The notes under the pieces were generated by a model. That model was not told where the DNA came from. It did not search any database and saw only the letters and a program-made list of their open reading frames with translations. Made by a program: the position numbers and the translations under genes. A stretch of 64,000 bases of DNA from Cyanobacterium aponinum PCC 10605 (GTDB lineage: Bacteria > Cyanobacteriota > Cyanobacteriia > Cyanobacteriales > Cyanobacteriaceae). The stretch lies in the NCBI RefSeq assembly GCF_000317675.1, contig NC_019776.1, positions 1,922,001 through 1,986,000 on the forward strand. Reading direction: 5' to 3'. Below, one piece after another: positions 1-64,000 of the stretch (within the stretch, counting starts at the first letter, position 1; every line of letters begins with the position of its first letter).

Positions 1-3000
1 TACTGCTCTACCATATTTATCATATACAATATGCGATCGCTCTCTTATCCAACGATGAAGCCCATTTGATAATTGAATTTTATACTCAATTTCCCAATTC
101 ATCTCTTTTTGATTTTGTAAGACTCCGAGATGATAGTTTTCCATGATATTTTTCCATGTTGACTCTACTTCTTGATGATATTCGGGTATAACCATTTCTA
201 AGAGAATCCCCCGATTTGCTAATATGTCTGCAGGAGAATAACCGTATAGTATCTGACAAGCAGGGTTTATATATCTTAATTTTAGGTCTGGTAAAGACAT
301 TGACCAAACCACATCTTGTAGTGAACTTAACACACTATTTAAACGGGCTTCACTTTCCTGTAAGGATTCCTCTGCTTTTTTGCGATCGCTAATATCATTG
401 ATTACAGCAATAAAGTAAGATGGTTCAACGGCAACCCACACCACTGACATATTTAAGTTAATCCAGAGAAAACAATCATGACTGTTACTATTACAACGAA
501 TACGCACTTCTCTCTCGAAAGTGGCTTGATTAGCATTTAAAAGATAGGATAAATCTGTGAGGGTGGCAGAAACATCATCGGGATGAATCAAAGAATGAAA
601 ATCCACATCCACTAAATCGTTGCGATCAAATCCTAATAGTTGAATAAACTTATCATTAGCTAAGACTAATTTACCCGGTAAACTAACTTGCACAATACCA
701 ACGGCGGCTTGATTAAAAATACTGCGGAATCTTTCCTCACTTAATTTCCATCTTAGTTGTGCGAGTCTAACTTCTTCGATGTCTTGCCCACAGGCGATAA
801 TACCAATACCTTGCCCATGATTATCTGTAAAACGGTTAATATTCCATAATAATGTTCTTTCACTACCATCGGCTGTTAGTATTTTTGTTTCTAAGTTTCT
901 CTGCACTTGCCCTTGATTAAGGGTTTTATTGAATATATCTTTTAAATCTTCTCGATTACTAGGGGCAACAAAAAGTAAAAAGTAATCTTCCCCTAATACA
1001 GAGTCTCTTTGCCATCCAAAGATTTTTTCCGCTTCTTCATTCCATTCCACAATGCGATACTCTTGATTTAAGACGACTAAAATTGTCCCCGCAGTTTGAA
1101 CAAAAGTTCTTAATCTTGTGGTAGTTTGTTCTAATTCTTCCGTGCGATCCCTAACTCTAATTTCCAATTCTTCGTTGAGACTGCGAAGTTGAGACTCTGC
1201 TTGTTTGGCAAGAGTTATATCTCTAGCCACCGCATAAATTAAGCCCTCTTCATAGGGTAAACTTTTCCAAGCTAACCAACGATACTGCCCGTCTTTTGTT
1301 AGCCAACGATTTTCAAAATTAACACTTTTAAAACCCCTACTTAATTTTTCTAATTCGGCTTTAGTAATCTCTAAATCATCAGGATGGATAAAAGATAGAA
1401 TATTGCCTTTAATAATTTCTTTTTCTTCATAGCCTAATGTAGTTAAAAAACTAGAATTAATCCTTTTAAAAGAACCATCAACTCCCGTAATACAAAACAT
1501 ATCTAAAGAAAGATTAAAAAAGTAATCTAACTGCATTTGAGTTCTATTTTTATCAATAGCAGTAGCTAAAACATTAGAAATTGTTTGCAAAAAATTAATT
1601 TCTTCTCTGGTAAATTTACGGGGTATTTTACTATAAACTCCTATCACGCCAAAATAATTATCTTCTCCACCAATATTCACTGTCGCACCACTTAAAATTC
1701 CTGTATTATGTAAAAAAGGGGATGGACTAAAACGGGTTTCTACTAATAAATCATCCGTAATTACTGGTTGCATTACCTTCAGGGTATAGCCCGGCATCCA
1801 ACGGGGAGATGAGCCTACTTGTGCGCTTCCAATCCAGTCTGATGACCATCCTTTTCCTGCTTTGACTAAAAATGAGGCTTGATTAGCCTGTAATTCCAAA
1901 ATATCGCAATATTCTACTTTCAAGGTGTCGCTAACAATTTCTACGGTGTCATTAATCAGGGTTTGAATATCATTATTCAGTAAAGCCGTATTGCCTAAAG
2001 ATGCGATCGCAGTTTGATATTTAGCAATTTCTAGGGCTTTTTGAGCATATTCTGACTGTTGAATGGCAATAGCTACCTGAGATCCCAATTTTTGCAGTAA
2101 GACGATTTCTTCTTCTAGCCAGTGTCGGGTTTGACGACAATTTTGAGCGGCTAGTAAGCCCCATAAACCATCATGATAGATAATTGGTACAACTAAATTC
2201 GCCCGTATTTGAATGCCTAAGAGCAAATCTAGGTGACAAGGTGATAAATTTCCCTCAAAAACGTCATCAACTGCCTGAATTCTACCATTGAGATAGGGTT
2301 GAATAAAATCCTTAGCAAAACAGTGATCTTGTACTACCCGCCCATGAATAGACATTACTCCTTCGACGACAGACTCCGCAATAATCACTCCATCCCCATC
2401 AGGATAAAGTTGATAAACAATGACGCGATCGCAATCTAAAAATTGTCTAACCTCATTAACAGTACTATGTAAAATAGTGTCTAATTGTAGAGATTTACGA
2501 ATACGATAACTAAGTTGAGAAAGAATTTTTTCCTGCTCAACCTGTTTTTGTTCTATTTTAAAAGCAGTTTTGACAGTATCTATTTCCTGTTGTTTCCGTT
2601 TTAAATATTGAAATTGCCAAGAAGGAGTTAGCACTTTTAATAACCGTTTAGGAGTTACTAAAAAAAGACGACTACAAACTCCACAAGAAAAATTTTTAAC
2701 ATCTTCTGATGGTAAATTATCAACTAAATCACAATTATAATTACTCGATTTCCCTTGAAAATTATTACTTACTAATAAGAGAGAATCATTGATAACTAAG
2801 TTACTAATAATACTTATTTTTTCGGTACTAATAAAACAAGATAAATCTTCAGACTCTAAATCTTTAACCTTTTTGACTTTCCAATCAGGTTCTAAAATAG
2901 TTTTTAAAATAGTACGATAGCTAAAAATTTCACACCTTGAATCCTTTTCTATAATAAGTCCATCATTAGACGAATCTTCATTTAAAATATTGATTATATT

Positions 3001-3477
3001 AATTAATGATTGATGAGGATGAACAATTTTTAAATTGGGCTTTATAACTTCATTAACAGAAATTTTTTGATAAATATATTCAGTATTAAAATATTGACAT
3101 ATACTATGAGGAGTAATAATTCCTTTTAAAAAACCTTGCTCATTTAAACATCCATAAAGTTGATATTTATTTAGATAAAGATTATTTGCAATGGTAAAAA
3201 CATCAGGAAGATTATCAATGGAAATATAAGGAAAAGATTGACAAAAATTTTTAGCCCTAAGAGAATAAAGATTAATATTCTCTGCCACAATTTTGATAAT
3301 GATATGAGGAGAAATATAACCGAGAGGAAATGAGTTATTAGCAACAATTAAAAAATCATGACCCATTAACAACTTTTTTAAGACATCAACAAAGGAAGTC
3401 TCAGGAGAAATGACAAAAGGACAATAATCAATAATGATACTATTTATACGAGTTTCATGATTCATAAGCACAAGCAT
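1..3477 (-). CDS. CBS-GAF-GAF-multi-PAS sensory protein with bilin-type GAF (partial, runs off left edge)
   Basis: The frame is open without a stop from ATG 3477 to base 1, giving 1159 residues of a longer protein. Order seen: a CBS-like pair (about residues 10-130), a linker, a first GAF domain (about 315-465), a second GAF, and at least four PAS/PAC units separated by a coiled coil (NEELEIRVRDRTEELEQ), the last cut by the window edge. The first GAF has the phytochrome/cyanobacteriochrome core: DRVIVYQLYPDG, then D384-H-C386-F, then C414-H415. Cysteines 28 residues apart in DXCF and CH contexts are the hallmark of two-cysteine DXCF cyanobacteriochromes, so bilin binding is likely (inference). 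The output domain (kinase or GGDEF) must lie beyond base 1. A stop codon lies in frame just upstream of the ATG; no clear Shine-Dalgarno is seen, and ATG 3465 is an alternative start. Confidence 0.85.
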   Translation of the reverse strand, partial: MLVLMNHETRINSIIIDYCPFVISPETSFVDVLKKLLMGHDFLIVANNSFPLGYISPHIIIKIVAENINLYSLRAKNFCQSFPYISIDNLPDVFTIANNLYLNKYQLYGCLNEQGFLKGIITPHSICQYFNTEYIYQKISVNEVIKPNLKIVHPHQSLINIINILNEDSSNDGLIIEKDSRCEIFSYRTILKTILEPDWKVKKVKDLESEDLSCFISTEKISIISNLVINDSLLLVSNNFQGKSSNYNCDLVDNLPSEDVKNFSCGVCSRLFLVTPKRLLKVLTPSWQFQYLKRKQQEIDTVKTAFKIEQKQVEQEKILSQLSYRIRKSLQLDTILHSTVNEVRQFLDCDRVIVYQLYPDGDGVIIAESVVEGVMSIHGRVVQDHCFAKDFIQPYLNGRIQAVDDVFEGNLSPCHLDLLLGIQIRANLVVPIIYHDGLWGLLAAQNCRQTRHWLEEEIVLLQKLGSQVAIAIQQSEYAQKALEIAKYQTAIASLGNTALLNNDIQTLINDTVEIVSDTLKVEYCDILELQANQASFLVKAGKGWSSDWIGSAQVGSSPRWMPGYTLKVMQPVITDDLLVETRFSPSPFLHNTGILSGATVNIGGEDNYFGVIGVYSKIPRKFTREEINFLQTISNVLATAIDKNRTQMQLDYFFNLSLDMFCITGVDGSFKRINSSFLTTLGYEEKEIIKGNILSFIHPDDLEITKAELEKLSRGFKSVNFENRWLTKDGQYRWLAWKSLPYEEGLIYAVARDITLAKQAESQLRSLNEELEIRVRDRTEELEQTTTRLRTFVQTAGTILVVLNQEYRIVEWNEEAEKIFGWQRDSVLGEDYFLLFVAPSNREDLKDIFNKTLNQGQVQRNLETKILTADGSERTLLWNINRFTDNHGQGIGIIACGQDIEEVRLAQLRWKLSEERFRSIFNQAAVGIVQVSLPGKLVLANDKFIQLLGFDRNDLVDVDFHSLIHPDDVSATLTDLSYLLNANQATFEREVRIRCNSNSHDCFLWINLNMSVVWVAVEPSYFIAVINDISDRKKAEESLQESEARLNSVLSSLQDVVWSMSLPDLKLRYINPACQILYGYSPADILANRGILLEMVIPEYHQEVESTWKNIMENYHLGVLQNQKEMNWEIEYKIQLSNGLHRWIRERSHIVYDKYGRAV

Positions 3478-3530
3478 GAAGATTGTTATCAAGAGAATCT
3501 ATCACTGCTTTTATATTTCTAGTTTACATA

Positions 3531-3630
3531 ATAATTTCTAAACTTTTAGCTTTTATTTTGCTATAAATATCATTCAATAAACGTTATAGAAGCCATCTTC
3601 CGCTAATTTATTATAACGACTGTGTGAGAG
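3531..3630. repeat. Diverged ~100-nt direct repeat, left copy
   Basis: This stretch aligns nearly end to end with 4906-5005 (about three quarters identical by eye, one single-base gap). Shared blocks include AAACTTTTAG, CTATAAA, ATTCAATAAA and GTTATAGAAG. The two copies lie in the same orientation and bracket the acyltransferase and VOC-like genes. It sits in the 290-nt gap between the sensor gene and the acyltransferase gene, where nothing else was recognised. Confidence 0.6.
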
Positions 3631-3767
3631 CCTAATTTATTATGACTCGTCAAAAAAGAAATTAAATATAATTCTATTTAAGATTAATCAAGAATAATAT
3701 ATCTTTATACTGACTTTTGCAAAAAGTATAATGATTGTCTTACAAAAATAATGTATTTTTGGGAAAA

Positions 3768-4400
3768 TTATTCCTCTACAATTTTTTTTAGTTCTTGAAT
3801 ATTATTACTGCATAATACGGGAATATATTTTGTGATTTTTTCCAAAGTCCAATCCCACCATTTTAATTCTAATAAAAAATTGATTATTTCATCATCAAAA
3901 CGTTTTCTAATAATTTGAGCAGGATTACCGCCAACAATATGATAAGCAGGAATGTCTTTTGTTACCATCGAATTAGTCGCTACAATGACACCATCCCCAA
4001 TTTTCACACCGGGCATAATCGTTGTATTGTAACCTAGCCACACATCATTTCCAATGATAGTATCTCCTTTTGATGTTGCTTCCACTGACATTTTATCTTC
4101 CCATCCATTACCGAAAATAGCGAAAGGATAGGTGGTGAAATTATTCAAAGGATGATTTGCTCCGTTCATAATAAATTTAACATTACTAGCAATAGCACAA
4201 AATTTACCGATAATTAATTTATCACCAATAAAATCAAAGTGATATAATACGTTTTTTTCAAAATTTAAAGGATTTTCAAAATCATCGTAGTAAGTAAAAT
4301 CACCAACAATGATATTTGGATTTTTAACGATATTTTTTAAGAAACAAAGACGACTATAATTAGTTAAAGGATATATTTGCTCTGGATTAGGATAAGTCAT
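3768..4400 (-). CDS. Vat/CatB-type hexapeptide acyltransferase (xenobiotic acetyltransferase family)
   Basis: A 210-residue protein of the usual length for the Vat/CatB family of left-handed beta-helix acetyltransferases, which move acetyl from acetyl-CoA to a hydroxyl of small molecules such as streptogramins or chloramphenicol. Imperfect hexapeptide turns are visible (IGKFCAIASNVKFIMNG; TIIGNDVWLGYNTTIMPGVK; IGDGVIVATNSMV), and His83 in NGANH is the family catalytic base. The C-terminal part has the usual VGGNPAQIIRKRF turn followed by helices. The true substrate is unknown, since many chromosomal members are not resistance enzymes. It is followed downstream by the VOC-like gene on the opposite side of a 65-base gap on the same map, and both genes share the minus strand. 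The pair is bracketed by direct repeats, which hints at acquisition as a unit. Confidence 0.85.
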   Translation of the reverse strand: MTYPNPEQIYPLTNYSRLCFLKNIVKNPNIIVGDFTYYDDFENPLNFEKNVLYHFDFIGDKLIIGKFCAIASNVKFIMNGANHPLNNFTTYPFAIFGNGWEDKMSVEATSKGDTIIGNDVWLGYNTTIMPGVKIGDGVIVATNSMVTKDIPAYHIVGGNPAQIIRKRFDDEIINFLLELKWWDWTLEKITKYIPVLCSNNIQELKKIVEE

Positions 4401-4465
4401 TTGACCTTGGTAAGCAACTTTATTGTTTTTAGAAAAAAGAGATTTTTAGGAATAAAAAAATTGTT

Positions 4466-4768
4466 TTAATGCCATAGATTTTCTATTTCTTGTAATTGGT
4501 TTTGCTCATTAAAATTTTCCCAAACAATACCATTTACATCTATTTCTTGACTAAATGTTGTTGCTTCGGAATCTTCCCAGCCTAAATGTCTTAAACTTCC
4601 CTGTTTTACGCTTTTGTCTTGTCTTACAGAGAAATTAACAGTTTCTGTTTTCCACAAGGCATATTCATTCTCAATAATTATAATTGGTGATGCTGATAAA
4701 CGTTTACTATATTCTTCAATACTTTCTTTTAAATTATGGGTGGATAAAGCAATATGTATTTTCTTCAT
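4466..4768 (-). CDS. Small VOC/glyoxalase-like protein
   Basis: A 100-residue protein opening with MKKIHIALSTHNLKESIEEY, the beta-alpha pattern of the first module of vicinal-oxygen-chelate (glyoxalase/bleomycin-resistance) proteins, with the first-strand His at position 5. The rest (ALWKTETVNFSVRQDK, LRHLGWEDSEA) resembles short cyanobacterial ArsI/CadI-like proteins. It holds only about one VOC module, so it probably dimerises. No enzymatic activity can be assigned. It lies upstream-adjacent to base 4466 of a 65-base gap after the acyltransferase gene start on the minus strand, inside the region flanked by the two 100-nt repeats. Confidence 0.6.
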   Translation of the reverse strand: MKKIHIALSTHNLKESIEEYSKRLSASPIIIIENEYALWKTETVNFSVRQDKSVKQGSLRHLGWEDSEATTFSQEIDVNGIVWENFNEQNQLQEIENLWH

Positions 4769-4905
4769 CGGGTGAATTTATTATCCTGATTAATGTTTAC
4801 TTTTCCATTGTAGAGTTTAGTTATATAACAATTATGGCTCTATCACTTCTCGTCGTGTAAATTATTAGTTAGGGTAGGTAATAGGCAATAGGCGATTATT
4901 AAATA

Positions 4906-5005
4906 ATAATTTATAAACTTTTAGTTTTTCTCTTAACTATAAACACTATTCAATAAAAGTTATAGAAGTCCTGTTTCTCTTAATTTATCATAACCATTGT
5001 AGAAG
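4906..5005. repeat. Diverged ~100-nt direct repeat, right copy
   Basis: Partner of 3531-3630 in the same orientation. It lies in the 388-base gene-free stretch 4769-5156, which also holds a short run of the common cyanobacterial filler GGTAATAGGCAATAGGC near 4876-4893. No coding frame or RNA gene was recognised in this gap. Confidence 0.6.
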
Positions 5006-5156
5006 AACCACAATTATAAATTCTACTTAAAAAATAAATTTTTACAAAAAAAAGTTTCAGATACTAACACTATTGCTTATGCTTTTTTGATAGCATTTTT
5101 TTATACAAATGATTTGGCGCTACTATAATGCGATAATTCATGTAATTTCAAGTTAA

Positions 5157-5771
5157 TTAAAGGGATATGATGAATTCCTTTAAATTATCAAAAGCTGAGT
5201 TATTAAAATCAAAGTAACCTACTTCAGATGCTTCGGCTAATCGTTTATCTGGAATTTCTCTACTTGCTAACCAAGCGTGAATTTTAGCTTTGTCTATGTT
5301 TTTGGGGAAAATATCTGATTTTTGTCTTATACAATCAAAATATTTATCAACACAATTCATTGATATATCATTCTTTAATGATTTTAAGCATAAAGTTTCT
5401 AGCATTCCCGAATTTTGATTATCTGGCAGAATAAATATATTAATTTTCGGTGTTCCTTTGCTTGATTTTGATAAATTATTCGGATTTGATAAATTTGCTC
5501 TTTTTAGTGCAGAGCAAATACTCTTAAAAAGATCCTCAATGGGTTTATTATCAGCATCTCTAGTAATTCCAATAGAAACCAATTGAGAAAAATTTGGTCT
5601 CAATACTAATGTTTTTAGATAAGAATATAAGTTATCCTTGCCATTGTAAGACTCTACCATCATGTCACAAATGTTTAAATATTTAAGAAAACTTTGAAAG
5701 AATCTAATTTCATCTTTACCTTCTCCAATTAATAATTTTGGTTTATTAATTTGTTTAATTTCTTGGGACAT
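5157..5771 (-). CDS. TOPRIM-like nuclease-type protein (DUF3226-like), partner of upstream ATPase
   Basis: A 204-residue protein with the signature acidic residues of a TOPRIM fold: LLIGEGKDE (Glu17, Glu21) after the first strand and TRDADNKP (Asp72, Asp74) after the next, then ILPDNQNSGMLETL. This matches DUF3226-type proteins, which are usually encoded beside an AAA ATPase. In OLD, Gabija and PARIS systems a TOPRIM module acts as the nuclease or effector controlled by an ABC-type ATPase; that function is inferred here, not shown. Its ATG overlaps the TAA of the ATPase gene by one base (TAATG), so the two are translationally coupled. No homolog-specific name is justified. Confidence 0.7.
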   Translation of the reverse strand: MSQEIKQINKPKLLIGEGKDEIRFFQSFLKYLNICDMMVESYNGKDNLYSYLKTLVLRPNFSQLVSIGITRDADNKPIEDLFKSICSALKRANLSNPNNLSKSSKGTPKINIFILPDNQNSGMLETLCLKSLKNDISMNCVDKYFDCIRQKSDIFPKNIDKAKIHAWLASREIPDKRLAEASEVGYFDFNNSAFDNLKEFIISL

Positions 5772-6835
5772 TATCTCATTTCAAAATTCATTTCAACAGA
5801 GGTATTAATTGTTTCTTTATCATAAGAAAATACTTGAATAAAATCATTAACTCTTTCTAATCGATGGTAAGTAAAATCGTAATTACTATCATTATTAAAT
5901 GCTTGGTGGGCTGATGTTATACATTCAAAACTGTGGGTAGTAGCAAATATTTGGGTATTAGTTTGACGAGAAATTAAATCTATTCCTTTCCATATATCAG
6001 TTATTTTCGAATAATGTAACCCATTTTCAATTTCGTCAATTAAAACTACTCCATTTTCTGTTGTAGCTATAGCTAATATTATCGATAGTAAGCGGGAAAT
6101 TCCTTCACCCATGTAAGCAATTGGGATTAATTCTCCTATTCCAATATCTCCTGCAATCATAGGCAAACCTCCTTCAATCAAAACTGCTAAACGCTCCAAT
6201 CTAGGTTCTAATAACTGTAGGATATTAACTATTTTATCTTGACGCTTTTTCTTTTCCAAATTACTAAATCTTTCTGTATCTTCTCTATTGGAGCGAAGTT
6301 TGGAGGAAATAAAAATTCCTGGTTTTAAATAAATAGGTTCTCTTTTTCCAGTTATTAAGCCGTCCGGAGTAACCATTAAGCTGGAGTCTACTTTTAAATC
6401 ACCTTTTTTGTAAGTTAAATTGAGTTTATTTGGAATTAATTCTGTCGTTAATGAGCTAAGTGATTTCGGTTTATCTTGCATATTTTGCTGTGGAGATAAA
6501 GAGAAATTTTCTGAACTTAAGTTAATTGTTAAAATTTCAGGTTTAGTTTCATTTTTATTTTTTGCAATCAATTCAATAATATTATCTATCTTTTTATTAT
6601 TAAATAGCCATCCCCACATTGTTTCATAATTATTTGTGAATTGTTCAATACCCCTAAACATATTAATTCTGAGTGATAAATCAGGAATATTTGCACCTAA
6701 TAAAAGGAATATTGCTTCTAATAAGGATGTTTTACCTACATTATTCATCCCCCCAATTAGATTTAATCTTGATATATTGTTTAAAGTTAAATTTTGGAAA
6801 CAACGGAAGTTTTTAACTGTTAAATTTGTAAACAT
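5771..6835 (-). CDS. ABC/SMC-type AAA ATPase (AAA_21/OLD-like), defence-type pair
   Basis: A 354-residue single-gene ATPase of the OLD/RecF-like AAA group. The N-terminus MFTNLTVKNFRCFQN is the usual first strand; Walker A is GMNNVGKTS (Lys35); the ABC-type signature region is GEGISRLLS; Walker B is VVLIDEIENGLH; and the H-loop is IFATTHS. It lacks any TOPRIM domain of its own, and the next gene supplies one, so the pair looks like a split OLD or PARIS-like module. It is the first gene of a two-gene operon on the minus strand, with a one-base overlap. Defence function is inference from architecture. Confidence 0.8.
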   Translation of the reverse strand: MFTNLTVKNFRCFQNLTLNNISRLNLIGGMNNVGKTSLLEAIFLLLGANIPDLSLRINMFRGIEQFTNNYETMWGWLFNNKKIDNIIELIAKNKNETKPEILTINLSSENFSLSPQQNMQDKPKSLSSLTTELIPNKLNLTYKKGDLKVDSSLMVTPDGLITGKREPIYLKPGIFISSKLRSNREDTERFSNLEKKKRQDKIVNILQLLEPRLERLAVLIEGGLPMIAGDIGIGELIPIAYMGEGISRLLSIILAIATTENGVVLIDEIENGLHYSKITDIWKGIDLISRQTNTQIFATTHSFECITSAHQAFNNDSNYDFTYHRLERVNDFIQVFSYDKETINTSVEMNFEMR

Positions 6836-7120
6836 AGATTATGTATAACAAAAAATAAATAATTTTTATATATAGTTCTTGAAGTACTAGAAACTTATTT
6901 TTATAAACTTTAATTATTCTAACGGAATTTTCTTTCAATCTTTTAATCATATCTTGTTTTGCACATACACTTCCAGCGATCGCATCTTTTATTTTCGGAA
7001 TACAATAAATGATCAAGAGAATTTATATGGAAAAAAGCTACAAAAATTAATAGTTTATGACTCCAAAATGAGTTAAGTTGAAATTTTAATCTGCATTTTA
7101 AAGATAAGAAAAGTTTATCT

Positions 7121-9094
7121 ATGTCTCAACCAACTATTGAATCGATACTTAAAGAAAAACGTACCTTTGCCCCTTCATCGCAATTTTCAGAAAGAGCTTG
7201 TATAAAAAGTTGGGAGCAATATCAAGAATTATATAATCGGGCGGCTCAAGACCCCATTAAATTCTGGGAAGAATTAGCAGAGCAAGAACTAGATTGGTTT
7301 CAAAAGTGGGATCAGGTTCTCGATTGGACTAATCCTCCCTTTGCTAAGTGGTTCGTGAATGGAAAAATAAATATTTCTTATAACTGCCTCGATCGCCATT
7401 TAACCACCCCAAGACGCAATAAAGCCGCCATTATCTGGGAAGGAGAACCAGGTGACAGTCGTACTTTAACTTATGCTCAACTTCATCGGGAAGTGTGTCA
7501 ATGCGCCAACGTGATGAAGCAATTAGGAGTGAAAAAAGGGGATGTTGTTGCTATTTATATGCCCATGATTCCCGAAGCTGCGATCGCCATGTTAGCCTGT
7601 GCCAGAATTGGGGCGGTGCATAGTGTGGTATTTGGGGGATTTAGTGCCGAAGCTCTCAGGGATAGAATTAACGCCGCTCAAGCAAAATTAGTGGTAACTG
7701 CTGACGGTGGTTTCCGTAAAGATAAAGTAGTTGCTTTAAAAGAGCAGGTTGACTTAGCCATTGCTGATAACCATACCCCTAGCGTAGAAAATGTGTTGGT
7801 GGTAGAACGTACCAAAGAAAAAGTACCCATGGAAGCAGGTAGAGATCATTGGTGGCATGACTTACAAGCAGGTGTTTCTGCCCATTGTGAACCCGAAATG
7901 ATGGATAGTGAGGATATGCTATTTATTCTCTATACCAGTGGTAGCACGGGCAAACCGAAGGGGGTAGTTCACACCACAGGGGGGTATAACCTTTACTCTC
8001 ACATGACTAGCAAATGGATTTTTGACCTCAAAGATGAGGATGTTTACTGGTGTACTGCTGATGTGGGTTGGATTACAGGTCACAGTTATATCGTTTATGG
8101 GCCTCTTTCCAATGGTGCTACCAGCGTCATGTATGAAGGTGTACCTCGTCCTTCTAACCTTGGTTGTTTCTGGGATATAATCGAGAAATATGGAGTAAAT
8201 ATTTTCTATACCGCTCCCACTGCTATCCGTGCGTTTATCAAAATGGGAGAACATCACCCCAACGCCCGTGACTTGTCTTCTTTAAGGCTTTTAGGTACAG
8301 TGGGCGAACCCATTAACCCAGAAGCATGGATGTGGTATCATAAGGTAATCGGGAAAGAAAAATGTCCCATTGTGGATACTTGGTGGCAAACGGAAACAGG
8401 GGGCGTTATGATTACTCCTCTCCCCGGTGCGACTCCTACTAAACCGGGTTCAGCTACCCATCCTTTCCCCGGTATCATTGCCGATGTGGTGGATTTAGAT
8501 GGGAATCCTGTGGGTGATAATGAGGGCGGTTATTTGGTGATTAAGCATCCTTGGCCCGGTATGATGAGAACAGTATATGGAGATCCCGATCGCTTCCGTA
8601 ATACTTATTGGGAACATATCGCCCCGAAAGATGGACAGTATCTCTATTTTGCTGGAGATGGTGCGAGACGGGATGAAGATGGTTATTTTTGGGTAATGGG
8701 TCGTGTTGACGATGTAATCAATGTTTCTGGACACCGTTTAGGCACAATGGAAGTGGAATCAGCTTTAGTATCTCATCCTGCGGTAGCAGAGGCGGCGGTT
8801 GTCGGTAAACCTGATGATATTAAAGGGGAGGAAATCTTTGCTTTTATTACCCTTGAAGGTGGTTTTACTCCCAGTGATGAGTTAGCAAATGAGCTTAAAG
8901 CCCATGTCGTCCAAGAAATAGGTGCGATCGCACGTCCGGGAGAAATCAGATTTACGGATGGAATGCCAAAGACTCGTTCAGGGAAAATTATGCGCAGATT
9001 ATTGCGTAGTCTAGCCTCTGGGCAAGAGATTGCAGGGGATACTTCTACTTTAGAAGATCGTGGCGTCTTAGATAAATTAAGAGAAGGGGCATAA
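7121..9094 (+). CDS. acs: Acetyl-CoA synthetase
   Basis: A 657-residue AMP-forming acetate-CoA ligase, the family's normal length. It activates acetate with ATP and transfers it to CoA in the cytosol. Visible motifs: N-terminal ACS domain ([17 protein letters not shown]), the P-loop-like [15 protein letters not shown], the acetate-pocket region [11 protein letters not shown], the hinge [16 protein letters not shown], and [11 protein letters not shown], in which Lys622 is the catalytic lysine that is reversibly acetylated in this family. The gene stands alone, divergent from the ATPase gene, with 285 bases between them. Confidence 0.97.
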
Positions 9095-9317
9095 ACTATA
9101 GCAATCCTATTTGAGTTATGAAATTATCATAAAGGTAGGTGTCAGGTTTGCCCCTTGCAGGTTTTGGGGTATTAGGGGATGAGGAGAGAGGGGGAGGTTA
9201 ATTAAACACTTTTGCCTTTTCCCTTTTCCCTATCTAAACTAATAATTCAAATACTCTAAGTAATAAAGCCTAAATTCTTCCTTTAGGTTTGATAAAAGAA
9301 AATTCGGAATTCCGGTT

Positions 9318-10205
9318 TTAAAATCCGACTTTTGCCAATATATTTAAAGGTTTATCTTGTTTAATTTTCTCTAATTGTTCTTGATTTCTTACTAATAAAG
9401 CTCCAGCAAAACCTAATGAATTAACAGAAATTGATTCGTATTTTTCTTGGCTTCTAGGAACTACTTTTATCCAGTCCTGAGTAATTAGTAAATTATAATC
9501 TTTTGACGGTTGATTATCTTTTATTTCTATTCCTAAATCCCTGAGAATTTGTCGATAATATTCTGTTGTTAGTTCGGCAATGTATTCTACACTTTTCGTT
9601 AAAACTTCAGATGAAAAATACATAATTCTGTGTTCATAGGGAAAAGTATCTAAGGTAACTTTTTTATTAAATTCTTTTTTTTCTAAGAGTACTTTATTAA
9701 TAGGTATATTGCTTATATTATTAGTAAAAATTTCAGGAATTAATTGTAAATGTTTATGAGGTTGAGAAGCACCAGATAATTTACCACAATTATAAAAACC
9801 TAATCCCTTAATTTGTTTTAAAAGAGTCCAAAGAGCATAAAAATCATGAAAGTTGAGAATGTCATTTTGAGACTCAAAATCACGGGTAATAATTAAGCAG
9901 TGATTATCAACAACATTATATTTGTTCAAAATTGCTAAATGAGTATCACTAATATTCCCTATAAATAAATTTTCTTCGTAGGGTAAAAAAGGATTAAAAT
10001 TAGGGTCTTTTTTTTGTACTTTATTTTGCTCTTTTTTCGCTTTGTCCTTACGATTTAGATTATCAACAACTCTAATAATAAAAGGAATATTATTATCTTC
10101 AAAAATTTGGTAATGATTAGGAATAGAATGTAAAGCATCTAATTGAATTGCTTTTTCTGTTGCTAAGGTTATTTTTTGCCACCAATTATCCTTGATTGAT
10201 TTCAT
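9318..10205 (-). CDS. ATP adenylyltransferase (Ap4A phosphorylase, Apa1/2-like)
   Basis: A 295-residue protein of the APA1/2-type Ap4A phosphorylase family, which splits Ap4A with phosphate into ATP and ADP and belongs to the HIT-like superfamily. The catalytic block is SGASQPHKHLQLIPE, with the family HxHxQ motif instead of the classical HxHxH. The N-terminal half (FEDNNIPFIIRVVDNL, PYEENLFIGNISDTHLAILNK) and the C-terminal DUF4922-like half (ITQDWIKVVPRSQEKYES, SLGFAGALLVRN) both fit. ATG at 10205. Its end converges on acs with 223 bases between, holding only C/G-rich filler repeats. Confidence 0.88.
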   Translation of the reverse strand: MKSIKDNWWQKITLATEKAIQLDALHSIPNHYQIFEDNNIPFIIRVVDNLNRKDKAKKEQNKVQKKDPNFNPFLPYEENLFIGNISDTHLAILNKYNVVDNHCLIITRDFESQNDILNFHDFYALWTLLKQIKGLGFYNCGKLSGASQPHKHLQLIPEIFTNNISNIPINKVLLEKKEFNKKVTLDTFPYEHRIMYFSSEVLTKSVEYIAELTTEYYRQILRDLGIEIKDNQPSKDYNLLITQDWIKVVPRSQEKYESISVNSLGFAGALLVRNQEQLEKIKQDKPLNILAKVGF

Positions 10206-10272
10206 TTTTATAGTAAGTAGTTAAGAGTTAATAATTAGTCGGTATCAGATTGTAGGTAAAATTTTTAATCTT

Positions 10273-10974
10273 TTATTTTAAATTATTTATTATTTCTACT
10301 TTATCTGGTGTTTGTAATGGTTGACAAGTTCTTGCGTTAGCAGGGGGAATTGGCAAATTAAAGCGACTATGAAAGTCTTTTTGTACTTTATAACTTAATC
10401 TTGGTGATACTTGTTTAACTATCTGTCTCAAGAGGCGATCGCCTGTATCATAAATTACTGACATTGGTAGTTTGTAAATAAAAGGGGGAAAAGAGACAGT
10501 AACAAATAAATCTAAACACCAATTAATGCAGGTAATAATTTCAGGAGGGCTGATTTTATGACGATGATAGGCTTTTTCTATCCCTTTTGCCGCCGATGTG
10601 ATGGGGATGGGATTAATCGTCATCTCTGAACGATAATTAACTTGATAACCAGAATGATTAAATTCGGGATTAGAGATAGAATACATAGTGTAGTGATTTT
10701 CTATGGGAGGCTCTAAAATAACACTCATTTGCGGTTCAACATTATAGCCAAATGCACCATAGTGTCCGATAATTAGAGTATAACCATTTTCACCATAGGG
10801 AATTGCTTTCATCGGTTCAGCACAACGCACAAACCACCCTCGATGATCATTAAGATAGTTACAAACTGTTTCTGAGTCACTATACATTTCCATGATTCCT
10901 GTAAAGTGAGTTTGAAAGGTTATAGGTTGATTTTCTTTAATTTCTTTATCTTGATTTTCTCTATCTTCTGGCAT
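10273..10974 (-). CDS. DUF1997 family protein
   Basis: A 233-residue protein of the DUF1997 family, found in cyanobacteria and plant plastids and without a settled function. The conserved core is seen in FTGIMEMYSDSETVCNYLNDH, RCAEPMKAIPYGENGYTL, and WCLDLFVTVSFPPFIYKLP. There is no signal peptide or membrane segment; the first 17 residues are charged and probably disordered. It is transcribed toward the Ap4A phosphorylase gene with 67 bases between, so the two may form a unit. Confidence 0.8.
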   Translation of the reverse strand: MPEDRENQDKEIKENQPITFQTHFTGIMEMYSDSETVCNYLNDHRGWFVRCAEPMKAIPYGENGYTLIIGHYGAFGYNVEPQMSVILEPPIENHYTMYSISNPEFNHSGYQVNYRSEMTINPIPITSAAKGIEKAYHRHKISPPEIITCINWCLDLFVTVSFPPFIYKLPMSVIYDTGDRLLRQIVKQVSPRLSYKVQKDFHSRFNLPIPPANARTCQPLQTPDKVEIINNLK

Positions 10975-11183
10975 GGTGTTAATTTATCTTTCCCTCATCA
11001 TTGATTATGGGTAATGGGAGATTGGGTGGTGTTAAGATTTTGGGGAGAATGAAAAATAAAAAACCTTGTGGAATAAAGCATTGAGAGCGATAATTAACTC
11101 TCTTTGTACCGATAAAAACTAAAACTGTTAAACTTAGAAAAAAAGATATAAAATCAGTTTATCTATTATTTTTATCAATATAT

Positions 11184-11732
11184 TTAAGGCTTAACTCCGA
11201 ACTCTGGTTTCATCGATTCTAAATATTTTTCATAACCGATTTTATCTAATTGAGTTTGTTTATCTTCTACCATTTGTCGCAAATTATTACTATATTTAAG
11301 CACTTTCTCTAGTAAATCGGGTTGTTGGGAGGCTAAAATCCTAATTGCCAATAAACCTGCATTTTCCGCATTTCCGATGGCAACAGTAGCCACAGGAATT
11401 CCCCTAGGCATTTGCACAATGGAATATAAAGAGTCAACACCTTGTAACTGTCTCGTGGTTACTGGCACTCCTACCACTGGTAAAGGCGTAAGAGAGGCAA
11501 CCATTCCGGGAAGATGGGCGGCCCCCCCTGCCCCTGCAATAATTACTTTTATTCCTCTTTTATGGGCGTTTTGAGCATACTTTACCATTTTTTCTGGGGT
11601 ACGATGGGCAGAAACGATCGCAACTTCATATTTAATGTTAAACTGTTCACAAACTGCGATCGCACCTTTCATGGTAGGTAAATCAGAATCACTACCCATA
11701 ATAATGCCAATTTCGGGATTAATTTCAGACAT
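11184..11732 (-). CDS. purE: N5-carboxyaminoimidazole ribonucleotide mutase
   Basis: A 182-residue class I PurE, which rearranges N5-CAIR to CAIR in purine synthesis. The family motifs are clear: [13 protein letters not shown] near the N-terminus, [24 protein letters not shown], and [42 protein letters not shown] in pieces. The length matches the class. It is a stand-alone gene; purK is not in the window. Confidence 0.96.
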
Positions 11733-11815
11733 TTGTATTTGTTGAATAAAAGGGGTTTTAACTACAGTAATTTTAAATCATTTTGAACTAAAGCATAGCC
11801 TTGAAATTATTAAAA

Positions 11816-12397
11816 ATGAGTAACAAAACAAAAATCTTATCTATTGGTATTCTTAGTTTTTTGCTATCGATTTTAACTGTATTGATTGTTCAAGCCCAGT
11901 CACAATTAACCATTGAGTCGAAAGTGAGTATTAATAGTATTGACTCGATAAAAGTAGGAATGAATCTGCCCGAAGCGGCAATGGCAACAAAGACAAAATT
12001 ATATCTTGCCTATGCAGGAAGTGATAGTTGTTACTACTTACAAACAGAAGGAGAATTAAAAGATGTATCATTCATGGTAACAAAAGATGAACAAAAAAGT
12101 AAACAAAAATATATTACCAGTGATACCATTGCCAGAATTGATATAAATAACCCCAAAGTCACTACTATCTCTGGAGCAAAAATTGGAGATAGTGAAACAA
12201 AAATTAAATCAATTTATGGAGATAAAATCAAAGTATCTGCCCATCCATACAATCCCAAAGGACATTATCTCACTTTTATACCCCAAGATGAAGAAGATAA
12301 AAACTACCGACTAATTTTTGAAACTGACGGAAAAGTTGTAACCAGTTACAGAGTTGGTAAATTACCAGAAGTGGAATATATTGAAAGATGTAGTTAA
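11816..12397 (+). CDS. Secreted or membrane-anchored hypothetical protein
   Basis: Unrecognised protein of 193 residues when started at ATG 11816, which gives a clean signal peptide: KTK, a hydrophobic stretch ILSIGILSFLLSILTVLIV, then QAQS with a likely cleavage after AQA/S. The mature part has repeats of short beta segments (SIDSIKVGMNLPEAAMATKT; ITTISGAKIGDSETKIKSIYG) and two cysteines in DSCYY and ERCS. The SIDSIKVGM and GDSETKIKSIYG patterns recall BLIP/SmpA-type small periplasmic folds, but this is only a resemblance. A TTG at 11801 could extend it by five residues but would spoil the short basic n-region. Confidence 0.6.
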   Translation: MSNKTKILSIGILSFLLSILTVLIVQAQSQLTIESKVSINSIDSIKVGMNLPEAAMATKTKLYLAYAGSDSCYYLQTEGELKDVSFMVTKDEQKSKQKYITSDTIARIDINNPKVTTISGAKIGDSETKIKSIYGDKIKVSAHPYNPKGHYLTFIPQDEEDKNYRLIFETDGKVVTSYRVGKLPEVEYIERCS

Positions 12398-12442
12398 AAA
12401 ACCTCTTTTCTAACCAATAAATTTTATCCCGAACTGAGATGA

Positions 12443-12448
12443 TATAAT
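12443..12448 (+). promoter_or_regulatory. Likely -10 box (TATAAT) of the dehydrogenase gene
   Basis: A perfect TATAAT lies 32 bases before the chosen ATG at 12480 and overlaps an earlier in-frame ATG at 12447, which argues against that earlier start. No convincing -35 box is seen. A good Shine-Dalgarno (AAAGGAGAG) follows at about 12467-12476. Confidence 0.45.
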
Positions 12449-12479
12449 GTTCGCTGAGATTTCAAGTAAAGGAGAGAGT

Positions 12480-13334
12480 ATGACAAAGGTAGCCGTATTA
12501 GGCATGGGGTTGATGGGGTATCCGATGATTTTAAGGTTAGCACAAGCTCAAATTCCCGTCATAGCCTATAATCGCACTCAAGCTAAATTAGAGTCTCTTA
12601 AAGAAAAGAATATTCCCGTTACTAGCAATATTCATGAAGCGATCGCATTTGGAGATGTTATTATTTTAATGTTGAGTGATATTGGTGCTATCCAAGAAGT
12701 TATTTTCGATTCTGGAGTTGACTTAGAGGGAAAAACTATTATTCAAATGGGCACCATTGCCCCCGGAGAAAGTAAAGGGTTATATGTAACAATTCAAGAA
12801 AAAGGGGGAGACTATCTCGAAGCCCCTGTTTTAGGTAGTATCCCTGAAGTTAAAAGCGGAAAACTTTTATTAATGGTAGGTGGTGATAAAAGCCTATTTA
12901 GGGCAGTGGAAGAACTTTTAACTCATTTTTCCCCCAAACCTCTTTACATCGGTGAAATAGGCAGTGCGGCGGCTCTTAAACTGGCACTAAATCAGATGAT
13001 AGCAGGGTTAACCAGTACTTTTGCTCTAAGTTTAAGTTATATTCAAAAACAAGGTGTTGAGGTAGAAACCTTTATGGAAATTCTCCGTAACAGTGCTTTA
13101 TATGCCCCCACGTTTGATAAAAAACTACAAAGAATGTGTGATCATAATTTTAGTAATCCTAACTTTCCTACCAAGCACTTACTTAAAGACATTAATTTAT
13201 TTTTAGCCTCAGCACAAACTATTAATCTAAATACAACAACTTTAGAAGGAATAAAAGAAATAACTACCCTAGCAGTGGAAAATGGAGAAGCAGACAGCGA
13301 CTATTCTGCAATTATTCAAGCTATTGATAATTAA
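12480..13334 (+). CDS. NAD(P)-dependent beta-hydroxyacid dehydrogenase (HIBADH/GLYR family)
   Basis: A 284-residue protein of the 3-hydroxyisobutyrate dehydrogenase family, which oxidises or reduces short beta-hydroxyacids such as glyoxylate/succinic semialdehyde or tartronate semialdehyde pairs. The N-terminal Rossmann motif is VLGMGLMGYPMILRLAQ, followed by YNRTQAKLE; the substrate loop is EAPVLGSIPEVKSGKLLLMVGG, and the catalytic lysine sits in ALKLALNQMIAG. Start chosen at 12480 because of the AAAGGAGAG ribosome site a few bases upstream and the overlapping -10 box at 12443. The exact substrate is not determined by sequence. Confidence 0.87.
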   Translation: MTKVAVLGMGLMGYPMILRLAQAQIPVIAYNRTQAKLESLKEKNIPVTSNIHEAIAFGDVIILMLSDIGAIQEVIFDSGVDLEGKTIIQMGTIAPGESKGLYVTIQEKGGDYLEAPVLGSIPEVKSGKLLLMVGGDKSLFRAVEELLTHFSPKPLYIGEIGSAAALKLALNQMIAGLTSTFALSLSYIQKQGVEVETFMEILRNSALYAPTFDKKLQRMCDHNFSNPNFPTKHLLKDINLFLASAQTINLNTTTLEGIKEITTLAVENGEADSDYSAIIQAIDN

Positions 13335-13361
13335 AAGGTTTCAGGTTGCAGGTTGCAGGTG

Positions 13362-13389
13362 GTAGGGGTTGAATATATTCAACCCTTAC
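13362..13389. repeat. 28-nt REP-like palindrome, AT-core type
   Basis: Begins GTAGGGG and ends CCCTTAC around a perfectly symmetric TTGAATATATTCAA core. The same sequence occurs in reverse orientation at 60307-60334. Same total length and outer arms as the GC-core palindromes at 13428 and 44919. Confidence 0.75.
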
Positions 13390-13427
13390 GGTGTTTGAGG
13401 GATAAGGGGATGAGGGGAGAGGGAGAC

Positions 13428-13455
13428 GTAGGGGCGAATGGCCATTCGCCCGTAC
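13428..13455. repeat. 28-nt REP-like palindrome, GC-core type
   Basis: Begins GTAGGGG, core CGAATGGCCATTCG, ends CCCGTAC. It differs from the copy inside the transposase gene at 44919-44946 by a compensatory C/G to T/A pair in the core plus one arm base, so pairing of the core stem is kept. Confidence 0.75.
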
Positions 13456-13549
13456 AGGGTTTCAGGTTTCAGGTTTTAGAAGAAAGTAATGAGTAACGAG
13501 TAATTATCAACTATTAACTATTAACTATTAACTATTAACTATTCACTTT

Positions 13550-14704
13550 ATGATAATTTTTGCTACCTTATCCCTAATTATTTGGATTTACTTAATAACA
13601 GCGAGGGGAAATTTTTGGTTATGTAATCAATTTTTAGAGTCACAAATATTAAAAGAAAAACTAAATATAACAATAATCATACCTGCAAGAAACGAAGCAG
13701 AAAATATCTCTATTTGTTTAGAATCTCTTTTAAATCAAGATTATCAAGGAGATTTTAAAATTATTTTAGTCAATGATCAAAGTGAAGATAATACTGCACA
13801 AATAGCAGAAAATTTAGCCAGAAAAAAAAATCAAACTCATCGACTAATTATTCTTAATGGTAAACCATTACCCCAAGGATGGAGTGGTAAATTATGGGCA
13901 ATGTCTCAGGGAGTTGAATGGGCTAGACAAAATTTGTCAACGGATTATTTTTTATTTACTGATGCAGATATAAAACACTCGGTAGATAACTTAAGTCAGC
14001 TATTAGCAAAAGCGGAAAAAGATAACCTTGATTTAGTTTCTTTGATGGTTAAATTACATTGTCAAAGTTTTTGGGAAAAGCTATTAATTCCTGCCTTTAT
14101 TTTTTTCTTTCAAAAACTCTATCCTTTTCCTCTAATTAATAACCCTCGTAGTAAAGTATCTGGGGCGGCGGGGGGTTGCATCCTGATTAGAGAGAAAGCC
14201 CTAACTCGTATTGGTGGCATTGAAGCACTAAAACAAGCATTAATTGATGATTGTACTCTAGCTAGTTTAGTGAAAAAAAGTTTACCCCCTAATCATGGTA
14301 TTTGGTTGGGTTTAAGTAACAATACTGTTAGTTTAAGAAAATACCCCACCTTAAACCCTATATGGAATATGGTAGCACGGACGGCTTTTACTCAATTAAA
14401 TTACTCGACTTTGTTGTTAATAGGTACTATTTTGGGAATGTTTATCACTTATTTAATCAGTCCGATCGCATTTTTGTATAGTTTATATACTCTCAATATA
14501 CCCTTACTGATTATCTCTCTAATAACTTTATTATTGATGGCATTGAGCTACTATCCCACCGTAAAACTCTATCAGTTACCAATATTTTATTCCTTTTGCT
14601 TAAGTGCGATCGCATTTTTATATACTTTAATGACTATTGATTCTGCTTTTAGACATTGGCAAGGAAAAGGAGGGCAGTGGAAAGGTAGGGTTTATGGTAA
14701 TTAA
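13550..14704 (+). CDS. hpnB: HpnB-like glycosyltransferase family 2 membrane protein
   Basis: A 384-residue GT2 protein matching the hopene-associated HpnB family in length and layout: one N-terminal membrane segment, then ITIIIPARNEAENISICLES (nucleotide-sugar site), the family mark GWSGKLWAMSQG, the DXD-type FTDADIKHS, SGAAGGCILI, IDDCTLA, and three or so C-terminal hydrophobic segments (LLLIGTILGMFITYLISPIA and following). Its substrate is not established; the family name comes from its association with hopanoid genes. Squalene-hopene cyclase is in the same window at 50629-52551 but not linked. GlcNAc or carotenoid-type GT2 enzymes are alternatives. Confidence 0.75.
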   Translation: MIIFATLSLIIWIYLITARGNFWLCNQFLESQILKEKLNITIIIPARNEAENISICLESLLNQDYQGDFKIILVNDQSEDNTAQIAENLARKKNQTHRLIILNGKPLPQGWSGKLWAMSQGVEWARQNLSTDYFLFTDADIKHSVDNLSQLLAKAEKDNLDLVSLMVKLHCQSFWEKLLIPAFIFFFQKLYPFPLINNPRSKVSGAAGGCILIREKALTRIGGIEALKQALIDDCTLASLVKKSLPPNHGIWLGLSNNTVSLRKYPTLNPIWNMVARTAFTQLNYSTLLLIGTILGMFITYLISPIAFLYSLYTLNIPLLIISLITLLLMALSYYPTVKLYQLPIFYSFCLSAIAFLYTLMTIDSAFRHWQGKGGQWKGRVYGN

Positions 14705-14921
14705 AATTATCAATATAACTTGAGCTTGATAGAGAAAGGCAATAGGGAATAGGGAATAGTGTTGGGGTGAATAGTTGATAATTAAGAATTAAAAATTAAA
14801 AATTAAAAATTAAGAATTAAAAACTCTGAACACTCACTACTTTCTTCTAAAACCTGAAACCTGACACCTGAAACCTGACACCTAACCTTATCGGATATTC
14901 TTAAACCGAACTGAGGTTATC
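14705..14921. repeat. Intergenic repeat block (AATTAAAAATT runs and CCTGAAA heptamers)
   Basis: Contains a run of about five overlapping AATTAAAAATT/AATTAAGAATT units near 14778-14821 and heptamers of the CCTGAAA/CCTGACA type at about 14851-14884, followed by the dispersed motif CCGAACTGAGGTTAT at 14906-14920. No gene is seen. Confidence 0.75.
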
Positions 14922-16592
14922 TTAATCCCCCAACGTCTTAACAACCGCCTTATTAATATACTCACTCAAAGTAACACCATCAACCCCCATTTCCGTATGA
15001 TTTTGAGCGGCTAAAATTCCTCCTTGCTGATGTAACCAACCACAAGTAGCAACTACCTTGGAAACAGGAAAAATGTTGAAATTGGTTTGGGCGATAACTG
15101 CCCCTAAAAAACCACTTAATACATCTCCACTTCCTCCCCGCGCTAAGGCTGGTGTGCCTAAATTGACAATCCAATTATTAATTCCCTTTTCGCTGACTAA
15201 AGTTTTTGCCCCTTTGAGTAAAATAGTTGTATTAGTCATTTTAGAAGCCATTTTTAAGACTTCTAATGAATTTTCTGATAAATTGAGTTGGGGAAATAGT
15301 CTTTTAAATTCCCCTATATGAGGAGTAAGAATGGTTGGAGATTTTCTTTGTTTAATTGTCTGCCAATATCTCCCTTCCGCCAAAATGTTTAAACCATCTG
15401 CATCGATAATTAAAGGCACTTCACTATTTAAAATTGGTGCTAATGTTTGCTCTTGATATGCACTAACTTCTCTACCTATTCCCATACCAAATGCGATCGC
15501 ATCATATTTGTTTAAATCCAGATTACGAAGAGAAATAATAGTTCCTTCTTCTTTTACTGGAAGTCCAATTACTAAAGCCCAAGGAAAATGCGATATAAGG
15601 GTTTTTTTAAGCCCATGAGGCACAGCAAAAGTAATCATTCCGCTCCCCCCACATTTTGCACCATAACCAGCTAATAAAGCCGCTCCTGCGTACTGATTTG
15701 AACCGCAAATTAAAAGTAAATTTCCCTGTTTATATTTATGGGTATTGACGTGACGGGGTAAGGGTAAACAATTTTTGACATCTTCTTTAGTAATGATACG
15801 GGGATTTGTCTCAGATACATATTGACAATGGAAACTATAATTAACATTTTCTGTCTGATTCTTTTCTCTTTTTCTCTCCTCACTATTTGGGGGGTATAAA
15901 GGGGGGTTTTTCTCTTCCCTTTCATCATCATCATTTCTGATTCCCTCACCCATAAGCAAAGATTCAGGAATACCTATCTCAATCAAATGCAAACTCCCCG
16001 TATATTCCACCGCCGAAGAAAGAAATAAACCAACTTTCCACAAACCCAAACAGAGAGTATATACTGCTTTTACTGCTATGCCTAAAACGTTACCTGTATC
16101 AGTGTGAATGCCAGAAGGGATGTCGATACTAACCACTGGTATGGATTGTTGATTTAACCAGATAATATCTTCCCTTAATTTGCCCTCAATATTACGAGTT
16201 AAGCCAAAACCAAATAGACAATCCACAATAAAATCACAAGTGGATAAATCCTCAATAAATTCGACAGAAGCAATACCCAAAAATTCAGCGTATTGTAAAT
16301 GTTGTTTAGTCAAATCCTTTGATTTTTCTCTCAAGGGAATATATAGAGATACCTGAAACCCTTGTAAAAATAATTCCCTTGCAATAACTAAACCATCACC
16401 ACCATTATGACCACAACCAATAATAAAACCAACTTTTTGATAAAGATTTAGGGGATAGAGTTGGGTAATTTTTTGACTAGCAAACACCGCCGCCTTTTCC
16501 ATTAAACTAGCCACAGGCATCCCCTCAGAGAATATTCTTTCCTCTATCTCCTGCATTTGTTTCGCTGTTACGGTAATAGATGTTTTTATCAT
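14922..16592 (-). CDS. nnr: Bifunctional NAD(P)H-hydrate repair enzyme (epimerase + dehydratase)
   Basis: A 556-residue fusion. The N-terminal YjeF_N domain (about 1-215) epimerises NAD(P)HX, with FIIGCGHNGGDGLVIAREL and VDCLFGFGLTRNIEG. The C-terminal YjeF_C/ribokinase-like domain (about 275-550) dehydrates it, with GSNQYAGAALLAGYGAKCGG, IDADGLNILAE, TPHIGEFKRL and ARGGSGDVLSGFLGA. Between the domains is a charged, low-complexity linker of about 40 residues (DDDEREEKNPPLYPPNSEER) encoded by a C-rich block that matches an intergenic repeat family of this window. ATG 16592 is preferred; two TTG codons precede it. Confidence 0.93.
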   Translation of the reverse strand: MIKTSITVTAKQMQEIEERIFSEGMPVASLMEKAAVFASQKITQLYPLNLYQKVGFIIGCGHNGGDGLVIARELFLQGFQVSLYIPLREKSKDLTKQHLQYAEFLGIASVEFIEDLSTCDFIVDCLFGFGLTRNIEGKLREDIIWLNQQSIPVVSIDIPSGIHTDTGNVLGIAVKAVYTLCLGLWKVGLFLSSAVEYTGSLHLIEIGIPESLLMGEGIRNDDDEREEKNPPLYPPNSEERKREKNQTENVNYSFHCQYVSETNPRIITKEDVKNCLPLPRHVNTHKYKQGNLLLICGSNQYAGAALLAGYGAKCGGSGMITFAVPHGLKKTLISHFPWALVIGLPVKEEGTIISLRNLDLNKYDAIAFGMGIGREVSAYQEQTLAPILNSEVPLIIDADGLNILAEGRYWQTIKQRKSPTILTPHIGEFKRLFPQLNLSENSLEVLKMASKMTNTTILLKGAKTLVSEKGINNWIVNLGTPALARGGSGDVLSGFLGAVIAQTNFNIFPVSKVVATCGWLHQQGGILAAQNHTEMGVDGVTLSEYINKAVVKTLGD

Positions 16593-16598
16593 CAACAA

Positions 16599-16857
16599 TT
16601 AAATATTAGAAATAAATTAGGAATTAGTAGTTAAGACAAGGCAATTAGTGAATAGTGAATAGTTGATAATTAAAAATTAATAATTAAGAATGAAAAATCA
16701 CGAATACTTATTACTTATTTATTATTTGTTTCCCCCTCTCCCCTCATCCCCTCATCCCCCTATCCCCAACACCTGCAACCTGAAACCTGACACCTTATCT
16801 CCCTCTCCCCTCATCACCTCATCACCTCATCTCCCTAACACCTAAAACCTGCAACCT
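16599..16857. repeat. Intergenic repeat block between nnr and the CPBP gene
   Basis: Contains AATTAAAAATTAA-type runs (about 16670-16700), C-rich CCCCTCATCCCCTCATCCCC-type filler (about 16735-16770 and 16803-16833), and heptamers CCTGCAA/CCTGAAA/CCTGACA (about 16773-16795 and 16840-16857). No promoter or gene stands out. Confidence 0.75.
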
Positions 16858-18342
16858 CTAACTTAACTTACTACCCAATAGAAATAGACTAAACAATGTG
16901 CCACTATTCCACAGACTATGTACCATAATAGAAGCTAAAAGACAACCAGAGCGAGTATAAACGATTCCTAAAATAATCCCCAATACTGCTAATGGTAAGG
17001 CTTCCGCTAAACTCAAATGTGCGATCGCAAATATAATACCTGAAACAACGATTGCACTACCCACTGACATATAACGAGTTAGAGAAGGAAGTAAAAACCC
17101 CCTAAATATTATCTCTTCAAAAATAGGGGCGGCAATAGAGGCAGTAATGAAAAATATAATTAAAGCAAATTTATCCTGAGACTCTAAGGCTAACATTAAC
17201 AAAGGATTACTTCCACCTTTCCCTTGCCATATCTGTTGATTAAGTAAAGAAACAAAGAATACGAGAGGGATTGCTGTTAAATATCCTCCTAAGCCCCACC
17301 AAAACCAATTTTTATTCGTTAATTTAAACCAATCTGTCGGTAGAGGGAAAAAAGATTTAATGGATAAATATAAAACTGATAACCCTCCTCCGGCCATTAA
17401 TAAGTAAGTAACTAAAACATATAATGCTTTACCTTTTATGTCTAAATCAGTCGGATTAAAACCACTTACGCCAATGAGAATCGGTAATAAAATCTGAGAA
17501 AGAAAGAAAAATCCAACGATTAAAACTTGCCCTATTATTTCCCAATCCCAAGGAGAATCCCACGTTTTTCCCGCATTAGTTGCTAAAATTGATTCTTCTT
17601 TTTTCAAGGCTAATTGTACAATTAAGAAAATAATTAAACCAAAACCAATCAAGCCTCCGACAACAGGAATAACACTTAGTAATAATAATCTTTTGATGGC
17701 TTTTTCTGCCAATTCTTGGGTTTTATTATTAATTTCTTCTAATTTGTTAAGATTATTTTCAATAGCATACAGCTTAGATAAAGTTATATTTTCAAACCAT
17801 CCATTTAATTTTTTTTCGATGATTTCTTGTTTGTTTACACTAATATCACTATTGTTTATCCAAATTGAATTTAATATTTCTGCTGTGCTTTTATCGTTAA
17901 TTTCTTGCCAATAAGCGATTGCTTTATCATTATTTTCTTGATAAGCATAAATAATTCCTAGCTTAATTTTTAAGTCTTCAATAAACGCCTGATTTTCCTG
18001 TATTTCTTGCTTTAATTGCTTTCTAGGAGTTTCTGAAGCAATTGCTTTATCTTCTTGATTGGAAATCTTTTCACTTCCTTTAACCGACTCTGCTTCAGTT
18101 AAGATGTTATTATACTGCTCCTGTGCGATTAAGTAGGGATTATTGCCGAGAAGGTTTTGGGTAAAACTTTTTTGATTGTCTGAAGATGGTTGCCACTCCG
18201 AGGCGTTAAGAATCAGATTAGTTTGATATAACTCCAAGCGTGACTGAATTTGAGTCTCTGTTAAACTTTGAGTCAAGGCAAAAAAAACGCTGTATAGAGA
18301 AATAGCTGTTAATATGATAAGGAGCGATCGCTTCACATTCAT
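16858..18342 (-). CDS. CPBP-family intramembrane metalloprotease with N-terminal helical domain
   Basis: A 494-residue membrane protein. After an N-terminal hydrophobic segment (about 6-24) comes a long charged, helical extracytoplasmic part (about 30-215, with a TPR-like stretch near 125-155), then around eight membrane segments. The C-terminal CPBP (CAAX protease and bacteriocin-processing) core has Glu409-Glu410 in EEIIFRG, His442 in FAIAHLSL and His475 in HSLWNS, the expected metal and catalytic residues. The substrate is unknown; cyanobacterial and plastid members are usually uncharacterised. ATG at 18342 follows the family. Confidence 0.85.
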   Translation of the reverse strand: MNVKRSLLIILTAISLYSVFFALTQSLTETQIQSRLELYQTNLILNASEWQPSSDNQKSFTQNLLGNNPYLIAQEQYNNILTEAESVKGSEKISNQEDKAIASETPRKQLKQEIQENQAFIEDLKIKLGIIYAYQENNDKAIAYWQEINDKSTAEILNSIWINNSDISVNKQEIIEKKLNGWFENITLSKLYAIENNLNKLEEINNKTQELAEKAIKRLLLLSVIPVVGGLIGFGLIIFLIVQLALKKEESILATNAGKTWDSPWDWEIIGQVLIVGFFFLSQILLPILIGVSGFNPTDLDIKGKALYVLVTYLLMAGGGLSVLYLSIKSFFPLPTDWFKLTNKNWFWWGLGGYLTAIPLVFFVSLLNQQIWQGKGGSNPLLMLALESQDKFALIIFFITASIAAPIFEEIIFRGFLLPSLTRYMSVGSAIVVSGIIFAIAHLSLAEALPLAVLGIILGIVYTRSGCLLASIMVHSLWNSGTLFSLFLLGSKLS

Positions 18343-18509
18343 CGATTTTAGAGGGAAAAAAGAATAGTTATTTATAAATTCAGATATAGATACAAAAAAT
18401 CATAGGGACTCGAAGACAAAATCAAGCCCCTAGATGTTAATAGTTGATTGTTGATGGTTAATGGTTGATAGTTGGTAAATATTATAGTCAAGTTGGATCT
18501 TTTTGACAA

Positions 18510-18972
18510 GAACTTATATTTTTACCATATCAAGAAAAACAATCTCAATTAATTAAAAAAGCTATTGATGATGTTTTAAATAATTTGTTAATTCTTCACC
18601 ATAATTCATCAGGGATATATAAAAGAGCAATTTATTGGTAGTTTACCCCCAGCACCCGAATTGGCAACCCTTAACTAACAGTGGCAAACTCTTTATTATG
18701 CGTTACATCAGCGTTTTGATGTGGCTAGACGCAGACTTTTTGAAGTAGAAGAACAAGGAATTAATTGCCCAAATAAACAATGCAGAAATAGTGTTTTTAG
18801 TCGAACCCAAATCAGCCGAATTTCATGAGATATTATGGGATGAAAAAGGATGGGATATATTATTTTTTGCTGGTCATAGTCATACAGAAAATCATCAAGG
18901 AATTATCTTTATTAATCCCAAGAAAGTTTAAATATTAAAGAATTAAAAACCAGATTCATCAATTTACGATAA
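18510..18972 (+). pseudogene. Decayed CHAT-domain (caspase-like) gene
   Basis: Three different frames read in succession give recognisable pieces of a cyanobacterial CHAT protein: ELIFLPYQEKQSQLIKKAID (from 18510), then EQFIGSLPPAPELATLN and QWQTLYYALHQRFDVARRR with a stop between, then FHEILWDEKGWDILFFAGHS followed by HTENHQGIIFINPKK (about 18750-18930), then SLNIKELK after another shift. AGHS carries the catalytic His of the CHAT cysteine-protease fold; the catalytic Cys region that should follow is missing. At least three frameshifts or stops show it is dead. CHAT proteins often act as effectors in prokaryotic stress and defence systems. Confidence 0.75.
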
Positions 18973-19058
18973 ATTAGCTGTTATAAATGCTGAAAAAGGT
19001 GAACATAAAAAAGCATGGGATTGCTATAGTAAAGCCATAGAATCTAATCCTAAAAATC
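18971..19058 (+). pseudogene. TPR fragment
   Basis: Codes for KLAVINAEKGEHKKAWDCYS followed by KAIESNPKN, a near-perfect tetratricopeptide unit, with no start codon context and a stop soon after. It directly follows the CHAT remnant. CHAT proteins of cyanobacteria commonly carry TPR repeats, so both pieces may come from one destroyed gene. The rest of the 1059-base region 18343-19401 shows no gene. Confidence 0.55.
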
Positions 19059-19401
19059 TAATCTTTTCTTAACAATTCATTATGTAGAAAATAAGATAAA
19101 AAATAATTATTTTTATAATTAAAATATATGCACACCTTTTAAATTTTTTGTGATAGTTTGCATAAAATACAAAGTACTCCCTGATATATAACCCTCTTTT
19201 GTCATTTTCCGAGATAAAATAATAAGAACACCAATAGCTCTGAAGTAATTAATTCTTTAAACCTGACACCTTTTTTCTTTTTTTAGGGATAATTTATTAT
19301 ATCCAAGGTAAGAGAGGCATTTTTTGCACTTACTATTGTTTTCATTTACTAATTTATTTATACTGCTCAAGATATAGATTTAACCTAATAGGTAATAAAT
19401 T

Positions 19402-19872
19402 ATGTTAGAAGTGAATATCCCTACCATAAATAAACAAAAAATTCAAGATGAAATTATTGTAAAGATTGCATCTTTTTCGCAAAAAAATAAAACAAATAAT
19501 CGCTATAATAATTATTGGGATTCTATAAATAAACAAATTGACTATGTACAAGAATTAATTGAAGTTGGTAAACAGAGAGCAAAAGTTAGGGAGAATTTGC
19601 CTCAGAATTTTGATAAATTTCCCTTAATTTTAGTAAAACCATTTATGAGCAAAAGTCTTAAGATTTTGCGATTTTTATTTAAGGATCAAAGAGAAGTTAA
19701 TAATAATGTTTTACAGGCTTTAGAAGAATCCGTAAAAATCAATAAAGTTTTGTTGGCAGAAATTCAAACTATGAATTCTAATTTTGAAGAAGATTTGCAG
19801 GTTTTAAGTTCCATTAATAGCAATTTAAAGAATAAAAATAAATCTTTAGAAAAAACTATTAATCAACTATAA
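19402..19872 (+). CDS. Hypothetical coiled-coil protein upstream of glycosyltransferases
   Basis: Unrecognised 156-residue protein. It is lysine/asparagine-rich, with a central block KFPLILVKPFMSKSLKILRF followed by LFKDQREVNNNVLQAL, and a C-terminal coiled coil (SINSNLKNKNKSLEKTINQL). This combination resembles the N-terminal segment of SAM-dependent methyltransferases found in cyanobacterial surface-polysaccharide clusters, so it may be a truncated member; no methyltransferase motif remains. It is 169 bases before the GT4 gene, same strand. ATG at 19402. Confidence 0.5.
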   Translation: MLEVNIPTINKQKIQDEIIVKIASFSQKNKTNNRYNNYWDSINKQIDYVQELIEVGKQRAKVRENLPQNFDKFPLILVKPFMSKSLKILRFLFKDQREVNNNVLQALEESVKINKVLLAEIQTMNSNFEEDLQVLSSINSNLKNKNKSLEKTINQL

Positions 19873-20041
19873 GAAAAACAGTTAATAATAAAATAGTTGT
19901 CAAATAAACCAATAATTGATAATGTTTTTTATCTAGTAAAAAGATAAAATTTCTGGTAAGATTTAGTGGTTTTATTAATTTATAAATTTTAAATTCTTAT
20001 TTTTACTGTACTTAGATTCAGCACTGAGTGTGACATAAATC

Positions 20042-21088
20042 ATGAAAATAATTGTTCTTTCAGTGTCAGCACCTTTTATTATGGGAGGAGCTGAAATTCA
20101 TGCAGATTCCCTGCTCAAAGCATTAAGAAAATTTGGTTATGAGGCGGAATTGGTGACTATACCTTTTAAAAGTTACCCCAATCAACGCATCTTAGATACT
20201 ATGTTAATGTTTCGTCTTTTAGATATTACTGAATCTTGCGGACAAAAAATTGATTTAGTTATTCCTCTCAAGTTTCCTGCTTATTTAACTCCCCATCCCA
20301 ATAAAGTATTATGGTTACTCCATCAACATCGAGATGCTTATGATTTATGGGGTAAACCTGTATGTGGATTGGCTCAAAATCCTGATGGTCAACAAATAAG
20401 GGATACTATTATTAATGCTGATAATCGTGCCTTTGCCGAATGTAAGAAAATTTATGCTAATTCTCAGAATGTAGCTAATAGACTCAAATACTATAATAAT
20501 GTTGATTCTATTCCGTTGTATCACCCCCCCCAAAATGCGGAAAAATTTTATAGTAAATCTGCTCAACGTTATTTCTTTTTTCCTAGTCGTCTTACCAAAA
20601 TTAAAAGACAGGAATTGATTTTAGAGGCAATGGCAAAAACTCATTATCCTGTTAAAGTTGTGTTTGCAGGGGCGGCGGATGATGGAAAATATGACCGAGA
20701 TTTACAAATCTTAGCGGAAAAATTAGGTATTGAGGATAGGGCTATTTTTGTGGGCAGAATCTCAGAGGAAGAAAAATTAACCTACTATAGCGAATGTTTA
20801 GGAGTAATTTATCCTCCTTTTGATGAAGATTATGGCTATATTACCCTTGAGGGAATGTTATCTTCTAAACCGATTATTAGTTGTCTTGATTCTGGTGGCC
20901 CTTTGGAATTTTTAGTTAATCAAGAAACGGGTATTATTGTTGATTCTACCCCAGATGCGATCGCATCTGCAATGGATCAATTATGGGATAATCCTAAACA
21001 ATCAATGATAATGGGAAAAAATGCTCGAAGCCATTATGAATCAATGAATATAAGTTGGATGAATGTGATTGAAAAGTTAACCAGTTAG
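20042..21088 (+). CDS. GT4-family glycosyltransferase
   Basis: A 348-residue GT-B fold retaining glycosyltransferase of family 4. The N-terminal acceptor domain has MGGAEIHADSLLKALRKFGY; the C-terminal donor domain starts with FFPSRLTKIKRQELILEAMA and carries the E-x7-E-like region PPFDEDYGYITLEGMLSSKP and the closing FLVNQETGIIVDS. It is probably cytosolic and adds a sugar to a surface glycan or glycolipid; donor and acceptor are unknown. The next gene follows after 23 bases, so the two likely form an operon. Confidence 0.88.
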   Translation: MKIIVLSVSAPFIMGGAEIHADSLLKALRKFGYEAELVTIPFKSYPNQRILDTMLMFRLLDITESCGQKIDLVIPLKFPAYLTPHPNKVLWLLHQHRDAYDLWGKPVCGLAQNPDGQQIRDTIINADNRAFAECKKIYANSQNVANRLKYYNNVDSIPLYHPPQNAEKFYSKSAQRYFFFPSRLTKIKRQELILEAMAKTHYPVKVVFAGAADDGKYDRDLQILAEKLGIEDRAIFVGRISEEEKLTYYSECLGVIYPPFDEDYGYITLEGMLSSKPIISCLDSGGPLEFLVNQETGIIVDSTPDAIASAMDQLWDNPKQSMIMGKNARSHYESMNISWMNVIEKLTS

Positions 21089-21111
21089 TCAAAAAATAGT
21101 GAAGAAAAATA

Positions 21112-21915
21112 ATGAAAATAAATTGGTTTTCCCCTTTACCTCCTGCTAACAGCGACATTACCAACTACACCATAAAGTTATTAACATTTCTACAAGAAAA
21201 AGCTGAAATTACCTTTTGGACAAATCAAAGCCCATGGGATGCTAAACTAAAAACAGAAGTAGCCGTCAAAGAATATAAAATTGAGCAAATATCATGGTTA
21301 GAATTGAATCAGGGGGATGTCAATATCTATCATATTGGTAATAATGCCGAATTGTATGGGGATATATGGCAAATTAGTCGGCGGTTTCCGGGGATAGTCA
21401 TTCTTCATGATGAAAAGTTGCAAGATTTTTTCTATATGCTTTCTTCTTCTAAGAATGAGTATATTGAGTACATGAAACAATGTTATGGGGAAGAAGGAAA
21501 TAAAAACGCCAGATTATTCCTTAATAATTATCATTCAAGGGAATTTATGGCAAAAAACTATCCCTTAACCCCTTTAGCCCTAGAAAATGCCCTTGGAGTT
21601 ATCACTTATAATTACAACAATTATTTAACACTCTCTGCACAAAATCGCATTTTTGTGGGTTATATGCCTTCTTTGACTAATTTTATTAATACCGATAACA
21701 ATATAAACTCTAATCCTTTATCAGATGCAGATGCTCTTATTAATTTTGCTTCTCAAGTCTGTCAGTATCGTTGTCAATCTAGCCTCGAGCGAATCGTTAA
21801 TCGCATTGTACCAGAATTGACTTATCTTAACCCAAAAATTGAAACTTTAAATAATTTTGAAAACCTCGTTGATGCGATCGAATTTATTACCCTTCCTGTA
21901 CATTCTAATAGTTAA
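21112..21915 (+). CDS. N-terminal half of a GT-B glycosyltransferase (donor domain missing)
   Basis: A 267-residue protein. The first 180 or so residues look like the acceptor domain of a GT4-like enzyme (MKINWFSPLPPANSDITNYT, VNIYHIGNNAELYGDIW, FPGIVILHDEKLQDFF, NALGVITYNYNNY). Where the donor-sugar domain should begin, the sequence jumps after FVGYMPSLTNF to a short helical tail (LINFASQVCQYRCQSSLERI). No sugar-nucleotide motif is present. It is either a deleted glycosyltransferase or an accessory half-protein acting with the GT4 enzyme encoded 23 bases upstream. A good ATG starts at 21112. Confidence 0.65.
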   Translation: MKINWFSPLPPANSDITNYTIKLLTFLQEKAEITFWTNQSPWDAKLKTEVAVKEYKIEQISWLELNQGDVNIYHIGNNAELYGDIWQISRRFPGIVILHDEKLQDFFYMLSSSKNEYIEYMKQCYGEEGNKNARLFLNNYHSREFMAKNYPLTPLALENALGVITYNYNNYLTLSAQNRIFVGYMPSLTNFINTDNNINSNPLSDADALINFASQVCQYRCQSSLERIVNRIVPELTYLNPKIETLNNFENLVDAIEFITLPVHSNS

Positions 21916-22054
21916 AGATAATGATTTTTGTAACAAAATAAACAAAATAGATGCGATCGCTTCTTTTAATAGTTAAGATGAAAGTGTAGCCATAAGAATC
22001 ATTGATTTTTAATTGGGCAACGGGAAAACCTAAAATTAACAGGGGGTAACTGTT

Positions 22055-22174
22055 ATGCCATTAGAATACATAGACATGATTTCAATTATCGGTATTATTA
22101 CCATTGCTAGTATTATTTTACTACCCCTTTTGGCGTGGATTCTCACTTGGAATGACTCCCATTTGCATCCTTAA
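22055..22174 (+). CDS. 39-residue single-pass membrane protein
   Basis: A short gene with a strong Shine-Dalgarno (AGGGGG at 22041-22046, eight bases before the ATG). The protein starts MPLEYIDMISIIGIITIASI, continues as one hydrophobic helix and ends LTWNDSHLHP. Its size and layout are like the small subunits of photosystems or NDH-1, and it is 92 bases before psbM on the same strand, but I do not recognise the specific family; NdhP/NdhQ-type subunits are only a guess. Confidence 0.6.
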   Translation: MPLEYIDMISIIGIITIASIILLPLLAWILTWNDSHLHP

Positions 22175-22266
22175 CTCGAAGTTAAAAACCTTGTCATCGA
22201 AAGAAGAAAAAAAGCGAATCTGTGATAATGTAGATAGAGTTAATTAAATAGTGAGAACTAACCAAA

Positions 22267-22371
22267 ATGCAAGTTAACGATTTGGGCTTTGTAGCTACTA
22301 TTTTATTTGTACTCGTGCCTACCGTTTTTCTCCTGATTTTATATATTCAAACGGGAAAAAACGAAGCCTAA
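22267..22371 (+). CDS. psbM: Photosystem II reaction-centre protein PsbM
   Basis: A 34-residue protein starting [20 protein letters not shown] and ending YIQTGKNEA, closely matching cyanobacterial PsbM in length and sequence. PsbM is a one-helix thylakoid protein at the photosystem II dimer interface. The lumenal/stromal tail YIQTGKNEA is typical. An extended -10-like TGTGATAAT lies about 40 bases upstream, so it may have its own promoter. Confidence 0.93.
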
Positions 22372-22508
22372 TACATTTATTTATCTAAATCAAAAGATAA
22401 TCTGTTTTATATATTATTATCATTTTCAAGGGTTAACGACTAGAAATCTTAAGGTCAGGTTCGATAGTATCTTACTTGATATTATCTCTAGTTTTTAGCC
22501 CTTTAAAT

Positions 22509-23171
22509 TTATGTTTGCAAAGATTTATTAAGACCACAGTTGCATTCAATAATATCTAATAATTCTTGAGGCTTATCTAAGATAAAATCTGGATTATATT
22601 TTTTTAAAACACTAGCAGAATTAAAACCCCAAGTCACCGCCGCCACTTTGATATTGCTTTTTTTAGCCGCTTCTATATCACGGGTTTCATCACCAATATA
22701 AATCACTTCATCCTTTAGCAAACGGTGTTTATCAATGGCCTTATTAATTACTTTATTCTTACCAAAAAGAGTATTTGCAGAATAGACAAAATCGAAATAA
22801 TTATCTAAACTATTTTTCCTTAAAAACAACGAAACATTAGCCCCTAAATTAGATGTAATTATTCCTAAATAACATCCTTTCTTCTTTAAATTACTTAAGG
22901 CTTCTTTCATACCTTCAAAAGGTTGTAAATAGGCAATATGTTCATTTAATTGTCTTTTTACTCTTCTTAATAAAAATGGTATTTTATAGGCAGGAATAGG
23001 AGACTGGATAATAACATCTTTAGAACTAAGATTACTCAATCTTACAATGTCACTTTCAGTAACGGGGTCATAACCAAATTCATCTGCCAATTCATTCGCT
23101 ATCTTTACTAAAGTAATGCGACTATCTGCGATCGTACCATCAAAATCAAAAATAAGCACTTTTAACGCCAT
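22509..23171 (-). CDS. HAD-superfamily hydrolase (phosphoglycolate phosphatase-like)
   Basis: A 220-residue HAD protein. Motif I is FDFDGTIADS, motif II lies in GIITSNLG, motif III is the Lys of FGKNKVINKA, and motif IV is YIGDETRDIEAAKKS. A helical cap lies between motifs I and II, as in phosphoglycolate phosphatases and pyrophosphatases (subfamily IA). The substrate is not certain; 2-phosphoglycolate from photorespiration is plausible in a cyanobacterium. Start chosen at ATG 23171; ATG 23186 would add five residues. Confidence 0.82.
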   Translation of the reverse strand: MALKVLIFDFDGTIADSRITLVKIANELADEFGYDPVTESDIVRLSNLSSKDVIIQSPIPAYKIPFLLRRVKRQLNEHIAYLQPFEGMKEALSNLKKKGCYLGIITSNLGANVSLFLRKNSLDNYFDFVYSANTLFGKNKVINKAIDKHRLLKDEVIYIGDETRDIEAAKKSNIKVAAVTWGFNSASVLKKYNPDFILDKPQELLDIIECNCGLNKSLQT

Positions 23172-23550
23172 GAAAGTTTCCCACATCCATATTCAAAATT
23201 TAAAGTTTAAGGCTCGAAAATAAAAATAAATATATTTTGGGGAGTAATTAGTAATAAGTAGAGGAGAGGTGTCAGGTTTCAGGTGTCAGGTGTCAGGTTT
23301 AGGGAGGTAATGAGTAATTATCAACTATTCACCATTGCCTATTGCCTATTGCCTATTGCCTTGTCTTAATTACTAATTACTATTGCCCGTCGCAAAAATA
23401 ACTAAAGACACTCTTGTTGAGAATAATCCCGTTACATTTATTGATTTTAACAGACTGAGTGAATAATAATGGTAAGATGAAAACTGCGATTAATCAGCGT
23501 CAAAGTAAATTAACCATCGCAGTTAGAGTTAAACATTATAGTTAATTAGT
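23172..23550. repeat. Repeat-rich leader region before serA
   Basis: Contains heptamer units GGTTTCAGGTGTCAGG-like at about 23270-23301 and the filler CCTATTGCCTATTGCC at about 23337-23360. Closer to serA lies an inverted repeat (listed separately). Nothing coding is seen. Confidence 0.7.
23482..23524 (+). promoter_or_regulatory. Inverted repeat in the serA leader
   Basis: AACTGCGAT (23482-23490) pairs with ATCGCAGTT (23516-23524), nine bases with a 25-base loop, ending 26 bases before the serA ATG. It could be an operator or an RNA stem in the 5' leader. It shares part of the HIP1 sequence (TGCGAT), so chance cannot be excluded. Confidence 0.3.
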
Positions 23551-25131
23551 ATGGCAAAAGTTCTCGTATCCGATCCCATTGATGAAGCAGGGATTAAAAT
23601 TCTTTCTCAAGTAGCACAAGTTGATGTTAAAACAGGATTATCCCCTTCAGAATTAGCAGGTATTATTTCTGATTATGATGCTTTAATGATTCGTTCTGGT
23701 ACTCAGGTTACGGAAGAAGTCATCGAAGCCGCAACCCACCTTAAAATTATTGGACGGGCAGGGGTTGGCGTTGATAACGTAAATGTACCTGCCGCAACTC
23801 GTAAAGGTATCGTTGTTGTCAACTCCCCTGAAGGAAATACCATTGCGGCGGCCGAACACGCTTTAGCGATGATGTTATCTCTTTCTCGTCATATTCCTGA
23901 TGCTAACCAATCTTTGAAAGAAGGTAGATGGGATCGCAAAAAGTTTATGGGTTCTGAAGTTTACAAAAAAACCCTTGGTGTTGTTGGTTTGGGAAAAATC
24001 GGTTCTCATGTAGCCACCGTCGCTAAAGCAATGGGGATGAAGATTTTAGCTTATGATCCTTTTATTTCTCAAGAAAGAGCTAATCAATTAGGATGTACTT
24101 TAGTAGATTTAGATTTAATTTTCACAGAATCTGATTATATCACCCTTCATGTCCCTAAAACCAAGGAAACAGCAAACCTCATCAATGCTGAATCTTTAGC
24201 TAAAATGAAACCCACTGCTAGAATTATTAACTGTTCCCGTGGTGGTATTATCGATGAAGATGCCCTTTATGAAGCCTTGGCGAATGAGAAAATTGCAGGA
24301 GCGGCTTTAGACGTTTTTGCTACTGAGCCTTTAGGGGAATCTTCTCTAAAATCTTTAGGTAGTAATGTTATTCTTACTCCCCATTTAGGTGCATCCACTG
24401 CCGAAGCACAAGTAAATGTTGCCATTGATGTTGCTGAACAAATTAGGGATGTCTTACTTGGCCTTCCCGCTCGTAGTGCTGTTAACATCCCCGGTTTAAG
24501 TCCTGATGTAATGGAAAAACTACGTCCTTATATGCGTTTAGCCGAAACTTTGGGCAATTTAGTCGGACAATTAGCAGGAGATAGAGTCGAGAGTTTCAAT
24601 GTAACTTTACAAGGGGATTTAGCTGATAATAACAGTCAACCTTTAGTCGTGGCGGCAATTAAGGGTTTACTTTCTAAAGCTCTTAGAGAAAGGGTAAACT
24701 ACGTTAATGCTGCGATCGAAGCTAAAGAAAGAGGCATCCACATCACAGAAACTAGAGATACCACCGCTAAAGATTACAGTAACTCCATTTACCTCGAAGC
24801 CACAGGTACAAAAGGCACTCACTCGGTGACAGGTGCGTTGTTGAATGATGGTGAAATTCGTATCATCAACCTAGATAACTACCCTGTTAACGTACCACCT
24901 AACAATTATATGTTATTTACCCTTCACAGAGATATGCCCGGTATTATCGGTAAAATAGGGTCTTTGTTGGGTAATTTCAATGTGAACATTGCGAGTATGC
25001 AAGTAGGACGTAAAATTGTCCGTGGAGATGCGGTGATGGTATTAACCATTGATGATCCTTTACCTGAAGGTATTTTAGGGGAAATCTTAAAAGTACCCGG
25101 TGTCACTGATGCTTACACAGTAACTCTTTAA
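23551..25131 (+). CDS. serA: D-3-phosphoglycerate dehydrogenase
   Basis: A 526-residue long-type SerA, which oxidises 3-phosphoglycerate as the first step of serine synthesis. Seen in order: substrate domain (MAKVLVSDPIDEAGIKILSQ), NAD-binding domain with GVVGLGKIGSHVA, catalytic Arg in INCSRGGIIDEDAL, Glu in FATEPLGE and His in TPHLGASTAEAQ, then the ASB domain and a C-terminal ACT domain (LHRDMPGIIGKIGSLLG), as in serine-regulated enzymes. Length is standard for cyanobacteria. Confidence 0.96.
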   Translation: MAKVLVSDPIDEAGIKILSQVAQVDVKTGLSPSELAGIISDYDALMIRSGTQVTEEVIEAATHLKIIGRAGVGVDNVNVPAATRKGIVVVNSPEGNTIAAAEHALAMMLSLSRHIPDANQSLKEGRWDRKKFMGSEVYKKTLGVVGLGKIGSHVATVAKAMGMKILAYDPFISQERANQLGCTLVDLDLIFTESDYITLHVPKTKETANLINAESLAKMKPTARIINCSRGGIIDEDALYEALANEKIAGAALDVFATEPLGESSLKSLGSNVILTPHLGASTAEAQVNVAIDVAEQIRDVLLGLPARSAVNIPGLSPDVMEKLRPYMRLAETLGNLVGQLAGDRVESFNVTLQGDLADNNSQPLVVAAIKGLLSKALRERVNYVNAAIEAKERGIHITETRDTTAKDYSNSIYLEATGTKGTHSVTGALLNDGEIRIINLDNYPVNVPPNNYMLFTLHRDMPGIIGKIGSLLGNFNVNIASMQVGRKIVRGDAVMVLTIDDPLPEGILGEILKVPGVTDAYTVTL

Positions 25132-25158
25132 TCGTAAATTTCCCGTTTCTTTATAACT

Positions 25159-25176
25159 CCCCCTTATTAAAGGGGG
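25159..25176. repeat. C/G hairpin between serA and prmA
   Basis: CCCCCTT pairs with AAGGGGG over a four-base loop, 27 bases after the serA stop. There is no following T-run, so it looks more like a dispersed hairpin repeat than a terminator, though it may reduce read-through into prmA. Confidence 0.35.
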
Positions 25177-25221
25177 CTAAGGGAAATCTCATTTTTAATT
25201 TTTAACTGATTGATTGAATTT

Positions 25222-26127
25222 ATGACTGAAAATTGGTGGGAAATCCGAGTAAATTACATTCCCGAATTAGAAGATAGTGTATTTTGGCGTTTACAAGAAT
25301 TTGGTTGTCAGGGTACTGCTTTAATGAAAGAAGAGGACAATTGGTTAATTAAAGGCTATGTCCCTACTATTAGTATTGATACCATTGATTTAGCCGCTCT
25401 TGCTCTTTCTCTCAAACAAGATTTTATTATGGCTGGACAGGAAAAGCCACCAGTTGTAACATGGCAATTAATTAATAACGAGGACTGGGCAAGTAGTTGG
25501 AAGCAATATTGGCAACCGATGGATATTGGAGACCGTTTTTCCATCTATCCTGCTTGGATTGAACCTCCTGAAAATTGCGATCACAAAGTGGCGCTGCGCG
25601 ATCGTATCATTCTTCGTTTAGATCCCGGTTCTGCTTTTGGTACTGGTGTTCATGCGACAACTCAACTTTGTCTTGAGTCTTTAGAAATGCGCATAGATGA
25701 TGATGAAATTAATTTAAACATAGCAGATATTGGTTGTGGTTCTGGTATTCTTTCCATTGGAGCAAGACTTTTAGGGGCGAAAGAAGTTACAGCAGTAGAT
25801 ACAGATCCTTTAGCAGTGAAAGCAACAAAAGAAAATAGTTTACTCAATCAGGTGGATAATATCAAAGTCTTTCAGGGAAGCATTGAAGAAGTGAAATTGC
25901 AGGGGCAAAAATTTGATGGTATTGTTTGTAATATTTTGGCAGAAATTATTAAACCGATGATACCCGAAATGGCAGAGATTATAAAGCCCGATGGTTGGGT
26001 TATTTTAAGTGGTATTTTAGTAGAACAATCTAACGAAATTGCTTCTATTTTAGAACAAAATGGATGGGCGATCGCAGCCTTATGGAAAAGAGATAATTGG
26101 TGTTGTTTGAATGCGAGAAGGAGTTAA
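25222..26127 (+). CDS. prmA: Ribosomal protein L11 methyltransferase
   Basis: A 301-residue protein that methylates ribosomal protein L11 using S-adenosylmethionine. The N-terminal L11-recognition domain opens with WWEIRVNYIPELEDSVFWRL; the catalytic domain has LDPGSAFGTGVHATTQLCLE, the SAM-binding IADIGCGSGILSIGA, VTAVDTDPLAV, and the catalytic-site NILAEII motif. ATG 25222 is preferred over an upstream TTG at 25210. It is 90 bases after serA on the same strand. Confidence 0.94.
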   Translation: MTENWWEIRVNYIPELEDSVFWRLQEFGCQGTALMKEEDNWLIKGYVPTISIDTIDLAALALSLKQDFIMAGQEKPPVVTWQLINNEDWASSWKQYWQPMDIGDRFSIYPAWIEPPENCDHKVALRDRIILRLDPGSAFGTGVHATTQLCLESLEMRIDDDEINLNIADIGCGSGILSIGARLLGAKEVTAVDTDPLAVKATKENSLLNQVDNIKVFQGSIEEVKLQGQKFDGIVCNILAEIIKPMIPEMAEIIKPDGWVILSGILVEQSNEIASILEQNGWAIAALWKRDNWCCLNARRS

Positions 26128-26255
26128 AAAATTGTCTTAAATTTTCTCATATTATATAGAGGAATTAAATAGTTAATTTTTGTAATTAATCAAGAGAATT
26201 GAAAGAATGTTTTACTATAATAAATACATCTAAAATTTACACTGGAGGTTGATCT

Positions 26256-27236
26256 ATGTCTTCATCGACTTTGAACAACAATCCGACAACTATCGGTGAT
26301 TATGCCTATGGGGCAATTTCTAAGCATAGTCACAAAATTTTTAAATATGAAAAAAAAATTTTTCAAGAAAATGATCCCGAAAATCTACATCAAATTCGGG
26401 TGGCGATGAGACGCTTAAGAAGTTCTTTACTTAGCTTCGATCGAGTTTTAATTCTTCCATCTATAATATGCGATCGCACTGTAGGAAAAATTGCCCGTAT
26501 TCTAGGACAGGAAAGAGATGTAGATATTATTAATATTAACTTAGAGACAAAATTTAAACCTAATTTACCAAGAGAAGAAGAAAAATTTTTATCAAAACTA
26601 GAAGAAGAATTTAATCAAAAAAAACATCTTCATTTTCCTAGTAGTAAATATATTTTAAAAGGCAAAAAATATTTAAAATTAAAACAAGCCCTTTTAGATT
26701 GGCTAGACATTCCGGAATTAAATAAAATTTCAGCTCTGAAAACAGAAAAATTATTACCAGATTTATTACTTCCACAAATTGCCTCTTTTTCCCTACAATC
26801 AGCATGGTTAACAGGTACTGAATTAGAAAACAATCACGAAATAAAACTTCAATATAATCTAACAGATACAGAAATAAAAGAAATCCTTAATCAAGAAGGA
26901 AAATATTTACATCAACTAAGAAAACAAGCTAAAAAAGTACGTTATCAACTAGAATTGTTTACTGACTTTTACCCACCTAAATATCAAGAATATATTAGTT
27001 TTGTTAAACAGTTACAAACGGTTTTAGGAAATATTCAAGATAACTTATGCTTAATGAGTTATTTATCTGATTTAGTAGGAAAAAAATGGGAAAAAAATCT
27101 CCCACAACTGTCATTATTAATCAAAGAAGATCAAGAAAGACAATGGCGAGAATGGCAAAAATTACAAAGTATTTTTCTTTCTCCTAATTATTTGTCTCAT
27201 TGGCGAGAAGTCATTATTAAATTTATTAATATTTAG
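26256..27236 (+). CDS. CHAD-domain protein
   Basis: A 326-residue CHAD protein, an all-helical fold with conserved histidines that binds polyphosphate. Seen: ENLHQIRVAMRRLRSSLLSF (first histidine and basic ridge), ILGQERDVDI, YLHQLRKQAKKVRYQLELF (second copy) and LQTVLGNIQDNLCLMSYL. No adenylate-cyclase/CYTH triphosphatase domain is attached, so it is a stand-alone CHAD protein. A good ribosome site (ACTGGAGGTTGATCT) precedes the ATG at 26256. Confidence 0.88.
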   Translation: MSSSTLNNNPTTIGDYAYGAISKHSHKIFKYEKKIFQENDPENLHQIRVAMRRLRSSLLSFDRVLILPSIICDRTVGKIARILGQERDVDIININLETKFKPNLPREEEKFLSKLEEEFNQKKHLHFPSSKYILKGKKYLKLKQALLDWLDIPELNKISALKTEKLLPDLLLPQIASFSLQSAWLTGTELENNHEIKLQYNLTDTEIKEILNQEGKYLHQLRKQAKKVRYQLELFTDFYPPKYQEYISFVKQLQTVLGNIQDNLCLMSYLSDLVGKKWEKNLPQLSLLIKEDQERQWREWQKLQSIFLSPNYLSHWREVIIKFINI

Positions 27237-27271
27237 CTTTTCTACCAACAGAAAAATACAACATAATCTAA

Positions 27272-27823
27272 TTAATTTAGATCACTGTTTTCTTGCCTAA
27301 TTTTATGAGGAATTTCAACCATTATTTTTTGGACAATATCGTTAGGGTTATCATTTTCCTCAATACCAATAGTAATATCAGCTTGTTGATAGAGAGACTT
27401 TCTTTGTTCATATAAGCTGGTTAATTTTGTTTGCAATTCTTCCCGCTTTAGTAAAGGGCGAGTGTCATCATCTTTTAATCTTTGTACCAAAACATCAATA
27501 GGAACATTTAACCACACTACCATACCATCTCTGAGATGACTCCAATTTTGTTGACGGAGGATAATTCCCCCTCCTGTAGCAATCACCGTATATAAGTAAG
27601 CAGAGACTTCTTGCAAAACATCACTTTCTAACTGACGAAACTCATCTTCTCCATCTTCGGCAAAAATCTGATTAATACTTTTCTCACTGACAGCGCTAAT
27701 AATTGCATCCGTATCTAAAAAACGATATTCCAACTCTTTTGCTAATAACTCTCCTACAGTAGTTTTACCTGATCCCATCATCCCAATTAAGTATATATTC
27801 AAACCCTTTAATAATTCTTTCAT
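27272..27823 (-). CDS. aroK: Shikimate kinase
   Basis: A 183-residue kinase that phosphorylates shikimate in the chorismate pathway. Walker A is LIGMMGSGKTTVGELLA, the shikimate-binding LDTDAII follows, ATGGGIILR is the second substrate loop, and the lid/adenine region is RPLLKREEL. Length is slightly above the 170-175 typical, through a short C-terminal tail. It converges with the CHAD gene (35 bases between). Confidence 0.94.
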   Translation of the reverse strand: MKELLKGLNIYLIGMMGSGKTTVGELLAKELEYRFLDTDAIISAVSEKSINQIFAEDGEDEFRQLESDVLQEVSAYLYTVIATGGGIILRQQNWSHLRDGMVVWLNVPIDVLVQRLKDDDTRPLLKREELQTKLTSLYEQRKSLYQQADITIGIEENDNPNDIVQKIMVEIPHKIRQENSDLN

Positions 27824-28269
27824 TTGATATTTCTGATCATTCTATAATTGCAATCACATAATATATCATTAACATCACCTCTGTTTAATAAGTGACGTTA
27901 CGCAATTATTCATCTGTTTAGTTGTATTAGGTTTCAGGTTTCAGGTTTCAGGTTTCAGGTTTGATTTTTTGAAAATTAATTCATTAATAACTTATATTGA
28001 AGACAATAAAATCTATTTGTTAACTGTTTTCGTCAAAATATATTAAATTTAACTCCGAATTTAGGTGTTTTTAAAGATTAATTAATCAGTTATTTTGAGA
28101 AAAATTACCCCTCGCCCTGTGGGAGAGGGGTTGGGGGTGAGGGAAAAACGTTTTGATACCGAATGCTTATTAAAGGGGATTTAGGGGAAACAAAAACTTC
28201 TTAAACAACTTCTTAACTCCTAATTCCTAACTTAAGATAGTTATTATTTATTTCCGAGGAGAAAATAAT
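27824..28269. repeat. 446-base gap with heptamer array and C-rich repeat
   Basis: Holds the clearest heptamer array of the window at about 27930-27961 (four to five units of CAGGTTT) and the dispersed block CCCCTCGCCCTGTGGGAGAG at about 28108-28142, which reappears in reverse near 34590-34626. No reading frame is convincing. Confidence 0.8.
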
Positions 28270-28539
28270 TTACAATAAAGCCGCACCTAAAAGTTGAGGT
28301 ACTAATTGTAAAAGGAAAATAGCCAAAATGGGAGATAAATCTAAACCCCCTAAAGGAGGTATTAAAGAACGGAAAATGTTAAGATAAGGGTCTGTTACTG
28401 GGGCAAGAAAAGAAATAATATTTGCCGCCCAATCTGCGGTTTGAAACCAACTCAACAAGATTCTAACAATAATTAAGGCTAAATATATTTGTACGAAATT
28501 AGCTACGGTGGTAACTATTAAATAAGAAATATTGTTCAT
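28270..28539 (-). CDS. YggT-family membrane protein
   Basis: An 89-residue protein with two membrane helices around the family mark RILLSWF, then FLAPVTDPYLNIFRSLIPPL and GGLDLSPILAIFLLQLV. YggT proteins (YlmG in plastids) are linked to membrane and nucleoid organisation or division in cyanobacteria and chloroplasts. It is single copy in this window and converges on nothing; the HAD gene lies upstream on the same strand. Confidence 0.9.
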   Translation of the reverse strand: MNNISYLIVTTVANFVQIYLALIIVRILLSWFQTADWAANIISFLAPVTDPYLNIFRSLIPPLGGLDLSPILAIFLLQLVPQLLGAALL

Positions 28540-28612
28540 TATTACCGATATTGCTCCTGCTTTTCTACTCTATAATTATTCTAATCTTAACGGAATTTGC
28601 TCTAGTTGGATT

Positions 28613-29260
28613 TTAATTTCTACGATTTAACCAAAAACTTTGCATTCCTACAGATTTTGCTCCCCAATAATCTTCTTGTTTGCTATCTCCAATATACCAA
28701 GCCTCTTGAGGTTGGCAATCATGTTTTTCTAAAGCCTTTAAAAATATTTGAGGGTGAGGTTTTGCTACTCCTGTTAAGGAAGAAATTGTAATTGTTTGAA
28801 AATAGGTGGCCAAATTTAAATTCTTTAAAACGTCATAAATACGAGTATCAAAATTAGAAATCATTGCTAGTTGTATATCTTGATTTTGCCATTTTTTTAA
28901 ACAGGATACTACTTCATCATAGATAAACCAAGGTTCGGCAGTGGTAAAGTAATCATATAATTGCGCAAAGAAGGCTTTAAAATCGGTAAATTCTCCTAAG
29001 GCGTTTGCTTTGGCAAAAGTATCATAAGCTATCTTTTCCCACCATTGATATTCTAATTGCTGAATTTCTTGTTTATTTTGCGTCTTAAAGGCTAAAGGAG
29101 GAGAAGACTTAAAACACTCATAGAAATATTGGTTAATTTCCTGACAATTTCTAATTACACCGTATTGACTAGATATTTTAATATAAGCATCTCCCACACT
29201 ATTTTTAACTCCAAAAATAGTACCGACGGCATCAAGAAATATCACTTTGGGTTGATTCAT
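28613..29260 (-). CDS. HAD-superfamily hydrolase (subfamily IA, HDHD3-like)
   Basis: A 215-residue HAD protein. Motif I is the variant FLDAVGTIFG (D-x-V-G-T, with Val in place of Asp at the third position seen in DxDGT), motif II is AMISNFDTR, the motif III Lys is in GVAKPHPQIF, and motif IV is WYIGDSKQEDYWGAK. The second Asp of motif I is replaced by Val, as in HDHD3/Dreg-2-like members, so it may act as a binding protein or a phosphatase with altered chemistry. ATG 29260 is preferred to TTG 29266. Confidence 0.83.
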   Translation of the reverse strand: MNQPKVIFLDAVGTIFGVKNSVGDAYIKISSQYGVIRNCQEINQYFYECFKSSPPLAFKTQNKQEIQQLEYQWWEKIAYDTFAKANALGEFTDFKAFFAQLYDYFTTAEPWFIYDEVVSCLKKWQNQDIQLAMISNFDTRIYDVLKNLNLATYFQTITISSLTGVAKPHPQIFLKALEKHDCQPQEAWYIGDSKQEDYWGAKSVGMQSFWLNRRN

Positions 29261-29519
29261 AATCAATTTTAGTTGATGTCACTCCAGAAATTTACACATA
29301 AATAGAGATATTATCAGTCTATATCGTTAATGTGGAGATTTTACTGCTTAATTACTTATGAAATCTAGTTAGACTAGATAGCTTCTTTTGTGGTGAATAA
29401 ATAAACGGTCAATTTCTAACTTGAACAATTATGACTACTGACTCTTTTATTCACTATTTTTGTCAAAACTCATTAATTTTAACTCCTAACCCCTAATTCC
29501 TAATTTATGATCTCATTGA

Positions 29520-29834
29520 CTACCATTTGAGGAGGTTAAATCTTTCCATGTCGATGGTGTCACGGTTGCGGTAAATAGCGAGAATAATCGCTAAACCAAC
29601 GGCCGCTTCCGCCGCCGCAATGGTAATTACGAAAATCGTAAATATTTGACCTTTAATTTCTGCGGGATCTAAATAATTAGAAAATCCCATTAGGTTAAGA
29701 TTAACAGCATTAAGTAAAAGTTCGATCGACATTAAAACTCGAACTGCATTACGACTAGTAATTAGTCCATAAATACCAATACAAAATAATGCTGCGGCTA
29801 AAAGTAAAAAATATTCTAATTGTATTTCCATCAT
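29520..29834 (-). CDS. ndhE: NAD(P)H-quinone oxidoreductase subunit 4L
   Basis: A 104-residue three-helix membrane subunit of NDH-1: [40 protein letters not shown] with the conserved Glu in the middle helix, and [20 protein letters not shown] with the second conserved Glu. It acts in thylakoid cyclic electron flow, respiration and CO2 uptake. It is the last gene of ndhI-ndhG-ndhE, 13 bases after ndhG. Confidence 0.96.
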
Positions 29835-29847
29835 TTTTGTTTAAACA

Positions 29848-30465
29848 TTAATTATTGTCGTTATCATTACCTGTCGTAATTAATTCTCTAGGTTGTTCAG
29901 GTAAGGTGAAGGATGTGGTATAAACTTCAGTGGTTTTTTGAGCTTCAGGAATTAAGTCTCTACGTGCTAAGATAATCGCCCCAACCATTGCCATTAATAA
30001 TAAAACAGAGGCAATTTCAAAGGGTAACAAGTAATCACTGAAGAAATGTTTGCCAATAGCAACAATGGTATTTTCTACTACCGCAGGGGAGGTTTCTGAT
30101 AATTGCCATGGAGTAGCCAAAACCATAGTGCCTAGTAAGGCAAATAAGCCCACACAAACTAAAGCAGTAGATACTTGACGAATTAATCTACCTCTTACTT
30201 GTTGATAGACTTCAGTTTTGTTAACCAACATAATGGCAAATAGAATAAGAACATTTATCGCCCCAACATAGATAAGAATTTGAGCGGCGGCAACAAAGTC
30301 GGCATTGAGAAGAATATAAAGCCCTGATATGCTTAAAAATACTCCCCCCAAAAGAAAAGCAGAGTAAACAATATTTTCAAATAAAACAACTCCTAAAGCT
30401 CCGCCAATCATCAGGAGAGATAAAATAACAAAAGCAACAAATTGGACACTTTGTGCGATTTCCAC
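29848..30465 (-). CDS. ndhG: NAD(P)H-quinone oxidoreductase subunit 6
   Basis: A 205-residue NDH-1 membrane subunit with about five helices. Typical stretches: SLLMIGGALGVVLFENIVYS, ADFVAAAQILIYVGAINVLI, and ALLGTMVLATPW. The C-terminal tail (PEAQKTTEVYTTSF and onward) is hydrophilic, as in cyanobacterial NdhG. It lies 49 bases after ndhI in the same operon. Confidence 0.95.
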   Translation of the reverse strand: MEIAQSVQFVAFVILSLLMIGGALGVVLFENIVYSAFLLGGVFLSISGLYILLNADFVAAAQILIYVGAINVLILFAIMLVNKTEVYQQVRGRLIRQVSTALVCVGLFALLGTMVLATPWQLSETSPAVVENTIVAIGKHFFSDYLLPFEIASVLLLMAMVGAIILARRDLIPEAQKTTEVYTTSFTLPEQPRELITTGNDNDNN

Positions 30466-30514
30466 GATTTAATTTACCTTTTTAATAAAATTTTTCACAA
30501 GTTATAGTATAAGT

Positions 30515-31090
30515 TTATTGTTCGATTAAATCTTCGGGGTGCTTTCGGTCCCTTGGACTATTTTTAGGTAAGTCATGGGGAGATAAGACTCCTTTGGGAA
30601 GATAGCCTAATTCTTTTAATGGAGTTACCATGGGATCTTGAGTGACTTTAGTGGGTAAACGTCCGAGAGCTACGTTATCATAATTTAATTCATGGCGATC
30701 GTAACTTGCTAATTCATATTCTTCTGTCATGGATAAGCAGTTGGTGGGACAGTATTCCACACAGTTGCCACAAAAAATACAAACCCCAAAATCAATACTG
30801 TAGTGTTTTAATTCTTTTTTCTTGACGGCTTTGTTAAATTCCCAGTCAACTACGGGTAAATTAATAGGACAAACTCGAACACACACCTCACAGGCGATAC
30901 ATTTATCAAATTCAAAGTGAATTCTACCTCTAAATCTTTCAGACGGAATCAATTTTTCATAGGGATATTGTACTGTTACAGGTCTGCGTTTCATGTGGTC
31001 GAAAGTAACGGCAAATCCTTGTCCAATATACTTAGCCGCTTCCACGCTTCCTTTGGCGTAATCTGTAACTTGTTTGAGAAATTTAAACAT
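30515..31090 (-). CDS. ndhI: NAD(P)H-quinone oxidoreductase subunit I (2x 4Fe-4S)
   Basis: A 191-residue ferredoxin-like NDH-1 subunit. Two tetranuclear cluster motifs are complete: [12 protein letters not shown] and [12 protein letters not shown]. The N-terminal [14 protein letters not shown] and the mid region [20 protein letters not shown] are characteristic, which fixes the start at ATG 31090 rather than at the upstream TTG 31114. It is the first gene of the ndhI-G-E unit here; ndhA, which usually precedes it, is absent. Confidence 0.96.
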
Positions 31091-31579
31091 AGATCTTGAT
31101 ATGACTGCCAACAAATTTTATTTTATCTTATCAGGAGAAGTCTATTAGTAGATAATTAAGAGGTATTGCTGATTTGAGGTATAAATAATTCAGATGCTCG
31201 GTTTGAATTATGAAAGGGCAAACCCCCCTTTATCCCCCCTCTCGAGGGGGGAGGGCAAAGGTAATTAACAATTAATAAAAACACCTGAAACCTGCAACCT
31301 GCCACTTCTTTCCTAACCCCGAACTCCTAACCCACAATACTTTTTACATTTCGTAACTGAATATTGACAATTTATTGCAATAAAGAATTATACTTAAGGT
31401 TAGATTTAAAAATAAATATTCATATTGTTAAGATAAATTATTAAAATCTTTAACAAAAACCAATATATCATCATCAATAAGTGTCTTTTAAGGGCAGTTT
31501 GTACATTTTGATTCTAAATTAGCAATCATAAATTGTTACACTTAGTAAAGAAAATTTAAGTATAATCATTATAAAAATC
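31091..31579. repeat. 489-base divergent promoter region with CTCGAG-core and heptamer repeats
   Basis: Lies between divergent ndhI and hemH. At about 31216-31260 is a copy of the C-rich repeat (CCCCCCTTTATCCCCCC, then CTCGAGGGGGGAGGGC) and at about 31282-31303 heptamers CCTGAAA/CCTGCAA/CCTGCCA. The last 230 bases before hemH are AT-rich and probably hold its promoter, with no clear box. No ndhA fragment is seen. Confidence 0.7.
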
Positions 31580-32743
31580 ATGGGTCGTACAGGAGTATTA
31601 TTATTAAATTTAGGTGGTCCAGAAAAACTAGAGGATGTACGTCCTTTTTTATATAATCTATTTTCTGATCCTGAAATCATCCGTTTGCCTTTTCCTTGGT
31701 TACAAAAACCTCTTGCTTGGTTAATTTCTACTCTGCGCAGTAAGAAATCGGAGGAAAACTATTTAGAAATTGGTGGTGGTTCACCTTTGTTACAAATAAC
31801 CGAGGCTCAAGCTCAGGCTTTACAGTCTAAGTTATCTGGGCAGGGGTCTGATATTCAAGTATATGTGGGAATGCGTTATTGGCATCCTTTCACGGAGGAA
31901 GCGATCGCACGTATTAAGGAGGATGGCATTGAAAAGCTGGTTATTTTACCTTTATATCCCCAATTTTCCATTAGTACCAGTGGCTCTAGTTTTAGGGTGT
32001 TGGAAGAAATGTGGAAAACAGATCCTCAATTACAAAAAATAGAATATACTTTAATTCCTTCTTGGTATAATCACCCTGATTATTTGTCAGCGATGGCAGA
32101 TTTGATTAAACAAGAGTTACAACAGTTTGAACAACCAGAGAAAGTATATATTTTCTTTAGCGCCCATGGTGTACCAAAAACTTATGTTACTGAAGCAGGT
32201 GATCCTTATCAAGTGGAAATTGAAGAATGTACTCAATTGATCATGAAAACCTTGAATACAGGTAATCCTTATATTCTTGCTTATCAGAGCAAAGTTGGGC
32301 CTGTGGAATGGTTGAAACCTTATACGGAGGATGCGTTGGAGGAGTTGGGGGCGAAAAATATCAAAGATTTATTAGTTGTGCCTATTAGCTTTGTTTCCGA
32401 GCATATTGAGACTTTACAAGAAATTGACTTAGAGTATAGAGAAGTGGCGGAGGAAGTTGGTATCAGTAACTTTAAGCGAGTTCCTGCTTTAAATACTCAT
32501 CCGATGTTTATTGATGCTTTAACTAATTTAACTACTTCTGCGTTAGAAGAAACCCCTCTAAGGTTTGATCAAGTTACCCATCCTAAGAAGAATATGAAGA
32601 TGTATCCCCAAGAAAAATGGGAATGGGGTTTAACTACCGTTGCTGAGGTTTGGAATGGGCGTTTAGCTATGGTGGGTTTTTTAGCACTTTTAATTGAGTT
32701 AATTAGTGGTCATGGTCCTTTACATTTAGTGGGCTTGTTATAA
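31580..32743 (+). CDS. hemH: Ferrochelatase with C-terminal CAB/HLIP-like helix
   Basis: A 387-residue enzyme that inserts ferrous iron into protoporphyrin IX to make heme. Core motifs: [59 protein letters not shown] (catalytic His), [12 protein letters not shown] and [14 protein letters not shown] (Glu). After about residue 345 there is a linker and a helix with [18 protein letters not shown], the chlorophyll-binding CAB signature. This FeCH-CAB fusion is a known cyanobacterial and plant type. Confidence 0.96.
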
Positions 32744-32828
32744 TTTTTATAATAAGTAATAAGTAATATGATTTTGTGAGTAATTAAGATACAATTTTAG
32801 ACCAATATTATCCGTTAGGAGTTATTAA

Positions 32829-33233
32829 TTGAAAAGACGCAGATTCTTTAGTTTAACTCTTTTTTCCTTCATTTTTACTACTTTTTTACCTGTTTTTCAT
32901 AAAGTTTTTGCCCAAGAAACTGAAAATAATTTTTATAAATTAGGTTCTTTGACTGATTTGGAGGAAAATGGTTTTTTACTGAATGAAAATTTAGAGATAG
33001 GTGCTGTTTTAGTAATTTTAAAAGAAGATAATTCTCTGATTGCGATCGAGCCTACTTGTACCCACATGGGTTGTTTAGTAGAGTGGAATAAGCAGGAAAA
33101 TCTTTTTATTTGTCCCTGCCATAATTCTAAATTTCAAGAAGATGGCAAGGTGGTGGAGGGGTTAGCCATTTCTGATTTGCCCATTTATCAAGTAAAGATA
33201 GAAAATAATACTGTTTTTGTTGCTAATCAGTAA
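32829..33233 (+). CDS. Rieske [2Fe-2S] domain protein with Tat-like signal
   Basis: A 134-residue protein starting at TTG, supported by AGGAG seven bases upstream. The N-terminus KRRRFFSLTLFSFIFTTFLP is a twin-arginine-like signal or anchor. The Rieske cluster ligands are present: C-T-H (CTHMGCLVEW) and C-P-C-H (ICPCHNSKFQEDG). It lacks the length of PetC (about 180) and resembles small Rieske proteins of unknown partner. It is 85 bases after hemH, same strand. Confidence 0.82.
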   Translation: MKRRRFFSLTLFSFIFTTFLPVFHKVFAQETENNFYKLGSLTDLEENGFLLNENLEIGAVLVILKEDNSLIAIEPTCTHMGCLVEWNKQENLFICPCHNSKFQEDGKVVEGLAISDLPIYQVKIENNTVFVANQ

Positions 33234-33236
33234 TTA

Positions 33237-33638
33237 CTAACTGTTTTCTATTCGTTTTTCAATATCTTCAAAAGTTTTTAATAATAATTTTTGGGCTTGT
33301 AATTTCCAACCATATTGTTGAATTTTAATAGCAATGGGAATTGCGATCGCAGGTGCAAGAAAATCTAAATATTGTTGAGAAGAAATACCCAATAATAAAC
33401 CTAATCCACCGATACCCCAAAAAGGTAAGGCGAAAGATTGACGCTGACTTTCAATTTTTTTTGCCCAAAATCCTTGAGGCATTTTATTTAACAATTCTTG
33501 TTTAAGTTTTTGTTGTTCTTGAAAATTTAAAGCGATTCCTATTTTACGGCGTAATTTTTCTATTTTTCTCGCATCTGTACTATACTCAGTTAATTGATCC
33601 TCTGCCATAGCGATCAGATTTTCTAAAGTTAAAACCAT
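33237..33638 (-). CDS. Hypothetical protein with two hydrophobic segments
   Basis: Unrecognised 133-residue protein. The first 65 residues are charged and helical (EDQLTEYSTDARKIEKLRRK), then come FALPFWGIGGLGLLLGIS and YLDFLAPAIAIPIAIKIQQY, likely a membrane hairpin, and a charged C-terminal helix. It converges on the Rieske gene with a 3-base gap between stop codons. Conserved in cyanobacteria by impression only. Confidence 0.55.
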   Translation of the reverse strand: MVLTLENLIAMAEDQLTEYSTDARKIEKLRRKIGIALNFQEQQKLKQELLNKMPQGFWAKKIESQRQSFALPFWGIGGLGLLLGISSQQYLDFLAPAIAIPIAIKIQQYGWKLQAQKLLLKTFEDIEKRIENS

Positions 33639-33752
33639 AAATATAGAGCCTAATGATTATTATTTATAATGTTTATAATTTTAGTTTTGTATCACAAAAT
33701 TAGGCATAAAATCAATCAAAAATTAATAATTAGTAATCGAAAATTATTATTA

Positions 33753-34520
33753 ATGTTGAAAAAATTTATTTATTTGCTTATCGTCATTATCTCTATTCTG
33801 GTTACAAACATCAATCCTATTTTCGCCCTTTCCTTAGAAGATAGAATTAATCAATATCCGTCATGGCAACAGAAAATTTTATTACCAAAACCTGAAAAAG
33901 ACTTAATTTTTCCTGATTGGTTTGAGGGAAAATGGGAAGTTACAAGTATTTTAAAGGAACAAATTGCCCCTTTAGCACCTAAGTTTCAAACACCGGGTTT
34001 TGAGCAAAATAATGAATATATAGATAAAAAAATACAGTTTTCAGTTAAGTTTATTGAGAGTAGTTTTTATCCTCAACAGGATAATTTTGTACCGCAAAAA
34101 ATTAATAAACAAATCATTATCATAGCGGATCGTAAATTCAATAGTTTATCTATTGCACAAGCCTATTTAGGAATAGATAATGTGGAAAAAGTTGTGATAA
34201 ATCCTAATAATACAACGGAGCAAATTACTAAGTTTAGAGGAGAAAATGAACTAATTTCAACGGTTATCGGTAGGCAACAAGAGAATATTTCTGAGAAAGA
34301 TTTTATTACCAGTGAAGTAACAAGGCAATTTTTTCGCCGTCCTAATAGTGTTTATTTAAACTTAGTAGAAACAACCACTAAATATCATTTAATTAACTCA
34401 AATTTGATTAAAGCAAAGCAATTTACTGCTATTTACTTATCACCTCAAGACCCCGATTATTTTGTAGCTTTTGATCAACCTGTAGCCTTATATTACTATA
34501 CACTAGAGTTGAAAAAATAG
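33753..34520 (+). CDS. DUF6816-like secreted/lumenal protein
   Basis: A 255-residue protein when started at ATG 33753, which gives a good signal peptide (KKFIYLLIVIISILVT, then NPIFA-L). The mature part begins SLEDRINQYPSWQQKILLPK and has PDWFEGKWEVTSILKEQIAP, QYNxx-free beta-rich stretches, and ends FDQPVALYYYTLELKK. This is the pattern of DUF6816 proteins of cyanobacteria and plant thylakoids. An earlier ATG at 33669 would add a 28-residue basic leader. Function unknown. Confidence 0.62.
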   Translation: MLKKFIYLLIVIISILVTNINPIFALSLEDRINQYPSWQQKILLPKPEKDLIFPDWFEGKWEVTSILKEQIAPLAPKFQTPGFEQNNEYIDKKIQFSVKFIESSFYPQQDNFVPQKINKQIIIIADRKFNSLSIAQAYLGIDNVEKVVINPNNTTEQITKFRGENELISTVIGRQQENISEKDFITSEVTRQFFRRPNSVYLNLVETTTKYHLINSNLIKAKQFTAIYLSPQDPDYFVAFDQPVALYYYTLELKK

Positions 34521-34868
34521 GCTCTTTTGCTTCTTTGACTCAACACCTTTAGGGGGAAGGTTTTTTCAAAATCAGGGCAAAATTATCTTGCCCTCACCCC
34601 CAACCCCTCTCCCATAGTAGAGGGGAGCGTTTTTTCTTAATAATTGATTAATTAATACTTAAAAACTCCTGTATCTGTTACTATTTGTTAGTTTCAAAAA
34701 TTGACATTTTTGAGAATGAAAAAACCCTGCTTTAGGGGGAGGCAAGTCAGAATTTCCCTCTCTAAATCAAAATGATTGCTTTTTGCCTTCTTCAAATCGA
34801 ACTGAGGTATGATCAACCATATAAGTACATAAACGGTAAACTAAAAATAGAATTAGTCTCTAAACATT
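34521..34868. repeat. 348-base gap with C-rich hairpin-like repeat and dispersed motif
   Basis: Contains the block CCCTCACCCCCAACCCCTCT (about 34591-34610), the reverse-oriented relative of the 28108 repeat, and TCGAACTGAGGTATGAT at about 34797-34813, close to the start of the toxin-antitoxin operon. No gene seen. Confidence 0.65.
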
Positions 34869-35126
34869 ATGGATGTAATTACTTATACTCAGGCTCGAAA
34901 AAACTTTACCCATGTAATGAATGAAGTTTGCGAAAATCATACTCCGATTATTATTACTCGTCAATCTGCAAAGCCTGTGGTAATGATGTCCCTTGAGGAT
35001 TATAGCGCGATCGAAGAGACTTTATATTTATTACGGAGTCCAAAAAATGCTCAGCGACTTTATAAAGCATTAGGAGAATTAAAACAAGGAAAATACGAAA
35101 GTCATGAATTAATCGAAGAAGAATAG
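34869..35126 (+). CDS. yefM: Antitoxin of YefM/Phd family
   Basis: An 85-residue protein with the Phd/YefM DNA-binding fold: MDVITYTQARKNFTHVMNEV, then PIIITRQSAKPVVMMSLEDY and the toxin-neutralising C-terminal tail (ALGELKQGKYESHELIEEE). It is the first gene of a two-gene operon with the YoeB toxin, whose ATG is six bases after this stop. Such antitoxins repress their own promoter. Confidence 0.92.
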   Translation: MDVITYTQARKNFTHVMNEVCENHTPIIITRQSAKPVVMMSLEDYSAIEETLYLLRSPKNAQRLYKALGELKQGKYESHELIEEE

Positions 35127-35131
35127 TAGTC

Positions 35132-35386
35132 ATGAAAATTTCCTTTTTAGAAGACGGTTGGCATGATTATTTATATTGGCAAAGTCAGGATAAAAAAATC
35201 TTAAAAAGAATTAATCAAATCATTAAAGATATAAAAAGAAATCCATTTGATGGTATTGGCAAACCTGAGCCGTTAAAGTTTGATTTTAGCGGATTATGGT
35301 CAAGACGTATTAATCAAGAGCATCGCTTAATTTATCAAGTCTTAGACGATGAGGTTATTATTATTCAATGTCGTTATCATTATTAG
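35132..35386 (+). CDS. yoeB: YoeB-type mRNA interferase toxin
   Basis: An 84-residue protein, exactly the length of E. coli YoeB, and very similar along its length (YLYWQSQDKKILKRINQIIK; GKPEPLKFDFSGLWSRRI; EHRLIYQV). The catalytic residues Glu46, Arg65 and His83 are all in place and the C-terminal CRYHY is intact, so the toxin is predicted to be active. It cleaves mRNA at ribosomes when free of YefM. Confidence 0.94.
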   Translation: MKISFLEDGWHDYLYWQSQDKKILKRINQIIKDIKRNPFDGIGKPEPLKFDFSGLWSRRINQEHRLIYQVLDDEVIIIQCRYHY

Positions 35387-35435
35387 TTAAGACTTACAAT
35401 GAAAATGTATTGAAATATATTCTAAATCAATTTTT

Positions 35436-36023
35436 ATGACACCTAAATTTGTCCTTGCTTCTGCTTCTCCTGCAAGACTAAAGTTATTACGTATGATAGG
35501 TATTGAACCTATAGTTCATAAAAGTGACTATGATGAATCGTTGATTAATCTACCTCAACCTATAGATTTAGTGAATACTTTGGCAATGAAAAAAGCGGAG
35601 GTAGTCGCCCAAAACTATCATGATTCTCTTATCTTGGGCTGTGATTCTTTGCTTTTAGTGGATGGGGAAATTTATGGTAAACCTGAAGATGAAGAAGTTG
35701 CGATCGCACGTTGGCAGTATATGCGTGGTAAAATGGGGAGGCTTTATACTGGTCATGGATTAATAGATACTATCAATAATCGTCAAATTGTTCAATGTGG
35801 TGTTACAGATGTTTACTTTGCTGATGTCACCGACGAACAAATTAGAGCTTATGTAGCTACTGGTGAGCCTTTAAAGTGTGCTGGTTGTTTTGCCTTGGAA
35901 GGAAAAGGGGGAGTTTTTATCGAAAAAATAGAAGGTTGTCACAGTAATGTTATTGGTTTGAGTCTTCCTTTGCTAAGGAAAATGTTGACAGAATTAAGTT
36001 ATGAAATTAGTTATTTTTGGTAA
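35436..36023 (+). CDS. maf: Maf-family nucleotide pyrophosphatase
   Basis: A 195-residue Maf protein. It has the N-terminal [16 protein letters not shown], the SDYDES loop, [20 protein letters not shown] and [20 protein letters not shown]. Maf proteins hydrolyse non-canonical or canonical dNTP/UTP-type nucleotides. The start at 35436 places the conserved lysine-rich helix after the serine loop as usual. Confidence 0.93.
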
Positions 36024-36047
36024 TTTTCTCTCACAATAGAGGCTTAT

Positions 36048-36266
36048 ATGGATAAAGATAGTCGTTTCGCTTTTTTAGTAATTGGTTTACCTTTTATCGG
36101 TTTAATTTATTGTTTAGGTATTATTGTTTTTTTTCTGGTGTCGCCCATCGCCCAAAATCACCCTTTAATAACAGGCATTATAGCCGCTACCGTTCCATTT
36201 TCGATCGCAGCTTTTATTTGGATTAAGGCATCAGCAAAGGCATATGGTAAAAAATCGAAAGGATAA
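36048..36266 (+). CDS. Small two-helix membrane protein
   Basis: A 72-residue protein with two hydrophobic helices (FAFLVIGLPFIGLIYCLGII and PLITGIIAATVPFSIAAFIW) and a basic tail (KASAKAYGKKSKG). It follows maf by 24 bases on the same strand and is likely co-transcribed. Family not recognised; small proteins of this kind are common in cyanobacteria. Confidence 0.6.
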   Translation: MDKDSRFAFLVIGLPFIGLIYCLGIIVFFLVSPIAQNHPLITGIIAATVPFSIAAFIWIKASAKAYGKKSKG

Positions 36267-36555
36267 AAGTAATTTGGATAAATAATGAGTATAAGTCGAT
36301 TTGCACTTAAGTTGTCTAGTTAAGACAGGGAATGGGCAATAGGTAAACTTTGGAGTTATTTTCAAGAACTAAGGGAGAATTTAAATAGAATGGTGATGGT
36401 AGGGAAAAGGGAAACCCCCTTTATCCCCCCTCGAGAGGGGAGAGGGGAAGAGGGAAGAGTTAAGACTTTGAGTCATTTTCACAAATTAATAAAAAATGTA
36501 AGTTAAATGCGTCTTAGCCTAGTAAGTAATAAACAAAATAATCAGATGATGTGAG
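36267..36555. repeat. Repeat-bearing gap before hypD
   Basis: A copy of the C-rich repeat with CTCGAG core lies at about 36405-36450 (CCCCCTTTATCCCCCCTCGA, then GAGGGGAGAGGGG). The remainder is AT-rich filler. Confidence 0.65.
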
Positions 36556-37650
36556 ATGAAATTTGTTGACGAATATAGAGATTCAACGGTAGTAAAACAG
36601 TATGCTCAAAGAATTAGGGAAATTACGACTAAATCTTGGCAGATTATGGAAATTTGTGGCGGTCAAACCCATTCTATTTTGAAATACGGCTTAGATCAAT
36701 TATTACCTTCTGAAATCTCTTTAATACATGGTCCTGGATGTCCTGTTTGTGTCACCGATATTGAGAAAATAGACAAAGCAGGTGCGATCGCATCTTTACC
36801 TAATGTGATATTATGTTCTTTTGGGGATATGTTAAGAGTTCCCGGTAGTAAAGAAGATTTACTGAGTATTAAAGCAAAAGGGGCAGATATTCGCATCGTT
36901 TATTCTCCCCTCGACTGCATCAAAATTGCCGAAGAAAACCCCCATAAAGAAATAATATTTTTTGCTGTGGGATTTGAAACCACCGCCCCCACTACCGCCA
37001 TGACTGTATATCAAGCGGATAAAAAGCAATTAAATAACTTTTCCCTCTTAGTTTCTCATGTTTTAGTACCTCCTGCCATGGAAGCAATTTTATCCTCCAC
37101 TCAATGTCAAGTACAAGGTTTTTTAGCGGCGGGTCATGTTTGTACTGTTATGGGTTATCATCAATATGAAACTATTTCTCAAAAATATCAAATACCTATT
37201 ATCGTCACTGGCTTTGAACCTGCTGATATTTTACAAGGAATTTATTTATGTGTTCAACAACTAGAAAAAAAGGAAAATAAAGTAGAAAATCAGTATAGTA
37301 GATGTGTAAAAAAAGAAGGAAATAAAGAAGCTCAAAAACTGATTAATCAAATATTTGAAATCACAAATTATCAATGGCGTGGTATAGGAAATATAGATAA
37401 CAGTGGCTTTAAATTAAGAGAAAAATATGTAATGTTTGATGCAGAGACAAAATTTAATCATGTTTCCACTACCACATCAAACGCTGATAATAATTGTATT
37501 AGTGGTCAAATCTTACAAGGAATAAAAAAACCTCATCAGTGTCAAGCCTTTGGAAATAAATGCACTCCTGAAAATCCGCTAGGCGCACCGATGGTATCTT
37601 CTGAAGGTGCTTGCGCCGCTTATTATCGTTATCACCTGAGTTTGATCTAA
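36556..37650 (+). CDS. hypD: Hydrogenase maturation protein HypD
   Basis: A 364-residue HypD, the iron-sulfur scaffold that with HypC builds the Fe(CN)2CO centre of [NiFe] hydrogenase. Conserved parts: [70 protein letters not shown] and the C-terminal cysteines in [20 protein letters not shown]. It stands alone here: no hyp or hox gene is next to it, so the rest of the maturation set must be elsewhere. Confidence 0.96.
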
Positions 37651-37846
37651 AATTAACATTAACTGTCTGGTGGTATTAGGCAACGAGCAAAGGGCAAAAG
37701 TGAATAGATTAAAAAAGGGCAAAGTTAAAAGGGCAAGGGGCAAAGGTAAGAGGCAAAGGTAAATAATTAATAATTAATAGTGAATAGTTGATAATTAGTA
37801 ACTCTTAACTCCTAACTCGTTTCTCCTCTCATCACCCCAACATCCC

Positions 37847-38020
37847 AGGGCTGTTTCATTTTCAAGAAAGAAAAAAGAGCGGGAGATAGGGGGTGAGGGA
37901 GATGAGGGGATTTTTGTTCATAAAGTTTTAACTAATAGAAAAAAATCCTTGTATATCTTACTCTTACTCTTACTCTTACTTAATCTCAGTTAACCTAATT
38001 TTTTATTTTGAAACAGCCCT
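37847..38020. mobile_element. MITE-like element with 12-bp terminal inverted repeats
   Basis: AGGGCTGTTTCA (37847-37858) and its exact complement TGAAACAGCCCT (38009-38020) bracket about 150 bases with no reading frame. The element lies between two copies of CCCCAACATCCC (37835-37846 and 38022-38033), which look like a target duplication though longer than usual and offset by one base on the right. Inside are CTCTTA tandem units (about 37960-37980). It sits in the 443-base gap after hypD, which also holds filler repeats at 37670-37800. Confidence 0.6.
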
Positions 38021-38093
38021 GCCCCAACATCCCAATACCCCAATACTCGAATATTCTCCTAATACCTTCTCTCCTCATCTCTTCAAACTTGTA

Positions 38094-38807
38094 TCATTTA
38101 AGCCAAGAAATAACCCAAGCTAAAATAATGGTGAAAATCAAAACTATTTCACTAATCTTTAAATAAGCAGGAGTTTTTGTCCATTCATTAATCATAATTT
38201 CTCGATAATTTTCAGGCAATGATTTAATTTTATTTGGCCAATATTTAGGGTTTTCGTCCTCTCTAAAATCGAGTTTAAAGATTGATAATAAAAAACTAAA
38301 ACTGCCTATTTTTGCTATAATTAATACATGGAACGCTATAGCTAAAACAACAATAATCAGTGAAATAAGATGCAAATAGTACCAATAATGATTTAATTCT
38401 CCTTGAGGCAACCATTTTTCATCCATCATTTTTCCACTAAAAACGGCAAATATTAAAGCGAAAATACTAAAAGTATTAACTAGACGATGAAGGGAGTACC
38501 ACCAAATAGGTTTATTAATTAATTTTAGTTTATCTAAACTATCTTTTTGAATTAATTTTTGGGCTTGTTTATGAATACTATAGATAATAAAAATAGGTAA
38601 TATTAATAATACCCATAAGCCAAAAGTTCCATGTATCCCCTCTATTTCTTTCCAGTCAGGAAGAAAAGCAATTTTGCCCCAACGTCCATCATAAGTGTTA
38701 TATGTCCAAAAAGCAGTAATAACCGCTAAAATTACTGATAATCCTTGCAAATTATGCAATATTCTCAGCATTAGTTTTTGATAAGGAGATTTAGAGTTAC
38801 TTTTCAT
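38094..38807 (-). CDS. Cytochrome b561-like membrane protein
   Basis: A 237-residue protein with about five membrane helices. Histidines sit in or near helices (His18 in RILHNLQG, His59 in EGIHGTFGLW, and those in SLHRLVNTF, YYLHLISL and AFHVLIIAK), fitting b-type heme binding. The helix pattern matches the prokaryotic cytochrome b561 / b-cytochrome superfamily. Electron donor and partner are unknown. Confidence 0.7.
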   Translation of the reverse strand: MKSNSKSPYQKLMLRILHNLQGLSVILAVITAFWTYNTYDGRWGKIAFLPDWKEIEGIHGTFGLWVLLILPIFIIYSIHKQAQKLIQKDSLDKLKLINKPIWWYSLHRLVNTFSIFALIFAVFSGKMMDEKWLPQGELNHYWYYLHLISLIIVVLAIAFHVLIIAKIGSFSFLLSIFKLDFREDENPKYWPNKIKSLPENYREIMINEWTKTPAYLKISEIVLIFTIILAWVISWLK

Positions 38808-38868
38808 GTGTTGACTGCTAGATAAAGAAACACGAGAGCATTATTAATAAAATATAAAGCCAAATTCA

Positions 38869-39636
38869 TTATCTATTACTTTGAACAAAATCAATCACTG
38901 CGTCACGAGTGGAAGGAATATCAGTCACTGACTGAATTTTATCAATATTCACTTCATAATGAACGGGTTTCGCTTCCGTATTGATTTCAACTTCTCTATT
39001 AGTCATGTTTAACACTTCCTGTAACTCAATTACCCCATTGCCGCAAAGATTAAATATTTCTTGAGAGTAGCCTTTTTTTATTATTTCCATCACTCTCATG
39101 GCCGCTATATCGGTATTAATATACTGCAATTTGCTTTCTGGATGTAACCAAAGGCGATCGCCCCATAAAATATCAAAGATTGCATTTTTCTTTAAATGTT
39201 CACCCACAAATCCTCCCATGCGGAAAATTAACCAATCATGATGGCAATGTTGAACACATAATTCTGCTAAATATTTATGAAAACCGTAGGGGCTTTGTTT
39301 GCTAATATCAATGACAACATCTTCTTTTGTTGACTCGTAACTTGAACAATCAGAATAGACATCGCAGGAAGATAAAAATACATATTTATCACAGGGAAAA
39401 TCAATTAGAGATTGTCGGAGCGATCGCACTGAAGCATCAAAATCAACTAAAGGCTCTTGAGTAGCTAAAAACTTTTTAGAGTTGCCATTAGCATTAATTA
39501 AAATATCGGCTTTAGTACCAATATAGTCGTGATAATTATGTCTATTTACTATTAAATGATCGATACTGTTTTTTTCACAAAAACGCTTATAAGCCGAACC
39601 GACAAAACCATTTCCACCTATAATAATTACTTTCAT
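38869..39636 (-). CDS. NAD-dependent epimerase/dehydratase (extended SDR)
   Basis: A 255-residue short-chain dehydrogenase of the epimerase type: cofactor motif IIGGNGFVGSAY, INANGNSKKF, the SSCDVYS strand with the catalytic Ser, and YGFHK with catalytic Tyr and Lys. It is shorter than UDP-sugar epimerases (about 310-340), missing part of the C-terminal substrate domain. Probably acts on a nucleotide sugar or related compound; substrate unknown. Confidence 0.8.
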   Translation of the reverse strand: MKVIIIGGNGFVGSAYKRFCEKNSIDHLIVNRHNYHDYIGTKADILINANGNSKKFLATQEPLVDFDASVRSLRQSLIDFPCDKYVFLSSCDVYSDCSSYESTKEDVVIDISKQSPYGFHKYLAELCVQHCHHDWLIFRMGGFVGEHLKKNAIFDILWGDRLWLHPESKLQYINTDIAAMRVMEIIKKGYSQEIFNLCGNGVIELQEVLNMTNREVEINTEAKPVHYEVNIDKIQSVTDIPSTRDAVIDFVQSNR

Positions 39637-39715
39637 ATCACTCTATATTGTCCCGTGCTTGTTCGACTCATCATTATATCTCAATGGGAAGGTTTAAAAG
39701 CAATCGCACCTTTCA

Positions 39716-40216
39716 TCACCTAGTTTTACCGTGACACAATTTAAACTTTTTGCCACTGTTGCACCAACAAGGTTCGTTTTTTTTGGGTTGAATGGGTGGT
39801 AAAATCTCTCCATCAGTATAATACCATTTACCTTTTTCCTTGATAAAATTCGATCGCTCGTGCAGTTGAGCGACAGATTTTCCTTCTTGATATACTGCGA
39901 TAAACTCCACAATACCCGTTTCATCCTCAGATTTGCCTCTCTCGGTGTTAAGTACGGTTAAACCAAGCCATATAAGACTGTTAGCAGTTGCCGTAATCAT
40001 GGCTCTACTATTGGGTTTGCGGTATTTAGGATGTTCTGTGTTGAATAGGTAATCTATATTTTTGAGACAGTAAGCCGAATAGCGCGATCGCATTAATTTT
40101 TCTGCGGTAGGTGCGGGTAATTGTCCTTGTAAATAGACATCACAACATTGATTTAACGGCTTTTGACTTCCACAGGGGCAAGGTACAGAAGAAAGACTAT
40201 GATTAGAAATAAACAT
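39716..40216 (-). CDS. YchJ-family SEC-C motif protein (UPF0225)
   Basis: A 166-residue YchJ-type protein with a zinc-binding SEC-C motif at each end: CPCGSQKPLNQCC near the N-terminus and CWCNSGKKFKLCHG at the C-terminus. Between is an NTF2-like domain (LMRSRYSAYCLKNIDYLFNT, IVEFIAVYQ). Function unknown. Confidence 0.87.
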   Translation of the reverse strand: MFISNHSLSSVPCPCGSQKPLNQCCDVYLQGQLPAPTAEKLMRSRYSAYCLKNIDYLFNTEHPKYRKPNSRAMITATANSLIWLGLTVLNTERGKSEDETGIVEFIAVYQEGKSVAQLHERSNFIKEKGKWYYTDGEILPPIQPKKNEPCWCNSGKKFKLCHGKTR

Positions 40217-40227
40217 GATTCAATGTC

Positions 40228-40285
40228 GATTAATAGCTAATTGAAAAATAGGTTTTTGTAAATGTTTTAAATATATACGATTAGA
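40228..40285 (-). pseudogene. Fragment of a second xisH
   Basis: On the minus strand it reads IYLKHLQKPIFQLAINR, which matches YLKHFQKPIFQLAIKR of the xisH remnant at 41020-41447. At DNA level AATAGCTAATTGAAAAATAG and GGTTTTTG are shared, with neighbouring bases also similar. It is a short, dead duplicate lying directly upstream of the YchJ gene. Confidence 0.6.
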
Positions 40286-40387
40286 TATGCTTATGCAAAA
40301 GTGTTGATCTAAAGTGCGATCGCATTTTTTTATAAAATGGTAACATAGAAGAAAAATAGGGAAAACTATTGTTAAAAGATAATTGAG

Positions 40388-40588
40388 ATGACAAAATTAC
40401 AATTAATTCAAGCAGAAATTGAAACTCTTACCTCAGATGACTTTACCTATTTAAAAAATTGGATTAATGAATTAGATACTCAACAATGGGAAAAGCAAAT
40501 TGAGCAAGATTCTAATGATGGAAAACTTGATTTTCTGATTGAGGAAGCCTTATTAGAAAAGACTAAAAATCAACTACAGGAGTTATAG
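40388..40588 (+). CDS. Antitoxin-like small protein
   Basis: A 66-residue acidic helical protein, MTKLQLIQAEIETLTSDDFT at the start and GKLDFLIEEALLEKTKNQLQ near the end, the pattern of a widespread cyanobacterial antitoxin family. Its TAG is followed immediately by the GTG start of the toxin gene, indicating a tightly coupled operon. Confidence 0.75.
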   Translation: MTKLQLIQAEIETLTSDDFTYLKNWINELDTQQWEKQIEQDSNDGKLDFLIEEALLEKTKNQLQEL

Positions 40589-40840
40589 GTGCATCGAACT
40601 AATGGTAGATTTTGGAACTGTTTTTATCAGTTACCTGAATCAATTCAAATATTAGCGAAAAAGAATTTTGAACTTTTAAAAAATGACTTAAATCATCCTT
40701 CTTTATATTTCAAAAAAGTCGGAAAATTCTGGTCAGTTAGAGTTGGTATTAATTACCGTGCTTTAGCTTTTAAAGATGGAGAAGATTATATTTGGGTTTG
40801 GATAGGAAGTCATGAAGAATATGAAAGATTATTAAAATAG
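40589..40840 (+). CDS. RelE/ParE-superfamily toxin
   Basis: An 83-residue protein with a GTG start directly abutting the antitoxin stop. The core is YQLPESIQILAKKNFELLKN, then FKKVGKFWSVRVGINYRALA and WVWIGSHEEYERLLK, the strand-helix order of RelE/HigB-like toxins. The basic strand WSVRVGINYRAL carries the likely RNA-contact residues. Activity untested. Confidence 0.78.
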   Translation: MHRTNGRFWNCFYQLPESIQILAKKNFELLKNDLNHPSLYFKKVGKFWSVRVGINYRALAFKDGEDYIWVWIGSHEEYERLLK

Positions 40841-40915
40841 TAGCGATTATACTTCCAAATCAACCTAAAGTTCGATCGCATCCTTTCCTTAACTCCTTTT
40901 CAAAAGTGATATTAT

Positions 40916-41035
40916 CTAAATTGAATATTCCATTTCACCAGAACTAATTTTCAAATTTTGTAATCGAGGTTGAATAGCTGATTGTTGTCTTAAAACTTTA
41001 GTTAAAATGTCAGCGTATGTTATTGATTTATCCAT
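40916..41035 (-). pseudogene. Truncated xisI-like gene (39 codons)
   Basis: ATG 41035 overlaps the end of xisH, as xisI starts do in intact pairs, and reads MDKSITYADILTKVLRQQSA, then a stop after 39 codons (TAG at 40916-40918). Intact XisI proteins are around 110 residues, so only the N-terminal part remains. Assignment rests on position and start sequence, as the conserved XisI core is missing. Confidence 0.5.
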
Positions 41036-41447
41036 TGTAAAATATCCTCTTTTTGTGAATTAAAAATAATTAAATTGATTTTATTTCGTTTAATAGCTAA
41101 TTGAAAAATAGGTTTTTGAAAATGTTTTAAATATACAGATTGACGAATTGCCAAAAACAATTTTCTTTTCGGTTCTTGCTCTTCTAAAGCCCATTGATAA
41201 AATTGCATTTGTCCGATGGTTTTTTTTTATTCACTAATCACCGAAGGAGAATCAAAATCTTTAACTTCAACCGCAATTTTCTGATTATTTTTTTCTGCTG
41301 TAAAAAATTTTTCAGCACCTAAATCAGCTTTTAGTAAGGTGTTTTCCAGAACTAAAATTAAAGGATCATCAGTAATTTTCCAACCATCTTTTTCTAAAGC
41401 ATGACGCAAGGATAAAAGGATAAATGTAAACTGTCTCTTTTTGACAT
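41020..41447 (-). pseudogene. xisH: Broken xisH (frameshift and internal stop)
   Basis: Recognisable XisH sequence: RHALEKDGWKITDDPLIL, then AEKNNQKIAVEVKDF, then after an in-frame TAA (41227-41229) KKTIGQMQFYQWALEEQEPK to QWINQ. The start ATG at 41447 (MSKRDSLHLS) is thrown out of frame by a tandem copy of the 8-mer TTTATCCT (41409-41424 on the minus strand); removing one copy restores the frame exactly. XisH/XisI pairs are known from fdxN-element excision control and occur widely in cyanobacteria with unknown roles. Two lesions make it non-functional. Confidence 0.8.
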
Positions 41448-41503
41448 TATTTTATATCAAGACATATCTTCTTAAAAGGTGGGCAATGCCCACCCGATAA
41501 TTA

Positions 41504-44107
41504 TTATACTGGCATACCCAAAATGTCCTCAATTTTCGGCATTTGATCTAAAGGAATTACGCGCCCTTCATCCTCAAATCCGTCAATTTCATTGAAGTTT
41601 AAATAACGGTATAATTCACCCTTGAAAGGATCGATTTTCTCAGAGACGATCGCGCTATATTCTTCCACAGTAGGAATTTTACCCAATAAAGCACAAACTG
41701 CCGCTAACTCAGCACTACCGAGATAAACCCTTGCACCTTTACCCATACGATTGTTAAAGTTACGAGTAGAAGTTGAGAAAACTGTCGCATTATCCTCAAC
41801 CCTTGCCTGATTACCCATACATAAAGAACAACCCGGCATTTCAGTTCTTGCACCTGCCGCCGCAAATACGCCGTAAACCCCTTCATTGCGTAACTGTTGC
41901 TCATCCATACGGGTAGGAGGACAAATCCATAAACGCCCTTTCACTGTACCAGCACCCTCAAGGATTTTTGCCGCCGCACGGTAATGTCCTATATTTGTCA
42001 TACAAGAACCGATGAAAACTTCATCCACTTTATCACCAGCACATTCGCTCATCAGTTTTACATTATCAGGGTCATTAGGAGCGGCAACAATCGGCTCTTT
42101 GATTTCACTTAAATTGACGGTGATAATATCTGCATATTCAGCATTTTCATCCGCAGACATAAGAGAGGGATTCGCTAACCATTCCTCCATCTTGGCAATA
42201 CGGCGCAATAATGTACGTGCATCCTGATAACCCCGTGCGATCATATTCTTCATTAAACTAACGTTAGATCGCAAGTATTCGGCTACGGTTTCTTCACTGA
42301 GTTTAATTGTACTACCAGAACAAGAACGCTCCGCAGTAGCGTCAGTTAACTCGAAAGCCTGTTCCACTTTTAAATCGGGTAAGCCTTCCATTTCCATGAT
42401 ACGCCCGTTAAAGACGTTGATTTTATTCTCCTTGCCAACGGTTAACTTACCTTCCTGCATAGCTACCCAAGGAATAGCGTTAACGATGTCTCGTAAAGTA
42501 ACTCCGGGTTGCAATTCCCCTGTGAATTTGACTAAAACCGACTCAGGCATATCTAAAGGCATCGCCCCCAAAGCCGCCGCAAATGCCACTAAACCTGAAC
42601 CTGCGGGGAAAGAGATACCCAAAGGGAAACGGGTATGAGAATCGCCTCCTGTGCCGACAGTATCAGGTAATAACATTCTATTTAACCATGAGTGAATGAT
42701 ACCATCTCCCGGGCGTAAGGCAACACCGCCACGAGTAGAGAAGAAATCGGGTAATTCTTTATGGGTTTTGATGTCAACGGGTTTAGGATAAGCGGCAGTA
42801 TGGCAGAAGGTTTGTAAGGTTAAATCTGCATTGAATCCTAAACAAGCTAATTCTTTTAATTCGTCTCTTGTCATAGGTCCAGTGGTATCTTGAGAACCTA
42901 CGGTAGTCATTATCGGTTCGCAGGAAGTGCCGGGGCGGATTCCTTCCACACCACAGGCTTTTCCTACCATTTTTTGAGCTAAAGTAAACCCTTTGCCAGT
43001 GTCAGCAGGGGCTTGGGGGCGTACAAATAAGGTGCTAGGCTCTAATCCTAATGCTTGGCGAGTTTTATCGGTTAAGGCACGTCCAATTAAAAGGGGAATG
43101 CGTCCTCCTGCTCTCACTTCGTCTAAAATGGTTTCAGGCTTGAGAGTAAAAGTAGTAATGGTTTCGCCGTTTTCGTCGGTGATTTTGCCTTCGTAGGGAT
43201 AAATAGTGATGACATCCCCTGTATTTAAGTTGGTGACATCGCACTCGATGGGTAATGCTCCAGAATCTTCGGCGGTGTTAAAGAAGATAGGTGCAATCTT
43301 GCCTCCTAAGACATAACCGCCCGACTTTTTATTAGGTACAAAGGGGATTTCTTCTCCTAAATGCCACAAAACGGAATTGATTGCAGACTTACGAGAAGAA
43401 CCTGTACCCACTACGTCACCGACATAAGCCACAGGGTGTCCTTTTTCTTTTAATTTAGCAATGGTTTCTAACCCTTCAGGCATTCTCGATTCCAACATCG
43501 CTAAGGCGTGTAAAGGAATGTCAGGGCGAGTGGTGGCATGGGGAGCGGGGGATAGGTCATCGGTGTTGGTTTCTCCCGGCACTTTAAACACTGTCACGGT
43601 GATGGATTCCGCTACTTTGGGCTTACTGATAAACCATGACGCTTCTGCCCATGCGTCAATTACTTGTTTGGCGTAGGAATTGTTTTCGGATAATTCTAAG
43701 ACATCGTTAAAGGCATCGAAGACTAAGAGGGTTTTACTAAGGGCGTTGGCGGCTTCGGATGCTACGGTATTATCAGCAGATTTTAGTAAACTGACGAGGG
43801 ATTGCACGTTATAACCTCCCATCATTGTACCCAATAAGCTCACTGCTCCTTGTTTGGAGATAATGGGGGATGTTAATTCTCCTTTTGCCACGGCGGTTAA
43901 AAATCCTGCTTTGACGTAGGATGCTTCGTCCACTCCGGGAGGAATGCGATCGCGCAGTAACATCATTAATTCTTCTTTTAATTCCTCTGGGGGATTCTGC
44001 AACATTTCGCACAGGTGTGATGTTTGTTCGGCGTTAAGAGGTAAGGGGGGAATGCCTAATTTGGCTCTTTCTTCAACGTGTTGATGATATGTTTCTAACC
44101 AAGTCAT
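41504..44107 (-). CDS. acnB: Aconitate hydratase B
   Basis: An 867-residue aconitase of the B type, with the HEAT-like domain first (about 1-155), then the swivel domain (about 165-370, with [19 protein letters not shown]), and then the catalytic Fe-S domains. Visible marks: [21 protein letters not shown] and cluster cysteines in [10 protein letters not shown] and [13 protein letters not shown]. It interconverts citrate and isocitrate. ATG at 44107 matches the family N-terminus. It stands alone. Confidence 0.97.
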
Positions 44108-44265
44108 AGTATTTATGCTTATATTTTTTACAATAATTTACTATTTTAAGCATATCAAGGTCATGAACAGGGGTTTTGTATTCAATGTATCGAGTTAAAT
44201 AAAGCTAAATAAAGTTTTACTCATTTGTTATACTTTCTTGTGTAGTTGTTATTAATCAAATTGAC

Positions 44266-44472
44266 ATGGATACGAAAAAACTATTAAAGGCTATAAGTAT
44301 TTTTTTCTTGATTATAGGAGCTTTAGTTATTATTATCTCTTTTGGCTCTGGTTATCCAGCTTTCTCAATTGTTGGCTTATCACAAATGGCTTTAGCGGCT
44401 TTCTTTTTTGTAATAGCAGATTTATCTGAAGATGTGAAAGAAATCAAAAAAATTTTGAAAAATAAATATTAA
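44266..44472 (+). CDS. Small two-helix membrane protein
   Basis: A 68-residue protein with two helices (ISIFFLIIGALVIIISFG and IVGLSQMALAAFFFVIADL) and an acidic/basic C-terminal helix (SEDVKEIKKILKNKY). No family recognised. The codon use is like neighbouring genes and the ATG is followed by a clean reading frame to TAA. No neighbour gives a functional clue. Confidence 0.5.
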   Translation: MDTKKLLKAISIFFLIIGALVIIISFGSGYPAFSIVGLSQMALAAFFFVIADLSEDVKEIKKILKNKY

Positions 44473-44627
44473 ACCAACATTTATTAAATTTATTCATACT
44501 TGACTGAATTTAATTTACCAGTATCCATAATTGAACCCTAAATGACTTACTACGAACTTAAGGGCGATCGCATCTTTTGAGTAAAAAAAAATAACTTAGT
44601 TTACAATAAAATCTAAAATAATTAATT

Positions 44628-45206
44628 ATGAAATATAACCCTGATATACATAAACGTCAATCAATTCGTTTAAAAGGATATGATTATTCTCAATCAGGAT
44701 TTTATTTTATTACCATTTGTTGTTATGAACGTCAATGTTTATTTGGTGAAATTATTAATCATCAAATAATCTTAAATAATTTTGGTGAATTGGTAAAAGA
44801 AGAATGGTTAAAATCAGCAGAAATTAGAAGAGAAATTGAATTAGATGAATTTGTTATTATGCCTAATCATTTTCATGGAATTGTAATTATTGATCAACAA
44901 ATAAATAAAAATATTGTAGTAGGGGCGAACGGCCGTTCGCCCCTACAAACCATTCAATCATCACAGCAACGAATATCAATGAAACCTAAATCATTATCTT
45001 CATTGATAGCTGGTTTTAAATCAGCAACAACTAAAAGAATTAATATTATTCGTGATACACCTAAAAATCCCGTTTGGCAACGTAATTATTATGAGCATAT
45101 CATTAAAAATGATCCATCTTTAGAAAGAATTAAAGAATATATACAAAATAATTCTTTATCGTGGGAAAATGATCAATTACATCCTAATAATCCTTCTAAA
45201 TGGTAA
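44628..45206 (+). CDS. REP-associated tyrosine transposase (RAYT, Y1 HUH family)
   Basis: A 192-residue single-domain Y1 transposase. It starts with the family phrase RQSIRLKGYDYSQSGFYFIT, has the HUH metal site in MPNHFHGI (His-x-His), and the catalytic Tyr in VWQRNYYEHI. RAYT proteins cut and join DNA at REP palindromes and are usually single-copy, domesticated genes. In the middle the reading frame runs straight through a perfect 28-nt palindrome (44919-44946) that encodes VGANGRSPL, so the gene carries a copy of the sequence it may act on. Confidence 0.88.
   Translation: MKYNPDIHKRQSIRLKGYDYSQSGFYFITICCYERQCLFGEIINHQIILNNFGELVKEEWLKSAEIRREIELDEFVIMPNHFHGIVIIDQQINKNIVVGANGRSPLQTIQSSQQRISMKPKSLSSLIAGFKSATTKRINIIRDTPKNPVWQRNYYEHIIKNDPSLERIKEYIQNNSLSWENDQLHPNNPSKW
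44919..44946. repeat. Perfect 28-nt REP-like palindrome inside the RAYT gene
   Basis: Begins GTAGGGG, core CGAACGGCCGTTCG, ends CCCCTAC, perfectly self-complementary. It is in frame and coding. The same outer arms occur in the intergenic palindromes at 13362, 13428 and 60307. Confidence 0.85.
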
Positions 45207-45441
45207 TAATAATATGGCTTATTAGAAGAGATTAGATCGCATTTCTTAAGTGTGGGAGGTGCGTACTGCGTAGCAGATCCCTTCAGGGTCTAGTTTATTA
45301 TAAAATATAAGTTAGAATGAATAAAAATATGGTAATGAGATTTTAAATATGACGACAAAATCAGCAGAAATTAAAGAAATTATTTTTCAAACTCCTCCAG
45401 AATAAATAAATCAATTAATATGAAAAAATAGAAAAAAGACA

Positions 45442-46011
45442 TCAAATTAAATTGCAAGAAATAAGACGAGAAAAGAAAAATGTAACCATTTTTAACCCAT
45501 AGGGAGATTTCCACCAGTGAGCAGGAAAACAACCATCAGGGGCAGATAAACTAAAATCCCAATCATCATATTCAGAAAATCTGGGTTGTTTATTCTCGTT
45601 TAACCATCCTACTTTGTCTGCAAACTTCGTTAAAACTTTGACATCTTGAGCCCTAATGGTATCAATATCACCCCCCGCCTCATAATAATTTTTTAATTGT
45701 ACTCCGAAACTGAATTTCCCACTACTATACTTATACCACATTTGATCTATAACCTGTAGAGAGTTACACGGGTACTTACTAACATCTTCGGGAGAGAGGG
45801 TTTCTCTTTGTTCTCCTGCTACTTCTAACATTATTCTAGTGGTTTCTATATCTGCTTCTCGAAAATCCTTATTTTTTAAAAATTTTTGTAATGTACCGTA
45901 TCTAGCAATATCTGGTAGTAAAATAAATTGTTCTTGTAATTCTTCAATCAGATTTGTTAAGCGACTGATTTCAGTTTCCAATTTTTGTACACGGACTTCA
46001 ATATCGTTCAT
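45442..46011 (-). CDS. GUN4-domain protein
   Basis: A 189-residue protein. The N-terminal coiled coil (QKLETEISRLTNLIEELQEQ) precedes a GUN4 domain seen in IDQMWYKYSSGKFSFGVQLK and the final DFSLSAPDGCFPAHWW. GUN4 domains bind porphyrins; the canonical Gun4 stimulates Mg-chelatase. Here the fold is small and the C-terminal tail (LKMVTFFFSRLISCNLI) is unusual, and may be read-through into former noncoding sequence. It is probably not the canonical gun4. Possible sensor or regulator of tetrapyrrole state (inference). Confidence 0.7.
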   Translation of the reverse strand: MNDIEVRVQKLETEISRLTNLIEELQEQFILLPDIARYGTLQKFLKNKDFREADIETTRIMLEVAGEQRETLSPEDVSKYPCNSLQVIDQMWYKYSSGKFSFGVQLKNYYEAGGDIDTIRAQDVKVLTKFADKVGWLNENKQPRFSEYDDWDFSLSAPDGCFPAHWWKSPYGLKMVTFFFSRLISCNLI

Positions 46012-46044
46012 AATGGGGAAATATTAACTGATTTTCTTTATAGG

Positions 46045-48318
46045 TTATCTTATTTCGTTAGAAATTAATCCTAATATTCTTGTATTGGTAACTCTTAATT
46101 GTTCATAAACGTGCCTCAATTCATAATCTTTAGTGCTACCAATTTTGACCACGAGAATTAATCCATTTGTTTGAGATGCTATTATTTTACCGTCAGAAAA
46201 ACTTAATAAAGAAGGACTATCATAAATAATCAAATCAAACTGTTGAGACGCTTGTATTTGTTGCATCATCGTGGACATTGCTTGACTATACAATAAGCTA
46301 CTTGGATCTGACAATACTTCTCCCACGGTGATAATAGAAAGGTTATCCCATTGACTGGGAGATTGAATCGCATTTTGCCAAGGAATTTTGCCTGTAAGGA
46401 TATGAGTTAGACCTTGATTATTGTCAACATTTACTAATATATGCAATTGAGGTAGTCGAAAATCTGTATCTATTAATAATACTTTTTGTCCCATACTAGT
46501 GGCTACCTTGGCAAGATTTAAGCTAATAGTTGATTTACCTTCTCTGGGAATGGAAGAACTAATAACAACAGATTTTGAGGGTAAATTGGGGGTTAATAAA
46601 CTAATATTTGTGTAAAGATTACGGAAGGATTCTAAACTAGAAGATAGTGAAAGTTTGTCTTTTTCTAATGATTCTTTCTGAGGAGAATTAGAGGTAAAAA
46701 AAGCGGGAATATTTTGTTTTTTAGTAGTTAAATTAATATTTTTATCAAAAGGTATTTCTGCTAAGATAGGCAGTTGAGTAACTGTTTTTAGTTTTTTAAC
46801 ATCGTAAATACTGCGATCGCATTTATCTATAATTGAAGCAACCACCGTACCAAAAGTTAAACCCCCGAATAAACCGAATAACAGATTGTAAAGAGGAATG
46901 GGATAAACAGGACTTTCTCCCACTTGAGGAGGAGAGATAATTTGCCAATTAAGATTATTTTGAATATTATTTAACTCTAGTTTTTCTCTTGTTTCTAAGA
47001 AGCGCTTTAAACTTTCTGTCGAGGTATTTAATTCTCTTTGTAAATTATTATATTCACGAGTAACGGCGGGTAAACTGGCAATTCTTTGGTTAAGGTTATC
47101 TAATACTTTTTGTAAACTATCTTTTTTACTATTTAAAACTTTAATTTCGTCTCTTTTTGCAATTAAATCTTGAGTTAATTTATCCCTCATTTTACTAGGA
47201 ATTGCGATCGCTTCTTGTAGATTCTTTTGATTGTTATTTCTTAAAGAGTATCTAGCTTTCTCTTGCTCTATTAAATTAAGAATATTATTTTGTTTGTCTT
47301 TTAAGGTAATAATTTGTGGACTTAAATCTGTAAAAACTGCCGACTGTTTCGCCAATTCAATTTCAATTTCTTGTAACTGTTTTAATAAGTTTTGATACCT
47401 TGGTGATTCTGTTAAATAACTAAGTGCGATCGCATCTTCAGGAGATAATTTAAGATTTTGTTGAATACTATTATAAGCCGATTCTGCTTCTTGAATTTGT
47501 ATTTGAGTGGCAAAGAATTCCTTTTCTGTAGCAACTAATTGTTGGGTTAATTCCGTTGCTTGAATTTGTGGATCAATAAATTTATAATCGGTTCTTAACT
47601 TTTCTATTTTTGTTTGTAAATTATTAATATTTTTTTCTAAAATAGGTATCTGACTACGAACAAATTTTAAGCCTTCTCCAATATTTTGCTCTCCTGAATT
47701 CAGTCCATTTTCTAAATATTCAGAAGCAATAGTATCTAACACAAAAGCTATTTTTTCAGGATCTTCATCTCGAAAACTAACCTCAATTAGTTTGGTTTTA
47801 TCCAATTGTTTTATATCCAAATTCTCTAAATTCTGTAAATTAATATCCTCATAAATATCTGGATAACGATCAGAAATTTCCTTTAAAATAGGACTTAAAA
47901 CACTAGCACTACCTAATATTTGAACTTCTGTACTATAGTCAATATTAGTATTTGTATTTCCTCCATCAAGCCCAGTTCCAAGTTGATTTTGCTGTGTTTG
48001 GCTTTCCATGGGTTTTTCTACTAACAACATGAATTTACCCTGATAAATAGGAGATTGTTGAAAAGTCCACCAAGTCACCCCAGTTGTGACTCCCAAGGTT
48101 GCACCCAAAATAAAAGCCCAACGCCTTTTGAATAATTCTAATAAATAGGGAGTCTTACCGTTATCTTCTTCTTGAGATTGTTCTTTTTTCTCCAAATTAT
48201 TTTCCAATGCTGAAAGAGAAGGGACAAAACCTTGATTTATTTCTCCTGAAGCAAAAGAATTTTTATCGTAATTATTAGACTTAGAAAAAGAAGAAATATT
48301 AGACTTTTCTGGTAACAT
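46045..48318 (-). CDS. Wzc-like polysaccharide co-polymerase/BY-kinase, no tyrosine tail
   Basis: A 757-residue inner-membrane protein. Two membrane helices (about 70-90 and about 470-490) enclose a Wzz domain and long coiled coils. The C-terminal kinase-like ATPase has ISSSIPREGKSTISLNLAKV (Walker A, Lys595), VLLIDTDFRLPQLH (Walker A') and FDLIIYDSPSLL (Walker B). BY-kinases end in a tyrosine cluster; this one ends TRILGLISNEIR with no such cluster. It would work with the Wza-like gene encoded just upstream to build surface polysaccharide. ATG 48318; a TTG lies two codons earlier. Confidence 0.87.
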   Translation of the reverse strand: MLPEKSNISSFSKSNNYDKNSFASGEINQGFVPSLSALENNLEKKEQSQEEDNGKTPYLLELFKRRWAFILGATLGVTTGVTWWTFQQSPIYQGKFMLLVEKPMESQTQQNQLGTGLDGGNTNTNIDYSTEVQILGSASVLSPILKEISDRYPDIYEDINLQNLENLDIKQLDKTKLIEVSFRDEDPEKIAFVLDTIASEYLENGLNSGEQNIGEGLKFVRSQIPILEKNINNLQTKIEKLRTDYKFIDPQIQATELTQQLVATEKEFFATQIQIQEAESAYNSIQQNLKLSPEDAIALSYLTESPRYQNLLKQLQEIEIELAKQSAVFTDLSPQIITLKDKQNNILNLIEQEKARYSLRNNNQKNLQEAIAIPSKMRDKLTQDLIAKRDEIKVLNSKKDSLQKVLDNLNQRIASLPAVTREYNNLQRELNTSTESLKRFLETREKLELNNIQNNLNWQIISPPQVGESPVYPIPLYNLLFGLFGGLTFGTVVASIIDKCDRSIYDVKKLKTVTQLPILAEIPFDKNINLTTKKQNIPAFFTSNSPQKESLEKDKLSLSSSLESFRNLYTNISLLTPNLPSKSVVISSSIPREGKSTISLNLAKVATSMGQKVLLIDTDFRLPQLHILVNVDNNQGLTHILTGKIPWQNAIQSPSQWDNLSIITVGEVLSDPSSLLYSQAMSTMMQQIQASQQFDLIIYDSPSLLSFSDGKIIASQTNGLILVVKIGSTKDYELRHVYEQLRVTNTRILGLISNEIR

Positions 48319-48380
48319 TAACAACTCCTAAAATTAAAATAAATTTCAATATAAAAAACTCTTTACCCCCCACAATCATT

Positions 48381-49853
48381 TTACTGAAAAATATTGAAAA
48401 ATCCTAACAGTGAAAAACTCCTACCAATAGGACCTAAAACACTTTCGACACTATCTCCAAAAGCTGCGATCGCACTACGATTAATCACAATCACATCATT
48501 ATTTTTGAGAATCGGATTTGTTTGCTCATTCACCTCGGCCGCCAAATTGACAGGAATATTTCTTTTTGTAACAGTGCCGTTAGGATTAACTCTAATCAAC
48601 TCCACCGTACTACTATCTGCTCTCCTTTCATCAAAACCCCCTGCCGCTAAAATCGCATTATTCAAAGAAGTATTCGGCTTTAAAACCGTTGAACCCGGAT
48701 TTCGTACCGAACCAACCACATTCACCACAATCTCATCAGGAGCAAAATTAGCAGAAGCTAACCTTTGAGCCTCACTGGGTTCAAGTTCCTTCGCCGTCGG
48801 AATAAAAATCGTATCTCCGTCACGCAATAAAACATCCCTATTTATATCCCCCGATTCTAACATTTCCCACAAATTAACCTCTATTTTTTGCTGTTTAGCA
48901 TCTCTAGTGGTTCTCGAAATCACAATATTTCTAATATCCGCTAACTCCCGAATGCCACCACTTTGTTGTATCGCAGTTGTAAGACGAGGAAGACCTTGTT
49001 CAATGGGTACAGTATAAGAACCCGGGCGGTTAACCTCCCCCACAATAGTAACATTGGGAGGTTCAACATATTTAATCCCAAAAGTTGCATCCGCTAATTG
49101 TCTATACTCATTAGGGTCAATGACATCTTTTTTAGGAACAATAATCACATCACCATCTTTTAATTTCACGTCTTGGGCTAAATCTCCTTCTTGCAGTAGT
49201 TGCCAAAAATCTAGCACATAAAACACCTCTTTCCCTTTTTCCCTTCTCTTGAGTTGAATTTGTCGAACATCCGCCGAAACCGTTAAACCCCCTGCAAGGG
49301 TAAATAAATCAGAAACCTTTGGTAAAGAAGGAGTATTAGAAGCTATTTGGGTTTGTCCTTCTTTTTGCTGAATTTGAGTACCACCAGACAAATTATAGTT
49401 CCCCGGCACATTAACTTCTCCCACGATGGCAACTTCTAGAGGTCTAGGTTGTTGTAAAATAACTGTAATAGAAGGACGTTTTAAATAACGACTATATAGA
49501 CTTGCTAGTAAATCATTTACCTCCATAATCGTTTTTCCCCTCACATTAACAGTCCCAATTAAGGGAAAAGTAACAGTACCATCATTAAACACCTGTGCAA
49601 CCCCTCCTTGATCAGGTAAACCAAAAACCGTTACTTGAATCACATCTCCCGTATCAAGAGTATAAGCCTTATTTTCTGGCAAAATAGACCGTTGAGAAGT
49701 GGGTTTTAAAGGAGGTAAAGCATTATGTAAAAGACTATCGGAAGATGAAGAGGGGGTTTGTGCTTGAACTGGTTTACTAATACTTATGACAAATAATGGA
49801 GAGACATTGAAAATAAAAATAAAAGCTATTTTAGTTAGTGACATCTTGACCAT
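48381..49853 (-). CDS. Wza-like outer-membrane polysaccharide export protein (SLBB)
   Basis: A 490-residue secreted protein. A signal peptide (KIAFIFIFNVSPLFVISI, then Q-rich cleavage region PVQAQ) is followed by a polysaccharide export domain (YTLDTGDVIQVTVFGLPDQG, GTVTFPLIGTVNVRGKT) and three SLBB-type repeats (VAIVGEVNVPGNYNLSGG, VTIVGEVNRPGSYTV, VNVVGSVRNPGSTVLK). It would form the export channel for the Wzc-like co-polymerase encoded next (62 bases downstream). ATG 49853; MSLTK at 49844 is an alternative. Confidence 0.9.
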   Translation of the reverse strand: MVKMSLTKIAFIFIFNVSPLFVISISKPVQAQTPSSSSDSLLHNALPPLKPTSQRSILPENKAYTLDTGDVIQVTVFGLPDQGGVAQVFNDGTVTFPLIGTVNVRGKTIMEVNDLLASLYSRYLKRPSITVILQQPRPLEVAIVGEVNVPGNYNLSGGTQIQQKEGQTQIASNTPSLPKVSDLFTLAGGLTVSADVRQIQLKRREKGKEVFYVLDFWQLLQEGDLAQDVKLKDGDVIIVPKKDVIDPNEYRQLADATFGIKYVEPPNVTIVGEVNRPGSYTVPIEQGLPRLTTAIQQSGGIRELADIRNIVISRTTRDAKQQKIEVNLWEMLESGDINRDVLLRDGDTIFIPTAKELEPSEAQRLASANFAPDEIVVNVVGSVRNPGSTVLKPNTSLNNAILAAGGFDERRADSSTVELIRVNPNGTVTKRNIPVNLAAEVNEQTNPILKNNDVIVINRSAIAAFGDSVESVLGPIGRSFSLLGFFNIFQ

Positions 49854-50163
49854 ATCAGCGATTACAAAGATTAATTTATTCCTAGATTAGTTTAAAGACA
49901 TAGAAATTGTCTTATATTTAACCTCGGTTCGACATAAGAATGTTGGATAAAGGCAGGTATAAGGTGTTTAATTATACTATTACTTGTCAACTACTTACCC
50001 AACACTATTCACCCTCGCTTTTTACCCTTGTCTTTTTTCTGCCATAAACAGAAAATTTTATATCGAACTCAGATTATATTTATTATTTTTGAAAGTTATC
50101 TTAGGATAATGAGGAACAGTAAACAAAAAACATTGTAGCAATCATAACTTAATCATTACCAAA
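49854..50163. other. Divergent leader region, two copies of the CGAAC-type motif
   Basis: Between the Wza-like gene and the Trp-rich gene. It holds two copies of the dispersed motif, one reversed (ACCTCGGTTCGACATAAG at 49921-49938) and one direct (TATCGAACTCAGATTATA at about 50061-50078). No gene seen. Confidence 0.5.
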
Positions 50164-50397
50164 ATGGCGAAAAAACAGAAATTCCCTCATCTTCTAGGTT
50201 CAAAGTGGACAGCCGCACAAAAGACTTGGGGGTGGAGGCATTTTCAAGTAATTAACCGCAAAAATGAAGATAAATGGGTATTTGCAGAAATGATGTCTTC
50301 TTGTGATAGCCAAGTCAGATTTTGGATTAACGCCAAACAATTAAAAGATCGTAATTTATGGACTCCGGGGTGGACTCCTTTAAAAAATTTGGAATAA
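50164..50397 (+). CDS. TIGR02450-family Trp-rich protein
   Basis: A 77-residue protein with eight tryptophans: HLLGSKWTAAQKTWGWRHFQ, KWVFAEMMSSC, RFWINAKQLKDRNLWTPGWT. This is the small conserved TIGR02450 family of unknown function seen in cyanobacteria and some proteobacteria. Stand-alone gene. ATG at 50164, with the stop 94 bases before a minus-strand terminator. Confidence 0.88.
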   Translation: MAKKQKFPHLLGSKWTAAQKTWGWRHFQVINRKNEDKWVFAEMMSSCDSQVRFWINAKQLKDRNLWTPGWTPLKNLE

Positions 50398-50491
50398 AGA
50401 ACAATTAGTGAATAGTGAATAGTTGATAATTAAAAACTCCTAATCCCTAACTAATTTATACCTAACACCTTAACTCATAAATAATTAACTC

Positions 50492-50543
50492 AAAAAAAAC
50501 AACAGCCACCTCCTCGAACGCTACGGCTCAAGAAAAGGTGGCT
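50492..50543 (-). terminator. Rho-independent terminator downstream of shc
   Basis: On the minus strand AGCCACCT pairs with AGGTGGCT (eight bases, 24-base loop), followed by GTTG and a run of eight T. It lies 86 bases past the squalene-hopene cyclase stop, between two convergent genes. Confidence 0.5.
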
Positions 50544-50628
50544 ATGTGATATTCTCCTATATTATAACCAATAAAAGAATATTTTGTCAACAGTTTTTAT
50601 GTTCTTTTTAAGAAAAATTAAGATAAAT

Positions 50629-52551
50629 TTATACTAAAAAATTTTCAAATCTTCCTAATGCAATTAAAGGAAAATAATGACGATATAAATGATAGTTGAT
50701 ATAAAAATGTTGAGGGAATCCTGTACCTGTAAATTCTTTTTCTTCCCATGTACCTGTTTCAGTTTGAGAAGATAGTAAATAATTAATTCCTTTATTAATA
50801 CTATCCTGTTCAAATTTGCCCAAAGCCTTACCAGCATCAAGTAAACCAATTAATGCCCATGCTGTTTGAGAGGCGGTGGAATTTCCTTTACCTTTCAATG
50901 CAGGATTTTTATAACTATCGCAGGTTTCACCCCAACCACCATCGGGATTTTGACAGTTAATTAACCAGTTAATACCTTTTTTCATGGCTTCTTGACTGGT
51001 TTGAGGTGCAATTACAGCTAATGCGGATAATGCCCCAGATGTGCCATAGATATAGTTAACTCCCCATCTACCAAACCAACTACCATCATTTTCCTGTTGA
51101 TGAAGTAAAAATGCGATCGCTTTTTGAACTTTACTAGAAGACATCGGCAAATCACAACTACCCACCATTTCTAATACTCTAGCAGTAATATCCGCCGTCG
51201 CAGGATCAATCATCGCCTTTAAATCGGCATAGGGTAGTAAATTTAACCAATTAGCATCGTTGTTGATGTCAAAAGCCGCCCAACCATAATTATGACATTG
51301 CATGGTTTCAATCCAACGCAAACACCGCAAAATCGCTTCTTTTTTTAAATCTTCTCTAGGTAACTCTAGTTGGTGAAGAGTCATAATTACCACAGAAGAA
51401 TCATCCATATCAGGATAAAAACGGTTTTCATACTCAAACGCCCAGCCCCCGGGTTTGCCGTGAGGATTTTTGACTACCCAATCACCATAATCTAAAATTT
51501 GCTTGTCTAATAACCACTCTCCCCCTTTTATTAAAGCAGGATGATTAGGGGCAACTCCTGACTCCACTAAAGCTCGTAAACACCATGCAGTATCCCACAC
51601 AGGAGAAACACAGGCTTGTACTAAATAATCATCGTGGGTTTCAAGGGCAAAATTTTCCACTGCTTCCAATCCCCGTGCTACCATGGGGTCATTGACGTGA
51701 TAGTTAAGAGTTTTGAAGGCAAACAGAGAGTTTAACATGGCAGGAATAATTCCCCCCCAATCTCCTGTTGCTTCTTCCCTTTCAATAATCCATTTCTGTG
51801 CCGCCCTAATACTTTCTTCTTTGAAGGGTACAAAATTGATGTCTTCGGCAAATTTAAATAGGTTGTCTAATTGTACAAAAATATCTGTCCAATCTCCACT
51901 GCGGGGCAACTCATATTTAACATTTTCTTTGCCTTCGCTGTATAATTCGTCGAGGTTAATTTTGGGCTCGATCTTGAAAACGGGTTTTTGATCAAATACG
52001 ATTAATAAAGGTACAGTGCTACTTCTTGCCCAACTAGACATTTCATAGATGGTAAAAATAGGATTTTGGGGTAATAACATAATCCAAGGAGGAATAGAAG
52101 GCACTCCTCGCCAATCATAGCAACCAATAATCGCTAGGTGAAATTTGGTAAAGATGCGACTTTTACTAATACCACCCTTACTTAAGATAAATCTTTTCGC
52201 TTTGGTTAGGGCTTCATCCTCTTGGGCAACACCCAGTAATCTCAATGCCATATAGGCTTCTACTGATGTGCTTAAATCTCCTCCATCACCGTAATATAGT
52301 TCCCAACCACCGTGTTCTCTCTGCTGCGATCGCAAATAATGTTCTATTTTATGAAGAGGTTTATGGGAGTCAATTCCCCAAATTTTATATAATAAGACTG
52401 CTTCTGCGGTGAGAGTGACATTAGATTCGAGATAGGCACACCAATGACCATCTTTTTCTTGTAGGGAAAATAAATAATCTTGAGCTTGTTTGATTCCAGA
52501 TTTAACTTTACTATGTTCTACTTTATTCGGATTAGTTAATTGGGCTGTCAT
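50629..52551 (-). CDS. shc: Squalene-hopene cyclase
   Basis: A 640-residue triterpene cyclase that folds squalene into hopene for hopanoid membrane lipids. The catalytic DxDD is D381-M-D-D384 in RFYPDMDDSSV, and QW motifs recur along the length (for example QEKDGHWCAYLE, QREHGGWELYYGDGGDLS, QENDGSWFGRWGVNYIYG, QNPDGGWGETCDSYK, QTETGTWEEKEFTGTGFPQH). Length is standard. Membrane-associated at the inner leaflet by analogy. Stand-alone gene. Confidence 0.96.
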   Translation of the reverse strand: MTAQLTNPNKVEHSKVKSGIKQAQDYLFSLQEKDGHWCAYLESNVTLTAEAVLLYKIWGIDSHKPLHKIEHYLRSQQREHGGWELYYGDGGDLSTSVEAYMALRLLGVAQEDEALTKAKRFILSKGGISKSRIFTKFHLAIIGCYDWRGVPSIPPWIMLLPQNPIFTIYEMSSWARSSTVPLLIVFDQKPVFKIEPKINLDELYSEGKENVKYELPRSGDWTDIFVQLDNLFKFAEDINFVPFKEESIRAAQKWIIEREEATGDWGGIIPAMLNSLFAFKTLNYHVNDPMVARGLEAVENFALETHDDYLVQACVSPVWDTAWCLRALVESGVAPNHPALIKGGEWLLDKQILDYGDWVVKNPHGKPGGWAFEYENRFYPDMDDSSVVIMTLHQLELPREDLKKEAILRCLRWIETMQCHNYGWAAFDINNDANWLNLLPYADLKAMIDPATADITARVLEMVGSCDLPMSSSKVQKAIAFLLHQQENDGSWFGRWGVNYIYGTSGALSALAVIAPQTSQEAMKKGINWLINCQNPDGGWGETCDSYKNPALKGKGNSTASQTAWALIGLLDAGKALGKFEQDSINKGINYLLSSQTETGTWEEKEFTGTGFPQHFYINYHLYRHYFPLIALGRFENFLV

Positions 52552-52673
52552 AAATAGCGATTATAGCAATGAAACTTAATATTTTCTTTATAATAACCTG
52601 AGTTCGATACAATAATTTTTACTGCCCTTAGTTGTTGAGATGAACGAGTGGGAGTTTTAGATTAATTAGTGAG

Positions 52674-53072
52674 CTAATCCCACCATAAGCTAACTTTTTG
52701 CTCAATTTTGAGAACATTTGCCAAAATTTGCAACCCAAAATCTGGGTTATCCATGTCAACTCCTTCAAGTAATGCCCTTATTTCCTCATTAATTTCTTGA
52801 CTCGATTCGGACATCATTGATAACATATCATCCATACAACCATAACCTTGATCGATGACATCAGGACAAAAATCATAAATTTCGATCGCTAATTCTTGTA
52901 AATTATCTGGTAATGTTTGAAAATATACCGTTACTTGATCATGCTCTACATCACTGATAGTAACACCAAATCGGCGATCCCAATCCTGAAGTTTATTGAT
53001 AACATCTTTGGTAGTAACATCACAATTAATGCCATTAGTTTGATAATGTTTTATCACCTCTAAATTAATCAT
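52674..53072 (-). CDS. DUF4253-type protein
   Basis: A 132-residue protein with the DUF4253 pattern: LQDWDRRFGVTISDVEHDQV, then LAIEIYDFCPDVIDQGYG, and the closing VSLWWD. DUF4253 has no assigned function. It is transcribed on the minus strand between shc and the TPR-GT61 gene, without obvious coupling. Confidence 0.7.
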   Translation of the reverse strand: MINLEVIKHYQTNGINCDVTTKDVINKLQDWDRRFGVTISDVEHDQVTVYFQTLPDNLQELAIEIYDFCPDVIDQGYGCMDDMLSMMSESSQEINEEIRALLEGVDMDNPDFGLQILANVLKIEQKVSLWWD

Positions 53073-53222
53073 TTTTGGTTCTCTTAACTTATTGTTATCT
53101 AAATTAATTATCTAAATTATTGGTTAAGGTAGTTAACCGTCAGATAATACATCGTTAAATTTCTAATTGTCATTATGAACAAAAAAAAGAATTTTTGAGC
53201 GTCCTAAACAACTTAGTGAGTG

Positions 53223-55472
53223 CTATAACAGAATTAAATCCAATATAGCCTTGGGGTTTTCCAAATAAATATCCTCTAATCTACTATCAGGATAAAGGAA
53301 AGAGTGAAAGTGAAAACTACCGATAGTTTCACCAATTATATAATGGTAATCTAAATCAACTAAATTACTTACCAACCAATAGCAAGGATAAACATAATTC
53401 GGTGCAAATATTTCCACAACTTTAGTATTAGGTTGACAAAAAACAAGGTTACTTAAACCACTACCATGAGGAGAAATAATTATTTTTGCCTGAGATAGTA
53501 ATTCTGCTTGTTGTTTAACAGAAAATGACTCTAAATCAACTATTTCAAATTCATTTTTTTTCAATAATTTTATTAATTCTTGCTCATTAATAAGACGACG
53601 ACTATGGGCATTATTTCTGGTTATATATAATTTTTTATGGGGTTTTTGCTCTTTGTTGTATCCTAATAATTTATTTTTTAAATATTGACAACTCCAAGAA
53701 GGCATCCAAGCGATACAACCGGGGAAGGAAGGAATAATTAATTCTTCAGCTTGAAGATATAAAGGAAATGAAAGGGGTAATATTTTTTCTGGTGGTATAT
53801 TAAATATTTGTAAAGTTTCTTTTTGAAAATTTGTTCTATAATCCACTAGAATATAATCAATATCTTGCCAATTTATTCCCAATAATTCAACTAAATAGAG
53901 ACGGGGCAAAATATCAAATAGCCAATGAAAATAAACGTTGTTTAATAAACCAGCTAATACTAAAACTTTACCTTTTATTGTTGTTTTAGTCGGAAGAAAA
54001 GTGCTTTTTAAGAGAGAATGTTTACTAGGGTGACTATCAGGATGATTTGGACTTAAAGCAGGAGATTCAGGAGATAAATCACCAATTAAATAATTATTTT
54101 CTGTGATAATGGCACTACTTCCTTCTGTCTTTTTTAAATAAACTTTACCGTTAGGAATTTTGACAAGAAAAGGTTTAGGTAGTTCTATTTTTTCAGGGAA
54201 GTAAAAACTGGGATGATTTTGTTTATGAATAGTTTTTGGTGGTTTTAAGTATAAGTAGTTGTCTAACTCAAAAGGATAATAGTTTGTTTCTAATCGATTA
54301 TTTTGTTTTGCCCATTCATAGGCTGTTTCATAATATTGATTGACGGGATTATTAATTTGATACTCATCTTCTTTTTTATTGTCTAAGTTAGAATTAATTT
54401 GTTGTGTAATTATTTGATATTGATGAGAGTTAATTACCTTCAGTTTCTCAAGATAAATATTAATATTATCGTACTGATTTTGGTAGAAAAGGCTAACAAT
54501 TAAATTAGTATAAATGGTATCATTTTCTACTTTGTGTTCTAATGAAACTTGATAATAATAGATGGCTAATTTATATTTTCCTTGCTTAAATAATATATGA
54601 CCGATATTCTGACTAATTTCTCCTAATGATTTATTCGTTTGTAAACTATCAATTAAGTCAATATTTAGTTTAATTACTTCTTCTTTATTTACTTTAATTA
54701 CTATTTCTTGTTGATACCAGTTTTGGTAGTCATTAATAATTTTGGGTATTTGATTAATTAATATTTTCCATGTATCGACAACTAAATTTAATTTTTTTTC
54801 CATGAGATAAACATAACCCAATTGCCCATAGCTTTGAATGTGGTGAGGATTGATTTTTATTATTTCTTTTAAGATGTTTCTTGCGGAGTTAAAATCATCA
54901 ATTTGGAGGTAACAATTTGCTAAGGAGGAGAGAATTTGTAAATTTTGAGGCTCTATTTTTTTACTTTGTTCATAGACTGCGATCGCATTTTTCCATTCTT
55001 TTATATCTTCCCATAATTTACCCAAATTTTCATAAGCAATAATACAGTTAGGTTGATTTTCTAATAATTTTTTTAAGACTTCTATCCCTAAATCAATATT
55101 ACTTTGTTGAGCAAAAATGTGAGCTAAATCAATATAAGCACCGACATAATTGGGATTTAATTCTAATCCTTGATAATATAACTCTATTGCTAAATTAAAA
55201 TTATGTTGACTATATTTAAGTTGGGCAATTTTAAAAATAGTTTCCGTAATACTATCTATTTCTAATTCATCAATATTTAATAACAATTCTAAGTAAATAG
55301 CAGCACTTAAATCATTTTCTTCTAAACAAAGATATGTTATCGCTAAATAATTTTTGAGAAGATAATTTTCCTGATTTGTTTCTAATAAGTTTTCAATATA
55401 TTTCTTAGCTAAAAAATACTTTTCCTCGGTCAATAAATCCTCAATTATATAAACATTATTCTCACTTAACAT
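53223..55472 (-). CDS. TPR protein fused to GT61-type (DUF563) glycosyltransferase
   Basis: A 749-residue two-part protein. The first 370 residues are TPR units (YYQGLELNPNYVGAYIDLAH; AVYEQSKKIEPQNLQILSSL). The second part (about 430-749) is a DUF563/GT61 domain: VYFHWLFDILPRLYLVELLG, KKLYITRNNAHSRRLINEQE, SQAKIIISPHGSGLSNLVFC. GT61 enzymes transfer sugars (xylose, GlcNAc) in surface glycans; the bacterial substrates are mostly unknown. The TPR part may bind partner proteins. No signal peptide. Confidence 0.88.
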   Translation of the reverse strand: MLSENNVYIIEDLLTEEKYFLAKKYIENLLETNQENYLLKNYLAITYLCLEENDLSAAIYLELLLNIDELEIDSITETIFKIAQLKYSQHNFNLAIELYYQGLELNPNYVGAYIDLAHIFAQQSNIDLGIEVLKKLLENQPNCIIAYENLGKLWEDIKEWKNAIAVYEQSKKIEPQNLQILSSLANCYLQIDDFNSARNILKEIIKINPHHIQSYGQLGYVYLMEKKLNLVVDTWKILINQIPKIINDYQNWYQQEIVIKVNKEEVIKLNIDLIDSLQTNKSLGEISQNIGHILFKQGKYKLAIYYYQVSLEHKVENDTIYTNLIVSLFYQNQYDNINIYLEKLKVINSHQYQIITQQINSNLDNKKEDEYQINNPVNQYYETAYEWAKQNNRLETNYYPFELDNYLYLKPPKTIHKQNHPSFYFPEKIELPKPFLVKIPNGKVYLKKTEGSSAIITENNYLIGDLSPESPALSPNHPDSHPSKHSLLKSTFLPTKTTIKGKVLVLAGLLNNVYFHWLFDILPRLYLVELLGINWQDIDYILVDYRTNFQKETLQIFNIPPEKILPLSFPLYLQAEELIIPSFPGCIAWMPSWSCQYLKNKLLGYNKEQKPHKKLYITRNNAHSRRLINEQELIKLLKKNEFEIVDLESFSVKQQAELLSQAKIIISPHGSGLSNLVFCQPNTKVVEIFAPNYVYPCYWLVSNLVDLDYHYIIGETIGSFHFHSFLYPDSRLEDIYLENPKAILDLILL

Positions 55473-55664
55473 CAGCAGTTGGGGATTGAAAAAAATTTAA
55501 TTCAGCGTTGGTGAATTAGGCTATGATTTTTAGTTTAGATCGGGAATGAGGAATAGGCAATAGATAATGGGCAAAGGCAATTAGTAATTAATTAACACCT
55601 GCAACCTGAAACCTGAAACCTGAAACCTGAAACCTCTTTCATAACTCCGAACTAAATTTAATTA
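55473..55664. repeat. Heptamer array between amt and the TPR-GT61 gene
   Basis: At about 55594-55632 a run of CCTGCAA then four to five CCTGAAA units, a clear heptamer array. Upstream filler of GGCAATAGATAATGGGC type. Confidence 0.75.
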
Positions 55665-57128
55665 CTATTGGCTTTCTCCTTCAAAATCAAAAAATCCAGT
55701 ATAAGCCTCCATACCATGTTCACCAATATCTAAACCTAAGTATTCCTCTTCCTGAGAAACTCTTAAGCCAAAAATAGACCTTAGCACAACCCAAAACATC
55801 GTGCTAAAAATAATCATCGCAATACCCACACTAACAACCCCTAAAATCTGTGATCCAAGTAATGCAAAAGTACCATTACTAAAGAAACCCGCAATACTTT
55901 CATCCCCTGTAATGTTCTCATCAGCGAATAAACCTACGGCAATAGTACCCCAAATACCGTTAACTAAGTGTACTGATACTGCACCGACGGGATCATCAAT
56001 TTTTAATTTATCCAACATATAGACAGAAAAAACCACCAAAATACCAGCTAATGCCCCAATAGTAACGGCACTAGAATAAGATACCATTGAACATCCTGCA
56101 GTAATTGCTACTAATCCTGATAAAATACCGTTGATGCTTAGAGATAAATCAGGTTTTCCTGCTAATACCCAACTACTAATAGTGCCTGTCAATCCCCCAG
56201 AGGCAGCCGCTAAATTCGTCACCACCGCAATATAGGCTATATCTTCTCCTACCGCCATGGTTGAGCCGGGGTTGAAGCCAAACCAACCAATCCAAAGAAT
56301 AAAACACCCCAAAGTTGCCAAACTTAAATTATGACCGGGTAGGGGTACTATACCACCATCCGATAAATATTTTCCTAGTCTTGGTCCTAAAATTATTGCT
56401 CCTGTTAAAGCACACCATCCCCCTACAGAATGCACTACTGTTGAACCTGCAAAATCCTGAAATCCAGCGTCTGCTAACCATCCACCTCCCCAAGTCCAAT
56501 GCCCTATAATCGGATATGCGATCGCAACTAAGAAAAAACTGAAAAATAAAAAATCAATGAATTTAACCCTCTCTGCCACCGCACCAGAGACGATTGTCGC
56601 CGCCGTACCAGCAAAAGCCACCTGAAATAAAAATTTTGCCGACAGAGGCACTCCAGCCCAACTCAAGGCGTTGTAAACCCCTTCATAAGCGTCTCCCGTG
56701 GCGGGGCTGTTATCTGCTCCTTGTAAAAAAAATCCCTGAGTGCCAATAAAACTATTTCCATCGGCAAACATTAAACCGAATCCGATAGCCCAAAAAGCCA
56801 AAGTTGATACGGCAAAAACAATTAAGTTTTTGGAGAGTAAATTAACGGCGTTTTTACTGCGACAAAATCCAGTTTCCAACATCGCAAAACCCGCATTCAT
56901 CGCAATAACCAAAATTGAAGCTATTACTACCCATAAAGTATCTAATCCTACTTTTAACTCTCCTGTAATTATTTCTAAGGAAGTAGAACTATCTTGAGCA
57001 TAAACCGCATAACTAGAACACAAGAGTAGAATAACACTTAATAAAACACAACCTTGCCAACTAGAAGATTTCTGGATTTTGTTGATAATTAATTGAATTT
57101 TCCTTTTTTGAGTTCTTGTAATTAACAT
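55665..57128 (-). CDS. amt: Ammonium transporter (Amt)
   Basis: A 487-residue Amt/Rh channel. An N-terminal signal-like segment ([20 protein letters not shown]) is followed by eleven helices. Conserved: [40 protein letters not shown] (first pore His), GFNPGSTMA, and [19 protein letters not shown] (second pore His). The C-terminal regulatory tail ([20 protein letters not shown]) is the P-II-responsive type. ATG 57128 is chosen because the -10 box at 57156-57161 lies upstream of it, so the in-frame codons further 5' cannot be translated from that promoter. Confidence 0.95.
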
Positions 57129-57155
57129 TGCTTTAGATTCTGTTTTGACTCGCTT

Positions 57156-57198
57156 ATTATAGGTTAAATGAGTTTTGATTATTAGCATCAAATTTTAC
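57156..57198 (-). promoter_or_regulatory. Candidate NtcA-activated promoter of amt
   Basis: On the minus strand GTAAAATTTGATGC (57185-57198) is a near match to the NtcA box GTA-N8-TAC, with TGC for TAC, and is followed after 23 bases by TATAAT (57156-57161). That spacing is canonical for NtcA class II promoters, which switch on nitrogen genes when ammonium is low. Regulation is inferred. Confidence 0.55.
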
Positions 57199-57248
57199 AG
57201 AATTTTATAAGTTTTTTATTAGTTTTATTTTCAACTTATATTCAAAAA

Positions 57249-58895
57249 TTATAAATAACTATTATAAATCATAATTAACTTTTGTTGAGGATTATATATT
57301 TCCACTGGTATTTGATATTTAGAGCTAATATATTGATAGTTTTTCTCTACCTGATTAATATGATTAATTATCTGTTTTTCTTGTTCATTATTATTGGTTA
57401 AATCACTCATTACCGAAAGAGAAGTAATTTTTTGGATGTACTCATCTGTTAAGTAAACTTTAATATTACTATCACTAACAGTATAACTACATATTCTTTC
57501 TGAACTTTGACAAATTTCTCTTAATTTGGTTTTTATTTCCTCTCTTTTAACTGCTTTTTTTAACGCACCTTGGGCAATTTCTAATTTTCCTTCAGCTTCG
57601 TTTTTTTGTTTTTCAATCTCATCTTTTAACCAACTATCTGGGGGAATAGTACCAGTTAAATTAATAACTTCTTGCCATAAATTAACTGCTTTTGTCCATT
57701 GATTTTGTTTTTCTTGCTCTTGGGCAGATTTCATTTTCTCTTCTATATTTTTTTTCAGATTTAATGCGTTTTCTTCAATGGTAATTTTCTTTTGAATTTT
57801 ACTAATTTGCTGAAGATAATCATTAATAATTTCTTCTTTTTCTTGATATACTGCAGTTTGAGGTGGAATTTGTTCTATTTCTTGGATGGCAGATTTCCAT
57901 TTTTTTTCTCTTTCTTTCAGGGCTTCTAAACTATTAGTAATATTATTTTCTCCCTTGATTTGTGCTACTATTTTTTCGGCGTTTTCTTGTTTATTAATTG
58001 CTAAATTTTCTTTCTCTATTTGTTTGTTTACAAAGGATAATTGTTGTTGATAGGAGTTAATTCTTAAGGTTTTAAATTCTTTAAATTCTTCACTTTTTAT
58101 TTTATTCAAAAGTGCGATCGCATCTTGCCAAAATTGCTTGACCCTTAACCATTCATCCAAAGAAAGAGGTAATTTTTCACTCATATTTTGAGCATTAGTA
58201 GCAACACTTTTAGCATCTAAAAATAACTGTAAATCATTAATCTTTTCTTGGTAACTACTAATAAGCATTTGAGCTTGATCATGTTCCTTAGACCAAGATG
58301 GTATAGTTTTTAAAGTTTCGATATTTTGAACTAAATCAGCAATCAATTCTTTGATTTTACTATCCGTTAAATTATTTGTTTCTAACTGATTAAATAAATT
58401 ATTTGTCGCAACTTCTGTATCTGTAATCAAAGTACAAGTACCTAAAACACAGGGACGAGTGAAATAGTAAGTAACACCAAAAATAGTTAAAGAAATAACT
58501 CCTAAAATAAAAATGATAAAACCTGCTGAAAAATTTGCAGACTTATAAAAAGTATTTGAGGCTTTTCCATCTTCTATATTTTCTATCACATTAGATAAAT
58601 CTTGATTATTTTCAGATCCATTTACAGAAGAAAAATAAACTATATCTTGATTTTCAATATTAACAATTGAGTAATAATCAGTAATTTTATAATCAGCAAT
58701 AATCTCTTTTATTAAATTAATAATTTTTGTTAAAATATCTTCAGAATAACTATTAATAAAAATCAGCAATTGATCATTTTCTGGTAACTCAATTTGGCAC
58801 TCCAACTCAAGCTGAATTTCCTTCGCAACAACCGCTTTAATTTTTTCTTGGAAAGTTTCAGGGTTTATTTTTAGACCCATTGCTGTTTTAATCAT
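57249..58895 (-). CDS. Membrane-anchored coiled-coil protein of unknown function
   Basis: Unrecognised 548-residue protein. Residues 1-110 form a small alpha/beta domain (MIKTAMGLKINPETFQEKIK; LIFINSYSEDILTKIINLIK). One membrane helix lies at about 124-144 (FIIFILGVISLTIFGVTYYF). The rest (about 160-470) is charged and coiled-coil/helical, with repeated LWQEVINL and WLRVKQFW-like units, and a final globular part (SYTVSDSNIKVYLTDEYIQK). It is divergent from the 335-residue hypothetical gene with a 227-base gap. Confidence 0.55.
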   Translation of the reverse strand: MIKTAMGLKINPETFQEKIKAVVAKEIQLELECQIELPENDQLLIFINSYSEDILTKIINLIKEIIADYKITDYYSIVNIENQDIVYFSSVNGSENNQDLSNVIENIEDGKASNTFYKSANFSAGFIIFILGVISLTIFGVTYYFTRPCVLGTCTLITDTEVATNNLFNQLETNNLTDSKIKELIADLVQNIETLKTIPSWSKEHDQAQMLISSYQEKINDLQLFLDAKSVATNAQNMSEKLPLSLDEWLRVKQFWQDAIALLNKIKSEEFKEFKTLRINSYQQQLSFVNKQIEKENLAINKQENAEKIVAQIKGENNITNSLEALKEREKKWKSAIQEIEQIPPQTAVYQEKEEIINDYLQQISKIQKKITIEENALNLKKNIEEKMKSAQEQEKQNQWTKAVNLWQEVINLTGTIPPDSWLKDEIEKQKNEAEGKLEIAQGALKKAVKREEIKTKLREICQSSERICSYTVSDSNIKVYLTDEYIQKITSLSVMSDLTNNNEQEKQIINHINQVEKNYQYISSKYQIPVEIYNPQQKLIMIYNSYL

Positions 58896-59122
58896 AGATA
58901 AAAAACCATTAACTTAACTACCTATTAGGTGGATTATAAAATAAGCAATACAAAAGGCTAACCTCACAAGACAAAAATTAACCCTTATTCATTCAAAAAG
59001 TGTATCATTAAATTCAATTTTAATTTATGATCGTAATTAACGATTTATTAAATATCAAAAACTTTACAGACTTTTTGCGTCAACTTCCCTAACTTTTTCT
59101 CTAATCTCTTCTGGTAAAAAAT

Positions 59123-60130
59123 ATGGCAGATAAAACATCTAACAGTAACTTACAGCCTTGGTGGAATCGCCCTCTTTGGGGAGATAAAAGTATGCTAGAA
59201 AAATTAGAATCCATAATTCATAAACCTCATGATAGTATCCCGGAGGAAGTGATTGAGCATCATCAAAGAGTTTTCGGAGAATTGAAAATACTTACGCCCA
59301 TAGCTAAAGCCTTAGATAACAATGAATTCAATAATCCTGAATTTTTGGAATTTGTCCATATTTCTAAATTGTTTGCCTATGAAATTGGAGAATATAAAGG
59401 TCTAAAAAATTATATTGCATTATTTAGAGTTGCCGTAGAAGCCAGAAATAGTTTTTTGAAAATTGAACAAATAGAGTTATCCTATCGTAGTAGTAAACAA
59501 CAAGAAATGTATCGCTTTCTTCTCGGTTTACTTGAACAACAATTAAACTCTGAAGAATTCATTAAGAAATTAGAACAAAAACAGCAAGAAATATTACCAG
59601 AAATTCATAGTGAAGAAGGAAAAGATGCTATTAATGTATATACTGAAACTCTCAAAAAATTAGCCCGTCAAGATGAGTTAGGTATTAAATTAATGTACCT
59701 TTTTAAAAAATATCAACTAGAGAATTTTTCCTTATTAAGAATAATATCGGAAATAGTCCAATACCTATTAAAAAGAAATTTGCTAGATTTTAATGATATA
59801 AAAATTTTGGTAAGAGCAAATCAAGATTTATTTGACCAACTAGGGAAAGTCATTGAATTGCCTATTGATAAAACGAGGGAAGAAGATTATGCGAGGATGC
59901 TTCAATACATTGCTATGAAACAAAAATACCAAGATATATATATTCAATTTCTTCGCCTATTAGAAGTGATGACTTCATGGAGTCATTTTTACCTAATTTT
60001 AAAAGAAATTCGTGAACATTATGACCCCGATGAATTTGAAATACCTGAAGAGTTTAACACCCCTATCCCCGGAATCGAAATTTATAATAAGTATCAAAGC
60101 GTAATTACGAAAAAATATAAATCTACCTAA
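59123..60130 (+). CDS. Conserved-looking helical hypothetical protein
   Basis: Unrecognised 335-residue soluble protein, almost entirely helical. Notable phrases: PWWNRPLWGDKSMLEKLESI at the start, EFVHISKLFAYEIGEYKGLK, LRIISEIVQYLLKRNLLDFN, and a Pro/Glu-rich end (YDPDEFEIPEEFNTPIPGIE). No catalytic motif, signal peptide or membrane helix is visible. It is divergent from the membrane coiled-coil gene; function cannot be stated. Confidence 0.55.
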   Translation: MADKTSNSNLQPWWNRPLWGDKSMLEKLESIIHKPHDSIPEEVIEHHQRVFGELKILTPIAKALDNNEFNNPEFLEFVHISKLFAYEIGEYKGLKNYIALFRVAVEARNSFLKIEQIELSYRSSKQQEMYRFLLGLLEQQLNSEEFIKKLEQKQQEILPEIHSEEGKDAINVYTETLKKLARQDELGIKLMYLFKKYQLENFSLLRIISEIVQYLLKRNLLDFNDIKILVRANQDLFDQLGKVIELPIDKTREEDYARMLQYIAMKQKYQDIYIQFLRLLEVMTSWSHFYLILKEIREHYDPDEFEIPEEFNTPIPGIEIYNKYQSVITKKYKST

Positions 60131-60164
60131 GTTCGGGATAAATTTTCATCTATGAATGATGGAG

Positions 60165-60212
60165 AAAAGGGCAAGCCTCCCTTTATCCTCCCTCGAGAGG
60201 GGGGAGGGCAAA
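60165..60212. repeat. C-rich CTCGAG-core repeat
   Basis: A third copy of the block also found at 31216 and 36405: GCCTCCCTTTATCCTCCC, then CTCGAGAGGGGGGAGGGC. The inner CCCTCGAGAGGG is close to palindromic. Confidence 0.65.
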
Positions 60213-60306
60213 AGCGAATAGTTGATAATTAGGAATTAAGAATTAAGAATTAAAAATTAAAAATTAAAAATTCCGAACACTTATTACTCATCATCCCTTA
60301 AATACC

Positions 60307-60334
60307 GTAAGGGTTGAATATATTCAACCCCTAC
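60307..60334. repeat. 28-nt REP-like palindrome, AT-core type (reverse copy)
   Basis: Reads GTAAGGG at the left end, core TTGAATATATTCAA, ends CCCCTAC. It is the reverse complement of the palindrome at 13362-13389, and a few flanking bases (ACCGTAA and CTACCACCTG) are also shared. Confidence 0.75.
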
Positions 60335-60364
60335 CACCTGACACCTACCCTTAAAAGATTTTCT

Positions 60365-60844
60365 CTAAGCAAGTCGGTTAGGAGAAGTAGCGGAGTTTAT
60401 CAAGTTACTCAAATTTTGTCTAATTGCTGATTGTAATTTATCGCAATAAACTTCTTTACTTTGTTGGTATTGATTGGGTTCATCTACAAAAATAACACTA
60501 TCAACGCCTTTCATTGTAAACATTTGAAAAAGTATTTGACTGACAGGAACTTGTTGGGCAACAATATCTGGACTATCAATTTTACTGTCGGGGAATTGTG
60601 CGGCGGATTGAACGCTAGGAAAAGCATAGATTACTTTCTTTTCTAACTCTGGATGTTGATCACTACCCAATATTGTTAATACCAAGTTGTTGTCTAAAGT
60701 TTGTCTTAGATAATATTCTTGATGACCTAATTGTTGAGCAAAAGCATTAATAATAGGGATTACCCCATTTTCCATAATAACCGCAGGGACACCATAATTA
60801 GGGGCTTCTTGGATCAAGTTTCGTAGTTGCTGATCTAAGTTCAT
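60365..60844 (-). CDS. Conserved cyanobacterial hypothetical protein
   Basis: A 159-residue soluble protein of unknown function: MNLDQQLRNLIQEAPNYGVP, EYYLRQTLDNNLVLTILGSD, VQSAAQFPDSKIDSPDIVAQ, and a C-terminal helix. The style matches a family seen as single copy in cyanobacteria, but I cannot name it. It precedes no obvious operon; thyX starts 69 bases away on the same strand. Confidence 0.6.
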   Translation of the reverse strand: MNLDQQLRNLIQEAPNYGVPAVIMENGVIPIINAFAQQLGHQEYYLRQTLDNNLVLTILGSDQHPELEKKVIYAFPSVQSAAQFPDSKIDSPDIVAQQVPVSQILFQMFTMKGVDSVIFVDEPNQYQQSKEVYCDKLQSAIRQNLSNLINSATSPNRLA

Positions 60845-60912
60845 AATAGCTAATTTAATTCTTTAATTTCATTCTATAACGATTTTTTAGTTAATTTAAA
60901 CTAAGTTAAAAA

Positions 60913-61692
60913 TTAGGGAGCAAGAAGATTTTTACCCATTCTTTTCTTAGCATAGACATTCGCAACTTCAGGCATCCACTTTTGGAAATGTTCAAAAATT
61001 AATTCGGCTAAATTTCTAATTTCTGGTTGTGCATCTTTTGGTAAACGCAAATCGCAGAAGTGTAGTAAACTACGGGCATTAAAACTAACGACAAAATGTT
61101 GTCGGAGATTTTGAGTTAATAAATCCCTTGCGTGTTCAGGGGCGTAGCCTTGTTGATTTACTTTTTCAGCATAATACAAGACTGCTTTTTGAGTAAATAA
61201 AATATCTTGATTACGGGCTGATGGAGAGTAAAAATATTTATTTCCTTCTCTGTCAAAATAATGGGCTACAGCACGAAAATAAAAGACTTTTTCAATTAAA
61301 TTTATGGCATCTTCTGGGGTTTCTTCTATTTGTTGAGCAAGACGTAAAATTCTCTTACAAGTATATCTTTGAGACTGACAATCAAAAGATACACCGACTC
61401 TGTGGGTTCTAGCCTGAACCATTACGGAATGGGGAAAATTGATAACATTAAAGGTGATAGATGGATGTTCAAGAATACCCCAATGGGATTTATTCACGCA
61501 ATTGCGGACGATTCTATCTCCCAATTCTGCTTCTGAGTAATTAGCCAATTTAGACATCTCACTATAGACGAAGTCTTCGCTATAGTCTTGGTGCATAGCT
61601 AGATAACAAAGTAAATTGGGGCGATCGCATTTACTTAATACTTCAACGGCAAATAAGGGATCTAACATTTCTAAATTATCGATCATCTCCAT
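60913..61692 (-). CDS. thyX: Flavin-dependent thymidylate synthase
   Basis: A 259-residue ThyX, which makes dTMP from dUMP with FADH2 and methylene-tetrahydrofolate. The signature RTHRVGVSFDCQSQRY matches RHR-x7-S, and SARNQDI and QNLRQHFVVSFNARSLLHFC (dUMP and FAD contacts) are present. The start overlaps the end of mazG by 17 bases, so the two are co-transcribed. ATG 61686 is an alternative. Length is normal for the cyanobacterial form. Confidence 0.93.
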   Translation of the reverse strand: MEMIDNLEMLDPLFAVEVLSKCDRPNLLCYLAMHQDYSEDFVYSEMSKLANYSEAELGDRIVRNCVNKSHWGILEHPSITFNVINFPHSVMVQARTHRVGVSFDCQSQRYTCKRILRLAQQIEETPEDAINLIEKVFYFRAVAHYFDREGNKYFYSPSARNQDILFTQKAVLYYAEKVNQQGYAPEHARDLLTQNLRQHFVVSFNARSLLHFCDLRLPKDAQPEIRNLAELIFEHFQKWMPEVANVYAKKRMGKNLLAP

Positions 61693-61996
61693 CTCCTTGT
61701 AAGGTTTGATTTACTTTTCTTGCTTGTAGTTTTTTAATGTTGTTCTCAATTACTTGTTGAGGATCTAAACCTAACTCGTCGCATAATCTTGCCCAATACC
61801 ACATCACATCCCCTAATTCTTTTTCTAATTTTTCTTTAGCAACATCTAAATTTTGATCCTTTCTAATATATTTTTTTACTACTCCACTGACTTCCCCCGC
61901 CTCACTGGCTAAACCGAGAGTCAGATATTCCAAAAAAGTTTCTGGTGGATATATAGCAGTTTCTCTTGTTTTTAATGTATATTCGTTTAAATTCAT
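61676..61996 (-). CDS. MazG-type nucleotide pyrophosphohydrolase
   Basis: A 106-residue MazG-like protein: LGLASEAGEVSGVVKKYIRK, then LEKELGDVMWYWARLCDELG, with the EExxE/ExxD-type metal residues (Glu in GEVSG and ELGDVMWY). It splits (d)NTPs to monophosphates and would supply or clean dUTP/dUMP-type pools for ThyX, the next gene with a 17-base overlap. Confidence 0.88.
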   Translation of the reverse strand: MNLNEYTLKTRETAIYPPETFLEYLTLGLASEAGEVSGVVKKYIRKDQNLDVAKEKLEKELGDVMWYWARLCDELGLDPQQVIENNIKKLQARKVNQTLQGDGDDR

Positions 61997-62251
61997 CTAT
62001 GTAACTTATATTAAGCTAGTTTATATCTTAGTACAATTGTCAAGGGAGGACAAAGGCTAAGAGGCAAAGGGCAAAGGTAAATAATTAAGAATTAAGAATT
62101 AAGAATGAAAAATTAAAAATTAAAAATTAAAAACCCCATTCATGACCGAAAGGAGTGTACGAGCATAGCGAACTCTCATTACTTGTTTCCCCCTAAAACC
62201 CCAATACCTCCACACTCTGACACCTGCAACCTGAAACTTGACACCTCTTTC
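61997..62251. repeat. Intergenic repeat block between mazG and ftsZ
   Basis: Contains AATTAAGAATT/AATTAAAAATT runs at about 62082-62133, CCGAAAGGAGTGTACGAGCA-type filler at about 62147-62175, and heptamers CCTGCAA/CCTGAAA at about 62222-62240. No gene seen. Confidence 0.75.
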
Positions 62252-63514
62252 CTAACTGCGAGGAAAACGACGACGTTGTAGAAATTCAGGAATATCTAAT
62301 CCAGAAGATATACTTTGAGGATCAGTTTCAGGAGAGTTATTAGCGGTTTCTTTATTTTCTGAGGTGGGAGAATCTAGGTTTGGCGGAGATGGGATGGTTT
62401 TAGCACGATCAGGATTATTTTTTTTCTCTCCTGAAAAACCAGTGGCAATCACTGTTACTCTTACTTCTCCCTGCATTTTTTCGTCAATCACAGCCCCGAA
62501 AATAATATTAGCATTGGGATCGACAATTTCATAAATAGTCTCTGCGGCGGCGTTTACTTCGTGTAGGGTTAAATCCTTTCCACCAGTAATGTTTAAAACT
62601 ACCCCTGTTGCTCCTTCAATGGAAGACTCAATTAATGGGGAAGAAATAGCTGCGATCGCACCTTCTTTTGCCCTTGATTTACCAGAGCCAATACCAATAC
62701 CCATTAAAGCTGATCCAGCATCTGCCATAACCGCTCTGACATCGGCAAAATCAACGTTGACTAAGCCCGGGATGGTAATAATGTCAGAAATGCCTTGTAC
62801 TCCTTGACGCAAAGTATCATCAGCCATGCGGAAAGATTCTTGCAGGGGAGTTTCAGGAGGAATAACTGCCAATAACTGATTATTCGGAATGACAATAAGA
62901 GTATCGACTTTACTTTCTAAAGCTCTAATGCCCTCATCTGCCTGATTAGTTCGACGACGACCCTCAAAAGTAAAAGGACGAGTTACAACCCCCACCGTTA
63001 AACAGCCCATATCCTTAGCAATTTCTGCCACAATTGGCGCCGCTCCTGTTCCTGTACCACCCCCCATCCCAGCAGTAATAAATACTAAATCAGTATTTTC
63101 AAGGGCTTTTGCTATTTCATCCCTAGATTCTTCTGCCGCCTTTTGACCAATGGCAGGATTACCACCAGCCCCTAAACCTCTGGTTAATTTTTGCCCAATC
63201 TGTAAGCAATAAGTAGTCATGGATTGAGCTAAGGCTTGAGCGTCTGTATTTATTTGCCAGAAATCAACCCCCACCACACTACTTTGGATCATCCTATTGA
63301 CGGCATTACAACCGCCACCGCCAACTCCAATTACTTTTATTTTTGCGATATTACTGGGAGTAATCGAATTAGAATTCATGTTTAAATCAGGTGACTCATC
63401 TTTTGGTCGCATTTTTTTCCCTGCATTGGGGTTAGTGTGACTACCATTGGGGGACTTTATTTTGGGAGTAGATTCTATAGATTGCTTGGCTCGGTTGAAA
63501 TCAGGTTCGTTCAT
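62252..63514 (-). CDS. ftsZ: Cell division protein FtsZ
   Basis: A 420-residue tubulin-like GTPase that forms the Z ring. After a 60-residue charged N-terminal extension common in cyanobacteria, the core starts [19 protein letters not shown]; the tubulin signature is [16 protein letters not shown], and the T7 region is [19 protein letters not shown]. The C-terminal linker is Pro/Ser-rich ([18 protein letters not shown]) and ends with the conserved tail [13 protein letters not shown]. Stand-alone gene; ftsQ is not in the window. Confidence 0.97.
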
Positions 63515-64000
63515 GGCTAATAAAATAAAGACGGCATTACCCTTCAGTATAAAATTAAAATAATAGAAGATAATCTAAATCTAGTTGTTATTATTAATTT
63601 TAAGAATCTAGCCCTTTAATATTGCGTCAAAGGGTGACAGGAAAATTTTTTTCCTGCGCAAAACTAATATAATTGCTTAGATAATTATACTCAGCAAGAT
63701 TATAACTTAAGTCGTTCTCTTTTTCAGAAAACTTTTAGGAATCTGGGTCTATGTAGTCAAATATATTTAACAACAAAATATGGGACTCACTCAACTGTCT
63801 GAGTTCAGAGTTCTATGTTCTGAGAGTTCGTTTTGGCTTTTACACTAATCTCGGTCATGAACGAAGTTAAAATCAACAAATTTTGACAAAAACAGTAAAT
63901 AAATTGATTTTCTTATTTTCAATATGAGTGACTAATGAGTCAATATTAAAAAAATAAAACCCGCCCTTATCCAATGATTTGGCTAAATAACTAAGGTTTA
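63515..64000. other. 486-base leader region upstream of ftsZ, no gene seen
   Basis: AT-rich sequence upstream of ftsZ running to the right edge. No reading frame, RNA gene or strong hairpin was recognised; a weak motif GTCTGAGTTCAGAGTTC lies at about 63797-63813. Promoters of ftsZ are expected here but no box is convincing. Confidence 0.4.

Follow-up and report, generated by a model that had tools for sequence, protein, structure and literature searches.

An in-frame REP palindrome inside a RAYT transposase gene of Cyanobacterium aponinum PCC 10605, possibly inherited and kept as DNA

Introduction

Two published accounts come closest to the locus described here, one of REPs inside tnpA_REP genes and one of intragenic REPs in general, the latter a BMC Genomics paper of 2013 by Di Nocera as first author. 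Quentin et al. 2018 (PMC6006769) describe in-frame REP insertions in the tnpA_REP genes of subclass 2.4, located for the most part in the interval from HuH to Y, and state that such insertions predominate in this subclass. The 2013 paper (PMC3733652) covers intragenic GTAG and CGTC REPs, including the cyanobacterial families GTAG-12, -15 and -16, and describes the CGTC repeats as having no association with transposase genes; it also cites the Rickettsia palindromic elements (RPEs), palindromic repeats that lie in frame in protein genes. For other TnpA_REPs, a study in NAR 2021 (PMC8266576) reports that both GTAG and the palindrome take part when single-stranded REPs are recognized and cleaved, and that their relative weights vary from system to system.

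Here we analyze a window of 64,000 nt from the genome of C. aponinum PCC 10605, in which a RAYT / TnpA_REP gene on the + strand carries a REP within its own reading frame. The phenomenon is already published, and the window case is a further example of it. Like the insertions in the available text of Quentin et al. 2018 (PMC6006769), the elements considered here are in-frame double-foot GT[AG]G palindromes found in cyanobacteria and other phyla; the counts against a control, the frame analysis, the compensating changes and the gene as the only copy go beyond that text and come from the present comparison. With the REPs described in PMC3733652 they share the GTAG tag and the in-frame position in coding genes, but those REPs lie in many unrelated genes, whereas the window type is concentrated in the gene of the presumed mobilizing enzyme. 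The RPEs differ in being CGTC-tagged where typed and in occupying many different genes, again according to PMC3733652. The E. coli REPtron (structure 4er8) shares with the window protein the fold family and the presumed GTAG-recognition motif; its REPs flank the TnpA_REP gene, whereas in the window the REP is inside and no palindrome of score ≥9 lies within ~1.6 kb outside.

Results

The ORF at 44628–45206 (+ strand) is intact and encodes an HuH Y1 transposase of 192 aa. A profile search identifies it as a Y1 transposase (Pfam Y1_Tnp, E 1.9e-9), the TnpA_REP structure 4er8 matches it both by profile (E 7.3e-7) and by fold (E 1.4e-6), and the best matches in the fold comparison are the IS608 and ISDra2 transposases. 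The NCBIfam model REP_Tyr_transpos (NF047646) matches with an E of 3.8e-18 and 65.8 bits, a score that does not reach the curated cut-off of 80 bits. Among the matches listed, the three best loci for NF047646 are of the PDHLH kind. This model seems better suited to another RAYT subclass, so that membership of the window protein rests on its fold, its motifs and the match to 4er8.

Of the HuH motif H81-F-H83 (NHFH at residues 80–83; 44868–44876, + strand), both histidines are invariant in 64 aligned rows, as are W150 and Q151 of the motif WQRNYYEH (residues 150–157; 45075–45098, + strand). From the pattern W-Q-x4-E-H and PMC6006769, we infer that WQRNYYEH is the equivalent of the GTAG-contact region W94–H101 of E. 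coli TnpA_REP. The presumed catalytic tyrosine, Y171 (YIQNN; 45138–45140, + strand), is near-invariant in the same rows and lies in the YIxNNP motif of subclass 2.4. The protein combines HuH with a single catalytic tyrosine in a Y-x3-NP context and has the subclass 2.4 features NH[IFV]H, WQ, YIxNNP, a variable insertion after the HuH strand and an internal REP, save that NS replaces the usual NP. On comparison with Table 1 of PMC6006769, these motifs together with the internal REP make the window gene one of the subclass 2.4 type.

A variable loop (residues ~91–122; 44898–44993, + strand) connects the HuH strand to the conserved helix that comes next and is modeled mostly with low confidence: the mean pLDDT is 66 for residues 91–100, 54 for 101–110 and 62 for 111–120, and at least 93 in the blocks 21–90 and 121–180. 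Inside this loop is a perfect 28-nt palindrome, GTAGGGGCGAACGG/CCGTTCGCCCCTAC (44919–44946), of 14+14 nt with no mismatch, which codes for VGANGRSPL and the first base of the following codon; the residues that it encodes, 98–106, fall within the stretch of mean pLDDT 54–66. A GTAG foot adjoins the stem on both sides, making the element a double-foot GTAG REP. The sequence-only reading had reported a REP carried in frame within a RAYT gene as a perfect 28-nt palindrome encoding VGANGRSPL, and both statements are borne out by the palindrome itself and the intact Y1 ORF around it. The chance of a perfect 28-nt palindrome is 4^-14 per position, or ~2e-4 in 64 kb, and the in-gene sequence at ≤3 mismatches was present in 0 of 100 shuffles. 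No other palindrome of score ≥9 was found within 43000–47000, and the window gene thus lacks the usual flanking REPs.

Transposases of this kind prefer nearby DNA, and REPs may often land near their own transposase gene. The palindrome could be a passive insertion into a loop that tolerates stop-free inserts, without function and in slow decay, an account that we consider a real possibility if a somewhat improbable one. The low confidence of the loop in the structure model favors it, as do the presence of REPs in many unrelated genes (PMC3733652) and the little impact on the protein suggested by Quentin et al. 2018 (PMC6006769).

In single-stranded DNA, the palindrome forms a hairpin with a 12-bp stem and a 4-nt loop; the energy over 56 nt is −14.4 kcal/mol (z −6.2), and the RNA fold of the 148-nt region around it has a z of −3.3. 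The latter value would suit a hairpin of 12 bp and a 4-nt loop in the transcript that tunes RAYT expression, with or without protein binding. The DNA hairpin is equally evident, however, and G.U pairs on the sense strand are not favored, there being 5 A.C/C.A and 2 G.T/T.G mismatches, admittedly small numbers, in 69 in-gene palindromes. Nor is the hairpin a standard terminator, a reading that was rejected because the sequence 3′ of it has no T run. We regard a role at the mRNA level as improbable. The self-regulation raised in the sequence-only reading, in which the enzyme would bind or cut its own gene or mRNA, stays a hypothetical role to which the mismatch counts lend no support on the mRNA side.

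Relatives of the gene were gathered by a family search, by a class search that matched 155 of 388 genomes, by scanning named genomes (the best 80 of 584 relatives) and from 2 viral loci. The class search gave 28 loci and, among the matches listed, 67 further stretches that cover most of the query, partial matches being omitted. In total, 165 RAYT ORFs were parsed, of which 160 are distinct (5 duplicates), and 35 of 200 ORF hits had no parsed motif. A loop palindrome of score ≥11 occurs in 81 of the 160 distinct RAYTs, 33 of 84 in the class and family set and 48 of 74 in the contigs of named genomes, both samples having been picked by likeness to the query and hence being non-random. Codon-shuffled loops contain 0.3 such palindromes on average, and palindromes of this score were seen before HuH in 9 of 160 and after W in 3 of 160; when weaker, GGG..CCC-like palindromes (score ≥7) are included, 106 of 160 have one.

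The 160 RAYT ORFs (103 kb) contain 69 GTAG palindromes, whereas 749 other ORFs with a length of 150 aa or more (868 kb) contain 9, and at least one of those 9 (at locus L152) lies within a further, unparsed RAYT ORF. A further 2 lie at the edges of ORFs, and the rest of the DNA has 43. In RAYTs of the NF047646 kind, which served as a control set, a GTAG palindrome was found in 0 of 26 parsed genes (4 of 30 loci were unparsed), and the RAYT loci on viral contigs, L174 and L175, have none. A strong palindrome is missing from 79 of the 160 relatives, and some near relatives (L041, L046 and L050) have decayed ones, so the palindrome is dispensable rather than essential. Such frequent absence and decay among relatives would be expected of a passively inserted element, as would the non-REP palindrome of 37 nt (ATCGATCATTCTGATCGATTT...) that occupies the same loop in L049. 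At another locus, L038 (G316:C1:3823293-3823871), the palindrome inside the gene is longer, perfect over 48 nt with arms that continue beyond the REP, and in the clade of L142, L215, L222 and L228 the feet GTAGAGAC/GTCTCTAC are matched and replace GTAGGGGC/GCCCCTAC.

Among the relatives, the two stop-free frames of the palindrome are used 37:30, the third being absent by construction in that it puts the TAG of the foot in frame and the ORF would go unparsed. Identical 28-mers are read in different frames in L105/L109, in L062 and L112/L098, and in L109/L150. The two commonest palindrome peptides, VGANGRSP and RGGSRTAP, are each encoded by one DNA sequence, in 8 of 8 genes among the 160 relatives and in 6 of 6 genes, respectively; the 8 VGANGRSP genes come from 7 loci and are not all independent, since both sister species are among them and one genome contributes two copies. 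Same-residue codons outside the palindrome agree in 1374 of 2847 cases in pairs below 90% identity that were chosen by a shared palindrome. Two DNA forms each were found for RGTARRAP (4 genes), VGATRRVA (3 genes) and VGARSPRP (3 occurrences), and we count the differences in VGATRRVA and VGARSPRP against the idea of an inherited REP. For GAGLKPAP (L139, L164, L190 and L194), GGGGCGGG..CCCGCCCC is used in 2 genes and GGGGCAGG..CCTGCCCC in 1, and the fourth is intermediate; this change is silent on both sides and restores the base pair, which argues against passive insertion.

The recurrence of VGANGRSP in 8 genes might be taken to mean that VGANGRSPL has a function as a peptide, the palindrome being incidental to it. 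All 8 genes use the same DNA, however, identical 28-mers of other types give other peptides when read in another frame, related genes have the palindrome with quite different peptides, and the pLDDT of the loop is low. A peptide conserved over non-palindromic DNA, the outcome that the sequence-only reading had named as fatal to itself, was not found among these genes. Conservation at the protein level is thus highly improbable, and we rejected it in view of the one DNA sequence behind VGANGRSP and the use of the same 28-mer in two frames; on the same two grounds, the sequence comparison indicates that the conserved entity is the DNA rather than the peptide.

We compared the palindromes, and 200 shuffles, with a quickly built tree of 156 proteins from which the loop had been removed (L160, L171, L220 and one of two in L176 were left off for a short loop or N-part); a GTAG palindrome had been called for 67 of the 156. 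The central bases require 28 changes (shuffles mean 47.7, minimum 44), the frame 12 (mean 21.8, minimum 16), the presence of the palindrome 30 (mean 51.1, minimum 42) and the whole palindrome 47 (mean 57.6, minimum 53). On this tree, the central bases follow the proteins. Exact 28-mers are common to RAYTs from separate genera and even phyla, with 44–74% identity between the proteins outside the loop, an observation that speaks against slow decay of a functionless insert.

Paired changes were scored in two clades chosen after the tree was seen; the cells counted are not independent events. In the supported clade A (11 rows, 99), all 11 have a TCGCGA centre and all 10 with a called palindrome use frame 1, the eleventh (L059) having a damaged foot. 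Two stem pairs are changed on both sides, in 6 cells, with a covariation score of 0.155; neither the cell count nor the score is reached in 500 shuffles (0/500), and 99/500 reach the number of such pairs and 11/500 that of further pair types. Clade B comprises relatives of the window gene, in 15 of 20 rows (L044, L048, L049, L052 and L096 were omitted as decayed or without a REP), and likewise has 2 pairs changed on both sides, in 6 cells, with a score of 0.140. Cells and score are again reached in 0/500 shuffles, and 162/500 reach the number of pairs and 162/500 the further pair types; two of the five covariation measures are therefore unremarkable in the window gene's own group. When partners are slid by one to three columns, there are at most 2 both-side cells in clade A and at most 1 in clade B, and one slid version of clade A has 5 further pair types versus 4 in the true structure. 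Cell counts above all shuffles in two clades of constant frame speak against a passive insertion, whereas covariation that is not exceptional at the level of pairs is what such an insertion would give. Where a genome has such copies (e.g., L153 and L154), paired changes could also be mimicked if the in-gene palindrome were overwritten from a genomic REP or if such a REP inserted again.

The sequence-only reading had further matched the arms of the in-gene palindrome to three palindromes in the window that are intergenic in the sense of lying outside ATG-started ORFs of at least 60 aa. The match stands for 13428–13455, a REP of a related genomic family (GAATGGCCATTC core) with feet GTAG and GTAC and 3/28 mismatches to the in-gene palindrome. 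It fails for 13362–13389 and 60307–60334, which have little beyond the feet in common with it and look like members of another REP family (TTGAA..TTCAA, core TTGAATATATTCAA). A second RAYT of the same kind in this genome (L034, G000:C1:298882-299397) has no internal palindrome; a palindrome GGGTTGAACACTGTTCAACCC lies ~1.4 kb off and GGGCAGAATAATATTCTGCCC nearby. Because GGGTTGAACACTGTTCAACCC resembles the window palindromes at 13362 and 60307, L034 may be the partner of the TTGAA..TTCAA family.

A genome-wide count of the palindromes, which the sequence-only reading had called for, finds the exact in-gene 28-mer once in the genome of the window (G000, 4.18 Mb), together with eight further perfect or near-perfect double-foot palindromes, all with a different core. 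REP stems of the GGGCRAAYGGCCRTTYGCCC type number 93 in G000 versus 4 in the sister species (G014), in-gene copies counted, and those in G000 are, among the matches listed, mostly one base pair off the in-gene copy. That the numerous REPs of G000 have a core slightly unlike the in-gene palindrome counts against its being an inherited REP. All 19 of the 19 G000 copies examined lie outside ORFs of at least 100 aa, 17 with a GGGCRAAYGGCCRTTYGCCC-type stem and two with a one-base variant.

The sister species has the same RAYT gene at a collinear locus, with an identical 28-mer; the two loci are 94.0% identical over 2129 nt and then 95.8% over 619 nt, and a stretch of unequal length directly upstream of the RAYT gene is unaligned. 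Given 93 versus 4 stems and identical in-gene 28-mers, the genomic REP number rose or fell between the two species while the in-gene copy remained unchanged. Right before the 5′ foot of the palindrome, at 44916–44919, comparison with locus L028 reveals an indel (NKNIV in G000, NKNIENHQN in G014), which might be the trace of a cut-and-join event.

In 9 genomes, we searched for single copies with a pattern of the window-gene kind that combines a ACGGCCGT centre with both feet. It matched once each in 5 of the 9 (G000, G014, G087, G316 and G176), always inside the RAYT gene, and 3 to 6 times in the remaining 4. A double-foot pattern matched once in 4 of the 21 genomes behind named loci (G397, G398, G400 and G415), where the lone match is the in-gene one since each locus carries one in its RAYT, and 2 to 79 times in the other 17. 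In a third set of 11 genomes, G103 has one match, G320, G294, G223 and G148 have 6 to 19, and G156 has ~71 that are, among the matches listed, mostly one compensated pair off the in-gene copy; 5 of the 11 are without a pattern match, and at least one of these (G150, locus L062) has an in-gene palindrome outside the pattern. Several genomes thus hold no other pattern match that could supply a re-insertion, a further point against passive insertion. Among the genes with an internal palindrome, 59 have flanks of 600 bp or more on both sides; in 36 of these 59, no copy of the 20-nt core of the palindrome (≤3 mismatches) lies within 1 kb.

The RAYT of G294 (L055), a genome of the same class as G000, and the RAYT on a Nodosilinea contig (L103) are identical. 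In G102:C1:69144-73785, three RAYT copies with a palindrome in each are packed into 4.6 kb, one match having an internal stop, and in another copy the palindrome is altered on one side alone.

Discussion

Our tentative preference, to which we give somewhat less than an even chance, is for an inherited, gene-borne REP that is kept at the DNA level and is perhaps the enzyme's own putative target. In its favor are the position in the loop, the use of both open frames and an abundance above that in other genes and in the remainder of the RAYT gene, as well as the single DNA sequence behind each of the two commonest peptides, the same DNA read in two frames and the clade-specific cores. It also draws on the paired compensating changes, on the genomes in which the in-gene palindrome is the only pattern match, on the lack of a flanking copy in 36/59 genes, and on the same 28-mer in both sister species despite 93 versus 4 stems. 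It is weakened by pair-level measures of covariation that are not exceptional and by the 30 changes in presence on the tree. Taken together, the comparison points to a palindrome that is passed on and maintained as DNA and not to a passing insertion, and the evidence added here appears to shift the case from a tolerated insertion towards an inherited DNA element.

An inherited REP of this sort would go back to an ancestral gene into which a double-foot REP inserted, within the poorly ordered loop that separates the HuH motif from the helix after it. The insert would have been read in either of the two frames in which the TAG of the foot is no stop. Thereafter it would have been inherited with the gene, its palindromic state being kept as DNA. 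The reason for its retention would be that, when single-stranded, for example on the lagging strand, the hairpin could serve as the enzyme's own recognition site in cis; target and enzyme would then travel together and might seed REPs in a new host.

A broader proposal, possible but in our view unlikely in full, is that subclass 2.4 RAYTs have internalized their own recognition site as a selected, portable cis target, one that would move across phyla with the gene, persist through compensating mutations while constrained both as coding sequence and as hairpin, and found new REP families in each host. A single stretch of DNA would here be under coding and hairpin constraint at once. A gene with its own REP inside would provide a direct test case for the origin of REPs and for the matching of RAYTs to their REPs.
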